Part shown: positions 1 through 33,167 of the stretch, piece after piece
Layout: each line of letters begins with the position of its first letter
How positions within the stretch are numbered: position 1 is the stretch's first letter
Translations under genes and position numbers: made by a program
The notes under the pieces: model-generated
Seen by the model: the letters and a program-made list of their open reading frames with translations, nothing else
What the model was told of the DNA's origin: nothing
The model's database searches: none
Origin: Bacteroidota bacterium
Lineage (GTDB): Bacteria; Bacteroidota; Bacteroidia; UKL13-3
NCBI GenBank assembly: GCA_947453415.1
Contig: CANGGG010000034.1
Coordinates: 1-33,167, forward strand
Direction: 5' to 3'
Length of the DNA stretch: 33,167 bases

Positions 1-1326
1 GCTGGTGAAGCTGGAGTTCCTTTCTTTTCTCTTTCAGGTTCCGATTTTGTGGAAATGTTTGTAGGAGTTGGGGCTAGTAGAGTAAGAGATTTATTTAAAC
101 AAGCAAAAGAAAAAGCGCCTTGTATAATTTTTATAGATGAAATAGATGCTGTTGGCCGTGCGCGTGGTAAAAATGCCATGCAAGGTTCAAACGATGAGCG
201 CGAAAATACTTTGAACCAATTATTGACCGAAATGGATGGTTTTGGAACAAATATTGGAATCATCATTTTAGCTGCTACCAATCGTCCAGATATTTTAGAT
301 TCTGCATTGTTACGTCCAGGTAGATTTGACAGACAAATTTCAATTGATAAACCAGATTTAAAAGGAAGAGCAGCTATTTTTAGGGTTCATTTAAAACCAT
401 TGAAACTAGCAGGTGACATAGATGAAACTAAATTAGCAACTCAAACTGCTGGTTTTGCAGGTGCTGAAATAATGAACGTATGTAACGAAGCTGCATTAAT
501 TGCTGCTCGTAGAAATAAAGAAGTAGTGGACGTTTCTGATTTTCAAGCTGCAATTGATAGGGTGATTGGTGGTTTGGAAAAGAAAAATAAAGTAATTTCT
601 GACCAAGAAAAACAAATAGTGGCTTACCATGAAGCCGGACATGCAATTGCTGGTTGGTTTTTGGAACATGTAGATCCATTGGTAAAAGTAAGTATTGTTC
701 CGCGTGGAGTTGCTGCATTAGGTTATGCTCAATATTTACCAAAAGACCAATACTTATATACTACCGAACAAATGGTAAACATGATGTGTATGACCTTAGG
801 TGGACGTGTAGCAGAAGACATTATATTTAGCAGAATTAGTACAGGTGCGCAAAACGATTTGGAAAGAATTACCAAAATGGCCTACGCAATGGTTACTATT
901 TATGGTATGAATGAAAAAGTTGGAAATTTAAGTTTTAATGATCCTAACAATGAATATGGTTTTACAAAACCTTATAGCGATAAAACAGCTGAATTAATAG
1001 ACCAAGAGGTAAGAAATTTGGTTGACATGTGTTACAAAAAAACAAAAGAATTATTGAACGAGAAAAAAGAATTATTAGAAATTTTAGCTAAAGAATTATT
1101 GAAGAAAGAAATTATTTTCCAAGCTGATTTGGAAGTAATTTTAGGAAAACGTCCTTACGAATACCATAACCACGAAATTGATGCCATGGATGCTGAAAAA
1201 GTAAGAATTGATACAGAAAAAGTAGAGGCTTTAGAAGAAGCGGATAAAAAAACTGCTGAAAATATTGAAGCGGAGCCTGAAGTAACAAACCCAGAAGCAA
1301 TTGAAAATAATACAACTACAGTTTAG
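1..1326 (+). CDS. ftsH: ATP-dependent zinc metalloprotease FtsH (C-terminal part; 5' end outside window)
   Basis: Membrane-anchored AAA+ protease that extracts and degrades membrane and short-lived cytoplasmic proteins. The reading frame is already open at base 1 ([20 protein letters not shown]), so the N-terminal membrane helices and the Walker A loop lie upstream; 441 residues are visible. In order one sees Walker B ([11 protein letters not shown]), the second region of homology ([10 protein letters not shown], then RPGRFDRQ), the M41 zinc site HEAGH, and a downstream aspartate in [17 protein letters not shown] that fits the third zinc ligand. The tail after the protease domain is long and acidic (rich in E, A and K), which is common in Bacteroidota FtsH and probably disordered. 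The gene ends just before a strong hairpin terminator, so it is the last gene of its transcript. The identification is certain; only the N-terminus is missing. Confidence 0.98.
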
Positions 1327-1346
1327 TTTTGTAAATTAATATCATT

Positions 1347-1390
1347 AAAAACACCTTGTTTGCATTGTCAATTCAAGGTGTTTTTTTTTG
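1347..1390 (+). terminator. Rho-independent terminator after ftsH
   Basis: ACACCTTG (1351-1358) pairs perfectly with CAAGGTGT (1374-1381). The stem is extended by A-T pairs on both sides and followed by a run of nine T. The loop is about 15 nt. It lies 20 nt after the ftsH stop. Confidence 0.85.
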
Positions 1391-1408
1391 TAAAAAATAG
1401 GAAAAATG

Positions 1409-1437
1409 TTTTGAATTTGTTGTAAAAAGTTATATTG
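1409..1437 (+). promoter_or_regulatory. Possible Bacteroidota-type promoter for porV
   Basis: A TTTTG (1409-1413) is followed after 17 nt by TATATTG (1431-1437). This resembles the TTTG / TAnnTTTG pair of the Bacteroidota primary sigma factor but does not match the -7 element exactly. It would leave a leader of about 100 nt before porV. This is a weak call made from motif and position only. Confidence 0.3.
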
Positions 1438-1549
1438 CACGCTCATTAAAAAGCGAATTACTATTTGAATCTAAACTTTTACTACAAAAAACAATTATTT
1501 ATTTACTTTAAAAACCAAGCAAAAACATTTTTGCAATCAAACTGTAGTA

Positions 1550-2857
1550 ATGAACAAAACCAACATGTTAAATTTTAAAAAATTTAGTTTAGTTATATTA
1601 GCTAGTCAATTTTTTACAACTGCTTTTAGCCAAACTAAAACCATCACAACAAAAGATTTACAAAACGGACAAAACTCCATCAGTACGGCTGTGCCTTTTT
1701 TGGGGATTTCACCCGATGCCAGAGCTGCTGCCTTAGGTGATGCTGGTGTTGCCATGCCCGATGATATAAACGCCATGCATTGGAATTTAGCAAAAGCTCC
1801 ATTTAATACTAAAAATGGTGCAGTTGCTATATCATATACACCTTGGTTAAGAAACTTAGTTCCCGATATTTCATTGTCGTATTTAACTGCATATTATCAA
1901 TTAGACAAACGTTCGGCAGTAGCTGGTTCATTGCGTTATTTTTCATTAGGTCAAATTCAATTTACTGATAATTATGGTGCAAGCACCGGAAATTTTACTC
2001 CCAATGAATTTTCTTTAGATTTAGGTTATGCAACAAAATTAAACGAGAATTTTAGTTTAGGAGTGGCATTCAGGTATATTTATTCAAACTTAGCTGGCGG
2101 TTTTAATCAAAGTCAAACACCAATAGATGCTGGTAGGTCATACGCTGGTGATATTAGTGCATATTACAGAAATAATACGACTTACCGCGATAAAGCTACT
2201 AAAAAGAAATACAATATTAACTATGGATTTGGTGCTGTAATTTCAAATATTGGGTCAAAATTAACTTACACATCAGCTCAAAATGAAAACTTTATTCCAA
2301 TTAATTTTCGTTTGGGTGGCTATGCCAATATTGATTTAGATGAATATAATAGCATTGCTATTATGGTTGATGCAAATAAATTATTGGTGCCTACCAATCC
2401 GTATTATTTAAGAAACAGAAGCAATACAGCCGATTCATTGGACAGAAATAATAAACCTATTATTCCGGCAGGAAGTGGAATGGATCCAAATGTGCCAGTT
2501 GTACAAGGAATGATTCAATCGTTTTATGATGCTCCAGGTGGATTTACCGAGGAAATGGCTGAAATAAATATTTCAACAGGATTAGAATATTGGTACAATA
2601 AACAATTTGCATTACGTGGTGGATACTTTCATGAACCACCTACCAAAGGTAATCGTCAGTATGCCACATTTGGCGTAGGTTTGCGTTATAATGTGTTTGG
2701 TTTAGACGTGGCATATTTATGGCCATTTGCTCAGCGTCATCCGTTAGAAAATACTTTACGTTTTACATTAACTTTCGATTTTGATGCATTTGTAGAGCAA
2801 AAAGACGAGAATGCAAAGAAAAAACCAAAAGCGGAAGACGTTCCTTTGGATAATTAA
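1550..2857 (+). CDS. porV: T9SS outer-membrane protein PorV (LptO family)
   Basis: Outer-membrane beta-barrel of the type IX secretion system. In the family, PorV carries cargo with a C-terminal sorting domain from the translocon to the PorU sortase. The 435-residue protein has a Sec signal peptide (hydrophobic core VILASQFFTTAFS, cleavage likely before QTK). It then has the diagnostic N-terminal segment VPFLGISPDARAAALGDAGV followed by MHWNLAKAPF, and alternating barrel strands to the end. The tail is charged and lysine-rich. The first ATG was kept; a second Met five codons later (MLNFKKF) is an equally good start. PorU, often beside porV, is not here: ftsH lies upstream. ispF follows 14 nt downstream, so the two are probably co-transcribed. 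The window also encodes two proteins with T9SS sorting domains, consistent with a working system. Confidence 0.93.
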   Translation: MNKTNMLNFKKFSLVILASQFFTTAFSQTKTITTKDLQNGQNSISTAVPFLGISPDARAAALGDAGVAMPDDINAMHWNLAKAPFNTKNGAVAISYTPWLRNLVPDISLSYLTAYYQLDKRSAVAGSLRYFSLGQIQFTDNYGASTGNFTPNEFSLDLGYATKLNENFSLGVAFRYIYSNLAGGFNQSQTPIDAGRSYAGDISAYYRNNTTYRDKATKKKYNINYGFGAVISNIGSKLTYTSAQNENFIPINFRLGGYANIDLDEYNSIAIMVDANKLLVPTNPYYLRNRSNTADSLDRNNKPIIPAGSGMDPNVPVVQGMIQSFYDAPGGFTEEMAEINISTGLEYWYNKQFALRGGYFHEPPTKGNRQYATFGVGLRYNVFGLDVAYLWPFAQRHPLENTLRFTLTFDFDAFVEQKDENAKKKPKAEDVPLDN

Positions 2858-2871
2858 TCCAACAAAAAATT

Positions 2872-3348
2872 ATGATGAGAATAGGTTTTGGTTTTGATGT
2901 ACATCAATTACAAGAAGGTCGTGATTTTTGGTTAGGAGGAATTCATATTCCTGCTCAAAAAGGAATTCTCGGCCATAGCGATGCCGATGTGCTTTTGCAT
3001 GCCATTTGTGATGCCATTTTAGGTTCACTTGCATTGGGTGATATTGGCAAACATTTTCCTGATACTGACCAATCTTTTAAAGGAATTGATAGCAAAATTT
3101 TATTAGAAAAAGTAATGGAGTTGATAGCCGAAAAAGGCTATAAAATTGGTAATATTGATACTACCGTTGTTTGTCAACAACCTAAAATAATGCCTTATGC
3201 TTTGCAAATGCAAACTTGTATTGCAAACATTTGTAATATTGAAATTACAGATATTAGCATCAAAGCAACTACGAATGAAACCATGGGTTTTATTGGCCGT
3301 GAAGAAGGAATAGTAGCTTATGCTGTTGTTTTACTTTTGAAGAAATAA
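2872..3348 (+). CDS. ispF: 2-C-methyl-D-erythritol 2,4-cyclodiphosphate synthase
   Basis: Fifth enzyme of the MEP isoprenoid pathway: it converts the CDP-methylerythritol 2-phosphate intermediate to the cyclic diphosphate, releasing CMP, in the cytoplasm. The 158 residues are full family length. The zinc ligands are visible as Asp9 and His11 in GFDVHQL and His43 in DADVLLHA. The conserved GHSDAD and TTNETMGFIGREEGI segments are intact. Two ATG codons stand in tandem (2872 and 2875), so the true start may be one codon later. It sits 14 nt after porV and 11 nt before the DCoH gene, suggesting one transcript. Its product feeds the isoprenoid precursors that the prenyltransferase and GGGP synthase in this window would consume; that link is general metabolism, not operon evidence. 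Confidence 0.97.
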   Translation: MMRIGFGFDVHQLQEGRDFWLGGIHIPAQKGILGHSDADVLLHAICDAILGSLALGDIGKHFPDTDQSFKGIDSKILLEKVMELIAEKGYKIGNIDTTVVCQQPKIMPYALQMQTCIANICNIEITDISIKATTNETMGFIGREEGIVAYAVVLLLKK

Positions 3349-3359
3349 ATTTACCAAAA

Positions 3360-3593
3360 ATGACAAATTGGAAAGAAGAAAACAACAAATTAACTAAAAC
3401 ATTTTTATTCAAAAATTTTGGTGAAGCTATGGCATGGATGCTTAAAGCATCGTATGAAATAGAAAAACTAAATCATCATCCCGAATGGAGCAATGTATAT
3501 AATAAAGTGCATGTTAGTTTAACAACACATGACGCGGAAAATACTGTAACTGAAAAAGACAAACAACTTGCAGAAATATTAGATTTATTGTAA
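3360..3593 (+). CDS. 4a-hydroxytetrahydrobiopterin dehydratase (pterin-4a-carbinolamine dehydratase, DCoH/PhhB)
   Basis: Recycles the pterin cofactor of aromatic amino acid hydroxylases by dehydrating the 4a-carbinolamine. The 77 residues are somewhat shorter than the usual 95-110 but contain the whole core: the family signature runs from EKLNHHPEWSNVYNKV through VSLTTHDAENTVTEKD. The histidine pair HHP and the later histidine and aspartate correspond to the active-site positions. It is the third gene of the porV-ispF group with only 11 nt spacing. No phenylalanine hydroxylase is in the window, although a homogentisate dioxygenase lies 28 kb away. In other genomes short DCoH proteins also occur without a hydroxylase, where their role is unclear. 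Confidence 0.92.
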   Translation: MTNWKEENNKLTKTFLFKNFGEAMAWMLKASYEIEKLNHHPEWSNVYNKVHVSLTTHDAENTVTEKDKQLAEILDLL

Positions 3594-3609
3594 GCTTTTT
3601 AAGCTTACA
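3589..3609. terminator. Hairpin between convergent genes, probable terminator
   Basis: TGTAAGCTT (3589-3597) and AAGCTTACA (3601-3609) form a perfect 9-bp stem with a 3-nt loop. The left arm overlaps the DCoH stop codon. Only a short T run follows on the + strand, so termination strength is uncertain. It occupies the 22-nt gap between the DCoH gene and the oppositely oriented response regulator. Confidence 0.5.
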
Positions 3610-3615
3610 TTTTCA

Positions 3616-4323
3616 TTACATTTCTACCAATTTAAATCCACTTCCATGAATATTATCAATAGACAGACTATCGTCTTCTTTTAATAATTTTCTTACTTTA
3701 TTAATATACACATCTAAATTTCTGGCAGTATAAAAATCATTTCTTCCCCAAACATGTAAAAGCATGTTTGCCCTAGGCAATAAAGCATTTTTATTTACAA
3801 TCATCAATTTAAGCAAAACAGTTTCAGTATTGCTTATTTTTTTAGGAATTCCATTTACTTTTATTAAATTATTTACAGTATCAATGACTGTTTTTCCAAT
3901 AGTAATAATTTCATCTTTTGCTGCTAAATCAGTATCAGGTTTAGTTGTACTTCTTTTCAAAACTGCTTTTATGCGTGCTAGTAATTCGGGGGTGCTAAAA
4001 GGTTTAGTAATATATTCATCAGCGCCTATTTCATATCCTAATAGTTTATCAGCTTCAGAATTATTAGCTGTTAAAAAAATAATTGGAATATGCTGGTCTT
4101 TAATTCTAACATGTTTTGCTAAGTCAAAACCGCTCATTTTAGGCATATTTACATCAAAAATACAAAGGTCGAAACGCTCGTTAATAAAGGAGTTTAAACC
4201 ATCCTCGCCATCTTTACAAAGCCTAACAGAATAATCTTCTAAACGCAAAGTTTCTTTCATTAAAAAACCTAAACTTGTTTCGTCTTCTACTAAAAGTATA
4301 TGAATTAATTGGGGTTGTATCAT
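3616..4323 (-). CDS. OmpR/PhoB-family response regulator (orphan)
   Basis: Two-component DNA-binding regulator of 235 residues. The receiver domain (about 8-125) shows the acidic pair in LLVEDE, the phospho-acceptor Asp57 in CIFDVNMP, the switch Thr85 in IIFLTAN and Lys107 in YITKPF. A linker leads to a C-terminal winged-helix domain (about 140-233) with NTETVLLKLMIVNKNALLPR and RNLDVYINKVRKLLKEDDSL, ending in the hairpin IHGSGFKLVEM. All phosphotransfer residues are present, so it should be a normal phosphorylatable regulator. No histidine kinase gene is adjacent, so the partner must be elsewhere. It is divergent from the prenyltransferase-PKS pair across a gap of about 160 nt, which makes that pair a possible target; this is inference from position only. 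Confidence 0.95.
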   Translation of the reverse strand: MIQPQLIHILLVEDETSLGFLMKETLRLEDYSVRLCKDGEDGLNSFINERFDLCIFDVNMPKMSGFDLAKHVRIKDQHIPIIFLTANNSEADKLLGYEIGADEYITKPFSTPELLARIKAVLKRSTTKPDTDLAAKDEIITIGKTVIDTVNNLIKVNGIPKKISNTETVLLKLMIVNKNALLPRANMLLHVWGRNDFYTARNLDVYINKVRKLLKEDDSLSIDNIHGSGFKLVEM

Positions 4324-4482
4324 GATTTTATTTTTTTACGAATGTATTAATACTTAAAAATTTCTTGACGTACTTTATAAAGAATTAAGTTATTTTTATG
4401 ATAAAGTTTTTAAAATGTCATTTTGCATGTAATATATTTTATTTTTTAAAACCATTACCAAACTATATTGTATTTATGCAAA

Positions 4483-5364
4483 GTGAAACAATATTTTGAC
4501 AAAAATACCATAAAACTGCTTCGAATTCCATTCAGCTTTTTCTTAATGCCTGTATTTCTGTTTGCTTTGGCATCATTAAACAGCTTTGATTTTGTCAATG
4601 CTATTATTGCTTTCGTTGCATTACATGTTTTTATTTATCCTGCTAGTAATGGTTATAATAGTTACATGGATAACGATACAGAAAGTATTGGCGGACTTGA
4701 AAAACCTCCTTTACCAACTAAAAATTTATTTTATATAAGTTTCCTCTTCGATATCATTGGATTGGTGCTTTGTTGTTTTGTAAGCTTAGGTTTTGCAGCA
4801 CTTATAATTTTTTATGTTTTAGCTTCAAGAGCATATAGTTTTAAAGGAATTCGATTAAAAAAATATCCATTTATTAGTTGGATTACGGTAAGTTTTTTTC
4901 AAGGAAGTTATTTGTTTGTAGTGCTTTTCTTTTGCTTAAGCAATAACATAAAAATGGAGATTTTTCTTGGCTATATATACTTTGTACCTTCCTTGTTAAT
5001 TGGCGCTACCTATCCGCTTTCTCAGGTATACCAACATCAGCAGGATAAAGCCTCTGGAGATATTACATTAAGCATTTTGTTAGGTTATAAAGGCACTTTT
5101 ATTTTTAGTGCGGTATTATTTATTATTGCTACCATTTTGCTTTTTATTCAAACTGAAATTCTCACTCCAAATGTTTTACATTTTTATTGGTTTCAAGCAT
5201 TTTTATTTCCTGTTGTAACTTACTTTTTGTGGTGGGCTTTTCAGGTATTTCAAAACAATAAAAAGGCAAATTTTAAAAATACCATGCGAATGAATATACT
5301 ATCATCATTGATGTTAACGAGCTATTTTGCATTAGAAATTTTTATTAAACATTGTAATAAATGA
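4483..5364 (+). CDS. UbiA-family prenyltransferase, coupled to type III PKS
   Basis: Integral-membrane enzyme that transfers an isoprenyl chain to an aromatic or similar acceptor. From the GTG at 4483 (MKQYFDKNTI...) it has 293 residues; an in-frame TTG at 4468 would add five. Hydrophobic helices fill the chain. The first metal-diphosphate motif is Asn59-x3-Asp63-x3-Glu67 (NSYMDNDTE), with Glu replacing the usual last Asp. The second is YQHQQDKASGD (183-193), where the first Asp of the classical DxxxD is Gln184 and the second is Asp188. I believe this form occurs in a Bacteroidota subfamily, but that is from memory. The stop overlaps the PKS start by 4 nt (ATGA), the mark of translational coupling, so the PKS product is the natural candidate acceptor. 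Start choice is uncertain because no ribosome-binding site is visible. Confidence 0.88.
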   Translation: MKQYFDKNTIKLLRIPFSFFLMPVFLFALASLNSFDFVNAIIAFVALHVFIYPASNGYNSYMDNDTESIGGLEKPPLPTKNLFYISFLFDIIGLVLCCFVSLGFAALIIFYVLASRAYSFKGIRLKKYPFISWITVSFFQGSYLFVVLFFCLSNNIKMEIFLGYIYFVPSLLIGATYPLSQVYQHQQDKASGDITLSILLGYKGTFIFSAVLFIIATILLFIQTEILTPNVLHFYWFQAFLFPVVTYFLWWAFQVFQNNKKANFKNTMRMNILSSLMLTSYFALEIFIKHCNK

Positions 5365-6440
5365 GTTTTATAAATAAAATAGGAACAGCCACCGCTCCTT
5401 TTAAAATGAATCAGTCTGATGTGTCTCATTTTATGCAAAACTTTTATGAAATTTCTGATGATGAAAAACGTAAAATTGGATTAATGTATGATCGTTCAGG
5501 AATTCAAACTCGTTACAGCGCCATACCTGATTATCATTTAAATTTTGAACAAAAACAACTTTTACCTTCCAATATAAATGACGTTTTTCCTGGCATAAAT
5601 AAGCGAATGGAATTGTTTTTTAAAGTGGCTCCGCCAATGTGTTTGCAAGCAATATATAATTGTATAAATGAAGAAAATGAATTGCAAAGCATTACCCACT
5701 TAATAACCGTTAGTTGTACTGGAATGGCTGCTCCTGGTTTAGATTTAATAGTAATGGAGCAGTTAAATTTGCCAAATAATACTCACAGAACTTCCGTAAA
5801 TTTTATGGGTTGTTATGCTGTTTTTCATGCGTTAAAAATGGCTGATGCTTTTTGCAAAGCAAATCCTAAAAATAAAGTATTAATTGTATCGGTAGAACTT
5901 TGTACACTACATTTTCAAAACACTTTTTCAATGGAAAATGTAGCCGCTAATTTATTGTTTGCCGATGGAGCAGCCGCATGCATAGTAAGCAATGAAAGTA
6001 GCTTTGAAAACGCCATTGAATTAAATGCTTTTTATAGCCAAGTGCTTTTTAATGGTAAAAACGACATGGCATGGCATATTTCCAATACAGGTTTTCTAAT
6101 GACTTTAAGTGCGTTTATTCCCCAATTAATTGAAAGTGGAATTGGAAATTTATTGGAAGGTATTTTACAAGAAGCAAAACTTAATAAAGCTGCAATTGAA
6201 AATTGGGCCATTCATCCTGGAGGACGAAAAATTGTAGAAACCATTCAAAAAGAACTGAAACTCACCAATGAAAATGTAGACGCTTCAATTAATATTTTAA
6301 AAAATTATGGAAATATGAGTTCTGCTACCATTCTTTTTGTATTAAATAAAATGCAAAATGAGAAAAGAAAAGGCAATGTGTTTGCTTGTGGATTTGGGCC
6401 TGGCTTAACTTTAGAAACTTTAATTGGAAGGTTTGTTTAA
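5361..6440 (+). CDS. Type III polyketide synthase (chalcone/stilbene synthase family)
   Basis: Homodimeric ketosynthase that extends an acyl-CoA starter with malonyl-CoA units and cyclises the product without an acyl carrier protein. The 359 residues are slightly short compared with about 390 in plant chalcone synthases but complete in the core. The catalytic triad is intact: Cys151 in NFMGCYAVFHA, His285 in WAIHPGGRK and Asn318 in YGNMSSATILFVL. The family signature GFGPGLTLETLIG is near the C-terminus, and VSCTGMAAPGLD and LLFADGAAACIVS are also conserved. The start overlaps the UbiA stop by 4 nt. Related clusters usually also carry a methyltransferase and an FAD-dependent oxidoreductase, but neither follows here: the next gene is a secreted hydrolase 127 nt on. 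The product cannot be predicted; an alkyl-resorcinol or pyrone type is possible. Confidence 0.95.
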   Translation: MSFINKIGTATAPFKMNQSDVSHFMQNFYEISDDEKRKIGLMYDRSGIQTRYSAIPDYHLNFEQKQLLPSNINDVFPGINKRMELFFKVAPPMCLQAIYNCINEENELQSITHLITVSCTGMAAPGLDLIVMEQLNLPNNTHRTSVNFMGCYAVFHALKMADAFCKANPKNKVLIVSVELCTLHFQNTFSMENVAANLLFADGAAACIVSNESSFENAIELNAFYSQVLFNGKNDMAWHISNTGFLMTLSAFIPQLIESGIGNLLEGILQEAKLNKAAIENWAIHPGGRKIVETIQKELKLTNENVDASINILKNYGNMSSATILFVLNKMQNEKRKGNVFACGFGPGLTLETLIGRFV

Positions 6441-6515
6441 TTTAAAAAATCGGTTTTAGTCATTGTAAGAATTAACCTCTGACATCATTTTTTTTTAACT
6501 TTATTTTTTTTGTTT

Positions 6516-6543
6516 TTTGTTTAAATAAAATTTCATTTATTTG
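6516..6543 (+). promoter_or_regulatory. Possible promoter of the secreted hydrolase gene
   Basis: TTTG (6516-6519) and TTTATTTG (6536-6543), the latter one mismatch from TAnnTTTG, are separated by 16 nt. The start codon follows 24 nt later. The surroundings are very T-rich, so chance matches are likely. Confidence 0.3.
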
Positions 6544-6567
6544 CTTTACACAAAAAAACTAAAAAGA

Positions 6568-8088
6568 ATGAAAAAGAACTTACTAAATTTATTTACGCTA
6601 TTAGCTTTTAGTGCTATTTGCTTCAATGCATCTGCACAAAAACGCTATGTTGATGAGATTTTTGCCAATGTAGTGAAAACAGGTAATATTGAATACGATA
6701 GTAATCGTGCAATCAATATTTTCCCACCAAACACTCCTCCTATTATTACTGTAAAATTACGTTGTGATATTTACCAACCAGAAGGTGATACTGCAATTAA
6801 AAGACCTTTAATTATTTTAGCTTCTACAGGAAGTTATTTACCTGCTATTATTAACCAACAACCAACTGGTAACAAAGACGATAGCTCAATTGTAGAATTG
6901 GCTAACAGAATGGCTAAACGTGGTTATGTGGTGATGGCGGTAAATTACCGTTTAGGTTGGAATCCATCTACAACTATTCAGGCTCAAGCAGCTGAGCAAT
7001 TAATTAAAGCTACTTACCGTGCTATTCAAGATGTGCGCAATGCAATACGTTTTATGCGAGTAAATGCTGAAACATACAAAATTGATACTTCTAAAATTGT
7101 AGTTGGTGGTCAAGGAACAGGTGGATATGTAGCTTTAGGATTAGCTGCTGTTAACAAAAGAAGTGAAATAGAAGCTAAAGTAAAATTCCAAAGAGGCGAT
7201 TTTACTCCAATGGTTAGTGTAGATACATTAGGCGATTGGAATGGTTTAGGTGGTTGGGGTTATTTAAATTACAGCGGTGATTCTGCTGTATCTGGAAATG
7301 CTCATATGGTATTTAACTATGGTGGAGCTATGGGTGATTCAAGTTGGATGGATGCAAGCACTTTACCTATTATTGGTATGCATTGCCCTACTGATTTTTT
7401 TGCTCCATATAGAACTGGAAATGTAATTGTTCCTACTACTGGTGTTACAGTAATTAACAGTGCTTCTGGTGCCGGTGCAGTTATTCCTTATGCTAATAGC
7501 TTAGGAATAAACAATAAAATTAATGCTTACAATTATAATGATGCTATTTCTACTAGAGCATTAGCCATTTCTAATGGTATTAAAAACTTATATCCATTTA
7601 TTTCAAGTTTCCCTGCTGAAGGTTCTCCTTGGGAATGGTGGGATAGACCAACAGTTCAAGCAAATAATACTTACGGATTAGGAACTGGAAGAAACGCTGA
7701 TTCATTAGCTATGAAAACCAATCCTTTCATGAGTGCTGCGCGTGCAAAAGCATATATTGATACCATTGCTCAATTTATTAGCCCACGTATTGCGGTTCAG
7801 TTTGGTTTCCTTTCAAATGTAAGTGTTACTGAAGTAAACGTAAGCAATTACTTAGGATTATTCCCTAATCCTGCAAAAGAAAACGTAACTATTAGCATGG
7901 ATAAAAATCAAGCTACAATCAGCGAAATCAATTTATTTGATATTACTGGTAAAGTTTTGGTTTCAAACACTGGTATTTCAACTCACGAGTTTGTTTTAAA
8001 CACTGAAAACTTGACTAAAGGTATTTATTTAGTGAATGTAAAATTAACAAATGGTGCAAGTGCAACTAAGCGTTTAGCTGTGCAATAA
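6568..8088 (+). CDS. T9SS-secreted alpha/beta-hydrolase-fold protein lacking the nucleophile Ser
   Basis: A 506-residue exported protein. A Sec signal peptide (MKKNLLNLFTLLAFSAICFNASA) precedes an alpha/beta-hydrolase domain of the carboxylesterase type (about 60-300), with GYVVMAVNYRLGW and the segment IQDVRNAIRFMRVNAETYKI that precedes the nucleophile elbow. The elbow, normally GxSxG, reads GQGTG (181-185), so position 183 is Gly instead of Ser. DNA at this point is clean (GGT CAA GGA ACA GGT). Catalysis by the usual triad is therefore doubtful. The last 75 or so residues are a type A T9SS sorting domain, with FPNPAKENVTISM, INLFDITGKVL and LTKGIYLVNVKL. The ATG at 6568 was chosen because it opens the signal peptide; an upstream TTG in frame would only add a charged stretch. 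The gene is monocistronic and ends in a strong terminator. Confidence 0.88.
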   Translation: MKKNLLNLFTLLAFSAICFNASAQKRYVDEIFANVVKTGNIEYDSNRAINIFPPNTPPIITVKLRCDIYQPEGDTAIKRPLIILASTGSYLPAIINQQPTGNKDDSSIVELANRMAKRGYVVMAVNYRLGWNPSTTIQAQAAEQLIKATYRAIQDVRNAIRFMRVNAETYKIDTSKIVVGGQGTGGYVALGLAAVNKRSEIEAKVKFQRGDFTPMVSVDTLGDWNGLGGWGYLNYSGDSAVSGNAHMVFNYGGAMGDSSWMDASTLPIIGMHCPTDFFAPYRTGNVIVPTTGVTVINSASGAGAVIPYANSLGINNKINAYNYNDAISTRALAISNGIKNLYPFISSFPAEGSPWEWWDRPTVQANNTYGLGTGRNADSLAMKTNPFMSAARAKAYIDTIAQFISPRIAVQFGFLSNVSVTEVNVSNYLGLFPNPAKENVTISMDKNQATISEINLFDITGKVLVSNTGISTHEFVLNTENLTKGIYLVNVKLTNGASATKRLAVQ

Positions 8089-8103
8089 ACTGTTATTCAA
8101 ATC

Positions 8104-8150
8104 AAAAAAAACAGCCCGTAAAAACTAAGTTTTTACGGGCTGTTTTTTTT
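8104..8150 (+). terminator. Strong Rho-independent terminator
   Basis: ACAGCCCGTAAAA (8111-8123) pairs with TTTTACGGGCTGT (8131-8143), leaving a short CTAAG-centred loop. The stem is flanked by A7 on the left and T8 on the right. It would work in both directions but serves the hydrolase gene. Confidence 0.93.
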
Positions 8151-8175
8151 GATATAAATCGTAAAACACATAAAG

Positions 8176-8208
8176 TTTGGATTTTAGCTATAAAAACACT
8201 TACTTTTG
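8176..8208 (+). promoter_or_regulatory. Bacteroidota-type promoter of the flavoprotein gene
   Basis: TTTG (8176-8179) and a perfect TAnnTTTG element, TACTTTTG (8201-8208), are separated by 21 nt, within the range known for the Bacteroidota housekeeping sigma factor. Transcription would begin near 8215, about 30 nt before the TTG start. It follows directly after the terminator of the preceding gene. Confidence 0.65.
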
Positions 8209-8244
8209 CAGCCACGTTAATAATTATTTAAATCTATACATAAA

Positions 8245-9462
8245 TTGAAAATTGTTGTAATTGGAGGAGGAGCAGCTGGGTTTTTTGCAGCCATAAGTGC
8301 GGCAAAAGCTAATGCTGATGCTGAAGTTATTATTTTAGAAAAAACAGCTAAACTGTTACAAAAAGTAAAAATATCAGGTGGTGGAAGATGCAATGTAACA
8401 CACGCATGTTTCGATTTAAAGCAATTATCTCTCTCCTATCCAAGAGGTGATAAGCATTTAAAAAGCGCATTTAGTCGTTTTTCAACTGCTGACACCATGG
8501 AATGGTTTGAAAGTAGAAAAGTAAAACTGAAAACTGAACCTGACGGAAGAGTTTTTCCAGTTTCAGATGATAGTCAAACAATCATTGATTGTTTAATGAA
8601 AGAAGTAAAAAAGCTTAAAATTCAAGTTTTAATTAGCAAAGAAGTTAGGCGAATAGAAACCAGAGATACTAGCTTTAAGTTATACATTACTGATGGCGAA
8701 AACATAGAGTGTAACAAAGTTATAGTAACAACAGGTGGCGCACCAAAAGAAGAACAGTTTAATTGGCTTAAAACATTAGGACACGAAATAATTGAGCCTG
8801 TTCCATCGTTATTTACATTTAATTTACCTAACCATCCTTTAACTGAACTTTCTGGTGTAGCGGTAAATCCTGCAAAAGTAAAAATTCCTGAATTAAAATT
8901 AGAAACTAACGGCCCTTTATTAATAACACATTGGGGTTTTAGTGGTCCTTCTGTTTTACGTTTATCAAGTTTTGGTGCTCGTTTAATAGCTGAAAAAAAC
9001 TATCATTTTGAAATTCAAATAAGTTGGTTGAACGATAAAAAGGAAGAATCCTGCAGAAATGAATTAATGAATATAAAAGCTGCAAATCCAAACAGACAAG
9101 TAAATAACTTATTTCCATTTAAATTACCTACAAGATTATTAGATTATTTATTTGATAAAAGCGAAATTAACTCAAAACTTAATTGGGCTGAAATTAGTAA
9201 AGAACAAGTAAATAAATTAGTACAAGCTTTACTTTACGATACATACCAAATAGAAGGAAAAACAGGCTTTAAAGAAGAGTTTGTTACCTGTGGTGGTGTG
9301 AACTTAAACGAAATAGACTTTAAAAATATGCAAAGCAGAAAAATAAAAGGTTTGTTTTTTGCTGGAGAAGTTTTAGACATAGACGGAATTACCGGTGGAT
9401 TTAATTTTCAAGCGGCATGGACTACTGGCTTTTTAGCTGGAAATGGTGCTGCCGCTGTTTAA
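8245..9462 (+). CDS. NAD(P)/FAD-dependent oxidoreductase, HI0933/YhiN (BaiN-like) family
   Basis: Cytoplasmic flavoprotein of 405 residues. The Rossmann FAD motif IGGGAAGFFAA is at the very N-terminus, followed by SGGGRCNVTH (the family signature), the second dinucleotide strand VIVTTGGAPKEE, and the C-terminal FAD-contact block FAGEVLDIDGITGGFNFQAAW. The physiological reaction of most of the family is unknown; a clostridial member, BaiN, is linked to bile acid reduction, but that should not be transferred here. The start is TTG at 8245. It puts the FAD motif at the usual distance from the N-terminus, and the upstream frame holds no ATG before a stop at 8221. The gene is monocistronic with its own promoter. 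It is not obviously connected to the PKS pair, although flavoenzymes often accompany such genes. Confidence 0.93.
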   Translation: MKIVVIGGGAAGFFAAISAAKANADAEVIILEKTAKLLQKVKISGGGRCNVTHACFDLKQLSLSYPRGDKHLKSAFSRFSTADTMEWFESRKVKLKTEPDGRVFPVSDDSQTIIDCLMKEVKKLKIQVLISKEVRRIETRDTSFKLYITDGENIECNKVIVTTGGAPKEEQFNWLKTLGHEIIEPVPSLFTFNLPNHPLTELSGVAVNPAKVKIPELKLETNGPLLITHWGFSGPSVLRLSSFGARLIAEKNYHFEIQISWLNDKKEESCRNELMNIKAANPNRQVNNLFPFKLPTRLLDYLFDKSEINSKLNWAEISKEQVNKLVQALLYDTYQIEGKTGFKEEFVTCGGVNLNEIDFKNMQSRKIKGLFFAGEVLDIDGITGGFNFQAAWTTGFLAGNGAAAV

Positions 9463-9490
9463 TAATTTCACTGTTTTTATTTAAATTATC

Positions 9491-9590
9491 CCGAGTTGTT
9501 GTTCATTCCGACAGGAATTTGTATATGCAAAGTTCCGTGGGAACGTCACTATTGTAAAAACGGGTTTAACTCGTTCAGAGTTGTTCTTTT
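9491..9590. repeat. Short palindromic repeat region between flavoprotein and tdk genes
   Basis: Three small inverted repeats lie close together: ATTCC/GGAAT (9505-9518), GTTCC/GGAAC (9532-9544) and a near-palindrome at 9560-9574. GAGTTGTT occurs twice (9493 and 9579). The composition is less AT-rich than the neighbouring non-coding DNA. It looks like a degenerate member of a dispersed repeat family. No reading frame is visible. Confidence 0.4.
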
Positions 9591-9647
9591 GTTGTTTCTT
9601 AGGTTAAAGTAAATTCATTAGCATTCTGAACCCGTTCCGCACTCCAA

Positions 9648-10232
9648 CTATTTCTTGCTTTTCATTCCATCGTTGAAACAAAATCTACAACGGGCTTCAT
9701 AGGTGTCTAGTTCCCCTAACATTACTAAATTATTGTCGTCAGTTTTTCTGTAAGTATGCGTTGCAATATCGTTACAAACCATGCAAATGGCGTGTACTTT
9801 TGTAACATATTCAGCTATTGCCATTAAAGCTGGCATGGGTCCAAATGGTTTTCCTAAATAATCCATATCTAAGCCCGCTACTATAACCCTTACGCCTTGT
9901 TCTGCCAGTTTTTCACAAACAAAAACAAGTTCGTTGTCAAAAAATTGGGCTTCATCGATACCAATCACATTGGCATCGCCACACATTAGCAATATATTTA
10001 AAGAAGAATTAACTGGAGTTGAATGAATAGAATTTTGATTATGAGAAACCACCGCAGTTTCGTCATACCTAATATCTACTGAGGGTTTAAAAATTTCAAT
10101 TTTTTGATTGGCAATTTTGGCCCTATTTAACCTGCGTATCAATTCTTCTGTTTTGCCAGAAAACATAGAGCCACAAACTACTTCTATCCAGCCTTTTCTT
10201 TTATCGGTATGCGCGCGAGGTTCTATAAACAT
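9648..10232 (-). CDS. tdk: Thymidine kinase (type II, zinc-binding)
   Basis: Salvage enzyme that phosphorylates thymidine to dTMP with ATP. The 194 residues match the type II (TK1-like) length. The P-loop is GSMFSGKT (21-28). The Walker B segment is IGIDEAQFF, with the catalytic Glu94. The substrate-side lasso includes DMDYLGKPFGPMPALMAIAEYV. Four cysteines in two CxxC pairs (150/153 and 182/185) form the structural zinc site. The ATG at 10232 was chosen because the usual short N-terminal extension of Bacteroidota Tdk follows it. The gene stands alone on the - strand with a good -7 element just upstream. Confidence 0.97.
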   Translation of the reverse strand: MFIEPRAHTDKRKGWIEVVCGSMFSGKTEELIRRLNRAKIANQKIEIFKPSVDIRYDETAVVSHNQNSIHSTPVNSSLNILLMCGDANVIGIDEAQFFDNELVFVCEKLAEQGVRVIVAGLDMDYLGKPFGPMPALMAIAEYVTKVHAICMVCNDIATHTYRKTDDNNLVMLGELDTYEARCRFCFNDGMKSKK

Positions 10233-10239
10233 TCAATAA

Positions 10240-10247
10240 CAAATATA
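10240..10247 (-). promoter_or_regulatory. -7 element (TAnnTTTG) upstream of tdk
   Basis: Read on the - strand the sequence is TATATTTG, an exact match to TAnnTTTG. It ends only 7 nt before the tdk ATG, which would imply a very short leader. No clear -33 element is seen at the expected distance, so the call is tentative. Confidence 0.4.
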
Positions 10248-10398
10248 GTAGATTTTGTATAAATTGTACTTTAGAAATTAGAATAAATTTGTTTGTAGCT
10301 AATTGTCAATTACTAAACTAGCAATTTATTTTTAAGGTTAGTAACACATGTTTATTATTAATTATTGTTTGCTATTGCAATTAATTGAATTTTGCAGT

Positions 10399-11511
10399 AT
10401 GAATTCCATTCAATTAATAAGTAAAATAAATTCTCGTATTGAAGATTTGGCCATGCTAAGTCAAGAAATACTAAAGCCAAATGGCGATTTAAGTAACATA
10501 GAAAAAGAGGTAATAAAAAGAAATTGCAGCGAATTATTTGAGTTAGTTTTAAAATTAAAAACTAGCAATGATTTAAGCGATGAGCAATTGGCTTTAAAAG
10601 AAAACCTGAGTCAGGAAATAAGAAATGAGCCTAGTTTTAAAGAAGTTATTACTAATAGTCTGCAGGATGATTCAAGTATCAACACCATTGCTGAAAGCAA
10701 GTTATCAGCGCTCGTTTTTGAAGAAGAAATAATTGAAACATCCATTGATCCAATTGTTGAAGTTGAGTTAGAAAACATGCATCCAATAGGTAATATATTG
10801 GCAGAAATAGCAGAAGATTTTCACCAACCAATTGTTCAAGAAACGGAAACCGAAATAACGGAAATCGAAGTTGCAAAAACGGAAGTTACCGAATCAATAA
10901 TTGAACAAAAAACTTTTGCTAATGAATATGTAATTAATGATGAGGCTTTCATACGTGGTTTTGACCCAGAGGAAGCATTGCCTGAGGGGTGGATAGGAGA
11001 AAACGAAGAAGAGGAGGAAGAGGAGGCAGAGGAAATAATTGAAGAAGAGTTGGAAACTATTGTTAAAGAAATTACAATTACAGAATCAGTTGTTACACCC
11101 AGAAAATTAGAAGTTCCGGTTTTTGAAACCAAATTGGTAAATGAAGAGCAAAAGGAAAAACCCGTTGCATTTTTTAGCATTGGTAAAACAGTGATGCCAA
11201 AAACAGAACCGAGTTTAAATGAAATGATTGCTCAAAATTTAGATGGTTTCCAATTATCGGAAAAAGTAATTGAACCGAAAATAGATAATTTAAAAACAGC
11301 AATTTCTTTGAACAAAAAAATTGCTTTTGTAAATGAATTGTTCAAAGAAAATGTGGTGGAATATGCCAAATCTATTGATAAAATAAATAGTTCAAACAAT
11401 TTAAGCGAAGCAATGCTTATTTGGACAGAATTGAAAGTAGCGCATAATTGGAACAATGAAAATACTTTGGTAAAAGATTTAGAAAAACTGATACAAAGAA
11501 GATTTAGTTAA
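10399..11511 (+). CDS. Acidic conserved hypothetical protein with C-terminal helical domain
   Basis: Function not recognised. The 370-residue protein has no signal peptide or membrane segment, so it is cytoplasmic. The N-terminal 70 residues are helical (MNSIQLISKINSRIEDLAML). The middle (about 95-270) is low-complexity and strongly acidic, including a run of seven Glu near residue 210, and is likely disordered. The last 75 residues (KKIAFVNELFKENV... AMLIWTELKVAHNW... DLEKLIQRRFS) resemble a small helical domain that I recall at the C-terminus of many uncharacterised Bacteroidota proteins. The ATG at 10399 was preferred over an in-frame one at 10348, because the extra 17 residues are hydrophobic, Cys-containing and unlike the rest. 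It is monocistronic and followed by a strong terminator. Confidence 0.75.
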   Translation: MNSIQLISKINSRIEDLAMLSQEILKPNGDLSNIEKEVIKRNCSELFELVLKLKTSNDLSDEQLALKENLSQEIRNEPSFKEVITNSLQDDSSINTIAESKLSALVFEEEIIETSIDPIVEVELENMHPIGNILAEIAEDFHQPIVQETETEITEIEVAKTEVTESIIEQKTFANEYVINDEAFIRGFDPEEALPEGWIGENEEEEEEEAEEIIEEELETIVKEITITESVVTPRKLEVPVFETKLVNEEQKEKPVAFFSIGKTVMPKTEPSLNEMIAQNLDGFQLSEKVIEPKIDNLKTAISLNKKIAFVNELFKENVVEYAKSIDKINSSNNLSEAMLIWTELKVAHNWNNENTLVKDLEKLIQRRFS

Positions 11512-11514
11512 AAC

Positions 11515-11552
11515 AAAAAGCCTGTTAGTTAAAAAACTAACAGGCTTTTTTT
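11515..11552 (+). terminator. Rho-independent terminator
   Basis: AGCCTGTTAGTT (11519-11530) pairs perfectly with AACTAACAGGCT (11535-11546) around a 4-nt loop, flanked by A5 and T7. It ends the transcript of the acidic hypothetical gene. Confidence 0.93.
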
Positions 11553-11576
11553 ATGAACATAAAACAAATTTTAGCC

Positions 11577-11600
11577 GATGTTGGCGTGCTCCCCAACATC
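11577..11600. repeat. Inverted repeat GATGTTGG/CCAACATC
   Basis: Eight-base perfect arms (11577-11584 and 11593-11600) enclose an 8-nt loop. There is no T run after it. It is the first of several palindromes in the 380-nt gene-free stretch 11553-11932, which otherwise contains no credible ORF. Confidence 0.6.
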
Positions 11601-11635
11601 AAAAAGTAACCCTTTTGAGCCTCTTTTAACTATGA

Positions 11636-11668
11636 AACTTTGTCAAAGTTTTAAACTTTGACAAAGTT
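11636..11668. repeat. 33-bp near-perfect palindrome
   Basis: AACTTTGTCAAAGTTT (11636-11651) is the exact reverse complement of 11653-11668, with a single T between. Each arm itself contains the shorter palindromic core CTTTG/CAAAG. It resembles dispersed Bacteroidota repeats. It could extrude a cruciform or bind a dimeric protein. Confidence 0.8.
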
Positions 11669-11785
11669 GTGCAAGGAAATCTTACAGCTTTGGAAAGGTA
11701 GGCCTTAAATAATTAATTAAGGCAATAAGATTATTTATGTTGGATATAGTTGTAATAATAAAACTTATTATTGTAACACAAAAAA

Positions 11786-11860
11786 GCAACTAACTTGCAC
11801 CTATCACGCCAAAATGGGCAGATAGGTCTCGTTTATGGGACCTATATACAAGTTAGCGGT
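11786..11860. repeat. attC-like imperfect palindrome upstream of M43 gene
   Basis: The outer arms CTAACTTG (11790-11797) and CAAGTTAG (11849-11856) are perfectly complementary. Inside are ACCTATC (11799-11805), GATAGGT (11821-11827) and GACCTAT (11839-11845); the middle one can pair with either neighbour. The AAC...GTT polarity, total length near 75 nt and nested short stems recall an integron attC site. However, the strict RYYYAAC/GTTRRRY cores are not met. Two more inverted repeats lie just upstream: GCCTTAA/TTAAGGC near 11702-11723, and AATAATAA/TTATTATT near 11755-11773. Confidence 0.55.
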
Positions 11861-11932
11861 CAGTGTAGCGAACAACTCGACAACAATTAAACCTTTGACA
11901 ATTTTGATAGTCTAACATTTAAATTATCAACG

Positions 11933-13297
11933 ATGAAAATAAATATACTAACTACAATTTCATTATTGCTTTTTAGCCTGACAATTCACGCTCAACAAGA
12001 AAACCAATCTTGCGGAACTTCAGTACCCAGTGAAGTATGGGAAAATGAGTTTCAAAAATTAATTTCGGAATATAAAACTGACCAAAAAACCAAAAAGCAA
12101 TTTTCAACAGTTTATACAATTCCCATTATATTTCATGTAATACATAGCGGACAGCCTATTGGAACTTTTCCTAATATCTCACAAGGTCAAATCAATTCTC
12201 AGATAACTGTTTTAAATCAAGACTTTAGTGGCAACGGATTTAATTCTTCCAATTATCCTTCTAATGCTTTTGTAAATTGGGTAATCACGCAATCATTACC
12301 GTCTGCTAATACTGATAGTAACGGTAGGGTAAAAATAGCGGACGTTGGAATTCAATTTTGTTTAGCAACAAAAGATACTAACGGTAATTTATTACCCGAA
12401 CCAGGAATCAATAGAATTAATTACCTGTCTTTGAATTTGCCAAATCCGAGTAATTATGCTACTCAAGCTACCATGAAGTCCTATCTTGACAATATTCTTA
12501 AGCCTCAGACCATTTGGGACGTAACTAAATATCTTAATGTTTGGATTACAGATAAAAACAGTGCTCTAAACTATACCGGAGTATCATCGGTCCCTCCTTT
12601 AAGTGGCTTATTGGGCGTGCCTAATAATTCGACCGATACAACCGATGGAATTTGGTGTTTTGCGAAAGTAATTGGTTCTAACAATTTATTTCCTACTGGT
12701 ATTTATGGTTCCCCAATGGTTGAAGGTAGAACACTTACACATGAGGTTGGACATTATTTGGGACTCAGACATATTTGGGGTGATGGGGCTTGTGTCACGG
12801 ATTACTGTGACGATACGCCACCAGCAGCAGCACAAAATGTTGGAGCACCAACTTATCCATTAAATGTTGGCTCATGTAGCAGCCCGACAAATGCACCAGA
12901 AGGAGAAATGTTTATGAATTTTATGGATTATCCTTGGGACCCATACAAGTATATGTTTACTACAGACCAAGCTACAAGAATGCAGACTGCCATGCTAAAC
13001 AGTCCATACAGAAATCAATTAGGAACTCATGGTTTGTGTTCGGCTCCTCTTGGACTAAATAATTTAATTTTAAATGATAATATTTCCTTTTATCCAAATC
13101 CAGCTAAGACAGAATTAAATATAAATGTTTCCCAAAACGACATAAATGAACTTTCAATAAGCAACTTATTTGGACAAGTTCTAATCATATCACAAAATCA
13201 AAACCGTATTGACATTTCTAATTTAACCAATGGCATATACATTATAACAATAAAAAAAGGGCAAAATAAATACGCGAAAAAATTCATCAAAGAATGA
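11933..13297 (+). CDS. Secreted M43-family zinc metalloprotease with T9SS sorting domain
   Basis: Exported endopeptidase of the cytophagalysin/pappalysin group, 454 residues. The signal peptide is MKINILTTISLLLFSLTIHA. A pro/N-terminal part begins with YTIPIIFHVIHSG, typical of M43B. The catalytic zinc site is HEVGHYLGLRH (270-280), with His270, His274, His280 and general base Glu271. The Met-turn follows in MNFMDYPWD. Cysteines around CVTDYCDDTPP and GSCSSP fit the conserved disulfides of the family. The C-terminus is a type A T9SS sorting domain (FYPNPAKTELNINV... ISNLFGQVL... LTNGIYIITIKKG). All catalytic residues are present. The gene stands alone between two complex palindromes and runs in the direction expected of a cassette gene. 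No promoter was recognised with confidence. Confidence 0.93.
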   Translation: MKINILTTISLLLFSLTIHAQQENQSCGTSVPSEVWENEFQKLISEYKTDQKTKKQFSTVYTIPIIFHVIHSGQPIGTFPNISQGQINSQITVLNQDFSGNGFNSSNYPSNAFVNWVITQSLPSANTDSNGRVKIADVGIQFCLATKDTNGNLLPEPGINRINYLSLNLPNPSNYATQATMKSYLDNILKPQTIWDVTKYLNVWITDKNSALNYTGVSSVPPLSGLLGVPNNSTDTTDGIWCFAKVIGSNNLFPTGIYGSPMVEGRTLTHEVGHYLGLRHIWGDGACVTDYCDDTPPAAAQNVGAPTYPLNVGSCSSPTNAPEGEMFMNFMDYPWDPYKYMFTTDQATRMQTAMLNSPYRNQLGTHGLCSAPLGLNNLILNDNISFYPNPAKTELNINVSQNDINELSISNLFGQVLIISQNQNRIDISNLTNGIYIITIKKGQNKYAKKFIKE

Positions 13298-13316
13298 TAA
13301 AAACGGAGAAAACGCC

Positions 13317-13450
13317 AGCAGGTAACAGCACATTGGCAATAGGCGGGGTTTCGTGTTCCAAAGACAGTTCTGTGGTTAATCAAACATTCGTTTTTCAAAT
13401 CAAGTTTTGTGGTAAAAGTCCCGCCCTTCGGGTAGCTGCAAAACGTTACC
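13317..13450. repeat. attC-like long imperfect palindrome downstream of M43 gene
   Basis: GGTAAC (13321-13326) pairs with GTTACC (13445-13450), AGC (13327-13329) with GCT (13435-13437), and GGCGGG (13342-13347) with CCCGCC (13420-13425), in nested order. This gives a foldback of about 130 nt with unpaired bases between stems. The base composition is richer in G+C than the surroundings. An open frame of 77 codons crosses it but is repeat sequence read through, not a gene. The polarity (AAC...GTT) matches the upstream element at 11790-11856. Confidence 0.6.
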
Positions 13451-13508
13451 CTCTCAACATCAAAACATTGAAGGAAAGGATGCCTGCAACATTTACAACA
13501 CCAACAAA

Positions 13509-13541
13509 AAATGCGTACCAACTTTAAGTCAGTACGCATTT
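13509..13541 (-). terminator. Terminator of the zinc-metalloprotease lipoprotein gene
   Basis: Read on the - strand, AAATGCGTAC and GTACGCATTT form a perfect 10-bp stem around a 13-nt loop, followed by a T-rich run. It lies about 38 nt after the stop of the - strand gene at 13579. Confidence 0.75.
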
Positions 13542-13578
13542 GAAGTATATTTTTTCGAATTTAGTAAAAGAGAAACAT

Positions 13579-16104
13579 TTATTTTTCTGCCAAGGCTTGA
13601 TCAATTTTTAGTTTTAAATTAGCATAATGTGCTTTTGCTTCATCGGTAGTTCCGCCTTTACAAATATTACCAACTTGCTTTAATTGCGAAAGTGCTGCAG
13701 CCTGAGAAACGGCATCGTATCTGCCCGATTTGAATAATGCAATGATGTTTTCTACATATGCATTTTGTAAATTTTGACGGAAAGAATTTGGATTGCTGGC
13801 ATCTGCCGCAAAACATGCTTTTGTTAAGTCGTTCATCATTTCTAAAACACTGTATTTATTGCCATAAAGTTTGGTGTCGGTTAATCTTCTTAACATGGTA
13901 GCATTTAACAAATGTGCCATAATGCTGGTTTGATAACCTAAAATTCGAGCATGAATTTTTGGGTCTTCATTGCTTCCAAAAAAGTTAAAGCCTCTGCGTT
14001 GCAATTGCAAATAATTATACAAATCTGATTGAACAGTGAACGCATCTGGTGCAAAAGCATATTTAGTTAAAACATCCATGGCACGTTTTTGCTCTTTATA
14101 ATCTACCGGAATTAATGGTTTAGTAGCACCTGCTTGCCCAATAAAACTTCTATCAACAAATACACCACCCACATAACGAGCAATTACGTTTACTTGGTTA
14201 AAATATTCCGATTGAGCAATTCTATATGCTTGGAATAACTCTTGGTAACTTTGACCGTTTTTGCTGTATTTTTCTTTTAATTTAGTAAATAATTGATTGG
14301 CCAATTTTATTCTGTCAACACCAAAAGAAATGGCATCTCCACTCATATCATTTACATTTATTCTTGGATCTATTCCGCTTCCAACACCGCGCATGTCATC
14401 GGCATCATTTCCAAAAATTAATAGTGTATCATTTGAACGTGATAATATTTTTTCTAAACGTGCTTTTTCGTTGGCTTCATTGTTCAATCCTTGTGAGTAT
14501 GCAAACTCTATTGCCCAAGCATCGTAAGGACCAGGACGAGTGGTAAAATAATCGCCTTGTTTGCTTTTATCTAATGCTACATTTACTGCAGGATAATCCA
14601 TTACAGAAGCTATTAATCCAATTTTACGAGTAATTTCTTTGTTATTAATTTGGTTTGGTTTTAGCATTTGGCTAGCCTTCATATTGTGGTTTAAACCCAT
14701 GGTATGACCCATTTCATGCATCACCAAATAATACAATGATTGCTTAATGTATTCGCGTTTTTCTACATCGCTGATGCCCTGCAATTGCATGGCATTTAAA
14801 CCAAACAGCGAAGTTTGATGTAATTGATTATTTGCATCGCAAAAAGTATGCATATTTTTGCTAAATGGCTTTTGAATATTCATTGCATTGGCATCAAATA
14901 ACTCTTCTTGACGTAATTTATTAGTAACAAAAATGTATTCAAACATAATGTCAGCTCCTAAAATTTGACCAGTTCTTGGGTCTACAAAACTAGGCCCATA
15001 ACCACCAAAAGGTGGCTGTGGCGAAGATGTCCAACGAAGCACGTTATAACGAATATCGCCAGCATCCCAAGTGGCAGTGTCGGGCTGTTCTTTTATAACC
15101 ACGGCATTTTTAAAACCTGCCGCTTCAAAAGCCAAATTCCATTTTTCACCAGCTTCTTTTATGGTTGCTTTAAATTCTGTAGGCGTTGTGTTTTCTATCC
15201 ACCAAGTAATTGGTTCTATTGGTTCAGAAATAGCAGCATTGGTATCTTTTTTCTCTAAATTCCAACGATGAATCATGTCTTTAAATGCCACTGCATTTGT
15301 TGTGGTCATGTCTTCTACTTCTTCACTAAAATACCCCACTCTAGGATCATCTGCTCTAGGCTTAAAATTGTTTTTGGGCGCTTCAATTAAAGTATGTTGT
15401 AAAAAAATACTTACCGCGCGTTCATCAGCTACTTCCTTACCTCCGCCAGCTGTTGGCATTGGATTATCGTATACATATTCTACAATTAAATCTGTGTTTT
15501 TTTCATAGTTTTTTATGCTTGAAAATTTGGTTTTTTCTTTGCTCAATCCGCCCAAACTAAACCCGGCTGGTAATCCAAAAAATGGTGACGGTTTTACTTG
15601 GCACATGCTTTCACTTAAAAAAATGGAGCTTGCATCTAATAATATTTCACCTTTTTTAACATCCTCTGCAACTATTTTCTGATTTACCAAAATAGCATCG
15701 CTAATATTTGCGTTAGCCGATTTACTAATTGGGTTGTTTTTATCGAAATAATAGCCTGTGTTTTTGATTACAAATTCTATTTTATCAAAATACCTGCGAA
15801 TGGTAAATAATTTATTGTCGCGGAAGCTACCTCTGAAATGTCCTGCGGCTACCACACCATCAACGGTATAAGAAAAATAAATATATTCTTTGTTTAACTG
15901 TTCTTTTTTAAGCACCATGAACAAATTTCCAGAAATTGTATCTTGGAAAAGTGGAAACAAACCATCTGTTTTTTTACACGATTTTATTTTATCGGCAATA
16001 GAAGTAACTTTTGGTGCCGCGGGTGCCGCGGCAATAGGCTTTTTCTTGGTAGCACAAGAAGCTACAACAATAAATGCAAAGGTTATCAAGGAAATTTTAC
16101 GCAT
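13579..16104 (-). CDS. Zinc-dependent metalloprotease lipoprotein (DUF5117/DUF5118 type)
   Basis: An 841-residue exported protein. The N-terminus MRKISLITFAFIVVASC is a lipoprotein signal with lipobox VASC, so it is probably anchored in the outer membrane. The N-terminal half matches the large domains found in this Bacteroidota protease family (DGLFPLFQDTISGNLFMVL... YIYFSYTVDG). The metzincin-type zinc site is HEMGHTMGLNH (463-473), with general base Glu464. A Met-turn follows in ASVMDYPAVN. The long C-terminal part (about 560-840) is helical and family-specific. Substrates of this family are not established. The gene is divergent from the TonB receptor (163-nt shared upstream region) and has its own terminator. 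The start is the only Met that opens the lipoprotein signal. Confidence 0.9.
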   Translation of the reverse strand: MRKISLITFAFIVVASCATKKKPIAAAPAAPKVTSIADKIKSCKKTDGLFPLFQDTISGNLFMVLKKEQLNKEYIYFSYTVDGVVAAGHFRGSFRDNKLFTIRRYFDKIEFVIKNTGYYFDKNNPISKSANANISDAILVNQKIVAEDVKKGEILLDASSIFLSESMCQVKPSPFFGLPAGFSLGGLSKEKTKFSSIKNYEKNTDLIVEYVYDNPMPTAGGGKEVADERAVSIFLQHTLIEAPKNNFKPRADDPRVGYFSEEVEDMTTTNAVAFKDMIHRWNLEKKDTNAAISEPIEPITWWIENTTPTEFKATIKEAGEKWNLAFEAAGFKNAVVIKEQPDTATWDAGDIRYNVLRWTSSPQPPFGGYGPSFVDPRTGQILGADIMFEYIFVTNKLRQEELFDANAMNIQKPFSKNMHTFCDANNQLHQTSLFGLNAMQLQGISDVEKREYIKQSLYYLVMHEMGHTMGLNHNMKASQMLKPNQINNKEITRKIGLIASVMDYPAVNVALDKSKQGDYFTTRPGPYDAWAIEFAYSQGLNNEANEKARLEKILSRSNDTLLIFGNDADDMRGVGSGIDPRINVNDMSGDAISFGVDRIKLANQLFTKLKEKYSKNGQSYQELFQAYRIAQSEYFNQVNVIARYVGGVFVDRSFIGQAGATKPLIPVDYKEQKRAMDVLTKYAFAPDAFTVQSDLYNYLQLQRRGFNFFGSNEDPKIHARILGYQTSIMAHLLNATMLRRLTDTKLYGNKYSVLEMMNDLTKACFAADASNPNSFRQNLQNAYVENIIALFKSGRYDAVSQAAALSQLKQVGNICKGGTTDEAKAHYANLKLKIDQALAEK

Positions 16105-16267
16105 ATTTATAATTTGTTATTTAAGCAAATGTGCTTTTTTAAGTTAACAAACCAAAACAATTTATGTAAAGCCTGACTTTATTTTTTGTGAAATCTTATT
16201 AATCTGACCTAATTACTTTGTATTTAAATATATTTAGATATTTTCGAACCTTAATAAAAATCATAAT

Positions 16268-19198
16268 TTGAAAAAACTTATCTTTTCTATTTCCATATTA
16301 TTCCTTTGCATTTTTAATGCAATGGCCCAAATTACCATACAAGGTAGTGTAACTGATGCCAAAACTAATGAAAAATTAATTGGCGTTTCGGTTTTGGTAA
16401 AAGGCTCCAACAAAGGTGTTCAAACTGATTATGATGGTCAGTTTGTTTTGAAAACAACCAATAATTTACCATTAACATTGGTAATAAAATATTTGGGATT
16501 TGAAGCCAAGGAAATAATTATAAACGATGCGAAAACTAAATTGACGGTTAAACTTTCAAAATCGGAAAGGGCTTTAAAAGAAGTATCGGTGAGGGATAGC
16601 CGCATAACAGAAAAAATGAAGCAAAATCCTTTAACTGTTGAAACCATGGATGCCATTGCTATTAAGCAAACACCTGCAGCCAATTTTTATGAAGGTTTGG
16701 CTCATTTAAAAGGAGTGGATATTACATCGGCAAGTATAGGTTTCAAAATTATAAATACCCGTGGTTTTAATTCTACTTCACCTGTTCGTTCGCTTCAATT
16801 AATTGATGGCGTTGACAATCAATCGCCAGGATTGAACTTTAGTTTAGGAAATTTTTTAGGCGCTTCAGAACTCGATATTCAAAAAGTAGATTTAGTAGTA
16901 GGTGCAAGTTCGGCTTATTACGGACCAAATGCATTTAATGGGGTTATAAACATGCAAACCAAAAACCCATTTTTATACCCTGGTTTAAGTGCGCAAATAA
17001 AAGTGGGTGAAAGAAGTTTAACTGAAACAGCCATTCGTTGGGCAAAAGTGATAAAGAATAAAGCCGGTGAAGACAAATTTGCCTATAAAATAAACTTGTT
17101 TTACATGCGTGCCAATGATTGGAATGCTACCAATGATAACGCCACTTCGCAATCACCGGTTGGCATTAATAACCCAGGTGGTTACGATGCTGTAAACCGT
17201 TATGGCGATGAATATACCAGCCGAATTTTTTATACCCCTCCAACCAATGTATTGGATTTAAATAAAGGTTACTATTTAAGAAATGGTTATAACGAAAGTG
17301 ATTTGGTAGATTACAATTCAAAAAACTTAAAACTTGGCGCTGCTGCGCATTATAAAGTTACCAAAAATACTGAGTTAATTTACACCACAAACTTTGGAAC
17401 AGGAACTACCGTTTACCAAGGTGAAAATAGGTTCAGCTTGCGTGATATTTTGTTCTTTCAAAATAAATTAGAACTCAAAAAAGAGAATCGTTTTTTTGTA
17501 AGGGTTTATGCCACCAACGAAGATGCTGGAAACAGTTATGATGCTTACAATACTGCATTGCTCATGCAAAAAGCTGCTAAAAGCGATTTGGATTGGGGAA
17601 AAGATTATAATAATTCTTTGACTCAAAATTTATCTGGTGAAATTGAAAATTGGTATGCAGCAAATTCTGGGCAAGGATTAAGATTAGATACCATTCCTGC
17701 AAACAAACGTTTGAGCTATATTGACAACTATTGGAAAAATAATTTTGCTGATAAAATTGCCAAATTTCACACCACTGCTAGAGATATAGCTAATGCCGCT
17801 GGTGTTAATTCATTGGAAAGATTTGCTCCTGGAACTGCTCGTTTTGATTCTGCTTTTAAATCCATTACCAGCTTAAACAATACACAAGGTGGTTCACGTT
17901 TCTTTGACCAATCGGCCTTGTACCATGCTGCTGCTGAATTTAAATTCAACACTGACGAAATTTACAATAGTAAATTAAATTTAGATGTGATAGTTGGAGG
18001 AAATTACAGAATTTATGTGCCGTTTTCGCAAGGAACAATTTTTAAAGATGGAAACGAAATGATTACTTTATATGCCAAAGATTCATTGGGAAATATTTTG
18101 AAGCAAAAAAGTGATGGAAATGATTCAATAATTGGCAAAAAAAGTAATGGGTTTACTCAAATTACCAACCAAGAATTTGGAATGTATATTGGTTTTGAAC
18201 GCAAATTTTTAGACAATAAATTAAAAATGAGTGTAACAAACCGAGTAGATAAAAATCAAAACTTTAATTGGCTATGGTCGCCTGCGGCAACAATGGTTTA
18301 CACCAAAAACAAAAATGTATTTCGCTTTTCGTTGTCATCGGCTATTCGTAACCCAACACTTACCGACCAATACTTTAATTTAAATGTAGGGAGAGCCACT
18401 TTATTGGGTAATTTAAATGGTTTTAAAAACCTAATTGCCATTGATACTTTGATTGATATTTTTAATACAAATAGATTTACATCAACAGGAGCTGATAGAC
18501 TAAAAACAGCTGCTTTTGATATAGAAGCCATTAGACCTGAAAGATGTAAATCGGTAGAGTTTGGTTATAGAGGAAATATAACTGAAAAAATATTTGTAGA
18601 TGCCAGTTATTATTACAGCTGGTACACCGATTTTTTAGGTTATAAAATAGGTGCGCAAGTGGTTTGGGATAGTTCTTCTACTGGTTTGTATCCACTATTC
18701 CCTAATTCGGTAAATGTATACCGAGTAACCACTAATTCAAGAGATGAAGTAACCACACAAGGATTTACCATTGGCTTGAATTATTATTATAAAAACTACT
18801 TAGGTTTTTCGGGAAATTATAGTTGGAATAAATTAGACCGTGGAAACAGTAAAGACCCTATTATTCCTGCATTTAACACACCAGAACACAAGTTTAATTT
18901 GGGAATAAATGGCCGCGATATTGAGTATTTTAGCAAAAAAGAAAAATGGGGTTATGGCGTTAACTACAAATGGCAAGAAGGATTTTTATTTGAAGGTTCT
19001 CCTCAATTTACTGGCGTTGTTAACTCCTATGGAATGTTAGATGTACAATGGAATACCAGCATTTCAAAATTAAATGCAGTGTTTAAAATTGGTGCAAGCA
19101 ATGCATTAAATAGTTTGATTTATCAAGTTTATGGAGGCCCTTCTGTTGGACGAATGGCTTATGCCTCCATTACTTTTGAATTGAATAAATGGAAATAA
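16268..19198 (+). CDS. TonB-dependent outer-membrane receptor
   Basis: A 976-residue outer-membrane receptor for active uptake. The signal peptide (MKKLIFSISILFLCIFNAMA) is followed by a carboxypeptidase-regulatory-like domain (about 22-105: ITIQGSVTDAKTNEKLIGVS... KYLGFEAKEI). Next is a plug domain (about 115-235) with INTRGFNSTSPVRSLQLIDG and VVGASSAYYGPNAFNGVIN. A large beta-barrel with alternating aromatic strands runs to the end (ITFELNKWK). The start is TTG at 16268, immediately before the signal peptide; no ATG serves. No SusD-like partner follows, so it is not a polysaccharide-utilisation pair. The substrate cannot be inferred; neighbours give no siderophore or cobalamin genes. A TTACTTTG sequence at 16213-16220, one mismatch from the -7 consensus, could drive it. 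Confidence 0.94.
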   Translation: MKKLIFSISILFLCIFNAMAQITIQGSVTDAKTNEKLIGVSVLVKGSNKGVQTDYDGQFVLKTTNNLPLTLVIKYLGFEAKEIIINDAKTKLTVKLSKSERALKEVSVRDSRITEKMKQNPLTVETMDAIAIKQTPAANFYEGLAHLKGVDITSASIGFKIINTRGFNSTSPVRSLQLIDGVDNQSPGLNFSLGNFLGASELDIQKVDLVVGASSAYYGPNAFNGVINMQTKNPFLYPGLSAQIKVGERSLTETAIRWAKVIKNKAGEDKFAYKINLFYMRANDWNATNDNATSQSPVGINNPGGYDAVNRYGDEYTSRIFYTPPTNVLDLNKGYYLRNGYNESDLVDYNSKNLKLGAAAHYKVTKNTELIYTTNFGTGTTVYQGENRFSLRDILFFQNKLELKKENRFFVRVYATNEDAGNSYDAYNTALLMQKAAKSDLDWGKDYNNSLTQNLSGEIENWYAANSGQGLRLDTIPANKRLSYIDNYWKNNFADKIAKFHTTARDIANAAGVNSLERFAPGTARFDSAFKSITSLNNTQGGSRFFDQSALYHAAAEFKFNTDEIYNSKLNLDVIVGGNYRIYVPFSQGTIFKDGNEMITLYAKDSLGNILKQKSDGNDSIIGKKSNGFTQITNQEFGMYIGFERKFLDNKLKMSVTNRVDKNQNFNWLWSPAATMVYTKNKNVFRFSLSSAIRNPTLTDQYFNLNVGRATLLGNLNGFKNLIAIDTLIDIFNTNRFTSTGADRLKTAAFDIEAIRPERCKSVEFGYRGNITEKIFVDASYYYSWYTDFLGYKIGAQVVWDSSSTGLYPLFPNSVNVYRVTTNSRDEVTTQGFTIGLNYYYKNYLGFSGNYSWNKLDRGNSKDPIIPAFNTPEHKFNLGINGRDIEYFSKKEKWGYGVNYKWQEGFLFEGSPQFTGVVNSYGMLDVQWNTSISKLNAVFKIGASNALNSLIYQVYGGPSVGRMAYASITFELNKWK

Positions 19199-19232
19199 GA
19201 AAAATAAAGAAATTTTAATAAATTAAATCCTT

Positions 19233-20585
19233 TTATAATGACTCTTTTTCCTGTTTGTTTTTAGCTAGAAAATCTTCTTTTGCTTGCTCAAATTCGTAAA
19301 TAATATTTTCTCGTTCTGCTATTAAATCATCAATCATCGTACGTTTATTTTTAAATAAAAAATCTGAACGATAATCAGTGAATTGATGCCAATAAAAATA
19401 AGCAAAAAACCCTGTAACAGGAAGACTTAAAGCATAAATAAATGTAAGCAAATTATTCTGTGAAAAATGTTTGAAAAATGAAATTTGCAAACTATAGAAT
19501 ATGATAAACGTAAACATACCTAACACCATTCCAATGGCACCTTTGTAATCTTTGCTTTTAACTATTTTTACCGCAACAAAACCTGGTATTTCAAAAGGCA
19601 AAAAATTATTAATTAACCCAAATAAATACAAGGGAAAACCCAGAATTAATAACAACAAACCTTTGATATGATGAAGCAGATAATTCTTTTTATTATTTAA
19701 AATAGTGGAGTCGTTTAATTGTAATTTGTTTAAATTATTCAAGTAAATTTTTATCCTTAACTGCATTATTTCTACAAATTGCGGTTCGTTTTTCAAATAG
19801 TAATTTACCGCTTTTACTATGTTTTTAGTAATGTCAAATTCCGCTTCCAAATTGTTTTGAGAAACTCCTCTTTTTTCCTTTAGCTGATGCATGTAAAGCT
19901 GTTCAATATTTTTAACTAATTCATCGGTTTTAGCATCATGAATAGAAATAACAACTTCATCTAAATGTTGGGCAATGGTTTCGGTTAATTCCTTAATGGT
20001 TTTGGTTTTGTCGGCCTTAAATTTTTCGGCATAATCTGCTATTGCTATTGGCTCGTGAATATTAATGTATAAGTCTTTATTGAATTTGTGCTGATCGGCA
20101 TAATTCAAACCAATATTGATAATTTTTACACCTAATTTAAAATCATTTCTTCCTTCCGCACCCAGTGCAATATGCGATGCGCCACCTTTTATAGGTTTTA
20201 GTTTACGCTCGGTAACGCTTACTCCTTCCGGAAAAATTAAAATTACACCGCCATTTTCTAAATGCTCGTAACATTTTCTAAAAGTATCGGCATTTTTATT
20301 TAATTCACTTGGGTCATCTTGTTTTCTGTAAACAGGAATAATATTCATGTGAGTTAAAAACCATTTTGCAAAAGCACCTTTAAACAATTCGCCCTTACCC
20401 AAAAAATATACTTTTCGGTTAATAACACTTGCCAAAACTATAGGATCCATGAACGTACTTGGATGATTTGCCAATAAAATTAAAGGTCCTTTTTTAGGAA
20501 TAAAATTGGCGTTACTGATAGTAATAGAGCGGAAAAACACACGAATAGTTCCCTTTAAAAGTAGCTTTATTAATTGATAAATCAT
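19233..20585 (-). CDS. PlsC-type 1-acyl-glycerol-3-phosphate acyltransferase-like membrane protein
   Basis: Membrane acyltransferase of the phospholipid-synthesis superfamily, 450 residues. The N-terminal catalytic domain shows the acyltransferase motif NHPSTFMDP (His41, Asp47) and the glycerol-phosphate-binding motif IFPEGVSV. The C-terminal half carries three or so membrane segments (KGLLLLILGFPLYLFGLI, GMVLGMFTFIIFYSLQI, FIYALSLPVTGFFAYFYW) and a charged tail, an arrangement common in the longer Bacteroidota members. Whether it acylates lysophosphatidic acid, glycerol-3-phosphate or another alcohol cannot be told. It is convergent with the TonB receptor gene (34-nt gap) and divergent from asnS. 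Confidence 0.9.
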   Translation of the reverse strand: MIYQLIKLLLKGTIRVFFRSITISNANFIPKKGPLILLANHPSTFMDPIVLASVINRKVYFLGKGELFKGAFAKWFLTHMNIIPVYRKQDDPSELNKNADTFRKCYEHLENGGVILIFPEGVSVTERKLKPIKGGASHIALGAEGRNDFKLGVKIINIGLNYADQHKFNKDLYINIHEPIAIADYAEKFKADKTKTIKELTETIAQHLDEVVISIHDAKTDELVKNIEQLYMHQLKEKRGVSQNNLEAEFDITKNIVKAVNYYLKNEPQFVEIMQLRIKIYLNNLNKLQLNDSTILNNKKNYLLHHIKGLLLLILGFPLYLFGLINNFLPFEIPGFVAVKIVKSKDYKGAIGMVLGMFTFIIFYSLQISFFKHFSQNNLLTFIYALSLPVTGFFAYFYWHQFTDYRSDFLFKNKRTMIDDLIAERENIIYEFEQAKEDFLAKNKQEKESL

Positions 20586-20704
20586 GATACAATAAAGCGT
20601 TTTAATTTCAATTTGCTATGTATAATCTAAACAATATAATTATTTAAAAATAAATTCAAGAATAATGTCTCAAATTTCAGTATGGCTAATCGCTTAAAAT
20701 AAAT

Positions 20705-20712
20705 TACTTTTG
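20705..20712 (+). promoter_or_regulatory. -7 element of the asnS promoter
   Basis: TACTTTTG is an exact TAnnTTTG match, identical to the element upstream of the flavoprotein gene, 35 nt before the asnS ATG. No good -33 TTTG is visible at the right distance. Confidence 0.5.
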
Positions 20713-20747
20713 TAGCTACATTTTATAAAAAAGAATTTATTTTATTC

Positions 20748-22271
20748 ATGCAAGCATATTTAATTAAAAATTTAAAAGATTACGAAGGTCAACAAGTTAC
20801 ATTACAAGGTTGGGCAAGTAACAGAAGAGATAGCAAAGGAATTTATTTTATCATTTTACGTGATGGAACAGGTTGGTGCCAGTGTGTAGTAAGTGCCGAA
20901 AGTGTAAGCGAAGAAGTATTTAACGAATGTAAAAAAATTACCACTGAAACTTCCATTATTATTACTGGAACAGTAACCAAAGATGAAAAACAAATGGGTG
21001 GTTTTGAAGTTCAAGCCACCGATGTTCAAATTATAGCTGTAGCCGATGAATACCCTGTTTCTAAAAAAGAACATGGCGTTGATTTTTTAATGGATAATCG
21101 CCATTTGTGGTTACGCAGCCAACGCCAATGGGCGATTATGAAAATTAGAAATCAAATTATTTTTTCTATTCATCAGTTTTTCCAAAAAGAAGGTTTTATT
21201 CAAATGGATGCGCCTTTATTTACCGGAAATGCTTGTGAAGGAACCAGCAATTTATTTGAAACCGATTTTTATGGTGATACAGCTTATTTAAGTCAAAGCG
21301 GCCAGTTATATGGCGAAGCAATGGCTTTTGCAATGGGAAAAATTTATACTTTTGGACCTACTTTTAGGGCTGAAAAATCAAAAACGCGCAGGCATTTATC
21401 AGAGTTTTGGATGATAGAACCCGAAATGGTTTTCTTTGATATTTTCCAAAACATGGATTTAATAGAAGGTTTCCTTCGTGCAGTTGTTTCCGATGTATTG
21501 ACAAATTGTAAAGCAGAACTAGCAATGGTTGGACGCGACACCACTGTATTGGAACAAATAGTTAAACCTTTCCCTCGTTTAAGTTACGATGAAGCTGTAC
21601 GCATCATTAAAGGTGAGCAAGATGTAAATGGACAAAACTCTATCAAATCGTTGGAAGACGAATTGAAACAAGTGGAAGCCAAAATGGAAGAAATTAATAA
21701 AGAAATTGCGGAACGCGAAGAAAAAATAAAAACTCCTGGAATGAAAAAAGGAGAAATAGGTTTTAACCAAGCTAAAATTGATAAATTAAAACAAGAGTTG
21801 AAGGATTTGGAAGAGGTAACTCGTAATATCCCAGGTTGGTTAAACTCTGCTCGTAATTTTGAATATGGTAACGATTTTGGTGGTAGCGATGAAACAGTTT
21901 TAACTCGCTTATTTGATGTGCCTGTTATGGTTTATAATTGGCCACATGAAGTAAAAGCATTTTACTTAAAACGTGATCCCGAAAACTCAAAATTTGCCCG
22001 TGGTGTTGACGTGTTAGCACCCGAAGGTTATGGCGAAATAGTAGGTGGTGGCGAACGTGAAACAGATACTGATTTATTAATTGAAAAAATTAAAGAGCAT
22101 CAATTGCCAATGGAAGCATTTGAGTGGTATTTGGATTTGCGTAGGTATGGAAGTGTGCCGCATGCAGGCTTTGGATTAGGTTTGGAGCGTTTGGTGACAT
22201 GGATTTGTAAATTACCTCACGTTCGTGAAAGTATTCCTTTTCCTAGAATGTACGGTAGGTTATTGCCTTAG
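20748..22271 (+). CDS. asnS: Asparaginyl-tRNA synthetase with an internal coiled-coil insertion
   Basis: Class IIb synthetase that charges tRNA-Asn. The 507 residues comprise an N-terminal OB-fold anticodon-binding domain (about 1-105, GQQVTLQGWASNRRDSKGI), then the catalytic core. Motif 2 contains FRAEKSKTRRHLSEFWMIEPEM (from residue 207), and motif 3 is GFGLGLERLVTW near the C-terminus, ending in RMYGRLLP. Residues about 296-368 are an insertion dominated by Glu and Lys heptads (KSLEDELKQVEAKMEEINKE), predicted to be a coiled-coil hairpin. This explains the excess over the usual 430-470 residues. The enzyme core is intact, so the insertion is likely an accessory appendage. It has its own promoter, and a dispersed palindromic repeat sits 8 nt after the stop. 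Confidence 0.96.
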   Translation: MQAYLIKNLKDYEGQQVTLQGWASNRRDSKGIYFIILRDGTGWCQCVVSAESVSEEVFNECKKITTETSIIITGTVTKDEKQMGGFEVQATDVQIIAVADEYPVSKKEHGVDFLMDNRHLWLRSQRQWAIMKIRNQIIFSIHQFFQKEGFIQMDAPLFTGNACEGTSNLFETDFYGDTAYLSQSGQLYGEAMAFAMGKIYTFGPTFRAEKSKTRRHLSEFWMIEPEMVFFDIFQNMDLIEGFLRAVVSDVLTNCKAELAMVGRDTTVLEQIVKPFPRLSYDEAVRIIKGEQDVNGQNSIKSLEDELKQVEAKMEEINKEIAEREEKIKTPGMKKGEIGFNQAKIDKLKQELKDLEEVTRNIPGWLNSARNFEYGNDFGGSDETVLTRLFDVPVMVYNWPHEVKAFYLKRDPENSKFARGVDVLAPEGYGEIVGGGERETDTDLLIEKIKEHQLPMEAFEWYLDLRRYGSVPHAGFGLGLERLVTWICKLPHVRESIPFPRMYGRLLP

Positions 22272-22279
22272 CATATAAA

Positions 22280-22356
22280 CGTCATTGCGAACGTAGTGAA
22301 GCAATCTCTCCTTTTTATGGGATTGCCAATCACGCATAAGCGTGATCGCAATGACG
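22280..22356. repeat. Dispersed palindromic repeat of the CGTCATTGCGA type
   Basis: The outer arms CGTCATTGCGA (22280-22290) and TCGCAATGACG (22346-22356) are perfect complements. Inside are GCAATC/GATTGC (22301-22306, 22321-22326) and CACGC/GCGTG (22331-22335, 22340-22344), so the unit can fold as a branched structure. Repeats beginning in this way are common in several bacterial phyla as intergenic elements of unknown function. This one fills the gap between asnS and the next gene. Confidence 0.85.
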
Positions 22357-22379
22357 AAATAAATAATAAATTCAATAAA

Positions 22380-23417
22380 ATGAACAACAATTTGAAAACT
22401 ATATTTTCAATTAAAACAGTTACAAAAAAGTGCTTTGTAACTGTTTTTGTTTTGTCTTTATTTTGTTCAAATGTGTTTGCCCAAAAAGATACCAATTACA
22501 TTACACAGTTTGAACGACCTTACAATATTCAAACAAATACTTGGTTAAACGATTTTGGTTTTTACATCAATCCTCCTAGGTTTTCGGAATCAAAAGAAGT
22601 AATTAAAATTAATCCAAACAGTAGTATGCAAACTGGCATAAGTTTAGGTTTAAAATATTTTACAGTTGCTTTTGGTGTTCAAGTACCAAGAACAAATGGC
22701 AATGAAGGACGCTTTGGAAAAACCAATTATTACGACTTTTCATTCAGTTATTATCAAATGTGGGGAGGTGGCGAAATATATTCTCGTTCCTTTAATGGTG
22801 CTTACCGAACGCGGGGAAATGACACTACCGTATCAATAAGGCCCGATGCTAAAATTGATGACCATGGTTTAAACTTTTTCTATAATTTTAACTACAAAAA
22901 ATTCTCTTATCGCAGTGCACTTTCCATGGCCGAGTTTCAAAAAAAATCGTCTGGATCGTTCTTGGTTTTGTGTAATGTTGGCTATAAATCTATCCGTGCC
23001 GATTCGTCATTAATTCCTAATAAAATTGACAGTTTTAAAAACTACGGTGTACTTACAGGTATGAATTATTTACGCCTTTGGCGATTAAATTTTAGACCAG
23101 GATATGCATATAACTTTTGCTTAAAAGGTGGTAAATGGTTTATTTCTCCATCGGCTTTTTTGGGATTAGGAATTGCAAGTTATAAAATAAATAATCTCAA
23201 AGATTTTGAGTCCGGAACTAGCTTTGAATTTGATACACATGCTAAATTATCGATTGGTAAAAACGGACATAAATATTTTTGGAATCTTTTTGTTACTTAC
23301 GATGGTAATTTAAATGCTTTTGGCTATCCTAACTTTGTAGCTTTTCAATCAACCAGCATTGGAATAAACGCTGGCTATAGATTTTACAAACTAATTCCTA
23401 AAATTAAATGGTTGTAA
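22380..23417 (+). CDS. Outer-membrane protein, probable DUF4421 family
   Basis: A 345-residue exported protein with a Sec signal peptide (FVTVFVLSLFCSNVFA, cleavage before QKD). The rest is a predicted beta-barrel of amphipathic strands: SLGLKYFTVAFGVQVP, YDFSFSYYQMWGGGEIYS, KKFSYRSALS and INAGYRFYKLIPKIKWL at the C-terminus. The strand KKFSYRSAL... QKKSSGSFL fits what I remember of the DUF4421 family, whose function is unknown. The ATG at 22380 was chosen: the earlier in-frame start at 22296 lies inside the palindromic repeat and would put 28 repeat-derived residues before the signal peptide. It is followed 51 nt later by another outer-membrane barrel gene, so the two may be co-transcribed. 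Confidence 0.75.
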   Translation: MNNNLKTIFSIKTVTKKCFVTVFVLSLFCSNVFAQKDTNYITQFERPYNIQTNTWLNDFGFYINPPRFSESKEVIKINPNSSMQTGISLGLKYFTVAFGVQVPRTNGNEGRFGKTNYYDFSFSYYQMWGGGEIYSRSFNGAYRTRGNDTTVSIRPDAKIDDHGLNFFYNFNYKKFSYRSALSMAEFQKKSSGSFLVLCNVGYKSIRADSSLIPNKIDSFKNYGVLTGMNYLRLWRLNFRPGYAYNFCLKGGKWFISPSAFLGLGIASYKINNLKDFESGTSFEFDTHAKLSIGKNGHKYFWNLFVTYDGNLNAFGYPNFVAFQSTSIGINAGYRFYKLIPKIKWL

Positions 23418-23468
23418 GGATTATATTTGCTATTATAGTATTTATTGCGAGCAATAATATTTAATTCC

Positions 23469-24596
23469 ATGACAAAAAAAAACATCCTATTTATTCTCTT
23501 TTTTATAACGTTTTCTTCCTTGGCTTTTGGCCAATCAAAGTTGGAAAAAATGTTGGATAAAATGTATGATAAAATAGAAGGCGATTCGGCAAAGCCTAAA
23601 AAAAATTCATTTTTTGCTGTTCCAATTTGGGGTGTTTCACCCGAAACGGGTTGGCAAATTGGTATGAGTTTGGTATATTTATATCGATATAAAAACGATT
23701 CAAATACACGTCCTTCTTTAATCAGATTAAATGCACAAACTACTGAGCTAGACCAATACAGCATTAGGCCATATATTGATTTATTTACCAAAAATAACAA
23801 GTATAATATCAAAGCAAGTTATACTTTTAAAAAGTTCAATGAATATTATTGGGGCATTGGAAATGAAACCCCAAATTCAAACAAGGCCCTATACGATTTT
23901 TCGCAAAACAGGTTGCAATTGCGTATCACAAAACAAGTTGTTAAAGGCATTTATTTAGGAATTCAATCGGAACAAAATTTAACTAACGGTTTCAATTTTA
24001 AAGGAGATTCTTTGTTTGAAAAAAAGGAAGTTATTGGCAATAAAGGTAGCTTTACTTCAGGCATAGGTTTGGTAGTTAGCTTTGATACAAGAAACCAAAT
24101 TTATTACCCCACCAAAGGACATTTTATTGACATTACAACGCTGTTTAATCAAGCTATTTTTGGAAGCGATTTTAACTTCAATAACTTAACCATTGACGCC
24201 AGAAAATACTTCAAACTTTGGAATGAAAATGTGTTGGCATTACAAGGTTTTGCTAACTTAAACGATGGCAATATACCTTTTAAACAATTGGCTACAATTG
24301 GCAGTGAATCATACATGCGCGGGTATTATAACGGCAGGTTTAGAGACAATCATGCCATGGCTTTTCAAGCAGAATTACGAAAAAAAGTTTGGGGTCCAAT
24401 ATCGCTTACTTTCTTTGGTGGATTTGGAAATGTAGCTAGTCAAACTTCATTATTACTTACCAATTTAAAACCAAATTATGGAATAGGTTTTAGAGCAATT
24501 GCCATCAGGCGAGATCATGTAAATATTAGAATAGATTATGGTAGAGGAGAAAATGGAATTCAAGGATTTTATTTTACCATGAACGAAGCTTTTTAG
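23469..24596 (+). CDS. BamA/TamA-family (Omp85-type) outer-membrane beta-barrel protein
   Basis: A 375-residue exported protein with signal peptide NILFILFFITFSSLAFG. A short linker then leads directly to a surface-antigen (D15) type barrel. VVSFDTRNQIYYPTKGHFIDI is the family's characteristic segment, and TIGSESYMRGYYNGRFRDNH is the conserved loop that precedes the last strands. It has no POTRA domains, so it is a barrel-only relative and not the assembly factor BamA itself. Its role is unknown. The ATG at 23469 starts the signal peptide; an upstream in-frame TTG is not needed. The stop overlaps by 4 nt, tail to tail, with the stop of the GGGP synthase gene. No terminator separates them. Confidence 0.85.
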   Translation: MTKKNILFILFFITFSSLAFGQSKLEKMLDKMYDKIEGDSAKPKKNSFFAVPIWGVSPETGWQIGMSLVYLYRYKNDSNTRPSLIRLNAQTTELDQYSIRPYIDLFTKNNKYNIKASYTFKKFNEYYWGIGNETPNSNKALYDFSQNRLQLRITKQVVKGIYLGIQSEQNLTNGFNFKGDSLFEKKEVIGNKGSFTSGIGLVVSFDTRNQIYYPTKGHFIDITTLFNQAIFGSDFNFNNLTIDARKYFKLWNENVLALQGFANLNDGNIPFKQLATIGSESYMRGYYNGRFRDNHAMAFQAELRKKVWGPISLTFFGGFGNVASQTSLLLTNLKPNYGIGFRAIAIRRDHVNIRIDYGRGENGIQGFYFTMNEAF

Positions 24597-25351
24597 TTAG
24601 CACTTGCTACACCGTGAATGGCGTTGCTTATTTCTAAAATTAATTCAGGATTTTTTTCAAAAGCGTTACCAACTACTACTACATCGGCACCAGCATTGGC
24701 GGTAGCCAAAGCTTGTTCCACATTTTTAATTCCACCACCTATAAATAATGGTAAATCAATGGCGTTTTTGATGTCTTGAATCATGGAAGTAGAAATAGGA
24801 TTATTGGCGCCACTTCCTGCGTCCATATACATTACTTTTAGTCCTAACATTTCGCCTGCCATTGCGGTGCAAACTGCAATATTATTTTTATCGGCTGGAA
24901 TGGGTGTGGTATTACTCATGTACATAACACTGGTAATATTTCCACCGTCTACAATCATGTAAGCAGTAGGAATAACTTCAATACCTGATTTTTTTAAACC
25001 TGGAGCTGCCAATACATGTTTACCAATTAACAAATCTGGATTACGACCACTAATCATACTTAAAAATAAAATGGCATCGGCTTCATCATGCACTTGCATA
25101 ATATTTCCAGGAAATAATAATACAGGAATTTCAGTTACCGATTTTATTATTGAAATGCTTTTATTCCAAAAGCCATTGGTAATTAAACTTCCACCAACCA
25201 ATATCAAATCTACTTTTGCTTCATTGCAAAGCTTACAAGTTTGAATTAATTGCGCTTCATTCAAAACACTGTCGGGGTCAATTAAAACAGCCAATTGCTT
25301 TTGCTTATTTTGTCTTTTTTGATTTAAGTTATGTAGTATTTGTTTTGTCAA
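24593..25351 (-). CDS. Geranylgeranylglyceryl-phosphate synthase family protein (group II, bacterial)
   Basis: TIM-barrel prenyltransferase of 252 residues that in the family joins a polyprenyl diphosphate to sn-glycerol-1-phosphate, the first step towards archaeal-type ether lipids. Visible signatures are LAVLIDPD at strand 1, DLILVGGSLIT, VLLFPGN, PTAYMIVDGGNITSV, VMYMDAGSGANNPI and the phosphate-binding loops FIGGGIKNVEQA and GADVVVVGNAFEKN. Bacteroidota carry group II members; Flavobacterium enzymes of this type have been studied biochemically, but the cellular product is not settled. The start codon is TTG at 25351; the only nearby ATG is out of frame. It overlaps the convergent barrel gene by 4 nt. 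Confidence 0.92.
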   Translation of the reverse strand: MTKQILHNLNQKRQNKQKQLAVLIDPDSVLNEAQLIQTCKLCNEAKVDLILVGGSLITNGFWNKSISIIKSVTEIPVLLFPGNIMQVHDEADAILFLSMISGRNPDLLIGKHVLAAPGLKKSGIEVIPTAYMIVDGGNITSVMYMSNTTPIPADKNNIAVCTAMAGEMLGLKVMYMDAGSGANNPISTSMIQDIKNAIDLPLFIGGGIKNVEQALATANAGADVVVVGNAFEKNPELILEISNAIHGVASAN

Positions 25352-25875
25352 AATATTGGCTTTCTATTGAAATGCTTTTCATGGCAAATAAAGTAATTTT
25401 TTTTGTTAAATTATAAAGTGAGGCTTAATTATTATATATTTAATTTTCATAAACTTAATTGTTCAAGTAAATTTTAGGAACACTCGTTTTTAAAATTGTA
25501 AAACACATTTCACAAATCATTGTATATCAGTTTTTGTGTTAAACGGTTTTAATATTTCAAACTGCTGTTTTTAACAATAAAATTTGTATTTTATAATAGA
25601 CAAAAAAAATACAATGTGTTTAGTCCCAAACTGCTAGATGCTTGTTAACATTGGAAAAAAATATGTGCGAAAATACCTTATGCACAGCCCAACATTCAAT
25701 ATATATAGCCTTCGCAAGGTGCTACAAAAAAATATGTGGATATACCAATTTGAAAATGTGTTTTGAACCTTGCACTTTTGATTGACCCATTATCGCTATC
25801 ATTTAAAACCATAAATAATTTTTAGCTTTAATAGTTTCTTTAATAAAAAAACACGTCAATAATACTTTGTAACAC
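25352..25875. other. 524-nt AT-rich non-coding region upstream of nrdJ
   Basis: No credible ORF and no RNA gene is visible. An inverted repeat TTGTATTTT/AAAATACAA lies near 25585-25616. CAAACTGCT is repeated at about 25558 and 25627. The stretch 25655-25677 and the stretch 25726-25746 share the 13-mer AAAAAAATATGTG. CCTT/AAGG (25710-25719) can form a small hairpin. TACTTTG just before the nrdJ start (25863-25869) is a near match to the -7 element. I found neither the B12-box of cobalamin riboswitches nor a convincing NrdR box. Confidence 0.6.
25664..25743. promoter_or_regulatory. Cluster of DnaA-box-like 9-mers
   Basis: TTATGCACA (25678-25686) matches TTWTNCACA exactly. TGTGGATAT (25735-25743) is one mismatch from the box on the opposite strand. 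TGTGCGAAA (25664-25672) is also one mismatch away on the opposite strand. Three sites within 80 nt in AT-rich DNA, ahead of a ribonucleotide reductase gene, suggest DnaA-linked control. A replication-origin-like element is the alternative. Chance remains possible in sequence this AT-rich. Confidence 0.4.
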
Positions 25876-28800
25876 ATGAGCAAGTCAACAAAAAAAACTA
25901 GCGAGACTAAAGGTCTAAAAATTGAAAGACATTTTACCAAAGAAGGTGTTAGTCCATATGATATGTTTGAATACGACTATCGTACTTCTATCATAAAAAA
26001 CACCAATGGAAGTGTAGTATTTGAACTGAAGAATGTGGAAGTTCCTAGCTCGTGGAGTCAAGTGGCTACTGATGTGTTGGCACAAAAATATTTTAGAAAA
26101 GCAGGGGTTCCCCAGCCTGATGGAACCCTTGGACAAGAAACAAGTGTTAAACAAGTGGCTCATAGAATGGCTCATTGCTGGATGAAATGGGGCGAAGAAT
26201 ATGGTTACTTTGACTCAAGAGATGATGCGCAAATTTTTTATGAAGAAATGGCATTTATGATCGTTGGTCAATATGCTGCACCAAACTCACCACAATGGTT
26301 CAATACTGGTTTGCATAGCTCATATGGCATTACTGGAAAACCACAAGGACATTATTTTGTAAATCCTAGAACTGGTGAATTAGAAAAATCGACTTCAGCA
26401 TACGAACGTCCGCAACCGCATGCTTGTTTCATTCTTTCGGTGGATGATGATTTGGTAAACGATGGTGGAATTATGGATCTTTGGGTTCGTGAAGCTCGAA
26501 TATTTAAATATGGTTCTGGTGTTGGAACTAATTATTCAAAAATTAGAGGCGCTTCAGAAAAATTAAGTGGCGGTGGAACCTCATCAGGGTTAATGAGTTT
26601 TTTAAAAATAGGTGACAGGGCTGCTGGCGCAATAAAATCGGGTGGAACTACACGTAGAGCTGCTAAAATGGTTTGCTTAGACTTAGACCATCCAGAAATT
26701 GTAGAGTTCATTAATTGGAAAAAAAACGAAGAAAAGAAAGTGGCAGCTCTTATTGCTGCAGGCTATTCAAGCGATTATGAAGGCGAAGCTTATGCAACAG
26801 TTTCTGGTCAAAATTCAAATAATTCAGTGCGCATTCCTCATTCGTTTTTTCAGGCTTTAAATGAAGGAAAAAATTGGGATTTAATAGGAAGATCAAACGG
26901 CAAAATTATCAAATCGATTCCATCAAAAGAAATGTGGGATATGATAGCCGATGCAGCTTGGGCTTGTGCCGATCCTGGTGTACAATATGATTCTACCATA
27001 AACGAATGGCATACTTGTCCTGAAGGTGGTAGAATAAATGCTTCTAACCCTTGTTCGGAATATATGTTCTTGGATAATACTGCTTGTAATTTAGCTTCAC
27101 TCAATTTGATGAAATACTTTGATGCTGATACTTTAACTTTTGATGTAAAAGGCTTTGAACACAGCAGCAGATTATGGACTATGGTATTAGAAATATCAGT
27201 TTTAATGGCGCAGTTTCCTTCCAAAGAAGTAGCACAACTTTCATACGATTACAGAACTTTAGGTTTAGGTTATGCTAACTTAGGCTCTATGTTAATGATA
27301 GCTGGAATTCCTTACGATTCACCAAAAGGATTTGCTATTTGCGGAGCAATAACCGCTATTTTAAATGGAGTTGCTTATCAAACTTCGGCCGAAATGGCTA
27401 AGTATTTGGGTACATTTACCCGTTACGAAGAAAACAAAAAACACATGTTACGTGTAATGCGTAACCACCGATATGCAGCTTATAACACGCCAGAAGCTTA
27501 CGAAGGAATTACAGTAAAACCTGTAGGAATAGATCCTAAATATTGCCCTGATTATTTGTTAACTGCGGCTACCAATGCATGGGACAAAGCAGTTCAAATG
27601 GGCGAGCAATATGGATACAGAAATGCACAAGCAACTGTGATAGCTCCTACTGGAACTATTGGTTTGGTAATGGATTGTGATACTACTGGAATTGAGCCTG
27701 ATTTTGCTTTAGTAAAATTCAAAAAATTATCGGGTGGTGGTTATTTTAAAATCATTAATTCTGGAGTGCCAGCGGCCTTAAAAAACTTAGGTTACAAACA
27801 AGCAGAAATTGATATTATAGAAAAATATGCCATCGGACATGCATCTATAAAAGGTGCGCCACATATTAATCCTGAAAGTTTAAAATTCCACGGATTTAAC
27901 AGTGAAGAAATTAAAATAATAGATAAAGCCGCTGCGGGTGCTTTTGAAATTGGTTTTGTATTTAATCATTGGACATTAGGCGAAGCTTGTTTGCAACGTT
28001 TAGGATTTACAGAAGCTGATTATAATAGTCATTCATTTAATTTATTGCGTAAATTAGGGTTTACTAAAACAGAAATAGAAGAAGCCAACGATTATATATG
28101 CGGAACCATGACGGTAGAAGGTGCGCCTTATTTAAAAGACGAACATTTACCAGTATTTGACTGTGCTAATAAATGTGGCAATAAAGGCGAAAGATACATA
28201 GCAGCAACGGGTCATATTAGAATGATGGCCGCTGCTCAACCTTTTTTAAGTGGTGCCATTTCAAAAACTATTAATTTACCTAACGAGGCAACATTAGAAA
28301 ACATCAAAGAATGTTATTATTTAAGTTGGAGTTTGGGCTTAAAAGCCAATGCGCTTTACCGCGATGGTTGTAAATTAAGTCAACCACTTTCAAATAAATC
28401 TGACGTAAAAGAAGAAGAAGATATTCAAGAAGCAGTGGAAGCCGTTCTTGGTAACGATGCTCATAAACCTGTTGGAGAATTAAGTCCAGAACAAGTTTTA
28501 GAAGCTGCTACTGCTATTTTAAATAGAACCCACGACACTGCATTCAAACATAAATTAGCGGGCGTAGTAGCTCGTAAAACTTTACCCGGAAAACGTGGTG
28601 GATTTACCCAAAAAGCTACCGTTGGGGGACAAACAATTTTTGTTAGGACTGGAGAATATGAAGATGGTACTTTGGGTGAAATATTTGTAGATTTACACAA
28701 AGAAGGAGCCACATTGCGCAGCTTAATGAACTGTTTTTCTATTGCGGTATCTATGGGCTTGCAGTATGGTGTTCCTTTAGAAGAATATGTAGATAAATTT

Positions 28801-29271
28801 ACTTTTACTCGTTTTGAGCCAGCAGGTATGGTTGCTGGTCACGACAATATAAAAAATGCAACGTCTATTATTGATTATATTTTCAGAATGATAGGATTTG
28901 AATACATGGGTCGTGAAGATTTTGTTCAAATTCCTGCTACTGAAAGCCAACGAAGTCAGTTAGCCATTAATCAGCATAAGCATGCTTTGCAAAGTGCAAT
29001 AAATGTACAATCGGAAGGAGCTATTTTGGTTAATAATATTGCTAGTACATCTGCACCCATTGGGTTTTATAAAACTGAAACTATTGCCATTGCTCCGCAA
29101 ACCATTTTAACAACTAAAAGCAAAACAGCAGAAGCTCAATTAGACCAAGTAAGTGAAATGAATAAACGCATGGGCGATAGTCCGGCTTGTTCTACCTGCG
29201 GACATATAACTATTAGAAGTGGTTCGTGTTACAAATGCTTAAATTGCGGTACGCAAACTGGTTGTAGCTAA
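25876..29271 (+). CDS. nrdJ: Adenosylcobalamin-dependent (class II) ribonucleotide reductase
   Basis: Reduces ribonucleotides to deoxyribonucleotides using a B12-derived radical, independent of oxygen. The 1131-residue single chain has the 10-stranded catalytic barrel. The NxCxE radical motif is at about 391-395 (NPCSE), and substrate-loop segments include YAAPNSPQWFNTGL and APTGTIGLVMDCDTTGIEPDFAL. The C-terminal third carries the TSCPD-type region (GKRGGFTQKATVGGQ... GEIFVDLHKEGATLRSLMN). A cysteine-rich tail, CSTCGHITIRSGSCYKCLNC (about 1104-1123, then GTQTGCS), supplies the redox/zinc cysteines that regenerate the active site. It is longer than the roughly 830-residue Thermotoga type. It follows a long regulatory-looking region and ends in its own terminator. 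No cobalamin synthesis gene is in the window. Confidence 0.97.
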   Translation: MSKSTKKTSETKGLKIERHFTKEGVSPYDMFEYDYRTSIIKNTNGSVVFELKNVEVPSSWSQVATDVLAQKYFRKAGVPQPDGTLGQETSVKQVAHRMAHCWMKWGEEYGYFDSRDDAQIFYEEMAFMIVGQYAAPNSPQWFNTGLHSSYGITGKPQGHYFVNPRTGELEKSTSAYERPQPHACFILSVDDDLVNDGGIMDLWVREARIFKYGSGVGTNYSKIRGASEKLSGGGTSSGLMSFLKIGDRAAGAIKSGGTTRRAAKMVCLDLDHPEIVEFINWKKNEEKKVAALIAAGYSSDYEGEAYATVSGQNSNNSVRIPHSFFQALNEGKNWDLIGRSNGKIIKSIPSKEMWDMIADAAWACADPGVQYDSTINEWHTCPEGGRINASNPCSEYMFLDNTACNLASLNLMKYFDADTLTFDVKGFEHSSRLWTMVLEISVLMAQFPSKEVAQLSYDYRTLGLGYANLGSMLMIAGIPYDSPKGFAICGAITAILNGVAYQTSAEMAKYLGTFTRYEENKKHMLRVMRNHRYAAYNTPEAYEGITVKPVGIDPKYCPDYLLTAATNAWDKAVQMGEQYGYRNAQATVIAPTGTIGLVMDCDTTGIEPDFALVKFKKLSGGGYFKIINSGVPAALKNLGYKQAEIDIIEKYAIGHASIKGAPHINPESLKFHGFNSEEIKIIDKAAAGAFEIGFVFNHWTLGEACLQRLGFTEADYNSHSFNLLRKLGFTKTEIEEANDYICGTMTVEGAPYLKDEHLPVFDCANKCGNKGERYIAATGHIRMMAAAQPFLSGAISKTINLPNEATLENIKECYYLSWSLGLKANALYRDGCKLSQPLSNKSDVKEEEDIQEAVEAVLGNDAHKPVGELSPEQVLEAATAILNRTHDTAFKHKLAGVVARKTLPGKRGGFTQKATVGGQTIFVRTGEYEDGTLGEIFVDLHKEGATLRSLMNCFSIAVSMGLQYGVPLEEYVDKFTFTRFEPAGMVAGHDNIKNATSIIDYIFRMIGFEYMGREDFVQIPATESQRSQLAINQHKHALQSAINVQSEGAILVNNIASTSAPIGFYKTETIAIAPQTILTTKSKTAEAQLDQVSEMNKRMGDSPACSTCGHITIRSGSCYKCLNCGTQTGCS

Positions 29272-29293
29272 TTTTTACAATAAATTACAATAT

Positions 29294-29330
29294 AAAAATC
29301 CTGCTAATTTTAAAACTAGCAGGATTTTTT
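29294..29330. terminator. Terminator between nrdJ and the mgtC-like gene
   Basis: AAAAATCCTGCTA (29294-29306) pairs with TAGCAGGATTTTT (29317-29329), with T6 on the + side and A5 on the other, so it should act in both directions between the two convergent genes. Confidence 0.9.
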
Positions 29331-29359
29331 ATTTAATAATAATGATAACCTTTTAAAAG

Positions 29360-30061
29360 CTATTCCAATGTGTCCCATCTTATCAACTGAATATCGGGTA
29401 AACTATTAAGCATGTCATTTATTTCATTGATTAAATTATCCGCTTTTTCTGATGATTTAAGTGAAATATCAATCGATACTTTGTTGCTTTCAGTATATTC
29501 AACATTGTAAGTATATACTTTTAAAATATTGCTTTTTTCTATTATCTTAAACAAGTTAATTCTTAGCTCATTTTTAACTTCTAAGCCACATTTTACCATT
29601 AATTTATAACGAATATAATTGGTGTTGGTATTGCTAAAAGTTCTGTTTTCAATTTTGGTTTCTACAGGTTTTAAAATTAAATGAGAAACAATAACAAAAA
29701 AAGTTCCAATACTGGCTTCGTACCAAAAACCCAAACCTGCTAGGCAGCCCACGGAACCGCTACACCAAATGGTAGCTGCAGTATTTAATCCCGAAACATT
29801 AAAGCCTTCTTTCATAATTGCACCAGCACCCAAAAAACCGATGCCTGTAACAATCTGAGCGGCTATGCGGGCCTCACCAGATGAATCTCCTAAAATTTTG
29901 GCCCCTAATAAAATAAAAAGTGCAGAGCCTAACGACACCAAAGCATTGGTTTTTACACCAGCCATTTTATGTCGCCATTGGCGCTCAAAACCAATAGCTG
30001 TGCCAAGTAATAAAGCTACTAATAACCTTATCTCAAATTGAGTAATTGTTACCATATTCAT
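29360..30061 (-). CDS. MgtC/SapB-family membrane protein
   Basis: Inner-membrane protein of 233 residues. The N-terminal half has four or five membrane helices with the family motifs LLLGTAIGFERQWRHKMAGVKTNALVSLGSALF, given here only to locate residues 16-48 in two parts: LLLGTAIGFERQ and VKTNALVSLGSA. It continues with IVTGIGFLGAGAIMKEG, NVSGLNTAATIWCSGSVGC, and a final helix. The C-terminal 90 residues form a soluble ACT-like domain (VYTYNVEYTESNKVSIDISL). In pathogens MgtC supports growth at low magnesium and inside macrophages by affecting the ATP synthase; in environmental bacteria the role is unclear. Monocistronic on the - strand, convergent with nrdJ. Confidence 0.92.
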   Translation of the reverse strand: MNMVTITQFEIRLLVALLLGTAIGFERQWRHKMAGVKTNALVSLGSALFILLGAKILGDSSGEARIAAQIVTGIGFLGAGAIMKEGFNVSGLNTAATIWCSGSVGCLAGLGFWYEASIGTFFVIVSHLILKPVETKIENRTFSNTNTNYIRYKLMVKCGLEVKNELRINLFKIIEKSNILKVYTYNVEYTESNKVSIDISLKSSEKADNLINEINDMLNSLPDIQLIRWDTLE

Positions 30062-30107
30062 TTGGTAAAATTACAAAATATTTATGTTTTTTTTGAATAT
30101 TTTAACA

Positions 30108-30160
30108 AACACCCTCCTATCAAGGAGGGTTGAAAAGCTTCAGCTTTTCGTGGAGGTGTT
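30108..30160. repeat. Two-hairpin palindromic repeat
   Basis: ACCCTCCT/AGGAGGGT (30111-30130) and GAAAAGCT/AGCTTTTC (30132-30149) are two perfect 8-bp hairpins. They are enclosed by the outer pair AACACC(C)TCC / GGAGGTGTT (30108-30117 and 30152-30160). The unit can fold as a three-way junction. It lies between two - strand genes and is much richer in G+C than its surroundings. It is probably a dispersed intergenic element. Confidence 0.75.
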
Positions 30161-30181
30161 ATTAGTTTAGGGAAGTCTTTG

Positions 30182-31186
30182 TTATTTCAAACGTTTCATA
30201 CCTGCAATGGCCAATTCGTAATTTGGATCTGCTTTTAACACAAACTCGTAATTTAGTTTTGCATTTGTAAAATCTTTTAAAGCTTCATAACAAAGGCCGC
30301 GCATGTAATATGCCGGCAAAAAATCGTTCATCATTCTTACACATATATCAAAATTATGAATGGCTTCTTTTAAAAATCCTGTTTCAAAATTTATGTAGCC
30401 TACATTGTAATAGCATTCAAAATAATCGGCATTTTTTTCAATTACTCTTCCATAATCTACCAACGCCATTTTAAATCTTCTTTCGTTTTGCCAAAAAGTA
30501 GCTCTAGCAAAAAAAGCATCTGCATCATTTGGTCTAATTCTAAGGCAAGCATTGATATATTCTAAAGCTAATTTGTTTTTTTGTGCCAATAATATTTTAG
30601 CTAAAATCATGTGACTGTCGTAGTCGTTATTGTCTAATTCTATGGCTTTTTGAAAATTAGAAATTGCCTTTACCGTATCACCTACATCTTTGTAATTCAT
30701 GGCTCGCAAGTGATAAGCATAAGCATTTGTTTTTTCTATTGCTATAATTGAATTAGCTAAATTGATTGATTTTTCATGCTCTTTGGTAATGTAATACAAA
30801 TCGGCCAATTTGATTTTAGCGTCTATAAATTCTGGTTGCAGTGCAATGGCTTTTTCGTAATTTTTAGCTGCTAAAATAGTTTTAGTTAAACTGTAATTAG
30901 TGCGCGCATACATAAAAAAATAGTTGGCATTATTCGAATCTAAAGTGCAGGCATCTTTAAAATCTATTGCTGCTCGATCCATAATTTTTGCTTCAAAATA
31001 TTTTGTTCCTCTTTCAAAATATAATTCCGCATTAGTAGGATTAGCTTGTATTTTTTCGGAAATTTCCTGAACTCCAGCTTTTATGGCTACAGAATCAATA
31101 TTGGAATTTGATTTGATTTGATTTGTATTGTTGCCGCAGGCAATAAAAAAAATGGATGCTAATAAAAGAAGGGTGTTTTTATACAT
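30182..31186 (-). CDS. TPR-repeat lipoprotein
   Basis: A 334-residue exported protein. The lipoprotein signal MYKNTLLLLASIFFIAC has lipobox FIAC, so it is membrane-anchored after processing. From about residue 50 to the end there are about eight tetratricopeptide repeats; the canonical pattern is clear in YFERGTKYFEAKIMDRAAID, YHLRAMNYKDVGDTVKAISN and YYNVGYINFETGFLKEAIHN. TPR arrays hold protein partners together; here the partner is unknown. No enzymatic domain is present. The gene is separated from the MgtC gene downstream by the palindromic repeat at 30108-30160. It is divergent from the four-helix-bundle gene. Most likely a periplasm-facing scaffold, but this is only family-level inference. 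Confidence 0.9.
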   Translation of the reverse strand: MYKNTLLLLASIFFIACGNNTNQIKSNSNIDSVAIKAGVQEISEKIQANPTNAELYFERGTKYFEAKIMDRAAIDFKDACTLDSNNANYFFMYARTNYSLTKTILAAKNYEKAIALQPEFIDAKIKLADLYYITKEHEKSINLANSIIAIEKTNAYAYHLRAMNYKDVGDTVKAISNFQKAIELDNNDYDSHMILAKILLAQKNKLALEYINACLRIRPNDADAFFARATFWQNERRFKMALVDYGRVIEKNADYFECYYNVGYINFETGFLKEAIHNFDICVRMMNDFLPAYYMRGLCYEALKDFTNAKLNYEFVLKADPNYELAIAGMKRLK

Positions 31187-31262
31187 TTTTGAAAAAAATT
31201 AGTCGAAATAAATTAAGTGTTTATTACAAGTCACAAAAAAACGTAATTTTGTTGGCACAAAA

Positions 31263-31298
31263 AAGTGTTTAAGTTCGATGTTCGAAAGTGTTTAAGTT
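31263..31298. repeat. Tandem direct repeats upstream of four-helix-bundle gene
   Basis: AAGTGTTTAAGTT occurs at 31263-31275 and again at 31286-31298, separated by a 10-nt spacer that, with the flanking bases, holds TTCGATGTTCGAA. A shorter copy (AAGTGTTTA) is at about 31215-31223. The exact reverse complement occurs after the gene at 31724-31736. Confidence 0.75.
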
Positions 31299-31333
31299 TT
31301 TTTGCTAAAATGTGGTGTGAGTAAATATTATTT

Positions 31334-31702
31334 ATGAGTAAAGTAGATCGTTTTGAAGATTTGGATTGTTGGAAAAAATCACGAGAACTAGTGAATGTTA
31401 TTTTTGATATTTGGGAAAATCAAATGAAAAATAAATATTTTTCCACGCAAGACCAAATAAAAAGAGCGGCTATTTCTACCATGAACAATATAGCAGAAGG
31501 ATTTGGTAGATATAGTAATAAAGAGTTTATTCGCTTTTTAGAATATTCAGCTGCTTCATCAATGGAAGTTAGAAGTATGTTATATGTTTTAATTGATAGA
31601 AAATATATTGATGAAATAGCATTTGAAAAATGTTATCAATTAGCAATCGATCACACTAATATTACCTTAGGTTTGATACGATATTTAAAAACAAAACTTT
31701 AA
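31334..31702 (+). CDS. Four-helix-bundle protein (S23 / 23S rRNA intervening-sequence family)
   Basis: A 122-residue cytoplasmic protein of the family named from ORFs found in 23S rRNA intervening sequences. It is structurally related to the Avd accessory protein of diversity-generating retroelements. The signature is clear: FEDLDCWKKSRELVNVIFDI, then QIKRAAISTMNNIAEGFGR, EFIRFLEYSAASSMEVRSML and a last amphipathic helix CYQLAIDHTNITLGLIRYLK. Free-standing copies are frequent in Bacteroidota genomes and their function is unknown. No reverse transcriptase, variable repeat or rRNA fragment is adjacent. The gene is framed by copies of AAGTGTTTAAGTT upstream and by the inverted form downstream, which suggests that gene and repeats moved as one unit. 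The promoter is not clear; the ATG at 31334 is the only good start. Confidence 0.93.
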   Translation: MSKVDRFEDLDCWKKSRELVNVIFDIWENQMKNKYFSTQDQIKRAAISTMNNIAEGFGRYSNKEFIRFLEYSAASSMEVRSMLYVLIDRKYIDEIAFEKCYQLAIDHTNITLGLIRYLKTKL

Positions 31703-31713
31703 CTAAAGATATA

Positions 31714-31756
31714 AAGCACTTTTAACTTAAACACTTTAAAACTTTAACACCTAAAC
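31714..31756. repeat. Inverted copy and degenerate ACTTTAAC-type repeats downstream
   Basis: AACTTAAACACTT (31724-31736) is the exact reverse complement of both upstream copies. It is followed by related units such as AAACTTTAACACC and CTAAACACT up to 31758. These fill almost the whole 66-nt gap before hmgA. Confidence 0.7.
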
Positions 31757-31768
31757 ACTCATAAAACA

Positions 31769-32926
31769 ATGGCATTTTACTACAAACAAGGACAAATTCC
31801 CGCAAAACGACATACACAATTCCGCAAACCTGATGGCAATTTATATGCAGAAGAATTGGTTTCTACCGAAGGTTTTAGCAGTTTGTATTCATTGGTTTAC
31901 CATTGTAATGCACCAACTTTGGTAAAAGAAATAGGCGAAGCTTATAGCATTGCGCCCAAAGCAGCCATTGAAAAAAACCTACAAAACCGTAGTTTTTTAA
32001 CTTTTAAAACTACCCCTGAAGCCGATTATTTGAAAAGTAGGGTTTATGTTTTGTTCAATAAAGACGTTTATTTGGCTGCTGCTGCTCCGCAAAAAAGCAT
32101 GACAGATTATTTTTTTAAAAATGCGGATGCCGATGAAGTAATTTTTATTCACGAAGGCTCGGGCGTTTTAAAAACAGTATACGGACAAATTGAATTTGAA
32201 TATGGCGATTACTTGGTAATTCCCCGCGGAACCATTTATCAATTGCATTTTGCAACAGAAAATAACAGGCTTTTTATTACTGAATCATTTTCTCCCATTC
32301 GTCCGCCCAAGCGTTACTTAAACCAATACGGACAATTAATGGAACATTCGCCTTATTGCGAACGCGATATAAAATTACCCTTACTTAAAGAAACTTTTGA
32401 CGAAAAGGGTGATTTTAAAGTTTTAATAAAAAAAGAGGACATGATTTTTCCTTATACTTATGCCGCACATCCTTTTGATGCCGTGGGTTGGGACGGATTT
32501 CAATATCCTTATGGATTTAGCATTCATAACTACGAACCAATAACTGGCCGAGTTCACATGCCGCCTCCAATTCACCAAACTTTTGAAGGACATAATTTTG
32601 TAATTTGTTCGTTTGTTCCTCGTTTGTACGACTATCATCCACTTTCAATTCCTGCGCCTTATAACCACAGCAATGTAGATAGCGATGAGGTTTTGTATTA
32701 TGTAGATGGTGATTTTATGAGCCGTAAACATGTGGAGCGTGGCATGATAAGTTTACATCCAAAAGGCATTCCACATGGCCCACATCCGGGAATGGCTGAA
32801 AAAAGTATTGGTAAAACTGAAACCAAAGAATTAGCAGTCATGATTGATCCATTTTATCCATTACAAATAACTGCTGCTGCCATGCAAATGGAGGACCCTA
32901 GCTATTATAAAAGTTGGGTGGAATAA
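31769..32926 (+). CDS. hmgA: Homogentisate 1,2-dioxygenase
   Basis: Iron(II) ring-cleaving dioxygenase that converts homogentisate to maleylacetoacetate in tyrosine and phenylalanine breakdown. The 385 residues form the usual bicupin, somewhat shorter than the roughly 430-residue eukaryotic enzyme. N-terminal GQIPAKRHTQFRKPDG and the first cupin (FIHEGSGVLKTVYGQIEFEYGDYLVIPRGT) are typical. The C-terminal cupin holds the likely iron ligands: His in YNHSNVDSDEVLYY with the Glu six residues on, and His in GIPHGPHPG. The sequence HMPPPIHQTFEGHNFVICSF is also conserved. The gene stands 66 nt after the four-helix-bundle gene. No fumarylacetoacetase or 4-hydroxyphenylpyruvate dioxygenase gene is within the window. 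Confidence 0.95.
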   Translation: MAFYYKQGQIPAKRHTQFRKPDGNLYAEELVSTEGFSSLYSLVYHCNAPTLVKEIGEAYSIAPKAAIEKNLQNRSFLTFKTTPEADYLKSRVYVLFNKDVYLAAAAPQKSMTDYFFKNADADEVIFIHEGSGVLKTVYGQIEFEYGDYLVIPRGTIYQLHFATENNRLFITESFSPIRPPKRYLNQYGQLMEHSPYCERDIKLPLLKETFDEKGDFKVLIKKEDMIFPYTYAAHPFDAVGWDGFQYPYGFSIHNYEPITGRVHMPPPIHQTFEGHNFVICSFVPRLYDYHPLSIPAPYNHSNVDSDEVLYYVDGDFMSRKHVERGMISLHPKGIPHGPHPGMAEKSIGKTETKELAVMIDPFYPLQITAAAMQMEDPSYYKSWVE

Positions 32927-32932
32927 GGGAAA

Positions 32933-32958
32933 TTTTGAATGTTGGGTTTTGAATGTTG
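32933..32958. repeat. Tandem TTTTGAATGTTG repeat
   Basis: Two exact copies of the 12-mer (32933-32944 and 32947-32958) are separated by GG, followed by a degenerate third (TTGAATTAGG). It is a short simple repeat just after hmgA. Confidence 0.6.
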
Positions 32959-32990
32959 AATTAGGTGTTAATGAAAAGTTGTAAATGTTT

Positions 32991-33167
32991 ATGAAGAAAA
33001 TAACATATAGTTTAATTTTAATCTTATTATTATCAGTATTGGGCTGCAAGGAAAAAGTTGGACCTTGTAACATATCACCAATTATACCCAATTTTAGTTT
33101 AAAAATTATTGATCAATTAACTAATAAAGCTGCTTGCCAGGTTTATGACTCCATTGAGTTTAAAAAC
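32991..33167 (+). CDS. Lipoprotein, N-terminal fragment (3' end outside window)
   Basis: Only the first 59 residues are visible and the frame is open to the last base. The N-terminus MKKITYSLILILLLSVLGC is a lipoprotein signal with lipobox SVLGC (Cys19). The mature part starts KEKVGPCNISPIIPNF and runs on through IIDQLTNKAACQVYDSIEFK. Nothing identifies a family. Two other in-frame ATG codons at 32985 and 32988-32990 (ATG TTT, then the chosen ATG) mean the start could be two codons earlier; the choice does not change the signal. It lies 64 nt after hmgA, beyond the short tandem repeat. Confidence 0.7.
   Translation, partial: MKKITYSLILILLLSVLGCKEKVGPCNISPIIPNFSLKIIDQLTNKAACQVYDSIEFKN

Follow-up and report, generated by a model that had tools for sequence, protein, structure and literature searches.

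The window (the whole stretch of DNA analysed here, 33,167 nucleotides from a Bacteroidota bacterium) carries a small gene of the four-helix-bundle (4HB) family that lies between a TPR-repeat gene and an hmgA-like gene and is bracketed by inverted repeats. The features of the locus are as follows.

30182–31186, minus strand: TPR-repeat gene (TPR families), a divergent upstream neighbour that lies outside the unit
31225–31258, plus strand: conserved block that probably serves the hmgA-like gene as promoter; it precedes the unit and is also present in loci free of a 4HB gene
31263–31298, plus strand: upstream (U) arm, two exact copies of AAGTGTTTAAGTT flanking a degenerate middle
31334–31702, plus strand: 4HB gene, 122 amino acids, 23S_rRNA_IVP / S23p family (PF05635, TIGR02436)
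31724–31759, minus strand: downstream (D) arm, an inverted copy of the U arm with lag-8 repeats visible
31769–32926, plus strand: hmgA-like gene (homogentisate dioxygenase family), with the unit in its 5' leader
32933–32962, no strand assigned: gene-less TTTTGAATGTTG-type array 3' of the hmgA-like gene, its motif matching that of a 4HB locus in genome G005 (L139)

A four-helix-bundle gene between matched inverted repeats

Profile searches matched the 4HB protein to PF05635 (E 6.6e-29) and TIGR02436 (E 5.2e-27), in agreement with the family assigned in an earlier note on this DNA. Its sole match to a solved structure at E ≤ 0.01 was PDB 2gsc (XCC0516; E 3.4e-9), which PMC4990558, in its available text, presents as a homopentameric toroid of four-helix bundles. 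The hmgA-like gene scored 48 bits against PF20510 (cut-off 20.2) and 57 bits against TIGR01015, the latter far under the cut-off of that model. A second hmgA-like gene is present in the window's own genome (G000, C9:31757–32902), with 64% identity to the window copy. The stop codon of the 4HB gene ends at 31702 and the ATG of the hmgA-like gene is at 31769, leaving the gap of 66 nt that the earlier note had given.

That note had also described AAGTGTTTAAGTT as occurring twice before the gene and once, inverted, after it, and exact copies are indeed found at 31263–31275 and 31286–31298 on the plus strand and at 31724–31736 on the minus strand, followed by a copy with two mismatches at 31740–31752 (minus strand). 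Six matches with up to two mismatches in the window are not unusual (six were reached in 25 of 100 shuffles); the exact 13-mer triple, two direct copies and one inverted within 600 nt, is unique in the window, and none of 100 shuffled windows contained one. The arms align best with 31264–31298 set against 31724–31759, and a period is weakly visible within them (lag 8 in the D arm and lag 23 in the U arm). Taken alone, the window locus is not significant in a stricter test of shared 8-mers in 200-nt flanks (p 0.13), and the weight of the window observation therefore comes from its orthologues and from the family-wide test described below.

The window copy is inherited at the TPR/hmgA junction

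A TPR gene adjoins hmgA in 22 of the 30 hmgA loci found in a family search. The 4HB gene is present at two of these 22 junctions (G000 and G006, by tblastn with the window protein), and the other 20 gave no 4HB match. Because insert-free loci (such as L171 in G005 and L170 in G018) retain a block of the form TACAAGTC-CAAAAAAAC-TA--TTTTG in front of hmgA, the insert appears to sit between a conserved promoter and the hmgA-like ORF. The block is probably the promoter of the hmgA-like gene, and contains at 31244–31251 the sequence TAATTTTG, which we take to be the Bacteroidota −7 box.

Contigs from six other genomes carry the 4HB gene at the same TPR/hmgA junction, with identities to the window of 86–94% for the 4HB gene, 77–98% for the TPR gene and 91–99.7% for hmgA. 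The corresponding junction in G002, a member of the same genus, has no 4HB gene; there the left end of the insert is kept and is followed by an array of another motif. The 4HB gene is under strong purifying selection, with dN/dS values of 0.05–0.11 between the window copy and its six orthologues and of at most 0.13 over 21 pairs. The U-arm region shows 60–65% identity to three orthologues whose genes are 85–94% identical. Judging from these comparisons, the 4HB gene is vertically inherited within the genus while its arms are drifting fast, and since the window unit is inherited in this way at the TPR/hmgA junction, it has made no recent hop. Vertical conservation of the gene with divergent flanks had been named in the earlier note as counting against joint travel of repeats and gene. 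That pattern is seen here in part: the gene is conserved and the flanks diverge, but both arms stay matched to each other.

Matched inverted flanks across the PF05635 family

Matches to PF05635 were found in 39 of 40 genomes searched (the window's own included) and in 0 of 14 control genomes. For each gene, the 200 nt before it were compared with the reverse complement of the 200 nt after it by counting shared 8-mers. The 180 ORF matches were reduced to 149 (full-length match, stop codon, 200-nt flanks and distinct sequence) and then to 115 with less than 85% protein identity, while 400 neighbouring control genes were reduced to 159 by dropping those whose flanks lay near a 4HB gene; p-values came from 100 shuffles for 4HB genes and from 50 for controls.

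Matched inverted flanks at p ≤ 0.02 were found for 55 of the 115 non-redundant PF05635 genes, versus 4 of the 159 purged controls; before pruning, the counts were 68 of 149 4HB genes at p ≤ 0.01 and 12 of 400 controls at p ≤ 0.02. The other 60 loci, the window locus included, miss p ≤ 0.02. The window's own genome contains five PF05635 genes, four of which were flank-tested (L001 at p 0.01, L003 at p 0.18 and L004 at p 0.19). Sharing in direct orientation is raised as well (19/115 vs 4/159 at p ≤ 0.02), so that the excess of flank matches is mainly, not solely, inverted. By group, p ≤ 0.01 was reached by 19 of 45 loci in the genus, 4 of 9 in the family, 5 of 18 in the class and 40 of 77 on named contigs, and 11 of 22 loci from outside Bacteroidota (affiliation according to the sequence records) reached p ≤ 0.02. 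Co-directional neighbours flank 95 of 111 4HB genes on both sides.

The proposal of the earlier note that repeats and gene travel together gains from this excess, and is qualified by the window copy itself, which is old in the genus and stands at the same junction in the six other genomes.

In-frame stops interrupt 14 of 127 PF05635 matches (for example G000 C12:35038–35328), so that broken copies are common beside strongly conserved ones. In one metagenome-assembled genome, two loci (L087 and L103) share homology that begins some 45 nt ahead of the start and extends as far as the L087 gene does, and neither has significant inverted arms (p 1.0).

The arms are heptamer or octamer arrays that change together

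Rather than one fixed terminal sequence, the arms are locus-specific arrays of imperfect tandem heptamers or octamers, with recurrence at lags of 8, 16, 24 and 32 or of 7, 14, 21 and 28. Recurrence per 1000 at lag 8 is 27.8 upstream and 25.9 downstream (controls 4.8 and 3.5), and at lag 7 it is 13.5 and 13.3 (controls 5.9 and 5.8). Where a period could be assigned in both arms of the 115 loci it was concordant in 52 (34 with 8/8 and 18 with 7/7) and discordant in 2; it was assigned on one side only in 37 loci and on neither in 24, and 4 of 159 controls had the same period on both sides. On the sense strand the upstream arm is G-rich (GC skew +0.32) and the downstream arm has a skew of −0.17, with controls near 0.

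The motif is specific to the locus. The two arms of one locus share 6.80 8-mers on average, against 1.26 between different loci, and in 33 of 115 loci no other downstream arm among the 115 matches as well as the locus's own. Across 257 orthologous pairs, the score between the two arms of a locus (20.25) exceeds that between an arm and the other arm of the orthologue (17.47), and this holds in 14 of 17 independent groups, one of them a loose set of 45 loci (p 0.0075). Plain divergence predicts equal scores, and the excess thus points to pairwise replacement, gene conversion or joint constraint.

Motif and protein are also associated between loci. Non-syntenic pairs with protein identity of at least 50% show an excess of 3.2–3.8 shared 7-mers in the same over the opposite orientation, compared with about 1.0 in the remaining pairs, and the association of protein and motif over non-syntenic pairs was equalled in 0 of 1000 Mantel permutations. 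Repeat length agrees in 99% of non-syntenic pairs at protein identities of at least 55%, in 88% at 45–55% and in 38% below 35%; at identities of at least 45% the agreement is 0.907, against a permutation maximum of 0.604. Mapped on the protein tree, repeat length requires 10 changes versus 27.3 after shuffling (0/500), with the octamers coming mostly from contigs that were collected by similarity to the window protein. The signal is modest within the genus (3 changes vs 6.2; 7/300, orthologues included), is seen among loci not taken from contigs (5 vs 7.4; 5/300), and is absent among the contigs alone (3 vs 3.0; 300/300); a pair test limited to the genus showed no difference in the frequency of the same period (0.66 vs 0.61). 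Repeat length therefore clusters on the protein tree in a manner confounded with sampling, and more weakly than first thought.

Filled, gene-less and empty forms of the same junction

Filled and empty sites, which the earlier note had proposed to look for, do occur: in related genomes one and the same junction may hold a gene-bearing unit, a gene-less one or none. Among 22 sufB|sufC loci, three contain a 4HB gene, six lack a gene and have halves that match in inverted orientation (p 0.003–0.050), and 13 have neither (seven of less than 40 nt and six with p > 0.1). The sufB|sufC 4HB gene of G006 looks broken, giving two overlapping part matches. The metH junction, for which both halves were found in 20 loci, holds a 4HB gene in seven and a GxxExxY gene in two (G002, with inverted arms at p 0.01, and G018, not significant at p 0.50); three of the remaining loci have 0–9 nt and the others have other content. 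The gene-less sufB|sufC array of G000 shares 21 8-mers with the arms of the metH unit of the same genome, and that of G005 shares 22 with the metH unit of G006. Since related genomes differ in whether a given junction holds a unit, a gene-less remnant or neither, the class appears to be mobile over evolutionary time. No transposition between near-identical strains was seen, and inspection by eye revealed no target-site duplication at boundaries that the arrays blur.

SAM riboswitches (RF00162) lie near split metH genes (L230, L027 and L039), in the same operon as the metH-junction units. A gathering search with Rfam of 11 sources returned solely SAM riboswitches upstream of metH loci, and a known RNA family was on this ground rejected as the identity of the unit.

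Comparison across species suggests a single mobile unit made up of the gene and its arrays, for which no transposase could be recognised. For the window, we believe that the gene and its two inverted arms are, on balance, probably such a unit, resembling a 23S rRNA intervening sequence situated outside rRNA. The unit would consist of an array, the four-helix gene and the same array inverted, and would be inserted co-directionally with transcription, separating either two genes or a gene from its promoter, with gene-less remnants taking the form of array, loop and array. Each arm would be made of successive imperfect repeats of 7 or 8 nt, with motif and period common to both arms, which change together.

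Arrays without the gene

The repeats are not exclusive to the gene: the window motif also occurs beside unrelated genes, with no 4HB gene, at C43 and C69. The repeats at C43 and C69 appear to be related to the arms but have no gene. Having been retrieved with the window motif, they necessarily match the window locus, and outgroup loci match them too (182/200 and 180/200). Four other arrays in G000 have matches of their own, the sufB|sufC array best matching L001, the C9 array best matching L004 and two matching a locus in G005. When gene-less arrays were matched to 4HB loci, 10 of 12 arrays from the genus passed, and 6 of 11 from other genera also did so, mostly with smaller overlaps, which leaves the match only partly specific to the genus. 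At positions 2273–2400 of L014 (G000 C69), a TTTTGAATGTTG-type array without a 4HB gene lies beside a differently motifed and oppositely oriented array.

Arrays were counted in about 40 kb (25–40 kb) from each of 30 family genomes, using stretches free of 4HB and GxxExxY matches that were centred on housekeeping or transporter genes. The 21 arrays found (two of them at hmgA) were present in 8 of the 9 genomes that had five or more PF05635 matches, in 2 of 10 with 3–4 and in 1 of 11 with 2 or fewer. Array density correlates with the number of 4HB genes (rho 0.64, p 1.6e-4, 30 genomes; rho 0.60, p 0.02, 14 genus means), with a rho of 0.84 in the first 20 genomes and of 0.08 in the 10 that were added as a check. 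An unbiased scan of 775 kb yielded three inverted array pairs, versus none in shuffles: a gene-less hairpin in G002, a pair flanking an unrelated gene in G013 and a chance-like pair in G020. The pair in G013 (L317, 10176–11068), whose arrays are 838 nt apart, surrounds an ORF of 179 amino acids that is neither 4HB nor GxxExxY and that is presumably LOG-like.

Gene-less arrays of this kind, together with the co-variation of the arms and the inverted pair around an unrelated gene in G013, would be expected if the arrays came first, as hypermutable intergenic 7/8-nt repeats produced by slippage and template switching whose inverted halves are homogenised by recombination, with 4HB genes merely tolerated or retained among them. 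Slippage at heptamers is also among the explanations cited in the available portion of an earlier study of such arrays (PMC4679880). We consider this explanation unlikely, as it predicts neither the enrichment of matched flanks around PF05635 genes (55/115 vs 4/159), nor a motif common to non-syntenic protein relatives, nor the clustering of repeat length on the protein tree (subject to the sampling caveat given above).

RNA pairing, regulation and recognition of the ends

Pairing of the arms in RNA offers a different account, in which base pairing between the arms of the mRNA would create a long stem with the ORF in its loop, acting, as rRNA intervening sequences do, through cleavage by RNase III or through autoregulation. 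The window transcript does fold with its arms paired (z −4.67; 0/100 shuffles), folding of the sufB|sufC element of G000, which has no gene, gives a single hairpin (z −4.15; 0/200), and the preponderance of co-directional neighbours (95/111 genes) is as such an element would have it. Selection on sense-RNA pairing predicts that mismatches compatible with G.U pairing should outnumber A.C mismatches, and the reverse was observed over 55 loci (79 vs 127; p 0.001), leading us to reject a sense-RNA stem under selection. A stem alone also leaves the 7/8-nt period unexplained, and we regard an RNA element as quite unlikely.

The 4HB protein might instead be a regulator that binds its own flanking arrays and gene-less arrays at other sites as operators or translational sites. 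Such a role would accord with the strong purifying selection on the gene, with arrays that (by eye) often touch start codons, and with the translational control proposed for TAACTGA heptamers in the available text of MacGregor 2015 (PMC4679880). It is very unlikely in view of sites that vary between close relatives at the same operon junctions and of the drift of motifs among orthologues, a pattern that does not resemble a conserved regulon.

Movement of the unit in trans by a Y1 (REP-associated) transposase or a reverse transcriptase is scarcely credible: counts of Y1 and 4HB genes correlate over 30 genomes (rho 0.48, p 0.007), but array density is uncorrelated with Y1 (rho 0.23, p 0.22) or reverse transcriptase (rho −0.35, p 0.06), and four 4HB-bearing draft genomes have no Y1 match (G012, G041, G044 and G049, with 3, 11, 3 and 2 PF05635 matches) and seven none to RVT_1 (the window's own genome, G006, G013, G016, G019, G041 and G045, with 5 to 11 PF05635 matches each). 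The window's own draft genome has three Y1 matches and gave 0 matches to RVT_1 in a Pfam search. Both enzymes were rejected as required partners from these counts in draft genomes, where an enzyme gene may have escaped assembly, and the unit's lack of a transposase of its own, suggested in the earlier note, agrees with the existence of 4HB-bearing genomes that have no match to one or the other enzyme.

Because the wobble test speaks against selection on sense-RNA pairing, and because Pfam searches gave no reverse transcriptase in the window's own genome and no Y1 in the four 4HB-bearing genomes named above, we favour recognition of the ends as duplex DNA. On this view the four-helix protein, a relative of which has a solved structure described as a pentameric ring, would recognise the iterated ends of the unit in their inverted arrangement, and the host or a separate enzyme would supply the catalysis needed for movement. 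The association of gene and arrays, the co-variation of the arms, the differing states of the sites and the selection on the gene are observations; movement as a unit is our inference from comparison between genomes, and it would involve binding by the protein and a moving enzyme.

A broader proposal, which we advance tentatively and hold to be doubtful as a whole, is that these units represent a new kind of mobile element in which a pentameric 4HB protein reads iterated 7-/8-nt duplex ends. Ends and protein would co-evolve, each unit having private, fast-drifting and internally matched repeats and the protein subfamily setting the unit length of the repeats. The heptamer and octamer arrays of Bacteroidota and other phyla would then be descendants that lack the gene, and GxxExxY nuclease genes would be either a sister class or another cargo.

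Relation to known elements

MITEs and passenger-gene transposons have terminal inverted repeats, cargo or none, no transposase of their own, and filled and empty sites. The 4HB units resemble them in their inverted ends, in occurring with or without a gene, in having no recognisable transposase of their own, and in their filled and empty sites; unlike MITEs, they have ends that differ from copy to copy and match within a copy, and neither a target-site duplication nor a cognate transposase was found for them. Ends that differ between copies yet match within each copy are not known from ordinary transposons. REP/RAYT systems pair palindromic intergenic repeats with a small associated gene; the partner gene here is PF05635, not Y1, and the four 4HB-bearing genomes named above are without a Y1 match. 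Avd of diversity-generating retroelements belongs to a related four-helix-bundle fold family, and unlike such retroelements the unit resides in a genome with no RVT_1 match.

In protein and layout the units resemble 23S rRNA intervening sequences with an S23p ORF (such as that of Coxiella), which, in the available text of PMC4990558, encode the same PF05635 family between complementary, stem-forming ends, likewise have a scattered, selfish-looking distribution and likewise interrupt a transcription unit. The ends of the window unit are also complementary and can form a stem, as seen in the arm alignment and in folding. The unit is not located in 23S rRNA: it lies between the TPR gene and the hmgA-like gene, and no Rfam family matched the window in a gathering search. 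Unlike a 23S rRNA intervening sequence, the window unit stands between a promoter and a protein gene, and other units stand between protein genes of operons; their ends are iterated 7/8-nt arrays with a locus-specific motif, and gene-less forms exist at the same junctions.

Arrays of the heptamer TAACTGA are known from Beggiatoaceae, Cyanobacteria and Bacteroidetes (MacGregor 2015, PMC4679880). As far as the available text of that study describes them, they too are imperfect tandem heptamers, intergenic, often situated just before starts, strain-specific and subject to indels of repeat units. They differ from the arrays reported here, which form inverted pairs around a 4HB gene, include octamers and have many motifs. 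The main text of PMC4679880 makes no mention of 'four-helix', 'intervening' or 'S23', and a literature search that covered few subscription papers found no paper linking PF05635 genes with such arrays. Heptamer arrays themselves have been published already (MacGregor 2015), and the available text of that study does not link them to 4HB genes.

A link between arrays and 4HB genes would join two puzzles, namely free-standing S23p/4HB genes with no assigned role and unexplained intergenic heptamer arrays, and if it is right both could be tested together through binding of a protein to its own array. It may also indicate a possible route by which S23p elements enter rRNA genes.

GxxExxY genes

Genes of the GxxExxY family (PF13366) apparently have the same architecture with another protein: 15 of 32 have inverted arms at p ≤ 0.01, of a CACAGAG or CGCAGATTT type (L230 in G002; L257–L286). 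A GxxExxY gene was rejected as a required partner of the 4HB gene, as G005, G012, G014 and G035 have 4, 3, 4 and 6 PF05635 matches and 0 matches to PF13366. At 24 of the 32 GxxExxY loci no 7/8-nt period was assigned on either side, and because most are without this period their flanks are perhaps a parallel class.
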